Of a stretch of DNA of 49,734 nucleotides, positions 1 through 49,734 are shown piece after piece. Source of the DNA: a bacterium. GTDB taxonomy: Bacteria; SZUA-79; Acidulodesulfobacterales; Acidulodesulfobacteraceae. Position 1 is the first letter of the stretch. Every line of letters begins with the position of its first letter. The notes beneath the pieces were generated by a model that had not been told where the DNA came from, did not search any database, and saw only the letters and a list, made by a program, of their open reading frames with translations. Made by a program: the position numbers and the translations under genes. The stretch spans positions 1,992 through 51,725 of the forward strand of contig JAJYQS010000041.1 in the NCBI GenBank assembly GCA_021794475.1. Direction: 5' to 3'.

Positions 1-41
1 TAATATATATTAAACAAATTTTGAATATAGAAAAGTGCTAA
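1..41 (+). CDS. 3' end of an unidentified upstream gene (partial)
   Basis: One frame is open from base 3 and stops with TAA at 39-41, directly before the GTG start of lpxB at 42. The other two forward frames have stops at 1-3 and 11-13. Only about 12 codons are visible, so the product cannot be named. The abutting stop and start suggest translational coupling with lpxB; lipid A genes are the usual neighbours, but that is inference. Confidence 0.35.
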   Translation, partial: IYIKQILNIEKC

Positions 42-1211
42 GTGAGAAAAATATTAATAGTATCGGGGGAGCTTTCAGGAGATTGGCTTGCGTCGGGTTT
101 AATGAAAGAATTTAAGAAACTTAGACCGGATGCCGATTTTTATGCGATGGGCGGTGAAAACTTAAAATCGGAAGGCGCAGAAATTATAGCAGATATAAAT
201 GAACTTGCAGTAATGGGTTTTACAGAAGTAATTCTGAAAATATCGGTTATAAAAAAAATATTAAAACGTATTTTAGTATGGATAAAATTAAACAAACCTG
301 ATTTAATAATTTTAGTCGATTTCCCTACTTTTAATTTTAAAATTGCCAAATATGCCTACCAGTTGGGTATTCCTGTTGTATATTATGTTCCTCCTAAACT
401 ATGGGCATCAAGATATAAAAGAATATATTTTATAAAAAAATATATAAGATTTGTGATAGTCATATTTCCTTTTGAAGTAAAAATATATAAAGACGAAGGC
501 GTAAAGGCGTATTATAGCGGAAACCCCATTAAATACAGATTAGATGAATTACAAAAAACTATAAATATAAATAAGATAGATATAAATACGAATTCTAAAA
601 ATAAAAATTTTAAAAACAAATATCCTATAATCTCTTTTTTACCCGGTTCAAGGAAATCAGAATTAAAATATCATACTCCAAGGATTATAAAATCAGCCGA
701 GCTTATACTTTTTAACTACCCTAGCGCCTTATTTATATTCCCTTTCAGGAAAGGAATAGATTCGTCTATTTTAGAAAAAGCGTTATATAAATCAAAATTA
801 CCGGAAGAAAGCTATTCTATATCAAATTATTTTGAAGATTCTCTTCTGCAGAGCGACATAATAATCGTCGCATCCGGGACTGCTTCATTGGAAGCCGCAA
901 TGTTTAAAAAACCTGTTATAATAGTCTATTATTTAAATTATTTAACATATTTAATCGCAAAACTTATTGTTAAAGTAAAAGACATAGGACTGATAAATAT
1001 AATAGCCGGAACAAGGATAGTGCCGGAATTAGTCGAATCTCAATTTACTGCCGAAAACGTGTATAAAGAAACAGCAAAATATCTAAAAAATGATGAATAT
1101 AGAAAAATGGTAATTTCAAAAATAGAAGAAACTATTTCAGTTTTGGATTCTATAAAAAATCCTTTTAAAGAAACCGCAGAAATTATAAATAAAAATATTT
1201 TCAGAATATAA
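42..1211 (+). CDS. lpxB: Lipid-A-disaccharide synthase LpxB
   Basis: This is the GT19 glycosyltransferase that joins UDP-2,3-diacylglucosamine to lipid X, giving the tetraacyl disaccharide of lipid A at the cytoplasmic face of the inner membrane. The 389 residues match the usual family length. Visible motifs are the N-terminal SGELSGDW (family SGExSGD), YYVPPKLWA near residue 120, PGSRKSE near residue 200, and SGTASLEAA near residue 279 in the nucleotide-binding half. The start is GTG at 42, immediately after the stop of the preceding frame, with no clear Shine-Dalgarno, so coupling is likely. A short Asn/Lys-rich stretch around residues 175-195 precedes the PGSRKSE motif. An msbA-type exporter and waaA follow on the same strand, consistent with a lipid A assembly cluster. 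Confidence 0.95.
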   Translation: MRKILIVSGELSGDWLASGLMKEFKKLRPDADFYAMGGENLKSEGAEIIADINELAVMGFTEVILKISVIKKILKRILVWIKLNKPDLIILVDFPTFNFKIAKYAYQLGIPVVYYVPPKLWASRYKRIYFIKKYIRFVIVIFPFEVKIYKDEGVKAYYSGNPIKYRLDELQKTININKIDINTNSKNKNFKNKYPIISFLPGSRKSELKYHTPRIIKSAELILFNYPSALFIFPFRKGIDSSILEKALYKSKLPEESYSISNYFEDSLLQSDIIIVASGTASLEAAMFKKPVIIVYYLNYLTYLIAKLIVKVKDIGLINIIAGTRIVPELVESQFTAENVYKETAKYLKNDEYRKMVISKIEETISVLDSIKNPFKETAEIINKNIFRI

Positions 1212-1269
1212 AATAAAATAGTATATAACAAGACACGATGAAAATAAATAATTAATTAAAATAAAAGTT

Positions 1270-3168
1270 ATGTTTAAAAAGAAAACAAATATTAAGAAAG
1301 ATAAGAAAGACGGAAGGCAGTCATATACAATACTGAAGAAACTTCTGCCTTATATGCGGCCGTATAAAAATCGCCTGCTCATGGCTTTAATAAGCATGAG
1401 TTTAGTTTCTTTGCTGACGGGAATACTTGCATATATTGTTAAACCGCTTATTAACGACATATTTGTTTCTAAAAATTTTTCCGAACTTATACTGATACCG
1501 CTGTTAGTCATAGCTATATTTATTGCTAAAGGAATTTTTTATTATATGGAAGCGTATTATACCGGATACGTCGGGCAAAATATAATAAAAAATATCAGGA
1601 ATGACGTTTATAAATCTATTGTTAATCTTCCGATATCGAAACTTAATAAAATCCCCACCGGCGTTTTTATAGCAAGAATAACTTACGATATCAATCTTAT
1701 TCAGCATACTGTTTCAAATGCTCTAAGCGCCATAGCAAAAGATATACTTACAATTATAATTCTTCTGGCAGTTATTTTTTACATGGACTTTGAACTTGCC
1801 ATTGCAGTATTTGTGCTTTTCCCGATAGCTATAATACCGGTATCCCTTCTTGGAAAAAAAACTAGAAAAACCAGTATCGATACGCAAAACGAAATGGGCA
1901 ATATTACGAAATTTCTTGATGAGACTATTTCAAATTTAAGAATAGTTAAAGCGTACAATATGCAGGAATTTGAAATAGGCAGGTTTAAAAAACTTTCCGA
2001 CAGGCTATACAGATTTCTTATCAGAATGACCAAAATTAAGGGTATTACAGTTCCGTTCGTGGAATTAGTCGGGGGAATCGCCGTGTCGTCTATAATATTT
2101 CTCGGCGGTCTGCAGGTTATAAAATACGGATATTCCCCCGGCAGTTTTTTTTCATTTTTAACCGCTATTTTACTTTTATATGAGCCTGTGAAAAGCCTGT
2201 CGAGGCTTAATAATAATCTGCAGGAAGGCATTGCCGCGTCGTCAAGGGTATTTGAAATAATGGAAGATAATTTTGAAGATATATATAAAGGCGAGAGTTT
2301 GCCTAAAAACATAGAAAACCTGCAAATCAGAAATTTATATTTCAGCTATAACAAAGAAAACGGTTTTGACCTCAAAAATATTAATCTGAATGCGGAAAAA
2401 GGAAAAATGGCTGCAATAGTAGGGCGCTCAGGGGCAGGCAAAAGCACTCTGTCCATGCTGCTGCCCGGGTTCTATCAGCCGGATGCGGGAGAAATATTAA
2501 TTAACGGTAAAAATATAACGTCATACAGTTTGAAAGAATTAAGAGATAATATTTCTTATGTATCGCAGCAGGTGTCCCTGTTTAATGAATCCGTCAAGTT
2601 TAACATAGCATACGGCACTTCTGCTTCTATAAATAGTTCGGATGATACCGAAAAAAAGCATGCAAATATAAATAAATTTAAAACTGTTAATACAACCGAT
2701 GATAATCGCAATAATAGCGAGCGCAGCGATAATGTAAAAGAAGATAAAATTAAAATTAACGACGGTTTAATAATTGACGCTGCCAGGCTTGCATATGCGC
2801 ATGATTTTATAGTTAATCTTCCTGAAGGATATAATACTTTAGTTGACGAATCGGGTCTGAGATTGTCGGGAGGGGAAAAGCAGAGGATTTTAATGGCAAG
2901 AGCTTTTTTGAAAAATGCTCCCATACTGATTTTAGATGAAGCGACTGCTTCATTGGACAACGAATCTGAAAAACATATTCAAGATGCCCTGTTTAATCTC
3001 TGCAGGGATAAAATTGCGATTGTCATAGCGCACAGACTTTCAACCGTCAAAAAAGCGGATATCATATATGTTATAGAAAACGGAGAAATTGTTGAACAGG
3101 GTAATCATGAAGAATTAATCGGAATAGACGGTATTTATAAAAATGTTCTAATTAAGCAGATGCAATAA
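1270..3168 (+). CDS. msbA: Lipid A export ABC transporter, MsbA type
   Basis: This half-transporter has an N-terminal six-helix membrane domain (about residues 30-320) fused to an ABC ATPase domain. The family flips lipid A-core across the inner membrane. ATPase motifs are Walker A GRSGAGKST near residue 386, signature LSGGEKQR near 532, Walker B ILILDEATASLD near 553, and the switch histidine in AHRLST near 588. The length of 632 exceeds the usual 580 or so because of a hydrophilic insertion at about residues 449-497 between the Q-loop region and the signature helix, rich in Asn, Ser, Asp and Lys. Position between lpxB and waaA supports lipid A as substrate, although related ABC exporters look similar. 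The start is ATG at 1270 with no strong ribosome binding site. Confidence 0.9.
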   Translation: MFKKKTNIKKDKKDGRQSYTILKKLLPYMRPYKNRLLMALISMSLVSLLTGILAYIVKPLINDIFVSKNFSELILIPLLVIAIFIAKGIFYYMEAYYTGYVGQNIIKNIRNDVYKSIVNLPISKLNKIPTGVFIARITYDINLIQHTVSNALSAIAKDILTIIILLAVIFYMDFELAIAVFVLFPIAIIPVSLLGKKTRKTSIDTQNEMGNITKFLDETISNLRIVKAYNMQEFEIGRFKKLSDRLYRFLIRMTKIKGITVPFVELVGGIAVSSIIFLGGLQVIKYGYSPGSFFSFLTAILLLYEPVKSLSRLNNNLQEGIAASSRVFEIMEDNFEDIYKGESLPKNIENLQIRNLYFSYNKENGFDLKNINLNAEKGKMAAIVGRSGAGKSTLSMLLPGFYQPDAGEILINGKNITSYSLKELRDNISYVSQQVSLFNESVKFNIAYGTSASINSSDDTEKKHANINKFKTVNTTDDNRNNSERSDNVKEDKIKINDGLIIDAARLAYAHDFIVNLPEGYNTLVDESGLRLSGGEKQRILMARAFLKNAPILILDEATASLDNESEKHIQDALFNLCRDKIAIVIAHRLSTVKKADIIYVIENGEIVEQGNHEELIGIDGIYKNVLIKQMQ

Positions 3169-3334
3169 AAATAGTCAATAAATCCGTTATACAGATATGA
3201 TGTATTGTATGGTAATACAGACATGGTGTAAGGCGGCGGTGGATATATAGAGATAATATATATAAATATAAGGTCTATCGGCGGTTTGGAAAAGCCAGTC
3301 CTTAACGTCGGTAATGGAGTGTAAACTTATTTAG
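3169..3334. other. msbA-waaA spacer with an imperfect 15-bp direct repeat
   Basis: This non-coding spacer contains TACAGATATGATGTA at 3190-3204 and the related TACAGACATGGTGTA at 3216-3230, then a GC-richer stretch at 3270-3330. No gene, convincing terminator or promoter is visible. Confidence 0.4.
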
Positions 3335-4975
3335 ATGAAAAAATTATATTTTTTTATTTACAATCTTATTTTATATATAAGCCTGCCTTTTTTCTTAGTT
3401 ATTATGCTTGTTTTTTATTTAATTAAAAATAAGCATGCTTCCGGTTTTTTCTACAAATTAGCGCCCTATTTAAGTTTTACCAAAAATCATAAAAATAATA
3501 TCGGAAAAAATAAATATATATGGATTCATGCGGTTTCAGTAGGCGAAGTTAATGCAGCGTTTTATTTTATTAATTTGTTATTGCACCGTATTAATAACAA
3601 AAAAATATATCTTTCGGTAGTAACAAGAACAGGATATGCTCATGCGGTGAAAAAATTCAGCGGAATGCCGGTCTCTGTGATTTATTTTCCGTATGATTTC
3701 TTATTTTCAGTTAAAAGTATTATTAAGCTGCTCAATCCGATATGTTTTATATCTATGGAGACTGAGATATGGCCTAATCTGTTTAATAAATTAAACGAAA
3801 CTAATACGCCTATTTTTATTTTAAATGCGCGTTTATCGGATAGGTCATTTAAAAATTATTATAAATTTAGATTTTTCTTCGCGTATATATTTAAATGCGT
3901 TGATTTGGTGGCATGCATATCGCAGGATTATTACAATAAATTTATTAAATTAGGCGTAGAAGAATATAAATTGCATATAACAGGCAATATGAAATTTGAT
4001 ATTGCGCAAAAAGAAGAAATAGAAAAACTTAAAAAAGAGGGCATAAAGTATAAGAGTGCGATAATAGAGGCTATAGATGAAATTACCGGCATTAAACAAA
4101 ATAACGGCGGAATTGCAGACGGAAAGCAGCGCGATGGCGGTCATGACAGTTCTGATAATTATGATAGCGGCAATATTAAGTTGCTCAACACTGATGCTGC
4201 CGATACTGCTGATACCGCTTCTGCTAAGATAATGAAAAATAAATCGGATAGCGAAAGTTATATTACAAAGATAATTGTTGCAGGCAGTACGCATGAAAAA
4301 GAAGAACAAATAATATTGGATTTATTTTTAAGATTAACTGAAGCTATTGAAAGCAAAGATAATCATAAGATAAAATTTTATCTTATGATAGCACCCAGGC
4401 ATCCGGAAAGATTTCGGTATGTATATGAGTTAATTAAAAAATATAAATTTAATTACATTAAAGTATCCGATTTAATTATTAATGGCAGCAAATATATAAA
4501 AAACGCCGGCAGCCGGAATAAATCGGAAGAACCTGCGAAAGAATACATTGCCGATATTGCCGATCTCAATTTTTCTAAAGAGGATACAAGTTATAAAAAT
4601 AGTTCTGTTATTCTTATAGATAAAATGGGAATACTGAATACACTATACAGTATTGCAGATATTGCATTTGTAGGCGGCAGCATGATTCCTGCGGTTGGCG
4701 GACACAATATGCTTGAGCCTTTGTCGTTTGGAGTTCCTGTTGTTTTTGGAAATTTTGTTGAAAATTTTCAACAAATTACCAACGAACTCGTATCTTCCGG
4801 TGCAGGTATCGCGGCTGCTAATCCGGAAGAACTTTTTACCGCTGTGTATTCTTTTATTAACAATGAAAAAAAATCGTCTGAAGCATCTGCAAAGGCATTG
4901 GAAATCATAGAAAGAAATCAAGGTTCATCGCTTAATAATTTAAATTTATTAATGAATTTTTGCAATATAATTTAA
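3335..4975 (+). CDS. waaA: 3-deoxy-D-manno-octulosonic acid (Kdo) transferase
   Basis: WaaA (KdtA) transfers Kdo from CMP-Kdo to the lipid IVA disaccharide at the inner membrane. The protein begins with a membrane anchor (about residues 5-30), has HAVSVGEVNAA near residue 65 containing the conserved catalytic Glu, METEIWPN near 141, GSTHEKEE near 317 and the C-terminal GGSMIPAVGGHNMLEP loop of the GT30 fold. At 546 residues it is clearly longer than the usual 420-430. The excess lies in two low-complexity insertions, about residues 237-311 (Asn, Asp, Ala, Ser) and about 375-430 (Lys, Asn, Ser), between conserved blocks. It is the last gene of the lpxB-msbA-waaA group and is convergent with rho. 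The start is ATG at 3335 with no obvious ribosome binding site. Confidence 0.93.
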   Translation: MKKLYFFIYNLILYISLPFFLVIMLVFYLIKNKHASGFFYKLAPYLSFTKNHKNNIGKNKYIWIHAVSVGEVNAAFYFINLLLHRINNKKIYLSVVTRTGYAHAVKKFSGMPVSVIYFPYDFLFSVKSIIKLLNPICFISMETEIWPNLFNKLNETNTPIFILNARLSDRSFKNYYKFRFFFAYIFKCVDLVACISQDYYNKFIKLGVEEYKLHITGNMKFDIAQKEEIEKLKKEGIKYKSAIIEAIDEITGIKQNNGGIADGKQRDGGHDSSDNYDSGNIKLLNTDAADTADTASAKIMKNKSDSESYITKIIVAGSTHEKEEQIILDLFLRLTEAIESKDNHKIKFYLMIAPRHPERFRYVYELIKKYKFNYIKVSDLIINGSKYIKNAGSRNKSEEPAKEYIADIADLNFSKEDTSYKNSSVILIDKMGILNTLYSIADIAFVGGSMIPAVGGHNMLEPLSFGVPVVFGNFVENFQQITNELVSSGAGIAAANPEELFTAVYSFINNEKKSSEASAKALEIIERNQGSSLNNLNLLMNFCNII

Positions 4976-5054
4976 ATCATAAAAAGTTTTATGCCGTTTC
5001 AATGTTTTTTGCAATTAATATATTAAACTGAATTGAAATATTAATTTTTAATTG

Positions 5055-5084
5055 TAAAATAAAATAAATAAAGTTTTTATTTTA
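5055..5084. terminator. AT-only inverted repeat between convergent waaA and rho
   Basis: TAAAATAAAA (5055-5064) and TTTTATTTTA (5075-5084) form a perfect 10-bp stem with a 10-base loop, midway between the converging waaA and rho genes. It could be a weak bidirectional terminator, but it has no G-C pairs, so the call is tentative. Confidence 0.25.
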
Positions 5085-5151
5085 TGGAAGTGAAGAAGGC
5101 GCTATATAATGTATAAGATGCCCGAAATCCAAAATTTTGATAGTTTTATAG

Positions 5152-6417
5152 CTATTTATTCATGAGATTAAGAAAATCTGCATTTGATTTTGTATTTTTT
5201 ATTTTTTCTATCAAAAATTCCATAGCTTCAGGGGTGTCCATCGAAGATAAAACCTTTCTTAAAACCCATATTTTTTTTAATTGGTCTTTGTCTATAAGAA
5301 GTTCTTCTTTTCTTGTCCCTGATTTATTAACATCTATTGCCGGAAATATCCTTTTTTCGGCAAGTTTTCTGTCTAAATTTGCTTCAAGATTTCCGGTGCC
5401 CTTAAATTCTTCAAATATGACTTCATCCGCTCTTGAGCCTGTATCTATTAAAGCAGTTGCGATAATTGTTAAACTGCCTCCTTCTTCGATATTTCTCGCT
5501 GCTCCGAAGAATCTTTTTGGTTTATGCAGCGCGTTTGAGTCAACACCGCCGGAAAGAACCTTGCCTGAAGACGGTATTGTAACATTATAAGCCCTTGCAA
5601 GTCTTGTTATTGAATCTAATAAAATAACCACGTCTTTACCTGCCTCGACAAGTCTTTTTGCCTTTTCGATAACTATTTCCGCTATTTGAATATGTCTTTG
5701 CGGCGGCTCGTCAAAAGTTGAACTTATAACTTCTCCGCTGATAGACCTCTGCATATCCGTAACTTCCTCAGGTCTTTCGTCAATTAAAAGGACCATTAAA
5801 AATATTTCTTTATGATTAGCATTAATGGCATGGGCGATGTCTTTCAGAAGCATAGTTTTTCCGGTTCTCGGAGGAGCTACTATAAGCGCTCTCTGTCCTT
5901 TGCCTATCGGAATAAGCAAGTCCATCATCCTTGTTGAAATATTTTTAGGGTCAAATTCTAATTTGATTTTTTCTTGCGGATAAAGAGGCGTTAGATTGTC
6001 AAATAAAATCTTTTCTTTTGCAACTTCAGGGTCTTCAAAATTTACGCTTTCAACTTTTAATAAAGCATAAAATCTTTCATTGTCTTTAGGCGGTCTTATT
6101 ATTCCGCTTACGGTGTCCCCGGTTCTAAGCCCAAATCTCCGGATTTGCGAAGGGGATACGTATATATCGTCAGGTCCGTGTAAATAATTGGATTCTAAAG
6201 ACCTCAAAAACCCATATTGGTCAGGCAATATTTCGAGCACACCTTCGCCGGTAATTAGCCCATTTTTTTCAGTTGTTTGATTTTTTTCGGTTTCAGCCTG
6301 TAATAACGCATAAATCAAATCCTGCTTGCGCATTCCTGAGGCACCTTCTATATTATATTCCTTAGCGATCGGCATCAGTTCCGATATTTTCTTTGTAGTT
6401 AATTCTTTTACATTCAT
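5152..6417 (-). CDS. rho: Transcription termination factor Rho
   Basis: Rho is a hexameric RNA-dependent ATPase that releases transcripts. The 421 residues are typical. In order there is the N-terminal Rho_N helical domain (about 1-45), the cold-shock RNA-binding domain (about 55-130, with [15 protein letters not shown]), and the RecA-like ATPase with Walker A APPRTGKT (181-188), Walker [17 protein letters not shown], and the RNA-contacting loop around [21 protein letters not shown] with its usual sequence. The start is ATG at 6417, preceded on the minus strand by a purine-rich AAGGAAAAAGGAAATT that provides the ribosome binding site. It lies 37 bases downstream of the GGDEF-type gene on the same strand and may be co-transcribed with it. 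Confidence 0.97.
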
Positions 6418-6454
6418 AATTTCCTTTTTCCTTAACCTTAAATAATTAATTAAA

Positions 6455-7501
6455 TTAAATTATATTCCATTTTGAATTCCTTCTTGCCTCGAATCTCCTT
6501 GATTCCGCTAAATCTATTGTAATTCTTTCAGTGCCGCCGTCATCTGGATACTGCGCAATGCCGGCATTCATAGATATAATGCTATTATTTTGCTTTATAA
6601 AATAATCCTGAGCTTCTAAAAATATAGCGCTAATAATTTTTTTTGCATCTGTTTTGTTTAAATTTGGGAAACATATAATAATTTTGTTTCCGTATCTTGC
6701 CGCAACATCGTAAGTCCTGATATGTTTTTGTATCAAGCTGCCTACAAAGCCGATGACGGTATCTCCGGCTTTGTGTCCTGATACAGAATTAAATTCATTT
6801 AATTTATTGATAGACATTAAGGCAATTGACATAATGCCGTGCTCGCTGTTAGCTTTTAGCGTTTCTTCGAATAATCTTTGATGAAAATATTTAAAATTAT
6901 AAAGACCGGATATGTTATCAAATTTTGAACACTCTAAAATTTCTTCGTCGAATTTTTTTATTTTAATTATGTATGAAAGTATTGAAAAAATAATATCAAA
7001 AGTGTTTTTTTTATCCGCATCCGTGCAATCTGCGCTATTCTTAAAGCCCTGTACGGAATATATAACAGCGATTGTAGAAACATTGTTTTTGTCGTATTCA
7101 GACGCGAATTGGTAAGCATATAATTCTTTTATGTTTTTATGTTCAAAATCTATTGTTTTTATGTAATTTGATTCTGAGGAATCATTATTAAGATTTACAT
7201 AAAAAGATTTATTTTTATTAAACATACCAATTAGATGTTCGGCATCATTTGCGTTTGCATCCGATTGTATTTTTACGGCATACTCATGCGCAATGCCCCT
7301 TGAACTTATTAATTTAATTTCTTTATTATTTTTTATACTTAAAAACATGATTGCCGCAGCGCCGAAAACAAAATCAAAATTAATATTTACAAAATGCAGA
7401 ATTTCTTCTAACGTTTTATCTTGACCTGCCACTTCCGTAAGTTCTTTAATGAATTTGAAACCTGAGTATTCGCAGTTTTTTATATTGTTGTTATTGTTCA
7501 T
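6455..7501 (-). CDS. GAF-domain protein with degenerate GGDEF domain
   Basis: Residues about 15-180 look like a GAF-type sensory domain and about 190-345 like a diguanylate-cyclase fold. The fold is recognisable from [13 protein letters not shown] (family DxLTGLxN), from SGHKAGD and from the C-terminal [11 protein letters not shown]. The signature loop that should read RYGGDEF is RYGNKII (residues 269-275), and the metal-binding Asp of the usual DIDxFK segment is replaced in INKLNEF. Diguanylate cyclase activity is therefore unlikely; a role as a c-di-GMP or GTP binding or scaffolding protein is inference. No transmembrane segment is seen. The protein opens with an Asn run. On the minus strand AGGAGG lies about 12 bases before the ATG at 7501, a strong but slightly distant ribosome binding site. 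Confidence 0.8.
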
Positions 7502-7550
7502 GTATATTAATAACCTCCTATTTATGCAAATTATATTTAGTTAAAATCAT

Positions 7551-7572
7551 ACACAGCCGTCATTAGCTGTGT
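7551..7572. terminator. Inverted repeat between coaE and the GGDEF-type gene
   Basis: ACACAGC (7551-7557) and GCTGTGT (7566-7572) form a perfect 7-bp stem with an 8-base loop. On the minus strand it follows coaE, is preceded by an A-rich run and followed by a short T stretch, so it may terminate the long minus-strand operon before the GGDEF-type gene. The trailing T run is weak; an operator is the alternative. The rest of the 7502-7723 spacer shows no gene. Confidence 0.35.
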
Positions 7573-7723
7573 TCTTTATTTTTTAATAATTTAACGATAT
7601 TTAATTTGAATAGCAATTCTATTCCGCAAACAATAAACAATAACCGTGCAGATTCAGAAATCAGATTAAAATAAATAATTTATTTATATATTTTATATAT
7701 AACAGGATTTTATGGGTGATATA

Positions 7724-8329
7724 TCAATTATTAGTATTGTTATTATTAATATTATTAAGAAAGTTTATTAATAAACATATTTGAGGGTTCAAAAATTTTA
7801 AACCGTAACTATTATTAATTATAAAATGGGATTTAGAAATTTTATAAGATTGATTAAATTGAAATTTATTTCTATTAATAAAATCTTCATACGTAAATCT
7901 TAAAATAGCCCTTTTTAATCTTTTGGAATAATCACATATAACAAGGATAATTTTATCCATTTCTGAATAAAACCCAGATTCAAATATTACGGCTCCTTCA
8001 ATTACGACCATTTTTGAATCGCAATGCAGTTCTAAAATGTCTTTAGTTTTTTTTCTTAATGCAGGGTGAATAATATCTTCCAATTTCTTTTTTTTAATTT
8101 TATCAGAAAAAATAATTTGCGCAAGAGCTTTTCTGTTAATATCGCTATCTTTATTTAAAATGTTTTTGCCAAAAAAATCAACTGTTTTTTTATATTCGTC
8201 AGTATTTTTTTTTAATAGCGTTCTTGATAACTCGTCAAGATTAATCGTAAGAAACCCCGCATCCTTTAGAAAAGACAAAACCGTAGTTTTGCCTGAACCT
8301 ATAGAACCTGTTAAGCCTATTTTTAACAA
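7724..8329 (-). CDS. coaE: Dephospho-CoA kinase
   Basis: CoaE phosphorylates the 3'-hydroxyl of dephospho-CoA in the last step of coenzyme A synthesis. The P-loop GLTGSIGSGKT is at residues 5-15, followed by the conserved LDELSR and the IIHPALRKK segment near residue 86. The start is TTG at 8329: an in-frame TAA lies two codons upstream and there is no other usable start before the P-loop. The C-terminal third (after about residue 140) fits the family poorly and the protein ends in an Asn-rich tail from about residue 189, produced by ATT/GTT triplet runs on the plus strand. It is the last gene of the rplU-to-coaE block. Confidence 0.85.
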   Translation of the reverse strand: MLKIGLTGSIGSGKTTVLSFLKDAGFLTINLDELSRTLLKKNTDEYKKTVDFFGKNILNKDSDINRKALAQIIFSDKIKKKKLEDIIHPALRKKTKDILELHCDSKMVVIEGAVIFESGFYSEMDKIILVICDYSKRLKRAILRFTYEDFINRNKFQFNQSYKISKSHFIINNSYGLKFLNPQICLLINFLNNINNNNTNN

Positions 8330-8360
8330 TTTTTAAAATTCCCGATTATAAACTTATATA

Positions 8361-9191
8361 TTATAATTTTCCGATAAACGAAACAAACCTTGACGCTGTT
8401 TTATTTTCTCTATAACTGAAATAATTTTCATTTTCGTAAGTGCAAAGATTCATATCGTGTATATTTTCTTTGCGAAATCCTGAAGCGCAAAGAACATATT
8501 TTATCAATCCTTTTAAATCAAATAAATATTCCGCCGAACTACCGCTATGACCAGCTTTTATTCCGCCGCTGCATACTATGCGGTTATCGTTTACGGCATC
8601 CGCATATTTTGCCGTAAAGTAATTTTTATAATTTATATCCTTATTTATAAATTTTTCGTATAAATCTTCTTTGACGGTATAACAATGTTTGCAAATCCCC
8701 GGACCTATAACGACGGCGACGTTTGCAATATTCGCATTATAGTGATGTTTTAGCATATCGGCAGAGTTAATTAAGATATCATTGTATAAGCCGCGCCATC
8801 CGCAATGGACGGCTCCTATAATCCCCGAACTTTGAGCATAAAACAGCAAGGGTATGCAATCCGCCGTTTTTATACATAAGAGATAATGTCTCAGAGATGT
8901 AAAAATACCGTCTGCGTCAATTATTTTTTCAGAAAATTGAGCGGCATCGCATCCATTGACTGAAATTACGGTATTGCCGTGGACCTGGTTTAATTCTGCA
9001 ATATTAAAATCATTCTCATAATTTTTATCATCTGTACGGAAATTTAATTTTATTTGCTTTATCAGGTCAGATCTTGCCTCTAAGTTCTTTGTCTGGAAAT
9101 CGATGTTTTTATCCCCGAAGCCAAGCACAATGCTGTTATTCCATGCGCCGACGGGGCAATTAATATAATCTTTTTCATTTAAACATATCAT
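8361..9191 (-). CDS. pgeF: Peptidoglycan editing factor PgeF (laccase-domain, YfiH family)
   Basis: This family (formerly multicopper polyphenol oxidoreductase) is cytoplasmic, binds zinc and acts on purine nucleosides; PgeF also limits mis-incorporation into peptidoglycan precursors. The conserved metal and active-site segments are all present: LNQVHGNTV (with the conserved His), KTADCIPLLF, VHCGWRG, and GPGICKHCYTV. The length of 276 is a little above the usual 240-260 because of small loops. It lies 22 bases downstream of rluD and 31 upstream of coaE on the same strand. The rluD-pgeF pairing is common in bacteria. Confidence 0.92.
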   Translation of the reverse strand: MICLNEKDYINCPVGAWNNSIVLGFGDKNIDFQTKNLEARSDLIKQIKLNFRTDDKNYENDFNIAELNQVHGNTVISVNGCDAAQFSEKIIDADGIFTSLRHYLLCIKTADCIPLLFYAQSSGIIGAVHCGWRGLYNDILINSADMLKHHYNANIANVAVVIGPGICKHCYTVKEDLYEKFINKDINYKNYFTAKYADAVNDNRIVCSGGIKAGHSGSSAEYLFDLKGLIKYVLCASGFRKENIHDMNLCTYENENYFSYRENKTASRFVSFIGKL

Positions 9192-9213
9192 ATTATGTAA
9201 TAGGCAGCAGCGT

Positions 9214-10167
9214 TTAATTATCAGCCGCCGCGCAGTATTCAGTATCTTGCAATCCCCATAGCATATCCTGAGGCGCTCCGGCAGTAAAAGTCATAAGCCT
9301 GCCTGTCTCGGGATGGATAAAAGATATTTTATACGCATGCAGCATTTGCCTGTTTACAAAACTAAACCGTTTGAATTCATTTTTATTTTTAAATTCAATT
9401 TTTTTGTAAATTTTATCTCCCAATATCGGGTGTCCGGTTTCCAGCATAGAAACCCTTATTTGATGAGTTCTGCCTGTAAGAGGGGTTATTTCTAAAAGGC
9501 TTATAACGCCGTCTACTGTTTTTATTGTTCTGAATGATGTCAGCGAATGTTTGCCGTTAGTTTGCGATAGTTTCATTTTAATTTTATTTTTAGGATCCCT
9601 TTCAATGCAGCCTTCTATCTTTCCGGCAGGTTCCTTAAAAATGCCATATACGAACGCTATATAAGTTTTTTTAATAATCCTGTTTTTAAATTGCGCCGCA
9701 AGCGCATTATGCGATTTATCATTTTTTGCTATCAGCATAATTCCCGATGTATCTTTATCTAATCTGTGAACTATACCGGGTCTTTCAACGCCGCCGATGC
9801 CGGAAAGGTCGGATATTTTACCGACTAATGCGTTGACCAGCGTTTTTTCGTGTTCCCCTCTGGAAGGATGTACGCTAATACCCGCAGGTTTATTTATAAC
9901 TGCAAGCATATTATCTTCGTAAATAATATCTATCGGAAAATCGAAAGGTTTTAATGTATCTTCCCTTATTTCAGGCTCCTCAACGGAAACCAGCGCGCCT
10001 GTTCTGATGAGGAGCGAGGGCTTTCTTATTATTAAATTATTTACAGATACGTTGCCTGCTTCAATTAATTTTTTAATGAACGACCTTGTAAAATTATTTA
10101 AATTATTTGTAAGCGCTATATCTAACCTGATTTTTTCATCAGAAGAATAAAATGATTTCAGTGCCAT
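9214..10167 (-). CDS. rluD: 23S rRNA pseudouridine synthase, RluD family
   Basis: The enzyme isomerises uridines to pseudouridine in 23S rRNA. An S4 RNA-binding domain occupies about residues 14-62, followed by the catalytic domain with HRLDKDTSGIML, whose Asp is the nucleophile, and GRTHQIRVSMLETGHPILGD near the C-terminus. The 317 residues are typical for RluD rather than the shorter RluA. Exact target positions cannot be read from sequence, so RluC- or RluD-like specificity is unresolved. It follows gpmI across a short gap that holds an IS605-like right end (see the 10189-10239 entry), and leads into pgeF. Confidence 0.92.
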   Translation of the reverse strand: MALKSFYSSDEKIRLDIALTNNLNNFTRSFIKKLIEAGNVSVNNLIIRKPSLLIRTGALVSVEEPEIREDTLKPFDFPIDIIYEDNMLAVINKPAGISVHPSRGEHEKTLVNALVGKISDLSGIGGVERPGIVHRLDKDTSGIMLIAKNDKSHNALAAQFKNRIIKKTYIAFVYGIFKEPAGKIEGCIERDPKNKIKMKLSQTNGKHSLTSFRTIKTVDGVISLLEITPLTGRTHQIRVSMLETGHPILGDKIYKKIEFKNKNEFKRFSFVNRQMLHAYKISFIHPETGRLMTFTAGAPQDMLWGLQDTEYCAAADN

Positions 10168-10188
10168 GTCGATATTTTATATTTTACT

Positions 10189-10239
10189 CGTTAAAACCGG
10201 AACTCCCTTTCTTGAGAAATGGGGGGGAGTATGTCAATC
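10189..10239 (+). mobile_element. Solo right-end-like palindrome of an IS200/IS605 (TnpB-type) element, copy A
   Basis: ACCGGAA at 10196-10202 is followed by a G/C-rich imperfect hairpin (CTCCC near 10203 against GGGGGAG near 10222) and the 11-mer GGAGTATGTCA at 10226-10236. The same ACCGGAA...GGAGTATGTCA arrangement occurs at 18811-18849 and 48474-48531, always on the plus strand. A hairpin followed by a short tail ending TCA is typical of right ends of IS200/IS605 elements; no tnpA or tnpB is present. The final TCA is, on the minus strand, the TGA stop of gpmI. Confidence 0.55.
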
Positions 10240-11781
10240 CCATAAAACACGTCCGGTCATTTCAGCCGGTATATTTATATCTAAAAGACTCAGTATGGTC
10301 GGTGCAATGTCGGACAGTCTCCCCGGCTTCAGAGGAGGTATTTCATTTTTATAATTTGATACTATACAAAACGGAACGGGATTTAAAGTATGATTGGTCA
10401 TAGGAGCGCCGTTATCGTCAATCATAGTTTCAGCATTTCCGTGGTCTGCCGTTACTATGCAGACGCCGTCATTTTCTAAAATCACTGGTATAACTTCACT
10501 GAGTGCGGAATTAACGGTCTCTACGGCTTTTACCGCGGCATCGTAATTTCCGGTATGTCCAACCATATCGCAATTTGCGAAATTGCAGACAGATAAAGAA
10601 TATTTATTGAGTTTTAATTTTTCAATAAGAGCGTCTTTAATTTTAAAAGCGCTCATTTCAGGTATTAAATCATATGTCCTGTATTCTCTCGGTGAAGGTA
10701 TAAGCAGTCTGTCCTCATTTTTAAACGGTTCTTCGCGTCCGCAATTAAAAAAATAGGTTACATGGGCATATTTTTCCGTTTCAGCTATTCTGAACTGTTT
10801 TAATCCGCTGTCTGAAATTACCTCACCCAATATATTTTTATAATTCTGCGGTTCCACGATATATTTGTTCTTAAAAGAATCATCGTATTTTGCCATAGTT
10901 ATAAAATTTTTAACCGGCTTAAATGAATTTCTGTCAAAAAAATTAAATGTTTCTAAAGAAAGAGCTTCCGTTATTTCTTTTGCTCTGTCCGCTCTATAGT
11001 TTATAAAAAGTACTCCGTCTTCAGGATGAATTCTGCCGTCTCTGTGAGTGTCATCCTGTTTTATTATAGACGGTGTTATAAATTCATCTGTAATATCATG
11101 AGAGTAGTTATCATTTATTGCTTCAAAAACATCGTTGTATATTTTCCCTTCCGCTTTTGTGAGCATATTAAAAGCGATTTGCACCCTATCCCATCTTGTA
11201 TCCCTGTCCATTGCATAAAAACGGCCTATAGCACTTGCGATTGATATTTTATCTTTCCTGTTTTCAATGCTGTCCGTAAGTTTTTTTAAAAACGTACCGG
11301 AACTTTTTGGCGGAGAATCTCTGCCGTCTAAAAAACAGTGAATATAAATTTCTTTCGCATTATTTTCATAGAAAAAATTGAGCAGATATATTAAATGACT
11401 CAATTCTGCATGAACTCCGCTTTCTGAAATCAAGCCCATTAAATGAACTCTTCCGTTTCCCTGTTTTATCGAATTTACAAAATTCAATAAAACAGGATTG
11501 TTTTTTAGCGTATCATTTTCTATTGCATCGTTAATTTTAGTTAAGTCCTGCATTAATATCCTTCCTGCACCGATGTTAGAGTGTCCGACTTCAGAGTTGC
11601 CCATAGTGCCGCTCGGGAGACCGACGTCCTTTCCATGTGCTTTTAAAGAAGTAAAGGGATATTCTTTAAAGATGCCGTTAATAAAATCTGCTTTTGCATT
11701 TTTTACTGCATTGCCCTTAATTTTATTCGACAGACCAAATCCGTCTAAAATTATTAATGCTGCGCTCTTATATTTTTTCAT
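10234..11781 (-). CDS. gpmI: 2,3-bisphosphoglycerate-independent phosphoglycerate mutase
   Basis: GpmI interconverts 3- and 2-phosphoglycerate using two Mn ions and a phosphoserine. It belongs to the alkaline phosphatase superfamily. ILDGFGLS near residue 12 holds the first metal-binding Asp, GTMGNSEVGHSNIGAGR near residue 58 the catalytic Ser, and NCDMVGHTG and TADHGNAET the C-terminal metal ligands. The 515 residues are typical. Start is ATG at 11781. The protein ends in AEMTGRVLWD, a normal end for the family, and the stop codon lies inside the palindromic element at 10189-10239. Upstream on the same strand is the LapA/B-like TPR gene. Confidence 0.96.
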   Translation of the reverse strand: MKKYKSAALIILDGFGLSNKIKGNAVKNAKADFINGIFKEYPFTSLKAHGKDVGLPSGTMGNSEVGHSNIGAGRILMQDLTKINDAIENDTLKNNPVLLNFVNSIKQGNGRVHLMGLISESGVHAELSHLIYLLNFFYENNAKEIYIHCFLDGRDSPPKSSGTFLKKLTDSIENRKDKISIASAIGRFYAMDRDTRWDRVQIAFNMLTKAEGKIYNDVFEAINDNYSHDITDEFITPSIIKQDDTHRDGRIHPEDGVLFINYRADRAKEITEALSLETFNFFDRNSFKPVKNFITMAKYDDSFKNKYIVEPQNYKNILGEVISDSGLKQFRIAETEKYAHVTYFFNCGREEPFKNEDRLLIPSPREYRTYDLIPEMSAFKIKDALIEKLKLNKYSLSVCNFANCDMVGHTGNYDAAVKAVETVNSALSEVIPVILENDGVCIVTADHGNAETMIDDNGAPMTNHTLNPVPFCIVSNYKNEIPPLKPGRLSDIAPTILSLLDINIPAEMTGRVLWD

Positions 11782-11809
11782 TTTTAGCCTCGCAATTATG
11801 TGATATACG

Positions 11810-13174
11810 CTATGTCAAATTAAAAATATTTTGCGGTTCTTCTTTTGCAAAAGATTCATATAATGAATTTGACCTGATGTTCATTGTATTCCATGAAAGA
11901 CAGGAAGGACATAAGCTTGTATAATTTAACGAACTGTAATTACACTTAGAACATACGAAAGGTAATTTTACAGGGTACTTACTTTTTAATGCTTTTCTGA
12001 ATGAAGACGCGGCTTCGTTTGTTTTCCCTCTTTTTAAATAGCATTCTCCGAGAAGCAGATATAATGAATTATCTTTAAATATAGAAGAAGGGATAGTTTT
12101 AAGATTAGATATGGCTTCGTCAACCATCTCAATGCGCACGTAAAATTTTGCAAGGAATAGCCTGTACTCCCATTTTTCAGGATTATTATATATAAGTTCC
12201 TGATAAAATTTTATTATATTTTGAGGACTGTTCGCCTTAATTGCGGCATCTTCCATTTTTATAATTACTGCAAAACTATTTGTTTTCAAGAAAGCTTTTT
12301 CCCATAATTTAAATGCGTCATTTGTTTTATCTTTTTTTATTAAAATATCTCCCAGCGATATATATGCGCCGGCAAAGTATTTATCCTGAGAAATGACCTG
12401 ATTAAATCTTTTTGCCGATCTTTCTAGATCATTTTCATTTTCCAACAGATACTTGCCGTATTCATATTTTAGTCCTATCATGTCCTTTTCTTCTTTTTTA
12501 TTTATATTTTTGTCCTTGGATTGGCTTAAAAAAAGTTTTGACATTTTATAGGCATTTTTCCATTCTGAATTTTTTATATACAGGTCTTTAAGCTGAAGTA
12601 TGGCATAAAGATTGTCCGGCGCAATTTCAACGGCTTTATTGAAAAAAGATGCTGCTTTTTCATAATTTTTATTAAGTTTATGCAAATTTCCCGCTTCATT
12701 AAGCGCCTTAACATTATTTGCATCTATTTCCAGCGTTTTGTTAATAAATGTTTCGGCAGATTTAAAATCTCCTTTATGTTTGTATATTTTAAATAATAAA
12801 ATATATGCTTTAACGCTATTTTCATATTTAGAAAGATATTTTTTTAAAATATCGATTGCCCTGTCGTACTGGGCTTTAATATATAAATCTTCGGCTTTGT
12901 CTATTGAGTTGTCGATTTCCGTAATAATAAACTGTTTTTTGTTTTTTACCCAGTTTTTCAGATAAACGGTAATATTTTTTATTAGGGTTATAATAAGAAA
13001 TAACAAAATGCCGATTAAAAAAGCGGCAAAAATGTAAAAAATTAAATAATAATCTACTACATTATGATTTCCGGGGAGATAGTGAAGCGGAATTTTTATC
13101 GGATTTAAAACATAAAGATATTCAAAAAATGCAACGAGTATTAAAATTAATATAAAAAGGACTATTAAATACAT
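11810..13174 (-). CDS. LapA/LapB-like membrane TPR protein with C-terminal zinc ribbon
   Basis: Two N-terminal transmembrane segments (about residues 2-20 and 42-66) flank a short loop containing LNPIKIPLHYLPG, which resembles the LapA (DUF1049) domain. Then come tetratricopeptide repeats (about 85-400; NNVKALNEAGNLHKLNKNYE and DNLYAILQLKDLYIKNSEWK are clear repeats) and a C-terminal CxxC...CxxC ribbon (CSKC and CPSC). LapB (YciM) has one anchor, TPRs and a rubredoxin-like end, and controls LpxC proteolysis by FtsH; LapA is a separate two-helix protein. This gene appears to join both. A role in lipopolysaccharide control is inference from architecture and the nearby lipid A genes. Confidence 0.7.
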   Translation of the reverse strand: MYLIVLFILILILVAFFEYLYVLNPIKIPLHYLPGNHNVVDYYLIFYIFAAFLIGILLFLIITLIKNITVYLKNWVKNKKQFIITEIDNSIDKAEDLYIKAQYDRAIDILKKYLSKYENSVKAYILLFKIYKHKGDFKSAETFINKTLEIDANNVKALNEAGNLHKLNKNYEKAASFFNKAVEIAPDNLYAILQLKDLYIKNSEWKNAYKMSKLFLSQSKDKNINKKEEKDMIGLKYEYGKYLLENENDLERSAKRFNQVISQDKYFAGAYISLGDILIKKDKTNDAFKLWEKAFLKTNSFAVIIKMEDAAIKANSPQNIIKFYQELIYNNPEKWEYRLFLAKFYVRIEMVDEAISNLKTIPSSIFKDNSLYLLLGECYLKRGKTNEAASSFRKALKSKYPVKLPFVCSKCNYSSLNYTSLCPSCLSWNTMNIRSNSLYESFAKEEPQNIFNLT

Positions 13175-13207
13175 ATGAATTTTATTATAAGTTATATTCT
13201 TATTTCA

Positions 13208-13618
13208 TTATTTGTCTTCGATAGCAAGTTCTTTAGCATCCGGCCATAAATTTTCAAGATTGTAAAAAGACCTGTACGGTTCTACAAAAATATGTATCAT
13301 CATATCGCCGTAATCCATTGCAACCCATCTTGAAGTGTCGGTCCCGTCAACCGCTATAGGTTTTCTTTTTACGGATGTTAAAACATTATCGGCTATAGCA
13401 GCGACCTGTCTGTCGGAGATTCCCGTTGCAATAATTATAAAATCTGCAAGCTGAGATACTTTTCTGATATCAAGAACGATAATATTTTTTGCCTTTTTGT
13501 CGGATAGATAATTTATGACTGCCCTTATTTCTTTATTGGTTCTTTTAAATTTTTTTCTCAGTACTTTTTTGCCGTTTGCGGCACTGTCGTCTATATTGGC
13601 TGTTGTTGTTGAATTCAC
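13208..13618 (-). CDS. rsfS: Ribosomal silencing factor RsfS
   Basis: RsfS (Iojap family) binds ribosomal protein L14 and blocks subunit joining when nutrients fall. The family core runs from about residue 40: KAKNIIVLDI, ADFIIIATGISDRQV, GTDTSRWVAMDYGDMMIHIF, and YNLENLWPDA. The N-terminal 35 residues are a polar extension rich in Lys and Asn before the conserved domain. It lies directly after nadD, the usual partner in many bacteria. The gene rlmH, often found next in this order, is not present here. Confidence 0.93.
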   Translation of the reverse strand: MNSTTTANIDDSAANGKKVLRKKFKRTNKEIRAVINYLSDKKAKNIIVLDIRKVSQLADFIIIATGISDRQVAAIADNVLTSVKRKPIAVDGTDTSRWVAMDYGDMMIHIFVEPYRSFYNLENLWPDAKELAIEDK

Positions 13619-13671
13619 GTATTTTATTGTAGTTTAGTTTAAATGGTTTATTTAATGTAAATTTAAATACA

Positions 13672-14331
13672 TCACATATATATACTATTGTTTATTATAT
13701 ATTCAATTGTATCATTTGGCAACAAAAAACGATTGGATAATTTTTTTTTAAAGTTATTTCTTATTTTTGTCGAAGATATATCTAATCTGGTAACCTCTAA
13801 CAAAAATATAGATATATTTTCGGGATATATTATTAGTCTATTGCGGCTAATATCTACGGTCATTTTATTGCATACCGGTTCTGGAATATATGTTGAGATT
13901 AAGGCTAAATTTTCAGATATTGTTTTTATATCCATGCCCCTATTAATAATGATAAAATTAGTCATCTCAAAAAGCTGACGGCTGTTTTTCCAATTTCTGA
14001 TTTCAGTAAAGGCTTCAAATCCTATAATAAAAAAAAGTTCGTCGCCGCTATACATTTCTTTTAATTCTTTTATAGTATTGTAAGAAAATGAGACCCCGCC
14101 CCTTTTGATTTCAATATCCGACGCTTCAAATTTAGCATTGGAGGCTATAGCCGTTCTTACCATTTCAAATCTGCTGCCGGAATTTATTGCGGTTTCCTGT
14201 TTGTTAGAAGTAATATTCGTCGGTATAAATATTACTTTATCAAGAGAAGCTTTTTCAATAAGTTCTTCGCATGTTCTTAAATGTCCGTAATGCACCGGAT
14301 TGAACGACCCGCCGAATATACCTATTTTCAT
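13672..14331 (-). CDS. nadD: Nicotinate-nucleotide adenylyltransferase
   Basis: NadD makes deamido-NAD from nicotinate mononucleotide and ATP. The nucleotidyltransferase motif GGSFNPVHYGHLR is at residues 8-20 and the C-terminal ISSTKIR near residue 185 completes the ATP site. The 219 residues are standard. The ATG start at 14331 overlaps the TGA stop of proA by four bases (TCAT on the plus strand at 14328-14331), so the two are translationally coupled. Confidence 0.96.
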   Translation of the reverse strand: MKIGIFGGSFNPVHYGHLRTCEELIEKASLDKVIFIPTNITSNKQETAINSGSRFEMVRTAIASNAKFEASDIEIKRGGVSFSYNTIKELKEMYSGDELFFIIGFEAFTEIRNWKNSRQLFEMTNFIIINRGMDIKTISENLALISTYIPEPVCNKMTVDISRNRLIIYPENISIFLLEVTRLDISSTKIRNNFKKKLSNRFLLPNDTIEYIINNSIYM

Positions 14332-15599
14332 ATTCTTGTCTGATAATTTCCAAAAACAACAAATTTTGTTGTGGTGAGTTCTTTTGCTCCCATTGGTCCG
14401 TATGCATGTATTTTTGATGTCGATATGCCTATTTCCGCCCCGAGTCCAAGTTCAAAACCGTCGTTAAATCTTGTGGATGCATTTATCAAAACGCAGGAAG
14501 AGTTGACTTTTTTAATAAAATCCATTGCATTAGTATAATTTTCCGTTATTATTGCTTCCGTATGGTTTGACCCGTATTTTTTTATATGTTCTATGGCAGA
14601 GTCAATATTGTTTACTGATTTTATTGATAAAATAAGGTCTAAATATTCCTCGTTCCAATCATTAGCGGAAGCGGCGGTTACAAATTTAAACTGATTTTTA
14701 AATATATGCAGAAGCTCATTATCCAGCCTTGTTTCCACATTCCTGCCGCTTAATTCTTTCAGCAGAACAGGCATAAATTTATCCGCTATTTTTTCATGGA
14801 CAAGAAGAGTTTCTAATGCATTACACACGGAAGGCCTTTGAACTTTTGCGTTAATAACAATGTCAACGGCTTTTTGAATATTGCAGGCTTCATCTATGTA
14901 TATATGGCAAACGCCTTTGTCATGTTTTACTACGGGAATTTTTGAATTTTCGGTTACGAATGAAATTAAACCTTCGCCGCCTCTAGGTATCACAAGGTCA
15001 ATATATTTTTTTTGCGATATGAGTTCTAATACGGCAGAGCGGTCGGTATAAGGAACCATAGATATAATATTTTCAGATAATCCGTTTTTTTTCAAAGCTT
15101 CTTTTATAATATAAATCAGAGCAAGATTTGAATTAATGGCTTCCGAACCGCCTCTGAGTACGGCGGCGTTTCCTGACAGCAGGCAGAGTATAGAAGCATC
15201 AAGCGTTACATTGGGTCTTGATTCGTAAATTATTCCTATAACCCCCAGCGGAATACGCATTTTACCTACCATGAGACCATTGGGTCTTATGGAAATATTT
15301 TCTATTTCACCTACGGGGTCTTTTATTTTCTTAACGTCCTCTATAGATGCCATCATCGAATTTATAGTTTTTTCGCTGATAGTCAATCTGTCTACGAGAG
15401 ATTCTTTGAGCGAGTTTTTTCTGGCGTGCCGTATATCTTTTGAATTTTCCGATATTAAAAATTCCTTGTTTTCTAAGAGTAATTTTCCAATATCGTTTAG
15501 CAGGCTAAGTTTTGTTAAACTGCTTGCGTTTGCGATAAAACTGCTTGCTTCGTATGTTTGTTTTGCAATAATTTCTATACTGAGATTTTGTTCTTCCAT
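14328..15599 (-). CDS. proA: Gamma-glutamyl phosphate reductase
   Basis: ProA reduces glutamyl-5-phosphate with NADPH in proline biosynthesis. It belongs to the aldehyde dehydrogenase superfamily; the catalytic Cys is in RPSVCNALETLLVH, near residue 258. Other conserved segments are GVIGIIYESRPNVT and LRGGSEAINSN in the nucleotide-binding domain, and ASTRFNDGFELGLGAEIGIST near the end. The 423 residues are full length. It follows proB by 32 bases and overlaps nadD. Confidence 0.97.
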   Translation of the reverse strand: MEEQNLSIEIIAKQTYEASSFIANASSLTKLSLLNDIGKLLLENKEFLISENSKDIRHARKNSLKESLVDRLTISEKTINSMMASIEDVKKIKDPVGEIENISIRPNGLMVGKMRIPLGVIGIIYESRPNVTLDASILCLLSGNAAVLRGGSEAINSNLALIYIIKEALKKNGLSENIISMVPYTDRSAVLELISQKKYIDLVIPRGGEGLISFVTENSKIPVVKHDKGVCHIYIDEACNIQKAVDIVINAKVQRPSVCNALETLLVHEKIADKFMPVLLKELSGRNVETRLDNELLHIFKNQFKFVTAASANDWNEEYLDLILSIKSVNNIDSAIEHIKKYGSNHTEAIITENYTNAMDFIKKVNSSCVLINASTRFNDGFELGLGAEIGISTSKIHAYGPMGAKELTTTKFVVFGNYQTRI

Positions 15600-15631
15600 A
15601 ATATTTATTCCCGATTTTATATTAATTTACT

Positions 15632-16786
15632 TTAAAGCAGCACCATATTATTTTTATGCACGGCTATTCCTATCCCGTTTGTATGTATGCTGTTCAGCAT
15701 CACTTGAATTTCGCTTGACTTTAAGCCTTTAATTTTTTTTATTTCTTCGGCATCAAAATTAGAAATTCCGGCGGCGACAATTTTATTCTGTTCGTTTGCG
15801 ATGTATATACCGTTATGTTTTTTAAAATTTCCTTTAACATCTATTATGCCGCTTGCAAGCAGACTTTTATTGTTAATTGTAATAGCTTCTATAGCGCCTT
15901 GATCGCAAACCAGCAAACCGTTTTTTTCCATACCGAATATAAGCCAGTGTTTTTTTTTGCTGATTTCTTCGCAAGAAGACAAAATAAACGTCCCTGTGAT
16001 TTTGCCGTCCGATAGAGATTTGAGGACTTTTTTATCTTTTCCGGAGGCGATTATAGTATCTATTCCTGCCTCTGACGCAATATAAGCCGACTCAAGTTTT
16101 GATTTCATACCGCCTGTTCCATGAATGCTTTTAGAAGTATCTTTGAAATCGTCTATAAAATTTTTGATATTATCTATTATTTTTATCTGATTCGCAGAAT
16201 TGTCTAAATATGGATTTTTATCATATACCCCGTTAACATTTGATAATATTATTAAAAGGTCTGCGCAGGCAAGATTTGCCGTAAGCGCAGAGAGATAATC
16301 ATTATCTGAAAATTTAATTTCCTCAGTTGATATCGTGTCGTTTTCGTTAATAATCGGAACGACATTATTTTTTAACAGTTCATAAATAGTATTTCTTGCG
16401 TTGGTAAATCTTTTTCTTGATGATATGTCGTCTTTGGTTAAAAGAATTTGAGCGGTTTTTATATTATATTTTTTAAAATGGGATGAATAAGTTTTCATAA
16501 GAAGAGACTGCCCGCAAGAAGCCAGAGCCTGTTTTTGGGGAATAGTCAAAAATTTCGCGGATGTTTCGATATTCAGAACATTTCTTCCTGCAGCAATTGC
16601 GCCTGATGAGACTAAAATAACCTCTTTTTTTTTAAATCTCAGAGCGTCGACAAATTCAGTAATTTTTCTAAATGATGCAGACGACAGTTTTCCGTCGTCG
16701 TCTATTAAAACCTGAGTGCCTATTTTGACTACTATTCTTTTTTTTAAATTAAAGAAATCATTATTTTGATTAATAATTTCAGTCAT
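15632..16786 (-). CDS. proB: Glutamate 5-kinase
   Basis: ProB phosphorylates the gamma-carboxylate of glutamate, the first and feedback-controlled step to proline. An amino-acid kinase domain (about residues 15-270) carries VVKIGTQVL, VSSGAIAAGRN, INENDTIST and GTGGMKSK. A C-terminal PUA domain (about 290-375) follows, so this is the longer two-domain form. The protein is clearly full length and sits immediately upstream of proA. Confidence 0.96.
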   Translation of the reverse strand: MTEIINQNNDFFNLKKRIVVKIGTQVLIDDDGKLSSASFRKITEFVDALRFKKKEVILVSSGAIAAGRNVLNIETSAKFLTIPQKQALASCGQSLLMKTYSSHFKKYNIKTAQILLTKDDISSRKRFTNARNTIYELLKNNVVPIINENDTISTEEIKFSDNDYLSALTANLACADLLIILSNVNGVYDKNPYLDNSANQIKIIDNIKNFIDDFKDTSKSIHGTGGMKSKLESAYIASEAGIDTIIASGKDKKVLKSLSDGKITGTFILSSCEEISKKKHWLIFGMEKNGLLVCDQGAIEAITINNKSLLASGIIDVKGNFKKHNGIYIANEQNKIVAAGISNFDAEEIKKIKGLKSSEIQVMLNSIHTNGIGIAVHKNNMVLL

Positions 16787-16823
16787 TATTTTAAATTTTT
16801 TATTTAAAGCTTAATTTGATTAT

Positions 16824-17831
16824 TTAATAATCGACTAATAATTTTAATTTTTCTTTTAACTCATCAATTCCTGAACCTTCGGCGGCAGATATAAATAATA
16901 ATTCAATGTCTAAAGATTTAAGATGTTCGGATACTTTATTTTTAATGCCGGCATATTCCTTTTTATTTTTTATTGTATCAATTTTGTTTACAACGACAAT
17001 CTGTTTTTTTGTCAGTATATCGCTATTAAATTTATTTATTTCGCTGATTACTGTATTAAATTTGTTTATAATTTCGTCAGGTTTGCCAATTTCTATTAAG
17101 TGCAGTAAAATTTTGGCTCTTTCAATATGTTTTAAGAAAATCAAACCGAGACCGTAACCATTCGAAGCTCCTTCCATAATACCCGGTATATCGACTATAA
17201 CAAAAGATTTACCGGTCTCTTCATCCACAGATACGCCAAGATTTGGAGATTTCGTAGTAAAAGGATATGATGATATTTCAGGATGACTCTGAGAGAGTTT
17301 AGAAATCAGAGTAGATTTGCCTGCGTTAGGAAGACCGATTATCCCGATATCTCCTATGCTTTTTAGAACCAGATATATTTTTTTTGTTTCTCCCGGCATC
17401 CCAGGCTGCGAAAAACGCGGTCTTCTATTTGTAGAAGATTTAAAAAACGCATTGCCTTTACCGCCGCGCCCGCCTTTGCATATAATAAATTGTTCGTGGT
17501 CTTTAGTAAGGTCTGCTATAATTTCTTTTGTTTCGAAATCGATTATCGAAGTTCCTACCGGAACTTTTATATTAAGAGCGCGTCCATTTCTTCCTTTTTT
17601 GTTTGCGCCTTGTCCATTTTTCCCATTTTCTGCAGGATATTTAGGTTTGTATCTGAAGTCAAGGAGGCTCAGAACATTATGATCTGCAGTAATGATTGCA
17701 TCGCCGCCGTCCCCTCCTTCGCCGCCGTCCGGACCTCCTTTCGGGATAAACCGTTCACGTCTGAAACTAACCGCTCCTTTCCCTCCGTTTCCAGAAACAA
17801 CGGTTATTAAAACATTATCTATAAATTTCAT
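16824..17831 (-). CDS. obgE: GTPase Obg (CgtA)
   Basis: ObgE is an essential GTPase that assists 50S ribosome assembly. The glycine-rich Obg fold covers about residues 1-158 (GNGGKGAVSFRRE, GGPDGGEGGDGGD), then a G domain with G1 GLPNAGKST, the DIPGIMEG switch II segment, and NKID near 286 for base recognition. At 335 residues it lacks the optional C-terminal OCT domain. It sits between rpmA and proB as in many deltaproteobacterial genomes. No clear Shine-Dalgarno precedes the ATG at 17831. Confidence 0.96.
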   Translation of the reverse strand: MKFIDNVLITVVSGNGGKGAVSFRRERFIPKGGPDGGEGGDGGDAIITADHNVLSLLDFRYKPKYPAENGKNGQGANKKGRNGRALNIKVPVGTSIIDFETKEIIADLTKDHEQFIICKGGRGGKGNAFFKSSTNRRPRFSQPGMPGETKKIYLVLKSIGDIGIIGLPNAGKSTLISKLSQSHPEISSYPFTTKSPNLGVSVDEETGKSFVIVDIPGIMEGASNGYGLGLIFLKHIERAKILLHLIEIGKPDEIINKFNTVISEINKFNSDILTKKQIVVVNKIDTIKNKKEYAGIKNKVSEHLKSLDIELLFISAAEGSGIDELKEKLKLLVDY

Positions 17832-17868
17832 ATAAAATAAAAAATTATTATTTTTCTATTGCCGGATG

Positions 17869-18126
17869 TCATAATTCTTCAACGACGCTTACAAATTTTC
17901 TGTCATTTTTCCCGTAATGAAATTTTACATAGCCGTCCGCTATAGCAAATAATGTGTAATCTCTGCCGGATTTAACATTTTTTCCCGGATGAAATGTCGA
18001 ACCGACCTGTCTGACTATAATCTGTCCTGTTTTTATTTTTTCGCTGCCGAATTTTTTCACGCCGCGCCTTTGTCCTTGACTGTCCCTGCCGTTTCTTGAA
18101 CTGCCGCCAGCTTTTTTATGAGCCAT
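17869..18126 (-). CDS. rpmA: 50S ribosomal protein L27
   Basis: L27 reaches the peptidyl transferase centre with its N-terminus. The protein starts [15 protein letters not shown], with no cleavable extension of the Firmicutes type, and contains the conserved [14 protein letters not shown]. Its 85 residues are standard. An AAAGGGTG ribosome binding site precedes the ATG on the minus strand. It is paired with rplU as usual. Confidence 0.98.
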
Positions 18127-18189
18127 TTTAACACCCTTTTAATTTAATTTTAATTATTGTTAAAATTATTAAAATTCTTTAATAATTCT

Positions 18190-18504
18190 CTATGAAATTT
18201 CCGTAATTTTAATCTCTGAAAACCTTTGTCTGTGCCCTATTTTTTTTCTTTCGCCTTTTCGCCTTTTCATTTTAAAAGCTATAACTTTTTTTGCTTTGCC
18301 TTCTTCTTTGACGACTATCCCTTTTACATTTGTATTTTCGATAATCGGACTGCCTATAGTGATTGCATCGCCTTTTTTTGTCATGCTGGCGCTGAAAATT
18401 ACCTCGCCGCCCTTTTCAACGTTCAGCTTTTCTGTTTTTATGGTATCCCCTATAGACACTTTGTATTGTTTAGAACCTGAAATAATAACTGCGTAATCGT
18501 TCAT
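18190..18504 (-). CDS. rplU: 50S ribosomal protein L21
   Basis: L21 binds 23S rRNA in the large subunit. The 104 residues are standard: it starts MNDYAVIISGSKQYKVSIGD, carries the basic loop KMKRRKGERKKIGHRQ, and ends KITEIS. An AGAGGT ribosome binding site precedes the ATG at 18504. It is the first gene of the long minus-strand block, so the block's main promoter should lie in 18505-18800. Confidence 0.98.
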   Translation of the reverse strand: MNDYAVIISGSKQYKVSIGDTIKTEKLNVEKGGEVIFSASMTKKGDAITIGSPIIENTNVKGIVVKEEGKAKKVIAFKMKRRKGERKKIGHRQRFSEIKITEIS

Positions 18505-18810
18505 AAAATACCTCTATAATATTATTGGAATTTTTGTTATGTTATTAAGTCGTAATTATATTATAATATAATGTATTATATATTGTATATAGTTACAGTT
18601 AATGCTGCATAAAAATCTATAAATTAAATGACATATAATTTTATATAAAATAATTTATATAGTCAAGAAAAATTTAATTTTATTAATTGTTATATATAAA
18701 CTGTTCTATATATTATATTAATTAATTATTATCTGCTTATTATGCGTTATGTGCGTTATATTATATATAATGTTATAATTACACGGATACGTTCGGCATT
18801 TGCTGTCGAT
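18505..18810. other. Divergent, very AT-rich intergenic region between rplU and the histidine kinase
   Basis: The complete gap is 18505-18871. It is almost entirely A+T with many TATAAT-like strings in both orientations, so a promoter for the rplU operon is expected but cannot be pinned down by eye. I see no gene, riboswitch or L21-leader-like structure. The right part holds the palindromic element at 18811-18849. Confidence 0.6.
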
Positions 18811-18849
18811 ACCGGAACCCCCCGCCTTTAGGTGCTGGGGAGTATGTCA
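18811..18849 (+). mobile_element. Solo right-end-like palindrome of an IS200/IS605 (TnpB-type) element, copy B
   Basis: ACCGGAA (18811-18817) is followed by a hairpin, CCCC-cc-GCCT against AGGT-gct-GGGG, and by GGAGTATGTCA at 18839-18849. This is the best-preserved of the three copies and closely resembles right ends of TnpB-carrying IS200/IS605 elements. It ends 22 bases before the histidine-kinase start codon, so it forms part of that gene's 5' leader or promoter. Confidence 0.6.
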
Positions 18850-18871
18850 CAATATTATACATAATATTTAG

Positions 18872-20020
18872 ATGAGGGTTAATTTAAACATGCCGGCTGC
18901 ATTAAATTATTCAGATATCTTAAACAGCATAAGCGATGGTGTCATCGTTATTGACGAAAATTTCAGAATTGTCTATGCCAATAAGGCGTTTTTGGACAAT
19001 TCTGATTTATCCAAAGATGAAATTATCGGCAACTATTGCTATAAAGTATCGCATTTGAGAGACGACCCATGCGACCCCATGATGGAATCGTGTTCCATAG
19101 AAGAAGTTATTAAAAAAAGGAACACCGTTAAGGTTATTCACGGTCATTTCGGATATAAAAATAAGGAAATAGCCGTTGAAATCAGTTCGGCTCCTTTAGT
19201 GGACGGCGGTACCGGAAAAGTATATGCGGTTGAAGTAGTAAGACAAATCGGCTCAGGTTCAGGCGGCGAGACAAAGTTTAATTTATCGCAAAGACTTGCC
19301 GAAGTTGCGTATCTTGCAGAAGGAGTAGCGCATGAAATCAATAATCCCCTGAATAATATTCTTGCATCAATTGATATGATTAGAAGCTGCATCTCCGGAA
19401 ATGAAGAATTGGAGCACAGATTAAACAGTTCTGAAATAATAATAGAACCGGGGAGCTGCGATATTAAAAAATATTTTGGATTGATGCAGAGCGAGATAGA
19501 AAGATGTAAATCAATAACGAAAAAGATGCTGCTTTTCTCGAGACCTGTTTCCGAATCCACGGATATAATCGATGTCAATTGTTCTATAAATGAAACAGTG
19601 TCGCTTTTAATGTTTCTCGCAAATCAAAAGCATATAATGATTGAAAAGAAATTTTGCGAGGACCTGCCCGTAATTAATTTTTCAGATGCAGGATTGAGAC
19701 AGGTTATATTAAACATAGGACTTAATGCTATTCAGGCCGTCAATGAATACACGGGAATAGTTTATTTTATAACCAAAAAAATGAAGGATTACATATCTAT
19801 TTTTATAATAGATAACGGAAAAGGTATTTCCATAGAAAATATTAAAAGAATTTTTGACCCGTTTTTTTCAAAAAATAAAGGTACCGATAATTCAGGGCTG
19901 GGATTGTCAATCAGCCTGAGCATAATAAAATCATTAGGCGGCTCAATAGAAGTAAGGTCAAAAGAAAACATCGGAACAAAATTTACTATAAAAGTGCCGA
20001 TCAAAGTGCCTTATGAATAA
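18872..20020 (+). CDS. PAS-domain sensor histidine kinase (NtrB-like, soluble)
   Basis: A PAS domain (about residues 12-125) contains three cysteines (C56, C67, C74) in a CYKVSH...PC...SC arrangement seen in many deltaproteobacterial kinases. Then follow the dimerisation domain with phospho-acceptor H154 in VAHEINNPLNN, and a HATPase domain with N box NIGLNAIQAV, DNGKGI, FDPFFSKN and GLGLSIS. No transmembrane segment is visible, so it senses a cytoplasmic signal. Translation may begin at ATG 18872 or at the in-frame ATG at 18890; neither has a strong ribosome binding site. The gene overlaps the response regulator by 8 bases, so the two form a cognate pair. The signal is unknown; the cysteines permit redox or metal sensing, which is inference. 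Confidence 0.88.
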   Translation: MRVNLNMPAALNYSDILNSISDGVIVIDENFRIVYANKAFLDNSDLSKDEIIGNYCYKVSHLRDDPCDPMMESCSIEEVIKKRNTVKVIHGHFGYKNKEIAVEISSAPLVDGGTGKVYAVEVVRQIGSGSGGETKFNLSQRLAEVAYLAEGVAHEINNPLNNILASIDMIRSCISGNEELEHRLNSSEIIIEPGSCDIKKYFGLMQSEIERCKSITKKMLLFSRPVSESTDIIDVNCSINETVSLLMFLANQKHIMIEKKFCEDLPVINFSDAGLRQVILNIGLNAIQAVNEYTGIVYFITKKMKDYISIFIIDNGKGISIENIKRIFDPFFSKNKGTDNSGLGLSISLSIIKSLGGSIEVRSKENIGTKFTIKVPIKVPYE

Positions 20021-21377
20021 TTCAATGTCCAGCAATACTATATCTGTATTAATAGTCGATGATGACGCAAATTATAGAAATATAATGACCGGTTATCTGA
20101 AAAATCAGGGCTATGATACCCTCGCAGTTTCTTCCGGCGAAGAAGCTATGGAACACCTTAAAAATTATTATTTTCACATCGTTGTTTCAGATTTAAAATT
20201 GCCGGGCATGTCAGGGATAGATCTTTTAAAAATAATAAAATCTAAAACAAAAGAATCAGAAGTTATAATATTGACCGGATTCGGAAGTATAGACAGCGCC
20301 GTAACGGCTTTAAAAATAGGCGCGTATGATTATTTAGTCAAACCGTTAAGCCTTGAAGAGCTAAGCCTCACTATCAAAAGATTAGTTGAAAATATAAATT
20401 TGAAAACAATGGCGGATTATTTTAAAAGAGAAATTTCTAAAAAATATTTTATAGGCAAGTCTAAAGCCGCGCAAAAAGTTGTAGACGATATAGGATTAGC
20501 CGCCAAATCGGATATAAATGTGCTGATTCTCGGCGAATCAGGTACGGGCAAAGAGTTAAGCGCAAATCTTTTGCACAGAATGTCGGGCAGGGCGGATAAT
20601 CCTCTTATAATCGTGGATTCCTGCAATCTTTCCGAAAATTTGTTTGAATCCGAATTGTTCGGGCACGAAAGAGGGTCTTTTACAGGCGCCGATATCTTGA
20701 AAAAAGGACTTCTGGAGTATGCCGATAAAGGTATATTGTTTATAGATGAAATTGGAGAAATAAGCAATATTATACAGTCAAAATTATTAAGAATAATAGA
20801 CACTAAGAGTTTCAGAAGGGTCGGGTCATCTAAAAATATTCAGATTGATACAAGAATTATTACCGCTACGAATAAACATTTAAGAAAGATGATTGAAGAA
20901 AATAAATTCAGGGGCGATTTATACTATAGGATAAGCGGTTTTATTATAGAACTCCCTCCGTTAAGAGACCGGAAAGAAGATATCCCTTACCTGACCCATT
21001 TTTTTATGACAAAAAAAAATAAAATCAACACGTCAAAAGTTATTTCTCCCGATGCCATAGATAAACTTTTTAACTATAGCTGGCCCGGTAATGTAAGGGA
21101 ACTGAAAAATGTTATTGAAAGGGCTATAGTCTTATCGGACGCAAAAGATACGATAATGCCAGAACATATTCAGATAGAAACTGCTGCGGCTAATTACCGC
21201 GGAAAAACAGACGATGCAGATTTTACATACTTGTTTGATTCGCATCTTTCATTAGATGAAATTGAAGATAAATATTTAAAATATTTATTGAATAAAAATT
21301 TAAGCAAGTCTGAAATAGCCGATATAACAGGCATCAGCGAAAGGAATCTCTACAGAAAAATTGCATCAATAAAATAA
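20013..21377 (+). CDS. Sigma54-dependent response regulator, NtrC family
   Basis: The receiver domain (about residues 10-125) has acidic residues in LIVDDDAN and phospho-acceptor D60 in VVSDLKLPG. The AAA+ domain (about 150-380) has Walker A GESGTGKE, Walker B ILFIDEIGEI, and the sigma54-contact loop GSFTGA in place of the usual GAFTGA. The Fis-type helix-turn-helix is at the C-terminus (KSEIADITGISERNLYRKI). Ala-to-Ser is a tolerated variant in the family, so it is probably active. The start at 20013 overlaps the kinase gene by 8 bases. Targets are unknown; no sigma54 promoter was found by eye in the flanking spacers. Confidence 0.93.
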   Translation: MNNSMSSNTISVLIVDDDANYRNIMTGYLKNQGYDTLAVSSGEEAMEHLKNYYFHIVVSDLKLPGMSGIDLLKIIKSKTKESEVIILTGFGSIDSAVTALKIGAYDYLVKPLSLEELSLTIKRLVENINLKTMADYFKREISKKYFIGKSKAAQKVVDDIGLAAKSDINVLILGESGTGKELSANLLHRMSGRADNPLIIVDSCNLSENLFESELFGHERGSFTGADILKKGLLEYADKGILFIDEIGEISNIIQSKLLRIIDTKSFRRVGSSKNIQIDTRIITATNKHLRKMIEENKFRGDLYYRISGFIIELPPLRDRKEDIPYLTHFFMTKKNKINTSKVISPDAIDKLFNYSWPGNVRELKNVIERAIVLSDAKDTIMPEHIQIETAAANYRGKTDDADFTYLFDSHLSLDEIEDKYLKYLLNKNLSKSEIADITGISERNLYRKIASIK

Positions 21378-21394
21378 AAATTAAGGCGCTGCCA

Positions 21395-21472
21395 AATAAA
21401 TTGTGTCAGTCCCCTTTTTTTGTCGGCGGCAATGCCGGATGCGCAGAATAAATTGTGTTCGTCCCTATTTTT
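21395..21472 (+). repeat. Direct repeat pair AATAAATTGTGT..GTCCC, REP/IS200-associated type
   Basis: AATAAATTGTGTCAGTCCCC (from 21395) and AATAAATTGTGTTCGTCCC (from 21447) each run into T-rich tracts and are spaced 52 bp apart. Between them is a GC-rich segment with GGCGGCAATGCC. Similar GTGTCnGTCCC strings are often seen beside IS200-like (Y1 or REP-associated) transposases, but no transposase is here. The rest of the 21378-21654 spacer is AT-rich without a gene; the MCP ribosome binding site AAGGGGG lies at its end. Confidence 0.45.
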
Positions 21473-21654
21473 ATTTTTTTCTTGTTTAACTGCAATATTT
21501 ATTATTTAATATATATATAAAAAAATACGTACACATGCTCATATGCAATACAAAAATTGCAGAATACCGTATATATCATATATTGTCTTTTTATTTCATA
21601 ATTATCATCTTAATTATTATTGTAGTGAATTAAATTGCTATCAAGGGGGCTGCG

Positions 21655-23445
21655 ATGTTTAATTTTTCAAAATTAAAAAAGATTTCAATAAAAACAAAAT
21701 TACTTGTCATAATTTCCGCCGTATTTATAATTATAGTGCTGGGCGGTGCTTATTATGCCTATATAACCCAGTTAAATCTTGCCGTTAACACGACCAAAAA
21801 CGATGCGACTATAACTGCAACGACAATGCTGTCAAGTTTAAATGCTATGATGATTAACGGAACTATTTTAAAAAAATCCGACAGAAGGCAGCTATTTGCA
21901 ATCTACAGAAAAATACAAGGAATAGACGCTTTTAAACTCGTAAGAGGCGCGCCTGTAAACAAAGAATTCGGACCCGGTTTAAAGCAGGAAATGCCTTCGA
22001 CTGTTTTTGACAAAAAAATACTGGCATCCAAGAAGACAATAGTCAAAGAGCTGTATAAAAACGGAAAACCATACCTTATGGTGGGGGTTCCTTTTGTTGC
22101 CGAAAAATTGGAACGGGGCATAGACTGCTTAGAATGCCATACCGTAAAACCGGGTACAACGCTCGGCGGCGTTGAACTGCTCTATTCCCTTAAAAATACT
22201 GTAAACTCTTCTAAGAAATTTTTAAGCACTATTATTATATTTGCATTTATTTTCCTTGTTATAGCCATATTTATCATATATCTTGCCTTCAGATACAGTT
22301 TTATTAAGCCGATGAAAAAATTTTACAACAGGATAAGAGATATTTCCAGAGGGGAAGGCGACCTTAGCAAGCTTATTCCGATGGAATGCTATGACAGAAC
22401 GACTATTATAAGAAAAAAAATTAAAGACTGCATGCTTCTTCAGGACGAATTGCAGCCGAGATGCTGGGATACCCAGATTGAAAAATACGGCGACAAAGGT
22501 GAAAGAATCTGCCTGAAATGCGATGTTTACAGAAATTCCGTTTATGACGAAATAACAGACGTGACTAACGAATTTAATAAATTTATTATAGATATAAGAA
22601 ATATAGTTCAAATGGTCAACGAACAGGCGATGGCTATTGTCGACGTAAGCACCTCGATAGAAACGCATGTTTCGGAAATCAGCGAAAAAGCTGAAGAACA
22701 GTCGGAACTTTCCACCCACGTGGCTGCCGCATCTGAGGAAATGTCGCAGACTATAAGGGAAATAGCGGGCAATACGCAAAAAGTCAGCAATGTTGCTAAG
22801 GAGGCGTCCGGTAATGCAAGAGAAGGTTTTAACGTAGTAGAAAATGCCATATCGGGTATTAAGAATGTCGCAGTGCTGACGGAAAAACTCGGCTCCATGA
22901 TTAACGGATTGGAAAAAAGTTCATTAGAAATCGGAGAAATTATCTCAGTTATTAACGATATAGCAGATCAGACAAATCTTCTTGCGCTAAACGCAGCCAT
23001 AGAAGCCGCAAGGGCAGGAGAACAGGGCAGAGGTTTCGCCGTTGTTGCAGATGAGGTAAGAAAACTGGCGGAAAGGACCGTGAAAGCCACAAAAGAAATT
23101 GTTTCTAAAGTCCAGACGATTCAGCAAAATACGCAAACTACCAAATCTTCTATGGATAATACTCTTAAAGAAGTTAATTCTTCTGTTGGATTTGCTTCTC
23201 AAGCCGGAGAATCGTTAAGCAATATAGAAAAAAATATTTTAAGTTTAGCCGACCAGATTGATTCTATCGCGGCAGCTTCAGAAGAGCAGACCGCAGCTAC
23301 CTCAGAAATATCTGAAAATATAGAAAAAGTTTCGAACCTTGCTTCGTCAAATTCCGGTAAGGCTAAGAATGCAACTGAAGAAGCCGCTTCAGTATATTCT
23401 GAATTAGAAAAATTAATAGGTATAATTAAGAAATTTAAATATTAA
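21655..23445 (+). CDS. Methyl-accepting chemotaxis protein with periplasmic c-type haem sensor domain
   Basis: TM1 spans about residues 16-38 and TM2 about 191-212. The periplasmic domain between them contains C158-L-E-C161-H162, a CxxCH haem c attachment motif, as in the haem PAS-type sensors of Geobacter chemoreceptors and DcrA of Desulfovibrio. After TM2 the HAMP-like region carries an unusual insert (about 242-298) with five cysteines: C245, C259, C270, C286, C289. A standard signalling hairpin follows, with the tip [20 protein letters not shown]. There is no C-terminal CheR-docking pentapeptide. The start ATG has a strong AAGGGGG site. It probably senses redox state, oxygen or a related ligand; the specific ligand is unknown. 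No other chemotaxis gene is nearby. Confidence 0.93.
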
Positions 23446-23513
23446 TTAAGTATGAATTGAACTAAACGGTTAAGACGGACTTCGCTTTACTTTGTTTGGC
23501 GGCATACATAATA

Positions 23514-23560
23514 GTGCCGTAATTAGTACGGCACAGGTTATGATAAATAGTTATGATAAA
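23514..23560. promoter_or_regulatory. Perfect inverted repeat and 13-bp-spaced direct repeats upstream of acs
   Basis: GTGCCGTA (23514-23521) and TACGGCAC (23527-23534) form a perfect 8-bp stem with loop ATTAG. It is followed at once by GTTATGATAAA twice (23537-23547, 23550-23560). There is no T run after the stem, so a terminator for the MCP gene is doubtful; an operator for acs, about 95-140 bases upstream of its start, is plausible. This is pattern-based only. Confidence 0.4.
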
Positions 23561-23654
23561 ATGAATAATTATAAATTTAAAATAGCTATAATAAAGCAAA
23601 GAGGCAAAAAGACCGTAAAAATTTAAAATAGAACAAGATGAGGAGGATGTATTA

Positions 23655-25559
23655 ATGGATACTTTTGATACGCTTACATCAGAAAAAGAGTTATTTAGTC
23701 CGTCCAAGGAAATAATAAAAAATTCCTATATAGAGGATTACGATAAACTTTATCAATACTCTATCAATGAAAATGAGAAATTTTGGGATGAAACCGCAAG
23801 GCAATTAGACTGGTTTAAGCATTACGATAAAGTTCTTGATTACAATCCTCCGTTTGCAAAATGGTTTACCGGAGGCAAAATAAACATAGTTCATAATGCG
23901 TTAGACAGGCATATTCATACATTCAGGAAAAATAAACTTGCAATCATATGGGAAGGTGAAGACGGCAAAGAAAGGACCTATACCTATTTTGCTCTTTACA
24001 GACAAGTAAATAAATTCGCCAATGTTCTAAAAAGTTTTGGCGTCAAAAAAGGCGACAGAGTTACTATTTATCTGCCTAATATACCTGAAATAGCTATCTG
24101 CATGCTGGCATGCGCAAAAATAGGAGCAATACACAGCGTAGTTTATGCCGGTTTTTCAGTAGATGCGTTAAAAGACAGAATTTTAGATGCTAAAAGCAAA
24201 ATACTTATTACATCCGACGGAGCTTACAGAGGCGGGAAGATTATAGAATTAAAAAAAATAGCGGATGAAGCTATTAAGAAGGCTCCGGTAGTTCAAACAG
24301 TCATTGTCGTCAAAAGAACTGAGCACGGCGTAAGCATGGACTCCTCCAGAGATTTTTATTATGATGAGCTGATGAAACTTCCTATTGCAAGCAGTTATTG
24401 CAAGACTGAAGAAACGGACGCCGAAGACCCGCTTTTCATTTTATATACTTCGGGAACCACCGGACAGCCTAAGGGCATACTGCACGTTCACGGCGGGTAT
24501 GCCGTCGGGACTTACATTTCGTCCAAATATGTTTTTGATATAAAGGATTCTGATACTTACTGGTGCGCAGCCGACCCGGGTTGGATAACAGGGCATTCAT
24601 ACATTATTTACGGACCGCTGCTAAACGGCGCTACCAGTTTAATGGTTGAAGGAGCTCCGTTTTATCCTTATCCTGACAGATGGTGGAAAATTATTGAAAA
24701 ACACGGCGTAAATATTTTTTACACCTCGCCTACAGCCGTAAGAGGCGCGATGAGATACGGCGAAGCGTGGCCAAACAGGCATAATTTGAGTTCGCTGCGG
24801 ATTTTGGGCAGTGTCGGAGAGCCTATTAACCCTGAAGTTTGGAAATGGTATTATAAACACATAGGTAAAGAGCATTGTCCAATAATGGATACTTGGTGGC
24901 AAACCGAATCCGGAGCTTTTTTAATAACCCCTGTACCTACGATGCCTTTAAAACCGGGCTCTTGCGGTAAGCCATTCTTGGGTATAGACGCCGATATATT
25001 TGATGAGAACGGGAACAGCTGCGAATCGGAGAAAGGCGGCTATTTAGTTATTAAAAAACCATGGCCGTCAATGATGAGAACAATTTATAACGATGACAAA
25101 AGATATGAAGAAACTTATTTTTCTAAGTTCGGTAAAAACATATATCTGGCAGGCGATACCGCAAAGCGTGACATCGACGGTTATTTTTACGTTATGGGGA
25201 GAATTGACGACGTCATTAAAGTATCGGGATACAGGCTTGGAACTGCTGAAATAGAAAGCGCTATAATAACCCATGCAGCGGTTGCGGAATCCGCCGCTAT
25301 AGGGAAGCCTCATGAACTGAAAGGCAATTCAATTAAAGCGTTCGTAGTATTAAAACCCGGTATTGAAAAAAGCGATTCTTTAATGGAAGATATAAGGAAT
25401 AACGTGGGTACCCATTTAGGACCTATTGCAAAACCGGACGAGATTGAATTTGTCGATTCTTTACCGAAGACAAGAAGCGGCAAAATCATGAGAAGGGTTT
25501 TAAAGGCTCGTGAAATGGGTATAAGCGAAGGGGATTTATCAACAATTGAAGAAGATTGA
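23655..25559 (+). CDS. acs: Acetyl-CoA synthetase (AMP-forming)
   Basis: Acs activates acetate to acetyl-CoA through acetyl-AMP. Adenylate-forming motifs are LYTSGTTGQPKGI near residue 270, DTWWQTESG (the second Trp is the residue that keeps the acyl pocket small for acetate or propionate), GYRLGTAEIE, and the C-terminal PKTRSGKIMRR with the catalytic, acetylation-prone Lys. Its 634 residues are full length. A strong GAGGAGG ribosome binding site precedes the ATG. It stands as a single gene between the MCP and pepA; the repeats at 23514-23560 may regulate it. Confidence 0.97.
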   Translation: MDTFDTLTSEKELFSPSKEIIKNSYIEDYDKLYQYSINENEKFWDETARQLDWFKHYDKVLDYNPPFAKWFTGGKINIVHNALDRHIHTFRKNKLAIIWEGEDGKERTYTYFALYRQVNKFANVLKSFGVKKGDRVTIYLPNIPEIAICMLACAKIGAIHSVVYAGFSVDALKDRILDAKSKILITSDGAYRGGKIIELKKIADEAIKKAPVVQTVIVVKRTEHGVSMDSSRDFYYDELMKLPIASSYCKTEETDAEDPLFILYTSGTTGQPKGILHVHGGYAVGTYISSKYVFDIKDSDTYWCAADPGWITGHSYIIYGPLLNGATSLMVEGAPFYPYPDRWWKIIEKHGVNIFYTSPTAVRGAMRYGEAWPNRHNLSSLRILGSVGEPINPEVWKWYYKHIGKEHCPIMDTWWQTESGAFLITPVPTMPLKPGSCGKPFLGIDADIFDENGNSCESEKGGYLVIKKPWPSMMRTIYNDDKRYEETYFSKFGKNIYLAGDTAKRDIDGYFYVMGRIDDVIKVSGYRLGTAEIESAIITHAAVAESAAIGKPHELKGNSIKAFVVLKPGIEKSDSLMEDIRNNVGTHLGPIAKPDEIEFVDSLPKTRSGKIMRRVLKAREMGISEGDLSTIEED

Positions 25560-25639
25560 CGGGATATATGTTCACGGTTTATTACTGCCTTATATTATTG
25601 CGGGATATAAAAATATTCACAGATTTAACTAACATTGCC

Positions 25640-25675
25640 GAGAAGTCCTCGTCCGTAAGGGCGGGTTAGTTCACA
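25640..25675 (+). mobile_element. Second-type IS200/IS605-like right-end hairpin
   Basis: CTCGTCC (25648-25654), loop GTAA, and GGGCGGG (25659-25665) form a 7-bp stem (with two G-T wobbles) capped by a GNRA loop. The hairpin is embedded in GAAGTCC...GGTTAGTTCACA, a pattern common at right ends of TnpB-type elements. It differs from the ACCGGAA family elsewhere in the window. No transposase is near. The same hairpin could end acs transcription, although no T run follows. The rest of the 25560-25807 spacer shows no gene. Confidence 0.4.
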
Positions 25676-25822
25676 CTTATAAATAGGCAGGCAATAATCA
25701 TATGCAGCGTATCAAATTATAGTTTATTAAATAGTTTATTATAATTTATTTTTTTGAGGCAGCTGATTACAATAACGCAATGCAGCATATTACATTATAT
25801 ATAACTTATGGAGGGCGTAAAA

Positions 25823-27415
25823 TTGGATTTTAAGATAATTGAAACAGAGGATACAATATTAGAAGTTATTAAAAAGAATGAAAAAAATATAAAGAATATC
25901 GATAATATTTTAGTTTTCGGAGTTTTTGAAGGAGAGGAAAAAACCTTTTTAAACGGCAGTTCTTTTGAGAAATTAGATTTAATTTATGAAAGAATTAAAA
26001 AAGTTGATTTTAAGGCTAAAAAAGATAAAAAATTATTAATAGAATATCCGTCGTATATTCTGGTCGCAGGATTAGGGAAAAGGAGTAATTTTAATACCGA
26101 TATCCTCAGAATTCTTGTGTCTTCTGCATGCAAAACAGCAAAAAGCTGTGTTTTGGAAAAAATTTTAATTGTCATGCCTGACAATATATTTAAAAAAAAT
26201 GATTTATTTTATGCAGGCGCTTCTATTGTTGAAGGCGCAGAACTTGGAATGTATGAATTTAAAAAATATAAAACTGAAGCTAAAAGCAAAAAGGAAAATA
26301 TTCATAGCGGAAATATTATAAAGGCGGTAAAAGTTTTTTTTACAGATTTAAAGTTAAGCAAATCAGATTTAAAAGATATAGAAGAAGGATTTGCATTTGG
26401 GGAGATTACATCCTCCGCTGCCAATTTTGCGAGGGATTTAGTCAACGAACCCGGGAATATAATCAATCCGGAATATCTGGCGTCAGTCGCTCAGGAAATA
26501 GCTAAGGATAATAATTTAAAATGTAAAATATTTGATGAAAATAAGATTGTAGAACTTGGAATGAATGCGTTTTACGGGGTTGCGCGCGGGTCAAAAAACC
26601 CCCCAAGGTTTATCCATCTTCAATATGATAATAGCAATAATAATAATGACAAAAGAAGTAAAAATAATAAAAACGGCAAAAAAGATAAAATTAAAAAAAT
26701 TGCCATTTTAGGAAAAGGTATTACTTTTGACAGCGGCGGACTTTCTCTGAAACCAGCCGACTATATGACGACGATGAAATCGGATAAATCGGGGGCTTGC
26801 AGCGTTCTTGCCGTAATGAAATATATAAATAAAATTTCTCCTGATGCCGAAGTCCACGGTATTATAGCTGCTTGCGAAAATATGCCCGGAGGAGGAGCTC
26901 AGCGGCCTGACGATGTAGTTAAAGCATTAAACGGGAAAACTATAGAAATTGACAATACCGACGCGGAAGGAAGGCTTACGCTTGCGGATGCGCTGTCGTA
27001 CGCATGCGATTTAGGCGTCGACGAGATAATCGATTTGGCGACCTTAACCGGAGCCTGCGTTGTTGCCCTCGGCGAATATACTTCCGGCATAATGGGTAAT
27101 AATAAAGAAATTATTAAAAATATTCTTGCGACTTCTGAAACAGCCGGAGAAAGAATGTGGGAACTGCCTTTTGACGACAATATGAAGGAGAAGCTGCAAA
27201 GTCCGATAGCAGATTTAAAAAATGTAGGGAACAGGTACGGCGGAGCTATAACGGCGGGTATGTTTCTGGAAGAATTTGTGTCTGATAATGTTAAATGGTG
27301 CCACATAGATATCGCAGGACCGTCATTTACCAAAACCGGCTTTGCCTATAATACAAAGGGAGCTACCGGAGTTGGAGCAAGAACGTTATTGTATTATTTA
27401 AACGACTTAAAATAA
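25823..27415 (+). CDS. pepA: Leucyl aminopeptidase (M17, PepA)
   Basis: PepA is a hexameric cytosolic aminopeptidase with two zinc or manganese ions. Metal and catalytic segments are GKGITFDSGGLSLKP, MKSDKSGA, and the signature NTDAEGRLTLADAL. I chose the TTG at 25823 because GGAGGG (25810-25815) lies at ideal spacing and the N-terminus MDFKII then fits the family; an in-frame ATG at 25808 overlaps that site and has no ribosome binding site of its own. A short low-complexity insert of Asn, Lys and Asp (about residues 268-292) sits just before the catalytic domain. Some family members also bind DNA; nothing here tests that. Confidence 0.93.
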   Translation: MDFKIIETEDTILEVIKKNEKNIKNIDNILVFGVFEGEEKTFLNGSSFEKLDLIYERIKKVDFKAKKDKKLLIEYPSYILVAGLGKRSNFNTDILRILVSSACKTAKSCVLEKILIVMPDNIFKKNDLFYAGASIVEGAELGMYEFKKYKTEAKSKKENIHSGNIIKAVKVFFTDLKLSKSDLKDIEEGFAFGEITSSAANFARDLVNEPGNIINPEYLASVAQEIAKDNNLKCKIFDENKIVELGMNAFYGVARGSKNPPRFIHLQYDNSNNNNDKRSKNNKNGKKDKIKKIAILGKGITFDSGGLSLKPADYMTTMKSDKSGACSVLAVMKYINKISPDAEVHGIIAACENMPGGGAQRPDDVVKALNGKTIEIDNTDAEGRLTLADALSYACDLGVDEIIDLATLTGACVVALGEYTSGIMGNNKEIIKNILATSETAGERMWELPFDDNMKEKLQSPIADLKNVGNRYGGAITAGMFLEEFVSDNVKWCHIDIAGPSFTKTGFAYNTKGATGVGARTLLYYLNDLK

Positions 27416-27453
27416 TTTTTTAATATTTTTGCAAAATAGTTCTTGAAATTTTC

Positions 27454-27490
27454 TTGCAGATTTGTCAAAATATTATTATAGTAATATTAT
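27454..27490 (+). promoter_or_regulatory. Candidate sigma70-type promoter of the nuo operon
   Basis: Two overlapping pairs have 17-base spacing: TTGCAG (27454-27459) with TATAGT (27477-27482), and TTGTCA (27462-27467) with TATTAT (27485-27490). They lie about 210 bases before nuoA. The surroundings are so AT-rich that -10-like strings are common, so the support is modest. Confidence 0.35.
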
Positions 27491-27534
27491 AATATATAAA
27501 TATAATAATATATTTGAGCGGATATAATATAATA

Positions 27535-27604
27535 GGGTACATATAAAATAAAAGATATATATAAATATAGGGTACATACAATAAAAGATATATGTATAAA
27601 TATA
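27535..27604 (+). repeat. Imperfect 35-bp tandem duplication upstream of nuoA
   Basis: Two copies begin GGGTACATA at 27535 and 27570 and continue with AAAAGATATATnTATAAATATA. A partial third unit, TATGTATAAATATA, follows. This fills much of the 27416-27699 spacer, in which I see no gene. Confidence 0.75.
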
Positions 27605-27699
27605 TGTATAAATATATTGTATATATAAAAAGTATATATTAATAGGTTATTAAAATATTTTTTATTTAAAAAATTGAAAATTGCGGTATAATTGTAATT

Positions 27700-28059
27700 A
27701 TGGAACAGAATTCATTTTTGCCTATTTTGATAATGCTTGTAATAGCTATATTGTTTGCAGTTTTTACGGTAGTTTTTTCCTCGCTTTTGGGCAAAAAAAC
27801 TTACGAAAAAGGCAAACTAAAAGCGTATGAATGCGGTATTGAACCTATTGGAGAGCCGCACGCCAGATTTGATATTAAATTTTATTTAATAGCGATATTT
27901 TTTTTATTGTTCGATATAGAAGCATTATTTTTATTTCCATGGGCAGTCGTGTTTTCAAGTCTTGGATTATACGGCTTTGTTGAAATGTTTCTATTTATCG
28001 CTATTTTGGTTTTTGGACTTGCCTATGTGTGGAAAAAAGGAGCGCTTAAATGGGATTAG
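27700..28059 (+). CDS. nuoA: NADH-quinone oxidoreductase subunit A
   Basis: NuoA is a three-helix membrane subunit near the quinone site of complex I. The 119 residues contain the conserved YECGIEP and the [11 protein letters not shown] helix. It is the first gene of the operon. TATAAT lies seven bases before the ATG with no Shine-Dalgarno, so a leaderless transcript is possible; the promoter pairs further upstream are the alternative. It overlaps nuoB by 10 bases. Confidence 0.97.
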
Positions 28060-28520
28060 AAGATAATCTGGGAGATAATGTTCTTACCGCCGCTTTAGAT
28101 AAATTGGTTTCGTGGGGAAGAAAATGGTCAATATGGCCGGCTACTTTCGGCTTAGCCTGCTGCGCTATTGAAATGATGACGACGGCATCGTCCAGATACG
28201 ACATTGACCGTCTGGGACTGATATTCCGTTCAACGCCGAGGCAGTCTGATTTGATGATAGTTTCAGGCAGGGTTTCTTATAAAATGGCGCCTGTAGTAAA
28301 AAGGCTTTATGACCAGATGCCCAATCCGAAATGGGTAATCGCAATGGGCGATTGCGCTTGTTCAGGCGGATTGTTTAATGTTTACAGCGTTGTTCAGGGC
28401 GTAGACCAGATTATACCGGTAGATGTTTATGTGCCGGGGTGTCCTCCGCGTCCGGAAGCTCTTATTTACGGTATCGTGAAATTACAGGAAAAGATTGAAA
28501 AAGGTACTTTAAAAAGATAA
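28050..28520 (+). CDS. nuoB: NADH-quinone oxidoreductase subunit B
   Basis: NuoB carries cluster N2, the last [4Fe-4S] centre before quinone. The ligands are in [19 protein letters not shown] and [11 protein letters not shown]. The 156 residues are typical. The start lies inside nuoA, with AAAGGAG as ribosome binding site. A 102-base AT-rich spacer separates it from nuoC. Confidence 0.98.
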
Positions 28521-28622
28521 GTTTTTCATTAAATTTTTATTAAGTGCGATTTTTTTATTTTCATTATTAATAAACAGCTGCAATTTATTTTAATTTTGGA
28601 TTGGATTTAATATATCAAATAT

Positions 28623-29162
28623 ATGAACAGTGAAGATATGGAAACGTTTTTTGCGCTAAGCGTAATTAAAGATGTAATGCAGAAGTATATAATTTTAACC
28701 GATACTTCTAACGGTGATGTGCGCATAACAACGGCAAAAGAGAATTTGCCCGAGTTAGTAAAATTTATGAAAGAAGATTCAAGGCTTAATTTTGATATGC
28801 TTTCCGACCTTTTTGGGGTTGATTATCCAAAAAGAGATGAAAGGATTGAAGTTATATACAATTTATATTCTACTAAAAATAATTTTAGAATATTTGTTAA
28901 ATGCCGGAGCAAAATAGATGAACCCGATTATCCGAGTTTAACCTCAATTTATGAGTCTGCCAACTGGTTTGAAAGAGAGGTTTATGACTTGTTCGGCTTA
29001 AAGTTTAAAGGACATCCTCATCTTAAACGCATTCTTAATCCTGAGGATTGGGATGGACATCCTCTGTTAAAAGACTATCCTTTAAGAAAAAGACCGGCTG
29101 TAGAAGAATTAAATTTCGACGCTCCGGGTTTTCTTGAAGAAAAAGAATTTGGAAATAAATAG
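28623..29162 (+). CDS. nuoC: NADH-quinone oxidoreductase subunit C
   Basis: NuoC is the 30-kDa hydrophilic subunit of the connecting module. The signature is [14 protein letters not shown] and HPHLKRIL near residue 125. It is a stand-alone NuoC of 179 residues, not fused to NuoD. The ATG at 28623 has no ribosome binding site; a second in-frame ATG at 28638 is an alternative start. Confidence 0.95.
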
Positions 29163-29184
29163 TTTTAATCATATAATTTTTTTA

Positions 29185-29272
29185 AATTAAATAATTAAAT
29201 AATTAAATAATTAAATAATTAAATAATTAAATAATTAAATAATTAAATAATTAAATAATTAAATAATTAAAT
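29185..29272 (+). repeat. Perfect octanucleotide microsatellite (AATTAAAT)x11
   Basis: Eleven uninterrupted copies of AATTAAAT fill 88 bases of the 140-base spacer between nuoC and nuoD. The array stops 30 bases before the nuoD ATG. Such arrays change length by strand slippage. The transcript of this stretch would be nearly free of G and C and thus unstructured. No gene lies in the spacer. Confidence 0.95.
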
Positions 29273-29302
29273 CATTAAAAATTTAAAAATTGAATAGCAA
29301 AT

Positions 29303-30502
29303 ATGTTTGAATATAAAGATTTTCTTATTGACGTCGAAAATTTTGTAGTAAATATAGGCCCTCAGCATCCGAGTACACACGGAGTGCTCAGAATTGTCGT
29401 TCAATTAGACGGCGAGACGGTCGTACATGCCGAGCCTATTATCGGCTATCTGCATACAAGTATGGAAAAGTATGCTGAATTCAGAACATATCATCAGGCA
29501 GAAACCATTACAGACAGAATGGATTACGTTTCCGGCGCTTCTAATAATCTGGGATATATTTTGACCGTTGAAAAATTGTGCGGTGTTAAAGCTACAAAAC
29601 GCGCTGAATATGTCAGGGTTATCCTGGCAGAACTTACAAGGATAAGTTCTCATTTAGTGTGGCTTGGAACACATGCCGTCGACCTTGGAGCGCTTACAGA
29701 ATTTCTTTATTGTTTTAGAGAGAGAGAACTTGTGTTAGACCTGATTGAAACATTAACCGGCGCAAGAATGACGCCGTCGTTTTTCAGGGTAGGCGGGCTG
29801 GCAAAAGATGTTCATAAAGATTTTGTCGAAAAAGCACGGGATTTTATAAAAATATTTCCTGAAAAAATAAACCAGTATGAAGCGCTTTTGACAAATAATA
29901 AAATCTGGTTTGAGAGAACTAAAAATGTCGGCATCATTTCTAAAGAGGATGCCGTTAATTTTGCTCTTACGGGTCCTTGTTTAAGAGGGAGCGGGCTAAA
30001 ATACGATGTGAGAAAAATAAATCCTTATTCAAGCTATGAAGATTTCGATTTTGACGTGCCGACAGGTGACGTCGGTGATGTTTACGACCGGTATATTGTG
30101 AGAATGGAAGAGATGAGGCAAAGTTTGAAGATTGTGCATCAGGCTTTAGAAAATATTCCGGAAGGTGAATTTCTGAACTATGACGCATATCCGCAGTATG
30201 TCATACCGCCAAAAAAAAGAGCGCTGACTACTATGGAAGGTATGATATCATTGTTTAAATACGGAATGGAGGGTATCAAACCTCCTAAAGGAGAAGCTTA
30301 TGTATCAATTGAAAATCCGCGCGGCGAGTTAGGGTATTACATGATATCTGACGGTTCCGCTTTTCCTTATAGAATGAGGGTTAGGCCGCCGTCTTTCTGC
30401 AATGTCAGCGCGTTAAATAAAATGGCGAAAGGACATTTGCTGGCCGACCTTGTTTCAATATTAGGAAGTATTGATATACTTCTGGGCGAGATAGACAGAT
30501 AA
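29303..30502 (+). CDS. nuoD: NADH-quinone oxidoreductase subunit D
   Basis: NuoD is the 49-kDa subunit that shapes the quinone pocket with NuoB; it descends from the NiFe-hydrogenase large subunit. GPQHPSTHG near residue 19 and the C-terminal SIDILLGEIDR are characteristic, as is ENPRGELGYY. The 399 residues are full length. No Shine-Dalgarno precedes the ATG, which lies just after the octanucleotide array. Confidence 0.98.
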   Translation: MFEYKDFLIDVENFVVNIGPQHPSTHGVLRIVVQLDGETVVHAEPIIGYLHTSMEKYAEFRTYHQAETITDRMDYVSGASNNLGYILTVEKLCGVKATKRAEYVRVILAELTRISSHLVWLGTHAVDLGALTEFLYCFRERELVLDLIETLTGARMTPSFFRVGGLAKDVHKDFVEKARDFIKIFPEKINQYEALLTNNKIWFERTKNVGIISKEDAVNFALTGPCLRGSGLKYDVRKINPYSSYEDFDFDVPTGDVGDVYDRYIVRMEEMRQSLKIVHQALENIPEGEFLNYDAYPQYVIPPKKRALTTMEGMISLFKYGMEGIKPPKGEAYVSIENPRGELGYYMISDGSAFPYRMRVRPPSFCNVSALNKMAKGHLLADLVSILGSIDILLGEIDR

Positions 30503-30572
30503 ATAAGTTTTCCTTGTATTATATTATAATTAATTAACATAAAAATATTAAAATTTATCAGCATATATTTAT

Positions 30573-32480
30573 ATGAATTTAATTGATAAGTATGAAAAGA
30601 AAATAGATATAGAAGCCTTCAAACCATCTGGCCGCGGTCAGATATCTTCCGTGTTAAACTGGAGCGGCGTCGCCTTGCTTAGCGACGAAGATAATAAAAT
30701 TGACCTTGCGAGATGCTACATGGCGGAACTGCAGAAACTTTCCTGCGGCGTATGTGTTCCCTGCAGAATCGGAACATCGGCAGCTTTGGAACTTCTTGAG
30801 AAAATCTGCAGCGGAAAGGCTGACATACAAGACTTAGACAATTTACAAAAAGAATGCGAATGGATAATGTCCGCATCTAAATGCACGGTAGGTACAATGG
30901 GGCCGACCGCCGTCAAAGAATTAATAGAAAATTTCAGAGAAGATTTTGAGAAAGCAATATTAAATAAAGAAATAATACATAAAGGCGATTACATCATAAA
31001 AATAACAGCTCCCTGCATTAACGGATGCCCTTCAAAATTAGACATTCCCAACTGGATTGAAAGGGTCAGGGACGGAAGGTACGAAGATGCCCTTGAATCT
31101 GTCCGCAGAAATACTCCGTTAGCGGCTATTCTCGGCAGATCATGTTTTCATCCCTGTCAGGATAACTGCCGCAGGGCAAACTTAGATAAACCGATTCAGA
31201 TATGCTTAATAAGGCGCTACGCTGCAGATAATGAATTCTATACCGATATTAAACCTAAGTTTGATATTAAAGACAACGGTAATAAAATAGCCGTAATAGG
31301 TTCAGGTCCTGCAGGGTTGAGCTGCGCATATTATCTAAGGCTGATGGGGTATATGCCGGTTATATTTGAAGCTCTTCCGGTTTTAGGCGGCATGATGAAT
31401 GTCGGAATACCAAAATACAGGCTTACGCAGGAATTATTAGACAAAGAGATTAACTATATACTTTCTGCAGGCATAGATTATAAAACCGATAAAAGGCTGG
31501 GAAAGGATTTTTCCATAAAAGATTTATTTAACGACGGATTTAAAGCGGTATATTTAGCTGTAGGCGCGCATAAAGGTCAAACTATAGGTCTGCCCGGGGA
31601 AAGCGATAATCTGAAAGGTTTTTTTGAAGGCGTTAAGTTTTTAAGGGATGTTGCTTTAGGAAATCATATAAAAATAGGAAAAAAAGTAATAATAGAAGGC
31701 GGCGGAAACGTTGCTATGGACTGCTGCAGAACAGCTTTAAGATTAGGTTTTAAGGAAGTAGTGGTTGTCTATAGAAGAGCAAGGGAGCAGATGCCCGCCG
31801 CTGCTTATGAAGTCGATACCGCAATTGAAGAAGGGGTTAAATTTGAATTCTTGACGAATCCGATAGCAATAATAAACGAAAACGGTTCAGTCAGCGGTGT
31901 TACGTGCCGCCGCATGAAATTGGGCGAACCCGATGCCAGCGGAAGGAGAAGCCCGGTTGAAATACCCGGTTCCGAGTTTGATATAGACTGCGATTCTTTT
32001 ATTATGGCTGTAGGTCAGGTACCGGATATTGATTTTCTGAAAGATACCCCTGAAATAAAATCGACTAAATGGAAGACAATCGTTGTTGACGAATATACAA
32101 ATATGACTGATATGCCGGGTGTTTTCGCAGGCGGCGACGCGATGACCGGACCTATAAGCATAGTAAACTCAAACAGAGACGGTAAAACAGCGGCGAAAAG
32201 AATCGATGAATACGTCCGCACCGGAACTTTTAACATAACGGACGACGATGTTTTTGAACATTTTCTTGAGAAATTAGGCGTTTATGATAAAAACGAAGTA
32301 ATAGATTATCCTGATTTTCCTGAAGGCAATTTTCCGCCGGAACAGATTCAGGAGAAAATTGAAAACCGCATAAGCAATTTTACAGAGGTGGAAAAAGGAT
32401 TTACGGCTGACGATGTAGTGTATGAAGCTACACGATGCATGAGGTGTTATATGATGATGCTTATAACATTTAAAAAATAA
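30573..32480 (+). CDS. NuoF-C-terminal/GltD fusion: SfrB-like FAD-NAD(P)H dehydrogenase subunit replacing NuoEF
   Basis: Residues about 45-125 match the C-terminal [4Fe-4S] domain of NuoF, with C58, C61, C64 and C104 (SCGVCVPCR...ASKCTVG), the ligands of cluster N3. Residues about 140-215 resemble the GltD N-terminal iron-sulfur domain (C148, C152, C191, C195, C199). From about 238 there is a GltD-type flavoprotein: FAD motif VIGSGPAGLS (242-250), NAD(P)H-side motif GGGNVAMD (376-383) with YRR (400-402), and GDAMTGP near the end; C622 and C625 close the protein. The NuoF FMN/NADH domain and NuoE are missing. The architecture resembles SfrB of Geobacter NADPH oxidoreductase. Placed where nuoE-nuoF should be, it probably feeds electrons into NuoG; NADPH preference is inference. 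Confidence 0.85.
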   Translation: MNLIDKYEKKIDIEAFKPSGRGQISSVLNWSGVALLSDEDNKIDLARCYMAELQKLSCGVCVPCRIGTSAALELLEKICSGKADIQDLDNLQKECEWIMSASKCTVGTMGPTAVKELIENFREDFEKAILNKEIIHKGDYIIKITAPCINGCPSKLDIPNWIERVRDGRYEDALESVRRNTPLAAILGRSCFHPCQDNCRRANLDKPIQICLIRRYAADNEFYTDIKPKFDIKDNGNKIAVIGSGPAGLSCAYYLRLMGYMPVIFEALPVLGGMMNVGIPKYRLTQELLDKEINYILSAGIDYKTDKRLGKDFSIKDLFNDGFKAVYLAVGAHKGQTIGLPGESDNLKGFFEGVKFLRDVALGNHIKIGKKVIIEGGGNVAMDCCRTALRLGFKEVVVVYRRAREQMPAAAYEVDTAIEEGVKFEFLTNPIAIINENGSVSGVTCRRMKLGEPDASGRRSPVEIPGSEFDIDCDSFIMAVGQVPDIDFLKDTPEIKSTKWKTIVVDEYTNMTDMPGVFAGGDAMTGPISIVNSNRDGKTAAKRIDEYVRTGTFNITDDDVFEHFLEKLGVYDKNEVIDYPDFPEGNFPPEQIQEKIENRISNFTEVEKGFTADDVVYEATRCMRCYMMMLITFKK

Positions 32481-32489
32481 TAACTAAAT

Positions 32490-32561
32490 AATAACTAATA
32501 GCTGAATAATATAATAATATAATCAAAAAACAATAACTAAAAGCTGAATAATATAATAATA
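32490..32561 (+). repeat. Near-perfect 30-bp direct repeat in the fusion gene-nuoG spacer
   Basis: AATAACTAATAGCTGAATAA (from 32490) and AATAACTAAAAGCTGAATAA (from 32532) each continue into TATAATAATA; only one base differs over 30. The spacing is 42 bases. The duplication makes up most of the 91-base spacer. Confidence 0.9.
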
Positions 32562-32571
32562 CAACTATCAT

Positions 32572-34719
32572 ATGGATATCGAAATAACTATAAACGGCAA
32601 AAAAGTGATGACGAAGACGGGGCTTACGATACTTGAAGCCGCTTCTCAGGCAGGCATCAGAATACCTGTTTTGTGTTATCTGAGAAGGTTAAGACCTATC
32701 GGCTCATGCAGGATATGCTCGGTTGAGGTTAAAGGCATTAAACATCCATTGCCTTCATGTGTTGCGCGGGTGAAAGAAGGTTATGAAATATCTACCGATA
32801 CCGATAAAGTTTGGGAAGTCAGAAAAGGGTCGCTTTCGCATCTTTTATTAGACCACCCTTTAGATTGTCCTGTCTGCGATAAATCAGGCGACTGTCTGCT
32901 GCAGGATTTGTCCTTTGAATTCGGGCTTACCGTTCAAAAAAATAAAAAATTATATCCGGATAGGACGCAAATTTTTAAAAGCGATTTTATTGAATATAAT
33001 GCCACGAGATGTGTCCTGTGTTCAAGATGCATAAGAGTCTGTTCCGATATGTACGGAAATCCTTTTTTAGAAATAAAAGACAAAGGATATAATGGTTATA
33101 TAGGATTAACGCAAGAAAATAAAACAGAAAAAGGAGCGGTTCCGCAAGGCAGCGCTTTTGTAGAGATAAAAGATAAAGACGATAAGAATTATTTAGACTG
33201 TTATTATTGCGGCAATTGTATAGAAGTTTGTCCCGTGGGAGCATTGGTTTCAAAACAGTCAAAATTTAAAGAAAGATACTGGCAGGAATCACCGTTTTCA
33301 TCAGTGTGCAATAAATGTTCCGCTGCCTGCAGGGTTGAATATTACAGGTACGCTAAAGACGAATCTCTCGTCAGGACTGCCGCCGCATTTGGCGGATATC
33401 TTTGCAGGAGCGGTTTTTTTTACGACGCTATAGGCAAAAATTTAAAAGACGACGATTATTATATTAAAAACGCTTTAGTAAGAATAAAATCGGATTTTTC
33501 AAATAGCGGTTATACCGATGCGTTAAACCATTTGGCTGACAGATTGAAAAATATTATACAAAATAATGAGATGGACAGAACTGCCGTAATAGTTTCTTCA
33601 TCGGTTTCTACGAATGACGGTTATTTAATTTCAAATTTTGTTAAAGATGTTTTGAAGCCTGCGGGTTTTGATATAGACAAAACTAGTTTTTACCGTAAAA
33701 ATTATTTGAAATTTAAAGAGATATTTAAATCCGAAGAAAACTTTGAAATCAATGCCGTTCAAAATTCTGACTTTGTTTTATATATAGGTTCAATTGAGGA
33801 TGAAATACCTTATGCTTCTTATAATATAATGAAGAGCCATAGAGAACACGGCGGTAGATTAATTTTAATAGATGTTTCAGATGCTAATGCTAAAAAAAGA
33901 AGTGAAAATTTTGCAAGATTTGAAGATATAGCGTCAATAAAAATTGATATAAATAAAGATTATGACGGCGATTTACATAAATATCTGAATGAACTGAGGC
34001 AGAATCTTTATGATTTTAATTTTAAAAAAACCGACGAATCGGTCGATGCAATTCTTAAAAATAATACTATATCTATTATTTTAGGCGATAATTTTATGTC
34101 TTTGGCGGATAGAGATAAAGAATTGCTGATACTTAAAGAAATTACAGGTTTCTCGAGAGACGAACAAAAAATAGTCTATGTTTTTCCTCTTATAAAGCCT
34201 TTCAATTACAGAGGCCTTATTGCGGCGGGAATAAATAACAAAGCTCAATATTTATCCTATGAAAATATTATTAGCGGAATAGAAACCGGGCAGATTAAAA
34301 ATTTAATTTATATCGGCGATTATGAAGAACCGGAACATAATGTCCGCGGCTTGAAACTGTCGCGATATATTACCGATTTAAACTTTGTTGCCGCTTTATC
34401 TTCAAAAATAAGCAGTATAACCGCCATGGCGGATATTGTTTTGCCCGTGCAGGATTTTTTAGAACATAAAGACGGGTATTTTGAAAATTTTGAAGGCAAG
34501 ACGATTCATGTTAGCAATGAGTTTAATTTGGGAGAATATAGATACGGCATAGCTGAAATTTTAGATGATTTGTCCGATAAACTTGGAATTTCATTTAATA
34601 CAGGCAATATATCCGCTCAATTTTTAGAAATGATTAAAGCAAATAAAATAATCCATTTCAATAAAATTAAACCAAAAAGTAAGTTTTATTATAATGACCC
34701 AAGTAAATTGTTCTATTAA
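32572..34719 (+). CDS. nuoG: NADH-quinone oxidoreductase subunit G (NuoG/SfrA-like)
   Basis: NuoG relays electrons through the peripheral arm. Ligands are easily read: [2Fe-2S] C35, C46, C49, C63; the His-Cys cluster H95, C99, C102, C108; two four-Cys sets C147/C150/C153/C157 and C200/C203/C206/C210; and C236, C239, C243, C268 at the start of the molybdopterin-oxidoreductase-like domain, an N7-type set. The 715 residues are shorter than E. coli NuoG, with a reduced, divergent C-terminal domain that shows no catalytic molybdenum-site motif. Because the gene follows the SfrB-like fusion, the pair also resembles SfrAB; full nuo context favours a complex I role. No ribosome binding site is visible at ATG 32572. 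Confidence 0.92.
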   Translation: MDIEITINGKKVMTKTGLTILEAASQAGIRIPVLCYLRRLRPIGSCRICSVEVKGIKHPLPSCVARVKEGYEISTDTDKVWEVRKGSLSHLLLDHPLDCPVCDKSGDCLLQDLSFEFGLTVQKNKKLYPDRTQIFKSDFIEYNATRCVLCSRCIRVCSDMYGNPFLEIKDKGYNGYIGLTQENKTEKGAVPQGSAFVEIKDKDDKNYLDCYYCGNCIEVCPVGALVSKQSKFKERYWQESPFSSVCNKCSAACRVEYYRYAKDESLVRTAAAFGGYLCRSGFFYDAIGKNLKDDDYYIKNALVRIKSDFSNSGYTDALNHLADRLKNIIQNNEMDRTAVIVSSSVSTNDGYLISNFVKDVLKPAGFDIDKTSFYRKNYLKFKEIFKSEENFEINAVQNSDFVLYIGSIEDEIPYASYNIMKSHREHGGRLILIDVSDANAKKRSENFARFEDIASIKIDINKDYDGDLHKYLNELRQNLYDFNFKKTDESVDAILKNNTISIILGDNFMSLADRDKELLILKEITGFSRDEQKIVYVFPLIKPFNYRGLIAAGINNKAQYLSYENIISGIETGQIKNLIYIGDYEEPEHNVRGLKLSRYITDLNFVAALSSKISSITAMADIVLPVQDFLEHKDGYFENFEGKTIHVSNEFNLGEYRYGIAEILDDLSDKLGISFNTGNISAQFLEMIKANKIIHFNKIKPKSKFYYNDPSKLFY

Positions 34720-34731
34720 AATAAATATGCA

Positions 34732-34773
34732 GACTATAGACTATAATTTATTTTAAGGTATATTTAAGGTATA
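34732..34773 (+). repeat. Short tandem duplications in the nuoG-nuoH spacer
   Basis: GACTATA occurs twice in tandem (34732-34745) and TTTAAGGTATA twice in tandem (34752-34773). The second unit supplies AAGGT and TATAAT just before the nuoH ATG, so it could act as a weak ribosome binding site or a -10 element for a leaderless transcript. Confidence 0.8.
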
Positions 34774-34780
34774 ATAGATT

Positions 34781-35767
34781 ATGATATTCTGGTTAATAAC
34801 AACATTGATAAAAATATTGCTTGTGTTCGGAGTGCTGCTTCTATCGGCAGCCTATCTGACGCTTTTAGAGCGCAAGGTAGCAGCCCGCATACAAAATCGG
34901 CTTGGACCGATGGAAGCGGGTTTCCACGGAATGCTGCAGCCTATAGCGGACGGTATAAAACTGTTTTTCAAAGAAGATATTATACCCGCCGATGCCAACA
35001 GAATGCTATTTATTCTTGCGCCTATTATTGTTGTTATTCCTGCATTGACAACATTTGCGGTTATTCCTTTCGGAGCTCCGATAACAATATTGGGGCATGT
35101 TGTTCCTCTGCAGATTACTAACGTAAATATAGGCATATTGTTTATATTGGCGCTTTCGTCGCTGGGAATATACGGCGTGGTAATAGGAGGTTGGGCATCA
35201 AACAGCAAATATTCGCTGCTGGGAGCCATAAGAACCGCTGCTCAGATGATAAGCTACGAGCTGTCTCTTGCTCTTTCAATAATTGGCGTAATCATGATAG
35301 CGGGGAATTTGAGTCTGGCGCAGATTGTTTCATCGCAGGCGCATATGTGGTTTATAGTTTATCAGCCCGTCGGATTTTTAATTTATTTAATTGCTTCAAC
35401 GGCTGAAATGAACAGGGTGCCGTTCGACCTTGGCGAGGCGGAAGGCGAGTTGGTTGCCGGTTTTCATACGGAATATTCAAGTATGAAATTTGCATTTTAC
35501 TTTATAGGAGAATATGCACAGATAGTAGTCAATTCTGCCATTATCACTACGCTTTTTCTTGGCGGATGGGAAGGACCGTTTCTTCCTTCGGTGCTATGGT
35601 TCGCATTAAAAGTTTTTGCAGTAATACTCGTTTATATATGGTTCAGATGGACGTATCCGAGATTAAGATATGATGAGCTTATGGATCTTGGATGGAAGAT
35701 TCTGCTTCCTTTAGCGCTGGCAAATATTGTTGTTACCGGATTTGTAATGATACTGTTGGGAAAATAA
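34781..35767 (+). CDS. nuoH: NADH-quinone oxidoreductase subunit H
   Basis: NuoH anchors the peripheral arm and forms part of the quinone channel. Eight or so membrane helices are evident. Conserved segments are ERKVAARIQNRLGP near residue 30, QPIADGIKLFFKED near 51, and AEMNRVPFDLGEAEGELVAG near 207 with its acidic residues. The 328 residues are typical. TATAAT six bases upstream of the ATG is noted in the spacer entry. Confidence 0.98.
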   Translation: MIFWLITTLIKILLVFGVLLLSAAYLTLLERKVAARIQNRLGPMEAGFHGMLQPIADGIKLFFKEDIIPADANRMLFILAPIIVVIPALTTFAVIPFGAPITILGHVVPLQITNVNIGILFILALSSLGIYGVVIGGWASNSKYSLLGAIRTAAQMISYELSLALSIIGVIMIAGNLSLAQIVSSQAHMWFIVYQPVGFLIYLIASTAEMNRVPFDLGEAEGELVAGFHTEYSSMKFAFYFIGEYAQIVVNSAIITTLFLGGWEGPFLPSVLWFALKVFAVILVYIWFRWTYPRLRYDELMDLGWKILLPLALANIVVTGFVMILLGK

Positions 35768-35776
35768 TGCAATATA

Positions 35777-35870
35777 TATAATAATAAAATATATATAATA
35801 ATATATAAGACTTAAAACTAAAGATATAATAATAAAATATATATATTATTATATATAAGACTTAAAATTA
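35777..35870 (+). repeat. Imperfect 44-47-bp tandem duplication in the nuoH-nuoI spacer
   Basis: Copies start at 35777 and 35824: ATATAATAATAAAATATATA, then a variable AT run, then ATATATAAGACTTAAAA. The two differ by a small length change and a few bases. The whole spacer (35768-35943, 176 bases) is AT-rich with no gene or terminator. Confidence 0.85.
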
Positions 35871-35943
35871 ACGTCTAGAAAATAGAACAAATTATATTTA
35901 TGCTTATAAAATAAAAAATTATTTATAATTTTATAATAATATT

Positions 35944-36456
35944 ATGGATACTAAAAAAGAAGAAAATTCGCTAATATTAATATCGAAAAACTTTCTTATA
36001 GGGTTGAAAACGACGATGGGAACTTTTTTTAAAAAACCCGTTACTTTTCAATATCCTAAAGAGCGTCTGAGATTGGCAGAAAATTTCAGGGGATTTCCGA
36101 AGCTTAATACTAATAAAGACAAATCGTTGAGATGTGTTGCATGTATGCTGTGCCAGACTGTCTGCCCTTCAGAAGCTATAAAAATAAATTCAGGTTATGT
36201 AGATTATGGAAAAGAGCATGAGCTTACGGAAAGGCAGAAACATAACCATAGTTTGGATAAAATAGCCCCCGGCGTCGTTAATGACGGAAGAAGGCATCCT
36301 GAGTCATTTGAAATTGATTTGCTGAGGTGCATATGCTGCGGCTATTGCGAAGAGATTTGTCCAGAAGAAGCCATAAGTATGTCTGACAAGTTTGAGTTTG
36401 GATTTTATACCAGAGATGAAGGAATATTTGGAATAGATAAATTAATTGAGCTATAA
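35944..36456 (+). CDS. nuoI: NADH-quinone oxidoreductase subunit I
   Basis: NuoI holds clusters N6a and N6b next to NuoB. Two 8Fe-ferredoxin motifs are present: CVACMLCQTVCPSEA near residue 62 and CICCGYCEEICPEEA near residue 130. The 170 residues are normal. The N-terminal stretch KKPVTFQYPKER contains the conserved TxxYP-like element. No Shine-Dalgarno is seen before ATG 35944. Confidence 0.97.
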   Translation: MDTKKEENSLILISKNFLIGLKTTMGTFFKKPVTFQYPKERLRLAENFRGFPKLNTNKDKSLRCVACMLCQTVCPSEAIKINSGYVDYGKEHELTERQKHNHSLDKIAPGVVNDGRRHPESFEIDLLRCICCGYCEEICPEEAISMSDKFEFGFYTRDEGIFGIDKLIEL

Positions 36457-36490
36457 TTGTAATTTTCTATGTTAGTTAAATTGATTCAAT

Positions 36491-36510
36491 TAAGTTAAAA
36501 TAAGTTAAAA
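36491..36510 (+). repeat. Perfect 10-bp tandem repeat in the nuoI-nuoJ spacer
   Basis: TAAGTTAAAA occurs twice in tandem at 36491-36510, within a 78-base spacer that ends in the GAGG ribosome binding site of nuoJ. Confidence 0.9.
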
Positions 36511-36534
36511 CATTGCAAACATGCGAGGTTAATT

Positions 36535-37032
36535 TTGGAAGCGCTTTTTTATATATTTTCAATAATTGCAATCTTTTCTGCGCTGATGGTAATATTGGTA
36601 AAAAATCCCTTAACGTCTGCGTTGTACATTATATTGTGTTTTTTTGCTCTGGCAGGATTTTATATTCTTCTGAATATGCAATTTCTGGCTGCCATGCAGA
36701 TTTTAGTCTATGCAGGAGCAATAATAGTTCTTATAGTTTTAGTCATTATGCTGCTTAATCTGGCTAAGGCTAAAGATACGATTAGGGATTTTCACCAGAT
36801 GGCTGTGGGCATCATAGCCGTTTTACTGCTATTTGCAGAGGTCATATTATATCTTAATGCTGCCGGCGAGAGTAAACCTACGGGTATTTATACTAATGCG
36901 GTAATTAATAAAATAGGAAATACGCAAATTATAGGTCAATTTTTATTTACCAAGTATGTTTTTCCGTTTGAGGTAGCTTCAATTTTACTGTTAGTTGCGG
37001 TTATAGGTGCTTATATTTTTGCTAAAAAATAA
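36535..37032 (+). CDS. nuoJ: NADH-quinone oxidoreductase subunit J
   Basis: NuoJ is a five-helix membrane subunit whose third helix takes part in coupling. The segment QILVYAGAIIVLIVLVIMLL near residue 60 is the family hallmark. The 165 residues are typical. The start is TTG at 36535, supported by a GAGG site about eight bases upstream. It ends with AYIFAKK. Confidence 0.96.
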   Translation: MEALFYIFSIIAIFSALMVILVKNPLTSALYIILCFFALAGFYILLNMQFLAAMQILVYAGAIIVLIVLVIMLLNLAKAKDTIRDFHQMAVGIIAVLLLFAEVILYLNAAGESKPTGIYTNAVINKIGNTQIIGQFLFTKYVFPFEVASILLLVAVIGAYIFAKK

Positions 37033-37108
37033 TATATTTTATTATTTTATATCCAATTATTTTATACTTTATTTTTATATTTAATTATTTAAAGACGGAC
37101 TTGACAAT

Positions 37109-37414
37109 ATGAACGTGAACGTAAATGATTATCTGGCGGTGGCATCAATTATCTTCTGTATAGGCGCGTTAGGCGTTCTGATAAGGAAAAATCTTATAAC
37201 TATTTTTCTGAGTTTAGAATTAATGTTTAATGCTGCCAATTTGGGCTTTGTTGCCGTTTCTGAATATTTAAATTTAATGAGCGGCGATATTTTCGTTATA
37301 TTTATTATGGTTGTCGCAGCTGCCGAAGCGGCAATTTTACTGGGTATTGCCATTGCTTTTTACAGGGAAAAAGGCACAATAAACATAGATAAAGCAAATG
37401 AATTAAGAATGTAA
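37109..37414 (+). CDS. nuoK: NADH-quinone oxidoreductase subunit K
   Basis: NuoK is a three-helix proton-channel subunit related to MrpC. The conserved membrane Glu residues are in LELMFNAANLG and VVAAAEAAILLGIAIAF. The 101 residues match the family. A weak GGAC site precedes the ATG. It follows nuoJ after a 76-base AT-rich spacer. Confidence 0.98.
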   Translation: MNVNVNDYLAVASIIFCIGALGVLIRKNLITIFLSLELMFNAANLGFVAVSEYLNLMSGDIFVIFIMVVAAAEAAILLGIAIAFYREKGTINIDKANELRM

Positions 37415-37581
37415 ATATTTTATTGCTGCCGATAGCCATCTTATATTTATATCTAACTATATAGATATACAGAAAGATATAAAAACAAGTGTATAGAAAT
37501 ATACAATTAAAGATAAATATATAGAAAGATAACTTTAAAATTAATATAATTTATATAATTTAAAAGGTATATTATATTACA
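37415..37581. other. nuoK-nuoL spacer with a small GNRA-type hairpin
   Basis: A 167-base AT-rich spacer. TGTATA (37490-37495), loop GAAA, TATACA (37500-37505) is a perfect 6-bp inverted repeat. AGAAAGATA is repeated imperfectly on both sides of it. There is no gene and no convincing promoter. Confidence 0.45.
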
Positions 37582-39465
37582 ATGAATTCAAAAGATTTAA
37601 TAGTTTGGCTGATTCCTTTTTTCCCGCTCCTTGGCGCAATTTTGTTGGGGGTTTTCGGAAAATATCTTAAAAATTATTCGGGATATTTAGGAAGCGTATT
37701 CATCGTTATTTCATTTATACTTTCAACCGTAATTTTTTTTACGGTAGCTTACGGGCATAGTTTTACCTCTACGCTATACTCATGGATTGACGCCTCGTAT
37801 TTTAAAGTTAATGTATCCACTACTGTTGACAGGCTGTCTGTGATAATGCTGGTAATGGTAACCGGCATCAGCTCCTTAGTCCATATTTATTCAATTGGAT
37901 ACATGAAAGACGATAAAGGATTTGCAAGATATTTCTCTTATTTGAATTTATTTGTATTTTCAATGATAATGCTGATAATGGCAAATAATTTTTTATTGCT
38001 GTATGTTTTTTGGGAAGCTGTAGGATTCTGTTCATATATTTTAATCGGTTTCTGGTATGAAAAAAAATCTGCATCCAATGCCGGCAAAAAGGCTTTTATT
38101 GTAAATAGGATAGGCGATTTCGGGTTTGCTCTCGGAGTGATGCTTATATTTGTTAATATGGGCACGTTAAGCTATTCATCTGTTTTTTCCGGAATACATT
38201 TATTGCCGCCCTATCTTATTACAACTATTGCTTTATTGCTGTTTGCCGGAGCAGTCGGTAAATCCGCGCAATTTCCTCTTCATGTCTGGCTGCCGGATGC
38301 CATGGAAGGTCCGACCCCGGTCAGCGCGCTTATTCATGCAGCAACTATGGTAACAGCGGGCGTATATCTTATAGCAAGATGTCATATTATATTTTCTTAT
38401 TCTCCGGACGCTTCCAATGTTGTACTTATAATCGGAGGTACAACCGCTTTTATTGCAGCTTTTATTGCTATGACCCAGTTTGATATAAAACGAATAATCG
38501 CCTACTCTACTATAAGTCAGCTGGGCTATATGTTTATGGCTGTCGGAATAGGTTCTTATGCTGCAGGTATATTTCATTTAGTATCGCACGCAATATTCAA
38601 AGGTCTTTTGTTTTTAACTGCAGGCAGCGTAATGCACGGAATGAGCGGCGAGCTTGATTTAAGAAAAATGGGCGGTTTATATTCAAAGATGAAGAAAACT
38701 GCTATTACTTTCATTGTCGGCGGCCTTGCCCTGTCCGGAATACCTCCTTTTTCAGGGTTTTTCAGCAAAGATGCGATACTTGCGTCTTTATTTAATAAAG
38801 GAGATTATTTTTTCTGGATTATAGGGGAACTTGTTGCATTTATGACTGCGTTTTATATTTTCAGACTTATTTTTAATGTTTTTTTTGGTGAATCTCATGC
38901 AGATAAAAATTTACATGTTCATGAATCGCCGAACGTAATGACTATACCGCTGATAATTTTGGCTTGCTTTGCTGCCGTGTTTGGTTTTATCGGCATGCCT
39001 CCGTTTGACCATTCTATATTTTATAACTTTATAAATAAAGATTTTGCAAATTCATTTAATTTTTCTCCGGCGGTAAATAATTATCCGTGGTATCTGCTGA
39101 GTACAGTTTCCGTTATCGCAGGTCTTAGCGGAATATATGCGGCATATGTTTTTTATATAAAAAAATCTTTCGATTTAGAAATGCTCAAGAAAAGATTTAA
39201 GACTGTGTATGCCCTTTCCTTTAATAAATTATATATTGATGAAATATACGATTTTGCAATTGTCAAACCTATGAAAAATTTTTCTGTTTTTTTATGGAGA
39301 GTGGTAGATTCTTTTGTTATAGACGGCGCCGTGAACGGTATAGCGCAATGGATAAGCGTTACCTCGTCAAAAGTAAGAAAGGTGCAAAACGGAATGCTGA
39401 TGAGCTACATTTTTACGCTGAGTGTCGGGGTTATAGCGCTGCTGGCTTATTATTTTGTGAGATGA
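37582..39465 (+). CDS. nuoL: NADH-quinone oxidoreductase subunit L
   Basis: NuoL is the distal antiporter-like proton pump, with the long lateral helix. MrpA-type motifs are present: FWEAVGFCSYILIGFWYEK near residue 145 with the key Glu, KSAQFPLHVWLPDAMEGPTPVSALIHAAT near 230 with Lys and His residues, and the HAIFKGLLF helix. The 627 residues are typical, with the C-terminal amphipathic region and a final transmembrane helix after residue 600. An AAAGG element lies about 15 bases before the ATG. Confidence 0.98.
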   Translation: MNSKDLIVWLIPFFPLLGAILLGVFGKYLKNYSGYLGSVFIVISFILSTVIFFTVAYGHSFTSTLYSWIDASYFKVNVSTTVDRLSVIMLVMVTGISSLVHIYSIGYMKDDKGFARYFSYLNLFVFSMIMLIMANNFLLLYVFWEAVGFCSYILIGFWYEKKSASNAGKKAFIVNRIGDFGFALGVMLIFVNMGTLSYSSVFSGIHLLPPYLITTIALLLFAGAVGKSAQFPLHVWLPDAMEGPTPVSALIHAATMVTAGVYLIARCHIIFSYSPDASNVVLIIGGTTAFIAAFIAMTQFDIKRIIAYSTISQLGYMFMAVGIGSYAAGIFHLVSHAIFKGLLFLTAGSVMHGMSGELDLRKMGGLYSKMKKTAITFIVGGLALSGIPPFSGFFSKDAILASLFNKGDYFFWIIGELVAFMTAFYIFRLIFNVFFGESHADKNLHVHESPNVMTIPLIILACFAAVFGFIGMPPFDHSIFYNFINKDFANSFNFSPAVNNYPWYLLSTVSVIAGLSGIYAAYVFYIKKSFDLEMLKKRFKTVYALSFNKLYIDEIYDFAIVKPMKNFSVFLWRVVDSFVIDGAVNGIAQWISVTSSKVRKVQNGMLMSYIFTLSVGVIALLAYYFVR

Positions 39466-39632
39466 AATGAAATTAAAGTATGTAATACTGAATACAAATA
39501 TTAATTTAGATTAGTATGATATGTATAATATATAAGAGCAGCTCTCTAATTTAATTTATTATATTAATTATTATATATTATAGAAAATTTAATTAACTTA
39601 AGAAATATATTATTGAACTAACAGGAAATTAT
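39466..39632. other. nuoL-nuoM spacer
   Basis: A 167-base AT-rich stretch with only a small GC-containing palindrome, AGAGCAGCTCT, near 39535. It ends in the AGGA ribosome binding site of nuoM. No gene or terminator is visible. Confidence 0.5.
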
Positions 39633-41174
39633 ATGAGTATTTTTTTAAAGTATATTTTATCGATAATAATTTTTTTTCCTCTGCTGTCCGCCCTTATATT
39701 AGTTTTCGTAAACAAAAAAGCGGAGGGGCTGCTGAGAAATCTTGCTACGGTTTTATCATTAGCAGAATTTGCGATTTCCCTGTTTTTATTTATATACTTT
39801 AAATCAAATACCTATGAGTTTCAGTTTATAGAGAGATTCAGCTGGATAAGGGAATTTGGAGCGTCTTATTTTCTCGGTATTGACGGTGTAAGTTTATTTA
39901 TGATACTGCTTACCACGCTGATGACGTTTGTTTCTTTATTATCAAGCTATAAATATATTAAAGACCACGTTAAAGAATTTGTTATTTTAATGCTTGTGCT
40001 GGAGACGTTTATGCTCGGAACATTTGCTTCGCTAGATGTTCTGCTGTTTTACCTGTTCTGGGAGTTTATGCTTATTCCTATGTATTTTATTATAGGCATG
40101 TGGGGCTCCGGAAGAAGAATCTATTCAGCCGTAAAATTTGTTTTATATACGTTAGCCGGTTCGCTGATAATGCTTTTTGGACTTATTACGATATTTATAT
40201 TGCATTATAATCAAACCGGCAATTTTACATTTAATTTGTTAAAACTGTATAACACTAATATTCCCTTAACGCTGCAAATAGTCCTGTTTATTGCGATATT
40301 CTTAGGATTTGCAGTAAAAGTGCCTGTGTTTCCGTTTCATACATGGCTGCCAGATGCTCATACCGAAGCGCCTACCGCCGGAAGCGTCATTTTAGCGGGC
40401 GTTTTGCTGAAATTCGGCGTTTACGGTTTTTTTAGATTTGCAATTCCTTTAATGCCTGAGGCGGCGCTTATACTCACGCCTATTATACTTGTTCTTGCGG
40501 TAATCAGCATAATATACGGGGCATTAGTTTCTATAGTGCAAAAAGATTTAAAAAGATTAGTCGCTTTTTCAAGCGTATCTCATATGGGTTTTATAATGCT
40601 TGGATTGTTTGCTATGACTGCAGTCAGCGTTGACGGGTCGGTTCTGCAGATGATAAATCACGGTATTTCTACGGGCGCTCTTTTTCTTTTTGTAGGAATG
40701 CTTTACGAAAGACGTCATACAAGACTTATTGCAGATTTTGGCGGTTTAGCTAAAAAAGCTCCGATTTTTGCCGCCTTATTTATGATAGCTGTTTTGTCTT
40801 CGGTTGGACTGCCCGGATTAAACGGGTTCGTCGGAGAATTTTTAATTTTAGTCGGTTCGTTCAAACAATATACAATATTTACTATATTTGCAACGAGTGG
40901 TATTATTTTTGCCGCAGTTTATTTGCTATGGATGTTTCAAAGGGTTATGTTTCAGGATATAACAAATCAAAAAAATGAGGACTTTAAAGATATGACCTTG
41001 AGAGAGATAATGACTGTTTTGCCGCTAATTTTTTTAATGTTTTTCATAGGTTTATATCCAGATGTATTTTTAAGCAGAATAAATCCGACCGTTGTTCATT
41101 TTGTAAATATAATAGAACATAATAAATACGCTTATAATTTAATTAAAGCAAAAATGGGGTTGTTCAATGCTTGA
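39633..41174 (+). CDS. nuoM: NADH-quinone oxidoreductase subunit M
   Basis: NuoM is the middle antiporter-like pump. FWEFMLIPMYFIIGMWG near residue 142 has the key Glu, KVPVFPFHTWLPDAHTEAPT near 230 the Lys and HTWLPDAH signature, and SSVSHMGFI and LNGFVGEFLIL follow. The 513 residues are typical. The ATG is preceded by AGGA at good spacing. The gene overlaps nuoN by 8 bases. Confidence 0.98.
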   Translation: MSIFLKYILSIIIFFPLLSALILVFVNKKAEGLLRNLATVLSLAEFAISLFLFIYFKSNTYEFQFIERFSWIREFGASYFLGIDGVSLFMILLTTLMTFVSLLSSYKYIKDHVKEFVILMLVLETFMLGTFASLDVLLFYLFWEFMLIPMYFIIGMWGSGRRIYSAVKFVLYTLAGSLIMLFGLITIFILHYNQTGNFTFNLLKLYNTNIPLTLQIVLFIAIFLGFAVKVPVFPFHTWLPDAHTEAPTAGSVILAGVLLKFGVYGFFRFAIPLMPEAALILTPIILVLAVISIIYGALVSIVQKDLKRLVAFSSVSHMGFIMLGLFAMTAVSVDGSVLQMINHGISTGALFLFVGMLYERRHTRLIADFGGLAKKAPIFAALFMIAVLSSVGLPGLNGFVGEFLILVGSFKQYTIFTIFATSGIIFAAVYLLWMFQRVMFQDITNQKNEDFKDMTLREIMTVLPLIFLMFFIGLYPDVFLSRINPTVVHFVNIIEHNKYAYNLIKAKMGLFNA

Positions 41175-42789
41175 TTTAGCGCAAATTTATAACGGGTACT
41201 ATCTTGAGAAAAGTTTACTGAGCGTGATGCCGGAAGCTGTGTTAATAGTTTTTGCTTTTTTGATTTTATTGGCAGGATTGTTTAATAACCCTTCTAAGAA
41301 TAGCGTAAATTCTTATTATTTGGCTTTAATAGGCGTTGCGTTTTCTTTTCTTTATCTTTTTATGCTGTCAGACCATACAATAAAGGGTTTTTACGGCTCA
41401 ATCGTTTTTGATAAATTTGATGTATTTTTATTTACGGCTATATTATTATCCGGTTTTCTTACTATTTTAATGTCAAAAAATTATTTTGATACGCGCAGCG
41501 TTTTAATACCGGAATATTATAGTCTCGTTCTGTTTTCGGTTTCTGCAATGATGCTTTTAGTATCTTCGATTAACCTTATTATGATTTTTCTGTCAATTGA
41601 ATTTATGTCGATATGCGCCTACATTTTAACAGGTTATTTAAAGGGTGAATCACGGAGTACCGAAGCTGCAATGAAATACTTTGTGCTTGGCACTTTTGCT
41701 TCCGCTTTTCTATTGTTCGGTTCTGTTTTTATATATGCCGCTACAGGACATTTAAGTTTATATAAAATACATAATTTTATATTTGAGCAAAATTATAATG
41801 CGCATTACGCTTATAATCTGCATACCTTTTTGGCGATAGGATTAATCTTACTCTTAGTGGGACTGGCATTTAAAATGTCTTTATTCCCTTTTCACGCATG
41901 GACGCCGGACAGTTATGACGGAGCACCGACGCCTGTTACCAATCTTATGGCGACAGGAATAAAAATTGCCGCTTTCGGCGTTTTTATAAGAGTTTTTACA
42001 TCTATATATAGTTTCAACGTATTTAATTTTTATAATATTTTATGGATTTTAGCAATATTGACGATGACCTTCGGAAATTTTGCCGCTTTGCTGCAGACCG
42101 ATTTAAAACGGCTTATAGCCTATTCGTCCATTGCTCAGGCAGGCTATATATTGATTGGCGTTATAGCGGGGGGATACTATGGGATATCCGGAACCTTATT
42201 CTATTTGCTGGCGTATGTTTTTATGACGGCGGGAGCCTTTGCAATTATTATTATGTTTGAAAATTTAAATTTAGCATCTGTTAATATAAAAAGTTATTCA
42301 GGTCTGGGATATAAATATCCGCTTGCAGGCGCCGCATTTTCTTTTTTTCTGCTGTCGCTTGCGGGAATACCCGTAACAGCGGGGTTTATGGGAAAATTTT
42401 TTGTATTTTCAGCCGCAATTAAATCCGGCTATTATTGGCTTGTTGTAATAGCGTTATTAAACAGCGCATTTGCGGCATATTACTATATTAAAATAATTGT
42501 CAAAATGTATATGTCGGATAATAACAATAACGGCGGACAGTTAAATTTATCAAACGGCAGAAATAGTATCATTATAAATGCCGTTAATACTAATAAGGAT
42601 TCACAATCATATGCGGACAACGGCAGCGGTAAAACTGCATTAACAGAAGCTGTTTCGTTGAAATCTGCGGCGCCTGCTTTGATTATAGCCATTATTATAT
42701 GTTTAATTTTTACCTTGATACTCGGTATATTTCCGCAGCCGGTTATCAGTTTTGCGTCCAGATCGGTAACATCATTGTGGAGTATCTAA
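41167..42789 (+). CDS. nuoN: NADH-quinone oxidoreductase subunit N
   Basis: NuoN is the proximal antiporter-like pump. SIEFMSICAYILTGYLKG near residue 140, KMSLFPFHAWTPDSYDGAPT near 237, and SSIAQAGYILIG are conserved. At 540 residues it is longer than usual. Between the last two membrane helices (about residues 451-498) there is a polar, Asn- and Ser-rich insert starting SDNNNNGGQLNLSNG. The start lies within nuoM with a GGGG-type site. Its end overlaps the proposed ispE start. Confidence 0.97.
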   Translation: MLDLAQIYNGYYLEKSLLSVMPEAVLIVFAFLILLAGLFNNPSKNSVNSYYLALIGVAFSFLYLFMLSDHTIKGFYGSIVFDKFDVFLFTAILLSGFLTILMSKNYFDTRSVLIPEYYSLVLFSVSAMMLLVSSINLIMIFLSIEFMSICAYILTGYLKGESRSTEAAMKYFVLGTFASAFLLFGSVFIYAATGHLSLYKIHNFIFEQNYNAHYAYNLHTFLAIGLILLLVGLAFKMSLFPFHAWTPDSYDGAPTPVTNLMATGIKIAAFGVFIRVFTSIYSFNVFNFYNILWILAILTMTFGNFAALLQTDLKRLIAYSSIAQAGYILIGVIAGGYYGISGTLFYLLAYVFMTAGAFAIIIMFENLNLASVNIKSYSGLGYKYPLAGAAFSFFLLSLAGIPVTAGFMGKFFVFSAAIKSGYYWLVVIALLNSAFAAYYYIKIIVKMYMSDNNNNGGQLNLSNGRNSIIINAVNTNKDSQSYADNGSGKTALTEAVSLKSAAPALIIAIIICLIFTLILGIFPQPVISFASRSVTSLWSI

Positions 42790-43871
42790 ACTATACTTAT
42801 TTGGCTCCCGCAAAGGTCAACCTTGTTTTAAAAATAGGCGAAAAAAATCCTGCAAATAATTTACACTATATTTTTTCAATAATTAGAAGAATATCTGTTT
42901 TTGACAGAATAACATTTGAAATAAACGAAGATAGGCATAAACTAAAGGTTATTCCGGGTAAAACTGTCTTAAAGCAATTAGATAAAAAAGAATTGCAAGA
43001 ATATGCAGACAATCTTGAAAAAAAATTGTCAGGCGATGATAATTTAATCATTAAAGCTTCTGATTTATTTTTCGATAAAATTAATTTAAAAAATAAATAC
43101 ATCAATGCCGCTGTCGAAAAAAATATTCCAATGCAGGCCGGTTTGGGCGGCGGCTCAAGCGATGCCGCAGGAATGCTTAATATTTTAAATAGAATATATA
43201 ATAACCCTCTGAATTATGACGAATTAAACAGTATCGCTATAAAATTGGGTTCCGATGTAAGCTTTTTTTTAAAAGAGAAAGATGCACTTGCTGCGGGAAA
43301 CGGTGAAATAATAATACCTATAGCAGAAAAATTGCTTAAAAAATATTATATAGCCGTGATTGTGCCAAAATTTGGAATATCGACTAAAGAAGCATATAAT
43401 GCCTTTGATGATTTGGTATTGACAAAAAAAATAAATTACTATAATATATTGAATTTGAACTTTAGTTCCAAACTTGACATAATAAAAAAAATAAATAATG
43501 CAAACGATTCCGACAGCAGCAATGTGAAAAATTATTGCGGAGCAGGCAAGTTAAACGATTTAAGCAAGTTAAGCGAATTAGGTATAGGTTCGGAATTTGA
43601 AAATGATTTCGAAAATGTAGTCTTAGATATGTATCCCGTACTGAAAGATATTAAAAATTATACAATTCAACAGGGGACGAATAAAAACGTAAAGGCGGAA
43701 GTCGGTATGCTTTCCGGCAGCGGGTCGGCGATGTTCGCGGTATTTAAAACTAAAGAAAATGCGTCTGCATATATAGCCGATATTAAAAATAAAACATTCA
43801 GCAGTCAAATAAAGTTTATATTTTTAGGAGAAACTGATTTTAAAGAAAAACTAAATCAATTGAAAAGTTAA
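42777..43871 (+). CDS. ispE: 4-diphosphocytidyl-2-C-methyl-D-erythritol kinase
   Basis: IspE phosphorylates CDP-methylerythritol in the MEP isoprenoid pathway. It is a GHMP kinase: the substrate-binding N-terminus YLAPAKVNLVLKIGE, the ATP loop PMQAGLGGGSSDAAG, and MLSGSGSAMFAVF near the end are clear. I place the start at GTG 42777, overlapping nuoN by 13 bases, because the family begins only a few residues before APAK; a frame open from ATG 42699 would add 26 unrelated residues inside nuoN. The resulting 364 residues exceed the usual 280-300, owing to an Asn/Ser/Asp-rich insert at about 238-281. It opens the ispE-spoVG-prs-rplY-pth-ychF series. Confidence 0.9.
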   Translation: MEYLNYTYLAPAKVNLVLKIGEKNPANNLHYIFSIIRRISVFDRITFEINEDRHKLKVIPGKTVLKQLDKKELQEYADNLEKKLSGDDNLIIKASDLFFDKINLKNKYINAAVEKNIPMQAGLGGGSSDAAGMLNILNRIYNNPLNYDELNSIAIKLGSDVSFFLKEKDALAAGNGEIIIPIAEKLLKKYYIAVIVPKFGISTKEAYNAFDDLVLTKKINYYNILNLNFSSKLDIIKKINNANDSDSSNVKNYCGAGKLNDLSKLSELGIGSEFENDFENVVLDMYPVLKDIKNYTIQQGTNKNVKAEVGMLSGSGSAMFAVFKTKENASAYIADIKNKTFSSQIKFIFLGETDFKEKLNQLKS

Positions 43872-43918
43872 TTTGAATAAAAAGCCTGAGATTAACGGCT
43901 AAATTTGGAGGTTCTTGT

Positions 43919-44218
43919 ATGCAGATTACCGAAGTTAATGTTTTTCCTGTTAATGAAGAGAAATTAAAAGCTTATGTAGCTATTACATTTGACAATTGCT
44001 TTGTAGTCAGAGACCTAAAAATTATAAACGGAAAAGACGGACTTTTTGTTGCGATGCCGAGTAAAAAAAGAAAAGACGGGATATTTAAAGATATAGCGCA
44101 TCCATTAAATAATGATACGAGAAATTTAATAGAATCTGCCGTGTTAAAGGCATATAATGAAAAGATATCAGGCAGCGGCAGTAATAATAATGACAACGAT
44201 GATGATGACGATTATTAA
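43919..44218 (+). CDS. spoVG: SpoVG-family RNA/DNA-binding regulator
   Basis: SpoVG is a small nucleic-acid-binding regulator first known from Bacillus sporulation and also found in non-sporulating bacteria. The family core is complete: ITEVNVFPVNEEKLKAYVAI, FVVRDLKII, GLFVAMPSKKRKDG, and DIAHPLN. The protein ends in a Ser/Gly/Asn tail and a run of five Asp, encoded by AAT and GAT triplet runs. A strong TGGAGG site precedes ATG 43919. Its position between ispE and prs mirrors the Bacillus gene order. The target is unknown. Confidence 0.95.
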   Translation: MQITEVNVFPVNEEKLKAYVAITFDNCFVVRDLKIINGKDGLFVAMPSKKRKDGIFKDIAHPLNNDTRNLIESAVLKAYNEKISGSGSNNNDNDDDDDY

Positions 44219-44269
44219 GTATGAACTATTATCATTTATATAAATTGCCGTACCTTAAAAAATAAATAT

Positions 44270-44338
44270 AATCGGCATATTAAATACAATTAATATATTA
44301 AAATTTATTATATTAATCGTATCTGCCGATTTTGTTTC
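44270..44338 (+). terminator. Nested inverted repeat after spoVG
   Basis: The outer arms AATCGGCA (44270-44277) and TGCCGATT (44324-44331) and inner arms ATTAATATA (44289-44297) and TATATTAAT (44309-44317) are all perfect. A T-rich tail (TTTTGTTT) follows. It could terminate ispE-spoVG before the tRNA gene; the long internal loops reduce certainty. The rest of the 44219-44388 spacer has no gene. Confidence 0.4.
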
Positions 44339-44388
44339 GTATTTTTGTTTATAGTTTTAACATTATAATAGTGTATTTTATGTTTTAT

Positions 44389-44463
44389 TGGGGCGTCGAC
44401 AAGCGGCAAGTCACAGGATTTTGATTCCTGCATTCGGAGGTTCGAATCCTCCCGCCCCAGCCA
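44389..44463 (+). tRNA. tRNA-Gln (anticodon TTG)
   Basis: A full 75-nt cloverleaf can be drawn. Acceptor stem TGGGGCG pairs with CGCCCCA; the anticodon stem CAGGA/TCCTG encloses TTTTGAT with anticodon TTG at 44421-44423; the T arm GGAGG-TTCGAAT-CCTCC is perfect. The discriminator is G and CCA is encoded (44461-44463). It lies between spoVG and prs and is followed by a clear terminator. Confidence 0.97.
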
Positions 44464-44470
44464 GTTTTTG

Positions 44471-44500
44471 TACATAATGCCATTATGTAAAGATTTTTTT
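44471..44500 (+). terminator. Rho-independent terminator of tRNA-Gln
   Basis: TACATAAT (44471-44478) and ATTATGTA (44482-44489) form a perfect 8-bp stem with loop GCC, followed by AAGA and seven T residues. It starts eight bases after the tRNA 3' end. Confidence 0.8.
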
Positions 44501-44599
44501 ATTTTACGGTAATTATCGAGATTAGAAGCTTGTAAGTTTGCCGTTAACAATTTTCTATATTATAGCTGTTTCACTTAATTAAATAAGGGGAATAATCGC

Positions 44600-45547
44600 A
44601 TGCTGGACAGATTAAAATTATTTACGGGTAATTCTAATTATGAATTAGCTAAAAAAATGGCGGATTATCTCTGCATTCCTCTTGGGGATGCCGAAGTGTA
44701 CAGCTTTAGCGACGGAGAAACTTTTACAAATATCAATGAAAATGTTAGGGGCAATGATATATTTATAGTTCAATCGACATCTACGCCGGTGGATAAAAAT
44801 TTAATGGAACTCTTAATAATGGTAGATGCCATGAAAAGGGCGTCGGCAAAAAGAATAACAGCCGTTATTCCGTATTACGGATATGCAAGGCAGGATAGAA
44901 AAACTGCTTCAAGAGTGCCCATAACAAGCAAATTAGTTGCCGATTTAATTACTACCGCAGGGGTAAACCGCGTTCTGGCAATGGATTTGCATGCAGGACA
45001 GATACAGGGATTTTTTAATATTCCGGTAGACCATCTTTATGCCGTGCCGATTATGGTCAAATACGTAAAAGAAAAAAAATATAATATATCTGATATTGTT
45101 GTTGTTGCGCCTGATGCGGGAGCGGTAGAAAGAGCAAGAGCATTTGCAAAACATTTGGGCGTAACCCTGGCAATAATCGACAAACGGAGAATCAAGGCGA
45201 ATGTCGCCGAAATAATGAATGTTATCGGCGACGTGAAAGATAAAGTAGCTCTTATGCTGGATGATATGATAGACACTGCGGGAACTATCACGCAGGGAGC
45301 CGTAGCGCTGAAGGAAAACGGCGCAAAAGAAATTATAGCGATGGCAACCCACGGCGTATTATCGGGAAGCGCCATTGATAAAATAAACGATTCGCCTATT
45401 AAAGAGCTGGTAATTACGGATACCATTGACCAGAAAGATAAATTAAAAAGTTCGGAAAAAATTAAGATATTGAGCGTAGCAACCCTTCTGGGCGAAGCGG
45501 TAAAAAGAATATACGACGAAGATTCGGTCAGCTCTCTTTTTCTTTAA
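44600..45547 (+). CDS. prs: Ribose-phosphate pyrophosphokinase (PRPP synthase)
   Basis: Prs makes PRPP from ribose 5-phosphate and ATP for nucleotides, His, Trp and NAD. Motifs are FSDGETFTNINENVRG near residue 37, YGYARQDRK near 96, DLHAGQIQGFF near 130, PDAGAVERA near 170 and the PRPP loop LMLDDMIDTAGTI near 220. The 315 residues are standard for class I. An AAGGGG site precedes ATG 44600. Confidence 0.98.
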   Translation: MLDRLKLFTGNSNYELAKKMADYLCIPLGDAEVYSFSDGETFTNINENVRGNDIFIVQSTSTPVDKNLMELLIMVDAMKRASAKRITAVIPYYGYARQDRKTASRVPITSKLVADLITTAGVNRVLAMDLHAGQIQGFFNIPVDHLYAVPIMVKYVKEKKYNISDIVVVAPDAGAVERARAFAKHLGVTLAIIDKRRIKANVAEIMNVIGDVKDKVALMLDDMIDTAGTITQGAVALKENGAKEIIAMATHGVLSGSAIDKINDSPIKELVITDTIDQKDKLKSSEKIKILSVATLLGEAVKRIYDEDSVSSLFL

Positions 45548-45612
45548 TAAATTTTTGAGAATATTTTAAGAGAATAGTTAATTATATATATTATATATTA
45601 CTTAAAAATCTG

Positions 45613-45686
45613 GTATAATATATTTCTCTAAATTAATAAAAAAACAAGATAGCGGAAAAATATAACTATAACTATAACTATATAAC
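45613..45686 (+). repeat. prs-rplY spacer with TATAAC tandem repeats and a TATAAT element
   Basis: TATAAC occurs three times in tandem at 45661-45678, followed by TATATAAC. TATAAT at about 45613 is a possible -10 for rplY but lacks a good -35. The spacer (45548-45739) holds no gene; an AAGGAGA site for rplY is at its end. Confidence 0.6.
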
Positions 45687-45739
45687 TGCAGCGTAATCAC
45701 TATATAAATAACTAATAAATAAGTAAAAAGGAGATATAA

Positions 45740-46387
45740 GTGGAAATAATTAATTTAAACATCGATACAAGACAAAAGAAAGATAATGTGAAAGATTTAA
45801 GGAAAAACGGATTTATCCCCGGCATTATATACAGCAAACATTCCAGCCCGGTGTCAATTTCGTTAAATTCTAAAGAATTTTATAAAACATTTGCCAAGAC
45901 GTCTATTTCATCATTCATCAGCGTTAACAGCGATAAACCGGAAATAAACGGAAAAACCGCAGTAATTAAAGAAATTCAAAAAGACCCGGTTAAAGATAAT
46001 GTGATACATATTGATTTTCATGAAGTTTCAATGAATGAAAAAATAGAAATAGAAGCTGCATTGAACTTTGTCGGAAAAGCCGAGGGAATTAAAATGGGCG
46101 GAATATTAGAACCTTTAATGCGGCATATTGCCATATCCGGATTCCCCAAAGATATAGTATATACCATAAATGTTGACGTATCAGGGCTGCAAGTAGGCGA
46201 TATACTTCATGCGGGCGACTTAAAAATAGGAGACGGACTTGAATTGATAACCGACCCTGAGACCGCTGTCGTCATGGTCGCCGAGCCGACTGTGGAAGAA
46301 GAAACACAAAAAACTGAGGAAGAACAACCTAAAGCCTCAGAGCAGGCTGCTGCCGCAAAATCCCAGCCGCAATCAAAAAACGAATAG
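45740..46387 (+). CDS. rplY: 50S ribosomal protein L25, CTC/TL5 type
   Basis: L25 of the general-stress CTC form binds 5S rRNA through its N-terminal domain (about residues 1-95, with LRKNGFIPGIIYSK), followed by the TL5-type beta domain (about 100-190, with GKAEGIKMGGILE and GDILHAGDLKIGDG). The last 30 residues form a Glu/Gln/Ala-rich tail. The GTG start at 45740 is set by AAGGAGA at good spacing. It sits between prs and pth, the common arrangement. Confidence 0.95.
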   Translation: MEIINLNIDTRQKKDNVKDLRKNGFIPGIIYSKHSSPVSISLNSKEFYKTFAKTSISSFISVNSDKPEINGKTAVIKEIQKDPVKDNVIHIDFHEVSMNEKIEIEAALNFVGKAEGIKMGGILEPLMRHIAISGFPKDIVYTINVDVSGLQVGDILHAGDLKIGDGLELITDPETAVVMVAEPTVEEETQKTEEEQPKASEQAAAAKSQPQSKNE

Positions 46388-46446
46388 AGCAAACAGATTG
46401 ACAGTATAAATTCCTGATTGTACGGTATTTTGGCGATGCAGAGCCG

Positions 46447-46472
46447 TTTTTAGTATCTCTCGGGACTAAAAA
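46447..46472. repeat. Inverted repeat in the rplY-pth spacer
   Basis: TTTTTAGT (46447-46454) and ACTAAAAA (46465-46472) are a perfect 8-bp stem around a 10-base loop. On the plus strand no T run follows, so it does not look like a standard terminator after rplY. Confidence 0.4.
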
Positions 46473-46516
46473 AGTGTAATAATCTCAATGAGTTGTAATT
46501 TTAAGCCTATAAGCCT

Positions 46517-47173
46517 ATGACATCGGATATATTTATATTTGGACTTGGAAATCCGGGAATTGAGTATAAATATACACGCCATAATTTTGGTTTTATAGCG
46601 GTTGACTATTTTGCCGATTCAAATTCTTTTCCGGATTTTTCACATAAAAAGAATTATGCTGTTTCAAGCAGGGCATTTACAGATTCGGCAGCGGATAAAA
46701 AAAATGTTTATCTGATAAAGCCCTTAACATTTATGAATCTGAGCGGGACAGCCGTAAAAGAAGTATTAAAAAAACATAATATTTTTTGCTTTAAAAACGG
46801 AACAAAAGAAGATAGTAATAAGCCGACGGACAATAATGATGTCCCTTTAATAATAGTAATTCATGACGACCTCGATTTAAATTACGGCAGAATTAAGATA
46901 AAATTCGGCGGAAGCGGAGGCTCTCATAACGGTATTATTTCAATAATCAGTTCGCTGCAAAGCAGGGAATTCTTAAGATTAAAATTAGGCATTAATTCTG
47001 AAATGAGAAATAAATTTAAAACCGGTGCCGATTATGTACTCGGCCGATTTTCAAAAGATGAAATTAAACAAATGCCGGATGTTCTTAATATGTTAAGCGA
47101 TATTTTAATGTCATTGATTGGCGACGGATTGACGAAGACGGCAAATAAGTTTAATTCTATTTTAAAAAATTGA
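46517..47173 (+). CDS. pth: Peptidyl-tRNA hydrolase
   Basis: Pth recycles peptidyl-tRNAs released from ribosomes. GLGNPGIEYKYTRHNFGF holds the catalytic His near residue 23; KPLTFMNLSG, IHDDLDL and GGSGGSHNGI are the other conserved blocks. The 218 residues include a polar insert (about 91-108, GTKEDSNKPTDNND) before the DDLDL strand. The 3' end of the gene, from AAGTTTAATTC on, is duplicated downstream (see repeat entry). Confidence 0.96.
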   Translation: MTSDIFIFGLGNPGIEYKYTRHNFGFIAVDYFADSNSFPDFSHKKNYAVSSRAFTDSAADKKNVYLIKPLTFMNLSGTAVKEVLKKHNIFCFKNGTKEDSNKPTDNNDVPLIIVIHDDLDLNYGRIKIKFGGSGGSHNGIISIISSLQSREFLRLKLGINSEMRNKFKTGADYVLGRFSKDEIKQMPDVLNMLSDILMSLIGDGLTKTANKFNSILKN

Positions 47174-47231
47174 CGTTTCTTGAATAGTGCAATATTAATA
47201 TTAAGTTCAATTCTATTTTAAAAAATTGATG
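47147..47231 (+). repeat. 29-bp direct repeat: duplicated 3' end of pth
   Basis: The last codons and stop of pth (47147-47175) recur at 47203-47231 with two mismatches, offset by 56 bases. The second copy lies in the pth-ychF spacer. Confidence 0.9.
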
Positions 47232-47300
47232 CTCTCAGAATAATATAACATAAAGATAATAAAAATATTAAGAAACATTATATATAAAAATAAATAAAAT

Positions 47301-48404
47301 ATGGGATTGAAATGCGGTATCGTCGGTTTGCCGAATGTCGGTAAATCAACCATTTTTAATGCAATAACTTCAGGAAATGCAGAATCAAGCAATTACCCGT
47401 TCTGTACAATTGACCCCAATATAGGCATTAAGCCGCTGAACGATGAAAGGCTTTTTAAGTTAGCCGATATAGTCGTCGAACCGGATAAAATAACCCCTAC
47501 TTATGTTGAATTTGTTGATATTGCGGGACTTGTTAAAGGAGCGTCTTCAGGAGAAGGTCTGGGCAACAGGTTTCTTTCGCACGTAAGAACAGTGGATTTG
47601 ATTATTCAGGTAATAAGAGTATTCAAAGAAGAAACCGTAGTGCACGTTGAAGGAGGCGTTGACCCTGTCAGGGATTTAGAAATAATAAATACGGAACTTG
47701 CTCTGAGCGACCTTGAGATAATCGGCAAGCACCTTCAAAAACTTGAAAAAATTGCCAGAAGCGGTGATAAAACTGCCAAGCTGAATCTGGATTTTTTGCA
47801 AAGTGTCAGCAAAACCTTATCAGATAACGGAAATTTGAATAGCGAAGATTTTTCCGAAGAAGAAAAAAATCTATTGAAATCTCTTGGAATAATATCCATA
47901 AAACCTTTTTTATATATATTAAACGTTGACGAAGAATTTATCCATCCTGAAAGTTCAAACAAAGAAATTGACGATATATCGAAGATAGCATCTTCAAGAA
48001 ATATACCGGTTATAAAGTTATGCGCAAGATTAGAAGAAGAACTTTCCAAGCTTGATGACGCCGATAAAAAAGCTTTTCTGTCCGACTTCGGACTTGACAG
48101 CTCAGCTTTAGACATTGTTGCTAAAGAGAGTTTTAAATTATTAGGGTTAATTACATTTTTTACACAGGGAAAACAGGAAGTAAGGGCATGGGAAATTAAA
48201 AACGGCTTTAAAGCGCCGCAGGCTGCAGGAACAATACATTCAGACTTTGAAAAAGGTTTTATCAGAGCGGAAGTTATTTCATACGATGATTTTATCAAAG
48301 CAGGTTCCGAAGCAAATGCAGCAAAAATGGGCGTTCTAAGGTTAGAGGGCAAAGATTATGTCGTCAAAGACGGCGATATTATGCACTTCAGATTTAACGT
48401 CTGA
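47301..48404 (+). CDS. ychF: Redox-regulated ATPase YchF (Obg family)
   Basis: YchF is an Obg-related P-loop protein that prefers ATP and binds the ribosome; it acts in stress responses. G1 GLPNVGKST, DIAGLVKGASSGEGLGN and the NVDEE element that replaces NKxD are present, followed by the coiled-coil domain (about 130-200) and the C-terminal TGS domain, with FTQGKQEVRAWEI and GTIHSDFEKGFIRAEV. The 367 residues are typical. It follows pth as in many proteobacteria. Confidence 0.98.
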   Translation: MGLKCGIVGLPNVGKSTIFNAITSGNAESSNYPFCTIDPNIGIKPLNDERLFKLADIVVEPDKITPTYVEFVDIAGLVKGASSGEGLGNRFLSHVRTVDLIIQVIRVFKEETVVHVEGGVDPVRDLEIINTELALSDLEIIGKHLQKLEKIARSGDKTAKLNLDFLQSVSKTLSDNGNLNSEDFSEEEKNLLKSLGIISIKPFLYILNVDEEFIHPESSNKEIDDISKIASSRNIPVIKLCARLEEELSKLDDADKKAFLSDFGLDSSALDIVAKESFKLLGLITFFTQGKQEVRAWEIKNGFKAPQAAGTIHSDFEKGFIRAEVISYDDFIKAGSEANAAKMGVLRLEGKDYVVKDGDIMHFRFNV

Positions 48405-48473
48405 TTAATTAGAAGTGAAGAAATAACTGCAAGTTTTATAAATCACATAGCAAAGTCTTCTTCTCTCGCCGAT

Positions 48474-48531
48474 ACCGGAAACGAAGTACAGCGAAGTTCA
48501 TTCACTGCCTTCAGGTATGAGGAGTATGTCA
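48474..48531 (+). mobile_element. Solo right-end-like palindrome of an IS200/IS605 (TnpB-type) element, copy C
   Basis: ACCGGAA (48474-48480) and GGAGTATGTCA (48521-48531) frame a hairpin around CTGCCT-TC-AGGTA. Compared with the two other copies, about 19 extra bases (ACGAAG...GCGAAG) lie after ACCGGAA. It occupies the ychF-marC convergent spacer and has no transposase. Confidence 0.55.
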
Positions 48532-48571
48532 AACAAATATATTCACGATGCTTGGCTTGGGCGAAAGTATT

Positions 48572-49198
48572 TCACTTAATAATTTTCAAGTAATGCAGTA
48601 TGGTATTTGCAATACCCTTTCTGACCATCATTATTGCATACGCGGCAAGAAGCAGCGCCGCAATTTTGCCTGCTGCGTTCGACCCCTTTTTCCCAAGTAT
48701 CTTTATCAGTACGCGCGTGTTTTTTAAAACAAAATAAACTATCAGAATATTAATAAAGAAAGCGATTGTTACAATAATATATCCGTAAACCCCTACCAAT
48801 ATCAAAAGAGTTGTTAAAACTCCCGGTCCGACTATTAACGGAACCCCGATAGGCACTACGCCTAAATCTGCGTTATTTAAAGATTTTTTCAGCCCCTCCT
48901 TTTCGGATATAAGATTTTTTATAGATATTATGAAAAGTAAAATTCCTCCGGCTATCTCAAAGTCGTAAATTGAAATACCCATAATTAAGAAAACAAGTTT
49001 TCCTAAAAATAAAAAACCTAAACCTACCGTAAAAGCGGTGATAAGAGAATTTTTGCGTATATGTTTTTCTTCGATATCGTCAGAATCCTTGACAAAATCT
49101 ATATATATAGGCAGGATTCCAAATATATCAATTGCTACAAGAATAGGTATTGAAGCAAGAAATATGTGATAGATAGACGTTATTAGAATAGTTTTCAT
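48572..49198 (-). CDS. MarC-family (UPF0056) integral membrane protein
   Basis: About six hydrophobic helices are evident over 208 residues. The family signature lies in the segment VVPIGVPLIVGPGVLTTLLIL near residue 115, and DIFGILPIYI near the N-terminus is also conserved. The family's function is not established; the old link to multiple antibiotic resistance was not upheld. The gene is convergent with ychF and divergent from the flavodiiron gene. Confidence 0.88.
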   Translation of the reverse strand: MKTILITSIYHIFLASIPILVAIDIFGILPIYIDFVKDSDDIEEKHIRKNSLITAFTVGLGFLFLGKLVFLIMGISIYDFEIAGGILLFIISIKNLISEKEGLKKSLNNADLGVVPIGVPLIVGPGVLTTLLILVGVYGYIIVTIAFFINILIVYFVLKNTRVLIKILGKKGSNAAGKIAALLLAAYAIMMVRKGIANTILHYLKIIK

Positions 49199-49247
49199 AA
49201 TACCGGCAAAACTTAAATAAATAAATTTTATAATAATGTTTTATTAT

Positions 49248-49276
49248 TTTACATTTGTATCAAAAAATTATATAAT
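49248..49276 (+). promoter_or_regulatory. Sigma70-type promoter of the flavodiiron gene
   Basis: TTTACA (49248-49253) and TATAAT (49271-49276) are separated by exactly 17 bases, about 70 bases upstream of the start codon. This is the best promoter match in the window. Confidence 0.6.
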
Positions 49277-49343
49277 ATAATAAATTGAAGTTATAAACAA
49301 CTAATTACATAATAATAATTATATAACATAATCAGAGGTTGAA

Positions 49344-49734
49344 ATGGAAGACGCGAAAAATATAAATAAAGCCATTAAAATTAAAGAAGGCGTCTATTAC
49401 GTGGGCGCTTTTGATCCCGAACTGAAGGTTTTTGACATAGTTGTTCCCACAAAGCACGGGACGACTTATAATTCTTATTTTATTCAAGGTAAAGAAAAAT
49501 CCGCTCTTATAGATACGGTTAAATTAAATACTAAAGACCAGCTGCTAGACAAATTAAACGGTATTACCGATATTTCAAAAATAGACTACATTGTGATAAA
49601 TCACACCGAACCTGACCACTCCGGCGCTCTCCACAGTATTAAAGAAATAGCTAAAGATGCTACTTTAGTATATTCTAAAAACGCGCATCATTTTGTTCAG
49701 CATATTATAAAAACCGACTATAAAAATATAACCG
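49344..49734 (+). CDS. Flavodiiron protein (FprA type), 5' part
   Basis: The visible 130 residues are the N-terminal metallo-beta-lactamase-like diiron domain: VVPTKHGTTYNSYFIQG, LIDTVKLNT, and the iron ligands of NHTEPDHSGAL (His-x-Glu-x-Asp-His). These enzymes reduce oxygen or nitric oxide, usually taking electrons from rubredoxin. The C-terminal flavodoxin domain would lie beyond the window edge. ATG 49344 is preceded by AGAGG. The gene suggests an anaerobe or microaerophile that must remove oxygen or NO. Confidence 0.93.
   Translation, partial: MEDAKNINKAIKIKEGVYYVGAFDPELKVFDIVVPTKHGTTYNSYFIQGKEKSALIDTVKLNTKDQLLDKLNGITDISKIDYIVINHTEPDHSGALHSIKEIAKDATLVYSKNAHHFVQHIIKTDYKNIT

Follow-up and report, generated by a model that had tools for sequence, protein, structure and literature searches.

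By its usual definition complex I is an NADH enzyme, and the locus described here raises the question of what would feed such an enzyme when its operon lacks the NADH-binding subunits. The locus lies in a 49,734-nucleotide stretch of DNA (the window) from the phylum Ca. Acidulodesulfobacteriota. The host group consists of uncultured acid-mine bacteria, for which a 2019 study recorded nuoEFG as absent (PMC6776010). In the window, nuoA, B, C, D, G, H, I, J, K, L, M and N surround, in that order, a gene joining an N3-cluster domain to a GltD-type flavoprotein, giving a 13-gene operon (Table 1). The canonical 14-subunit enzyme requires nuoA-D and nuoG-N in one cluster, which was met, and NuoE plus a NuoF with an NADH/FMN domain, which was not. 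Since the gap between nuoD and the fusion is only 70 bp, there is no room for nuoE or nuoF between them. The sequence-only reading had noted a NuoF-GltD fusion in the place of NuoE and NuoF in a full nuo operon, and both domain content and gene order confirmed that observation. The remaining subunits retain their cluster-ligand cysteines in NuoG (N1b, N4, N5), NuoI (N6a/b) and NuoB (N2); by homology, the NuoG sets correspond to N1b, N5, two [4Fe-4S] clusters of the N4 region, and N7. The nuoD product is not a hydrogenase, because the CxxC Ni-ligand motifs are absent. A promoter/terminator scan found 22 terminator-like sites versus 11.3 expected, every one of which fell within a gene; the intergenic gaps from nuoA to nuoN contained none, and this lends at best weak support to a single nuo transcript.

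Table 1. Features of the nuo operon and of the fusion protein within the window (basis: family model, or sequence and position).
Feature	Position	Strand	Remarks
nuoA	27700..28059	+	family model
nuoB	28050..28520	+	family model; tandem C37-C38 of N2
nuoC	28623..29162	+	family model
nuoD	29303..30502	+	family model; without CxxC Ni-ligand motifs
N3-domain/GltD fusion (SfrB-like flavoprotein)	30573..32480	+	635 aa; occupies the nuoE-nuoF slot
NADH_4Fe-4S (N3 cluster) domain of fusion	30702..30953	+	residues 44-127; ligands C58, C61, C64, C104
Fer4_20 domain of fusion	31005..31238	+	residues 145-222; conserved C148, C152, C191, C195, C199
FAD/NAD(P)H domain (Pyr_redox_2) of fusion	31284..32180	+	residues 238-536; includes R283, Y400-R401-R402
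C622-M-R-C625 (RCMRC motif), C-terminal in fusion	32436..32447	+	
nuoG	32572..34719	+	715 aa; family model
nuoH	34781..35767	+	sequence and position
nuoI	35944..36456	+	family model; two CxxCxxCxxxC motifs (N6a/N6b)
nuoJ	36535..37032	+	sequence and position
nuoK	37109..37414	+	sequence and position
nuoL	37582..39465	+	sequence and position
nuoM	39633..41174	+	sequence and position
nuoN	41167..42789	+	sequence and position

The domain content of the fusion was established by Pfam search, which matched NADH_4Fe-4S (E 4e-20), Fer4_20 (4e-21) and Pyr_redox_2 (6e-31) and reported no match to Complex1_51K. The protein thus has the SfrB-like architecture, in which an N3 domain is joined to Fer4_20 and Pyr_redox without an FMN domain. 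The four N3 ligands named beforehand held, being cysteine in all 25 aligned homologues. In the alignment rows of the host's order (24 of 24; fetched locus L070, 97% identical to the window, was left out), these four cysteines, seven further cluster cysteines, R283 and the YRR at 400-402 were all kept. C211 and R214 of the Fer4_20 domain lie, by homology, beside the FAD-proximal cluster site, and C622 and C625 are likely to be the remaining ligands of the two-cluster domain, as judged from NfnL and StnC. Foldseek returned NfnABC, NfnL and StnC chains as best matches. The AlphaFold model was only fair (mean pLDDT 72.5, pTM 0.65), and pLDDT fell below 50 at residues 569-626 and in parts of Fer4_20. 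Family, fold and ligand residues support the FAD entry point suggested earlier, which remains an inference without biochemistry. The stated identity of architecture with SfrB rests on that suggestion and on published papers, not on a sequence comparison; Bacillota relatives of the same architecture stood in for Geobacter SfrB.

We then asked how far the arrangement extends and whether a conventional NuoEF is encoded elsewhere. Full-length fusions were present in 28 of the 30 genomes of the phylum examined, the two exceptions being 86% and 59% complete, and the order nuoCD-fusion-GHIJKL was kept at every fetched locus (24/24). A chance or misassembled fusion was rejected, since the fusion occurs in 28/30 genomes and on separate contigs. 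No NuoE or NuoF FMN matches were obtained at the 24 fetched loci, while both controls (E. coli and S. meliloti) matched. Genome-wide, the NuoF FMN domain was not found in 12 of 30 genomes examined, nor in 7 of the 19 genomes that were ≥90% complete and ≤5% contaminated. Twenty such domains were located; a formate dehydrogenase alpha gene adjoins 19, and the remaining one is cut by a contig end. In the source genome (92% complete, 111 contigs) a single NuoF-like protein was found outside the operon; this 655-aa frame has a short NuoE-like start, and the gene immediately downstream of it codes for a formate dehydrogenase alpha subunit of 1,074 aa. Given this association at 19/20 places, a second complex-I-type NuoEF was rejected for the genomes examined, in which no other complex-I-type NuoF was found. 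The search for nuoE/nuoF elsewhere and the survey of related operons, both proposed with the original claim, thus leave replacement well supported by the shared slot, lineage-wide conservation and the lack of another complex-I-type NuoEF. Occupation of the nuoE-nuoF slot by the fusion is a lineage trait of Ca. Acidulodesulfobacteriota. Outside the phylum, the survey was a scan with two short peptide patterns, which detected one locus there; it does not show absence elsewhere and did not cover Desulfobacterota, including Geobacter.

These data make it likely that the operon specifies a complex I of 13 genes, with one protein standing in for NuoE and the NADH/FMN part of NuoF; assembly, NADPH specificity, absence of bifurcation and direction of flow are inferred. 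An alternative is a soluble, SfrAB-like NADPH oxidoreductase made up of the fusion and NuoG and merely encoded within the nuo operon, the other 11 subunits being fed by ferredoxin or another carrier. In its favor, fusions paired with NuoG-like proteins of about 700 aa without adjoining other nuo genes exist (loci L147, L150 and L154), 11-subunit forms of complex I whose donors are unidentified have been described (PMC11238625), and a single clade of NuoG with SfrA-like proteins (three Bacillota proteins, named by context) was not rejected (p-AU 0.22). Against it, the fusion holds the canonical place between nuoD and nuoG-nuoH in 24/24 loci, only one NuoG was found in the source genome, and the best tree joins this NuoG with canonical NuoG (84/91, not starred). 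We consider this alternative unlikely.

We next considered the electron donor of the replaced front end. The fusion contains the GGGN...YRR...MPA nucleotide site of the NADP(H)-binding GltD family, and its YRR is common to the aligned NfnABC, StnC and NfnL chains. The fusion could instead accept NADH, leaving an NADH:quinone oxidoreductase with another flavoprotein. Few residues set NADP(H)/NAD(H) specificity, and one Bacillota relative (L199) has G/K in place of the RR pair; however, YRR is kept in 24/24 rows of the order, as in the transhydrogenase chains, and we regard an NADH enzyme as very unlikely. Ferredoxin might also be the real donor, or the FAD might bifurcate or confurcate between NADPH and ferredoxin as in Nfn, and NfnL is indeed among the sequence and fold relatives of the fusion. 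Yet bifurcating NfnL carries a Glu ligand at the FAD-proximal cluster, and the fusion has Arg214 there instead. This position (K170 in StnC, Glu in NfnB) is Arg in 24 rows of the order and Lys in 21 rows from outside it, so that among rows examined Arg is limited to the Ca. Acidulodesulfobacteriota clade; the functional effect of the substitution is untested. The related StnC flavin is reported to be non-bifurcating, with K170R retaining about half of the activity (PMC10482914), and no NfnS-like gene was seen in the nuo cluster, the only region to which that statement applies. A ferredoxin-dependent or bifurcating enzyme also appears very unlikely. Of the two donors originally suggested, NADPH is favored over ferredoxin because the YRR/MPA site is conserved and the NfnL Glu position is Arg; this preference rests on motifs, and donor and assembly remain inference, as first stated. 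The conserved residues point to linear, non-bifurcating transfer from NADP(H) into NuoG, again without biochemistry.

In the proposed enzyme, the N-terminal N3 domain would dock on NuoG as that of NuoF does (docking is predicted only), and the GltD/NfnL-type domain would bind FAD and NADP(H). Electrons would pass from NADPH to FAD, two [4Fe-4S] clusters, N3, the NuoG clusters, N6a/N6b of NuoI, N2 of NuoB and finally quinone, with NuoH/L/M/N coupling this path to proton pumping. In principle the reverse is possible, with quinol and proton-motive force yielding NADPH. PntB over cut-off was found in none of the 30 genomes of the phylum examined. PF13375, used as a check for Rnf/Nqr, matched in 20/30 genomes (15 over cut-off), in frames of 630-679 aa; of the 101 model positions, the matches span only about 33-89. 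The one frame opened (L231) ends in a biotin-carrier domain, and a Bacillus subtilis control also matched; B. subtilis is not known to possess Rnf. On these grounds the matches were taken as false. Since the phylum has yielded neither a PntB above cut-off nor a convincing Rnf/Nqr, the complex may couple NADP(H) to proton-motive force, perhaps in reverse.

Several known systems share parts of this design. In Geobacter SfrAB, a GltD-like NADPH subunit is reported to work with a NuoG-like SfrA (PMC7483475), a pair comparable to the fusion and NuoG; SfrAB, however, is described as soluble and apart from nuo, whereas the present pair lies within the operon. Nuo-Bfu (Schut et al. 2022, PMC9304861) likewise places an alternative electron-input module in mid operon, replacing NuoEFG; it is described as having a BfuBC core that uses NADH and ferredoxin, while the operon described here has no NuoE or FMN domain, carries a GltD-type flavin domain, and lacks the BfuB (FMN) and BfuC homologues that define that system. 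Stn and Nfn-ABC transhydrogenases share the GltD domain, an RCxxC at the C-terminus and a proximal-cluster position other than Glu, in an arrangement that feeds a NuoG-like chain of clusters; in them, however, the GltD domain is joined to NuoG itself and a NuoF homologue accompanies it, whereas here GltD is fused to the N3 domain without an FMN domain. SfrB-like partners of [FeFe]-hydrogenases (e.g. Pelobacter carbinolicus Pcar_2503, PMC3543383) bring the same cassette beside HydA, as seen at L094, L118, L158, L159 and other loci, with the hydrogenase and not complex I as acceptor. The 11-subunit complex I-like enzymes also lack NuoEF, but they lack NuoG too; the donor of the Desulfitobacterium enzyme is unknown (PMC11238625). 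SfrB-like flavoproteins and alternative complex I input modules were already known; of the N3-GltD fusion in a nuo operon we found no description in the open-access literature searched.

A point missed by the sequence-only reading is the wider occurrence of the cassette as a plug-in module, which in Bacillota accompanies other complex I operons as well. Its partners there include hydrogenases, formate dehydrogenases and SfrA-like proteins, and four genomes pair it with an 11-subunit nuo operon whose last gene encodes a formate dehydrogenase and contains an in-frame TGA. In a bolder reading, which we consider less likely than not, the cassette would serve NuoG-type proteins generally as an NADP(H) port and would have been joined to complex I more than once, with NuoG in Ca. 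Acidulodesulfobacteriota and with a selenocysteine-type formate dehydrogenase in NuoG's place in Bacillota. As NADP(H):quinone and formate/NADP(H):quinone oxidoreductases, the enzymes would then be coupled to the proton-motive force, and in the autotrophic acidophiles the complex would run mainly backward on the steep proton gradient, making NADPH without PntAB. For some 11-subunit complex I enzymes, whose electron donor is an unsettled matter in the literature (PMC11238625), the Bacillota clusters point to a concrete candidate. For Ca. Acidulodesulfobacteriota, the published account, which gives nuoE, nuoF and nuoG merely as absent, would be amended. An NADPH-type front end would alter the fuel or the product of the respiratory chain, and through such an entry into the phylum's complex I the anabolic nucleotide pool would be linked directly to proton pumping.

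The gene in the nuoE-nuoF slot of the nuo operon codes for the 635-residue fusion, which domain search divided into three parts with no Complex1_51K domain of NuoF reported; coordinates are collected in the table. NCBIfam models of NuoF matched it only through approximately their last 100 positions, and GltD-type models matched, but under their cut-offs. Among PDB sequences the closest were Nfn-ABC (382 and 380 bits) and StnC (327 bits), both transhydrogenase-type relatives, in their GltD parts; at roughly residues 24-134 the best relatives were HydB/NuoF chains. An AlphaFold model of only fair quality (pLDDT 72.5, pTM 0.65), used as a Foldseek query, gave NfnABC, NfnL and StnC chains as top matches.

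Features of the nuo operon, the fusion and the compared loci
Feature	Sequence	Position	Strand
acs-pepA-nuoA-B-C-D-fusion-nuoG-H-I-J-K-L-M-N-ispE (acs, pepA and ispE are what we take these flanking genes to be)	window		+
Fusion	window	30573-32480	+
NuoF iron-sulfur domain	fusion	residues 44-127	
GltD/DPD-type two-cluster domain	fusion	residues 145-222	
Pyridine-nucleotide oxidoreductase domain	fusion	residues 238-536	
Own-genome formate dehydrogenase: NuoE-start/NuoF fusion, long Asn-rich insertions, then FdhA	L003	8361-13728	
Bacillota fusion-nuo-fdhA cluster	L196	514-15549	
Bacillota fusion-nuo-fdhA cluster	L197	557-15424	
Bacillota fusion-nuo-fdhA cluster	L198	880-15773	
Bacillota fusion-nuo-fdhA cluster	L199	1940-16502	

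A scan of named genome contigs recovered 24 loci with 67-97% identity across fusion residues 1-240, including SZUA-79 (L089) and Candidatus Acididesulfobacter diazotrophicus AP1 (L081), placed by NCBI taxonomy in the phylum Candidatus Acidulodesulfobacteriota; one further locus, from Bacillota, was 33% identical. Full-length matches were present in 28 of the 30 genomes examined, the set for the order being identical with that for the phylum; the two genomes without a match are 86% and 59% complete. Gene order was nuoC-nuoD-fusion-nuoG-H-I-J-K-L in all 24 fetched order loci, with nuoA-nuoB also visible in 22 and the other two truncated by the contig start. The paper describing the order reported that its bins carry nuo genes minus nuoE, nuoF and nuoG (PMC6776010). 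Since the AP1 record contains a NuoG (60% identity to that of the window) as well as the fusion, the input module of AP1 was overlooked rather than absent; this is shown for the AP1 record only and is not extended to the other bins.

The sequence-only reading held that the fusion replaces NuoE and NuoF, and a complete nuoEF pair elsewhere in the genome would have refuted it. Queries with E. coli NuoE, the FMN part of E. coli NuoF and the own-genome FMN domain matched none of the 24 order loci at E 1e-3, and the control loci, from E. coli and S. meliloti, did match. Across the 30 genomes, 18 contain the FMN domain PF01512 and in 12 it was not found; these 12 include 7 of the 19 genomes that are at least 90% complete and no more than 5% contaminated. 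Nineteen of its 20 distinct places adjoin the N-terminus of a formate dehydrogenase alpha subunit; at the twentieth the contig breaks off. The PF01512 protein of the window's genome has 655 residues, and its NuoE-like start is short, covering just positions 6-62 of the 145 in the model; this genome has one NuoG, its remaining NuoG-like matches being formate dehydrogenase. Because the NuoF-like protein is linked to formate dehydrogenase and the sole NuoG is the operon's, this refutation was looked for and did not arise in these unclosed assemblies.

The redox residues were aligned across the window and 23 loci, giving 24 rows for the order. The four N3 cysteines, C148, C152, C191, C195, C199, C622, C625, R283 and Y400-R401-R402 were present in every row. 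StnC uses K170 as a ligand of its FAD-proximal cluster, where bifurcating NfnB has Glu, and StnC K170R retains about half of the activity (PMC10482914). Window R214, which we take to be the equivalent of K170 as placed by our alignment, is Arg in all 24 order rows, Lys in 21 other rows (an Nfn-ABC-type row included) and Glu in both aligned NfnL chains. Because Arg or Lys stands here against Glu in NfnL, we infer from this residue and from StnC that the FAD of the fusion is likely linear and non-bifurcating. C211, three residues before R214, is Cys throughout the 24 order rows and elsewhere only in L094 and L161, 2 of the 21 other rows. Cysteines of NuoG match N1b, N5, two [4Fe-4S] sites and N7, both CxxCxxCxxxC motifs are present in NuoI and the tandem cysteines in NuoB, all cluster names being assigned by homology; the CxxC motif was not found in NuoD.

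Alternative input modules have precedents: in Nuo-Bfu, BfuABC takes the place of NuoEFG inside a nuo operon (PMC9304861), and in Pelobacter an SfrB-like protein was proposed as the NADPH partner of a hydrogenase (PMC3543383). The operon described here combines the two ideas, with an alternative module among its nuo genes and an SfrB-like fusion, and is distinct in having neither NuoE nor an FMN domain.

Fusion residues 1-240 were matched at E 1e-25 or better in 86 of 398 sampled genomes of the Bacillota locus's GTDB phylum, at 97 places. Neighbourhoods were inspected for 41 of these, picked by frame length and score and not at random, so the counts are not frequencies. The cassette adjoined an [FeFe]-hydrogenase at 15 places, formate dehydrogenase alpha at nine and a NuoG-like protein at five (three whole SfrA-like proteins of ~700 residues and two cut by contig ends and not classifiable); it lay in a nuo cluster at four, and eight neighbourhoods were cut or unclassified. 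Among the 24 places with hydrogenase or formate dehydrogenase, at least 8 hold proteins of 1,031-1,128 residues that retain an FMN domain before N3 and GltD, and we therefore infer, as a plausible course, that NuoF first fused with GltD and the FMN domain was later lost. Proteins of this size in L161 and L223-L229 (Bacillota), complete NuoF (FMN and N3) joined to GltD and encoded next to hydrogenase or formate dehydrogenase genes, could be forerunners of the FMN-less fusion. The four nuo clusters, L196-L199, read fusion-nuoA-B-C-D-I-H-J-K-L-M-N-fdhA, an 11-subunit nuo operon between fusion and fdhA, with the L198 fusion on the opposite strand to its nuo-fdhA genes. The N-terminus of their fdhA product is NuoG-type, and the gene contains a single in-frame TGA, probably selenocysteine. 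No description of such clusters was found in the open-access literature searched (open PMC papers only). The L199 fusion has G/K instead of the RR pair in its nucleotide motif. Separately, a large plasmid of Acetoanaerobium noterae (L119 5837-11151) carries an Nfn-ABC/Stn-type pair of NuoF-like (576-residue) and NuoG-GltD (1,196-residue) frames.

The fusion tree, built from 30 rows and 554 columns, united all nine rows of the order at 100/100 on a long branch. The neighbouring group held the SfrA-like rows together with the nuo-fdhA rows and two from formate dehydrogenase loci; support was 99/99 for both groups jointly and 94/98, not starred, for the neighbour alone. The nuo-fdhA rows did not form one group, and this grouping suggests that the cassette joined complex I more than once. 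In the best NuoG tree (27 rows, one misread row excluded), three canonical NuoG grouped with that of the order (84/91, not starred); a clade of order NuoG with SfrA-like proteins was not rejected (p-AU 0.22), so the origin of NuoG remains unsettled. Within one genus, nuoC-nuoD-fusion-nuoG of the window (28623-34719) was only 60-85% identical to L074, L081 and L082, as against 92-97% for nuoA, nuoB and nuoH. The L081 fusion was 89-91% identical to those of L075 and L083 versus 74% to the window's, although the other nuo genes of L075 and L083 are more distant. From this contrast and the affinity of the L081 fusion, the block appears to have been exchanged between lineages.

PntB exceeded its cut-off in none of the 30 genomes, with one sub-threshold match. 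Matches to the RnfC/NqrA models were rejected as Rnf/Nqr, the one checked looking like a biotin-carrier protein. Given these two results, we infer that an NADP(H)-linked complex I would be the proton-coupled NADP(H)-quinone route detected, other routes such as NDH-2 lying outside the search. The order reportedly fixes CO2 through the reductive TCA cycle and carries cytochrome bd (PMC6776010). It is plausible, as an inference, that where acid surroundings impose a large pH gradient this complex I would run in reverse and make NADPH.
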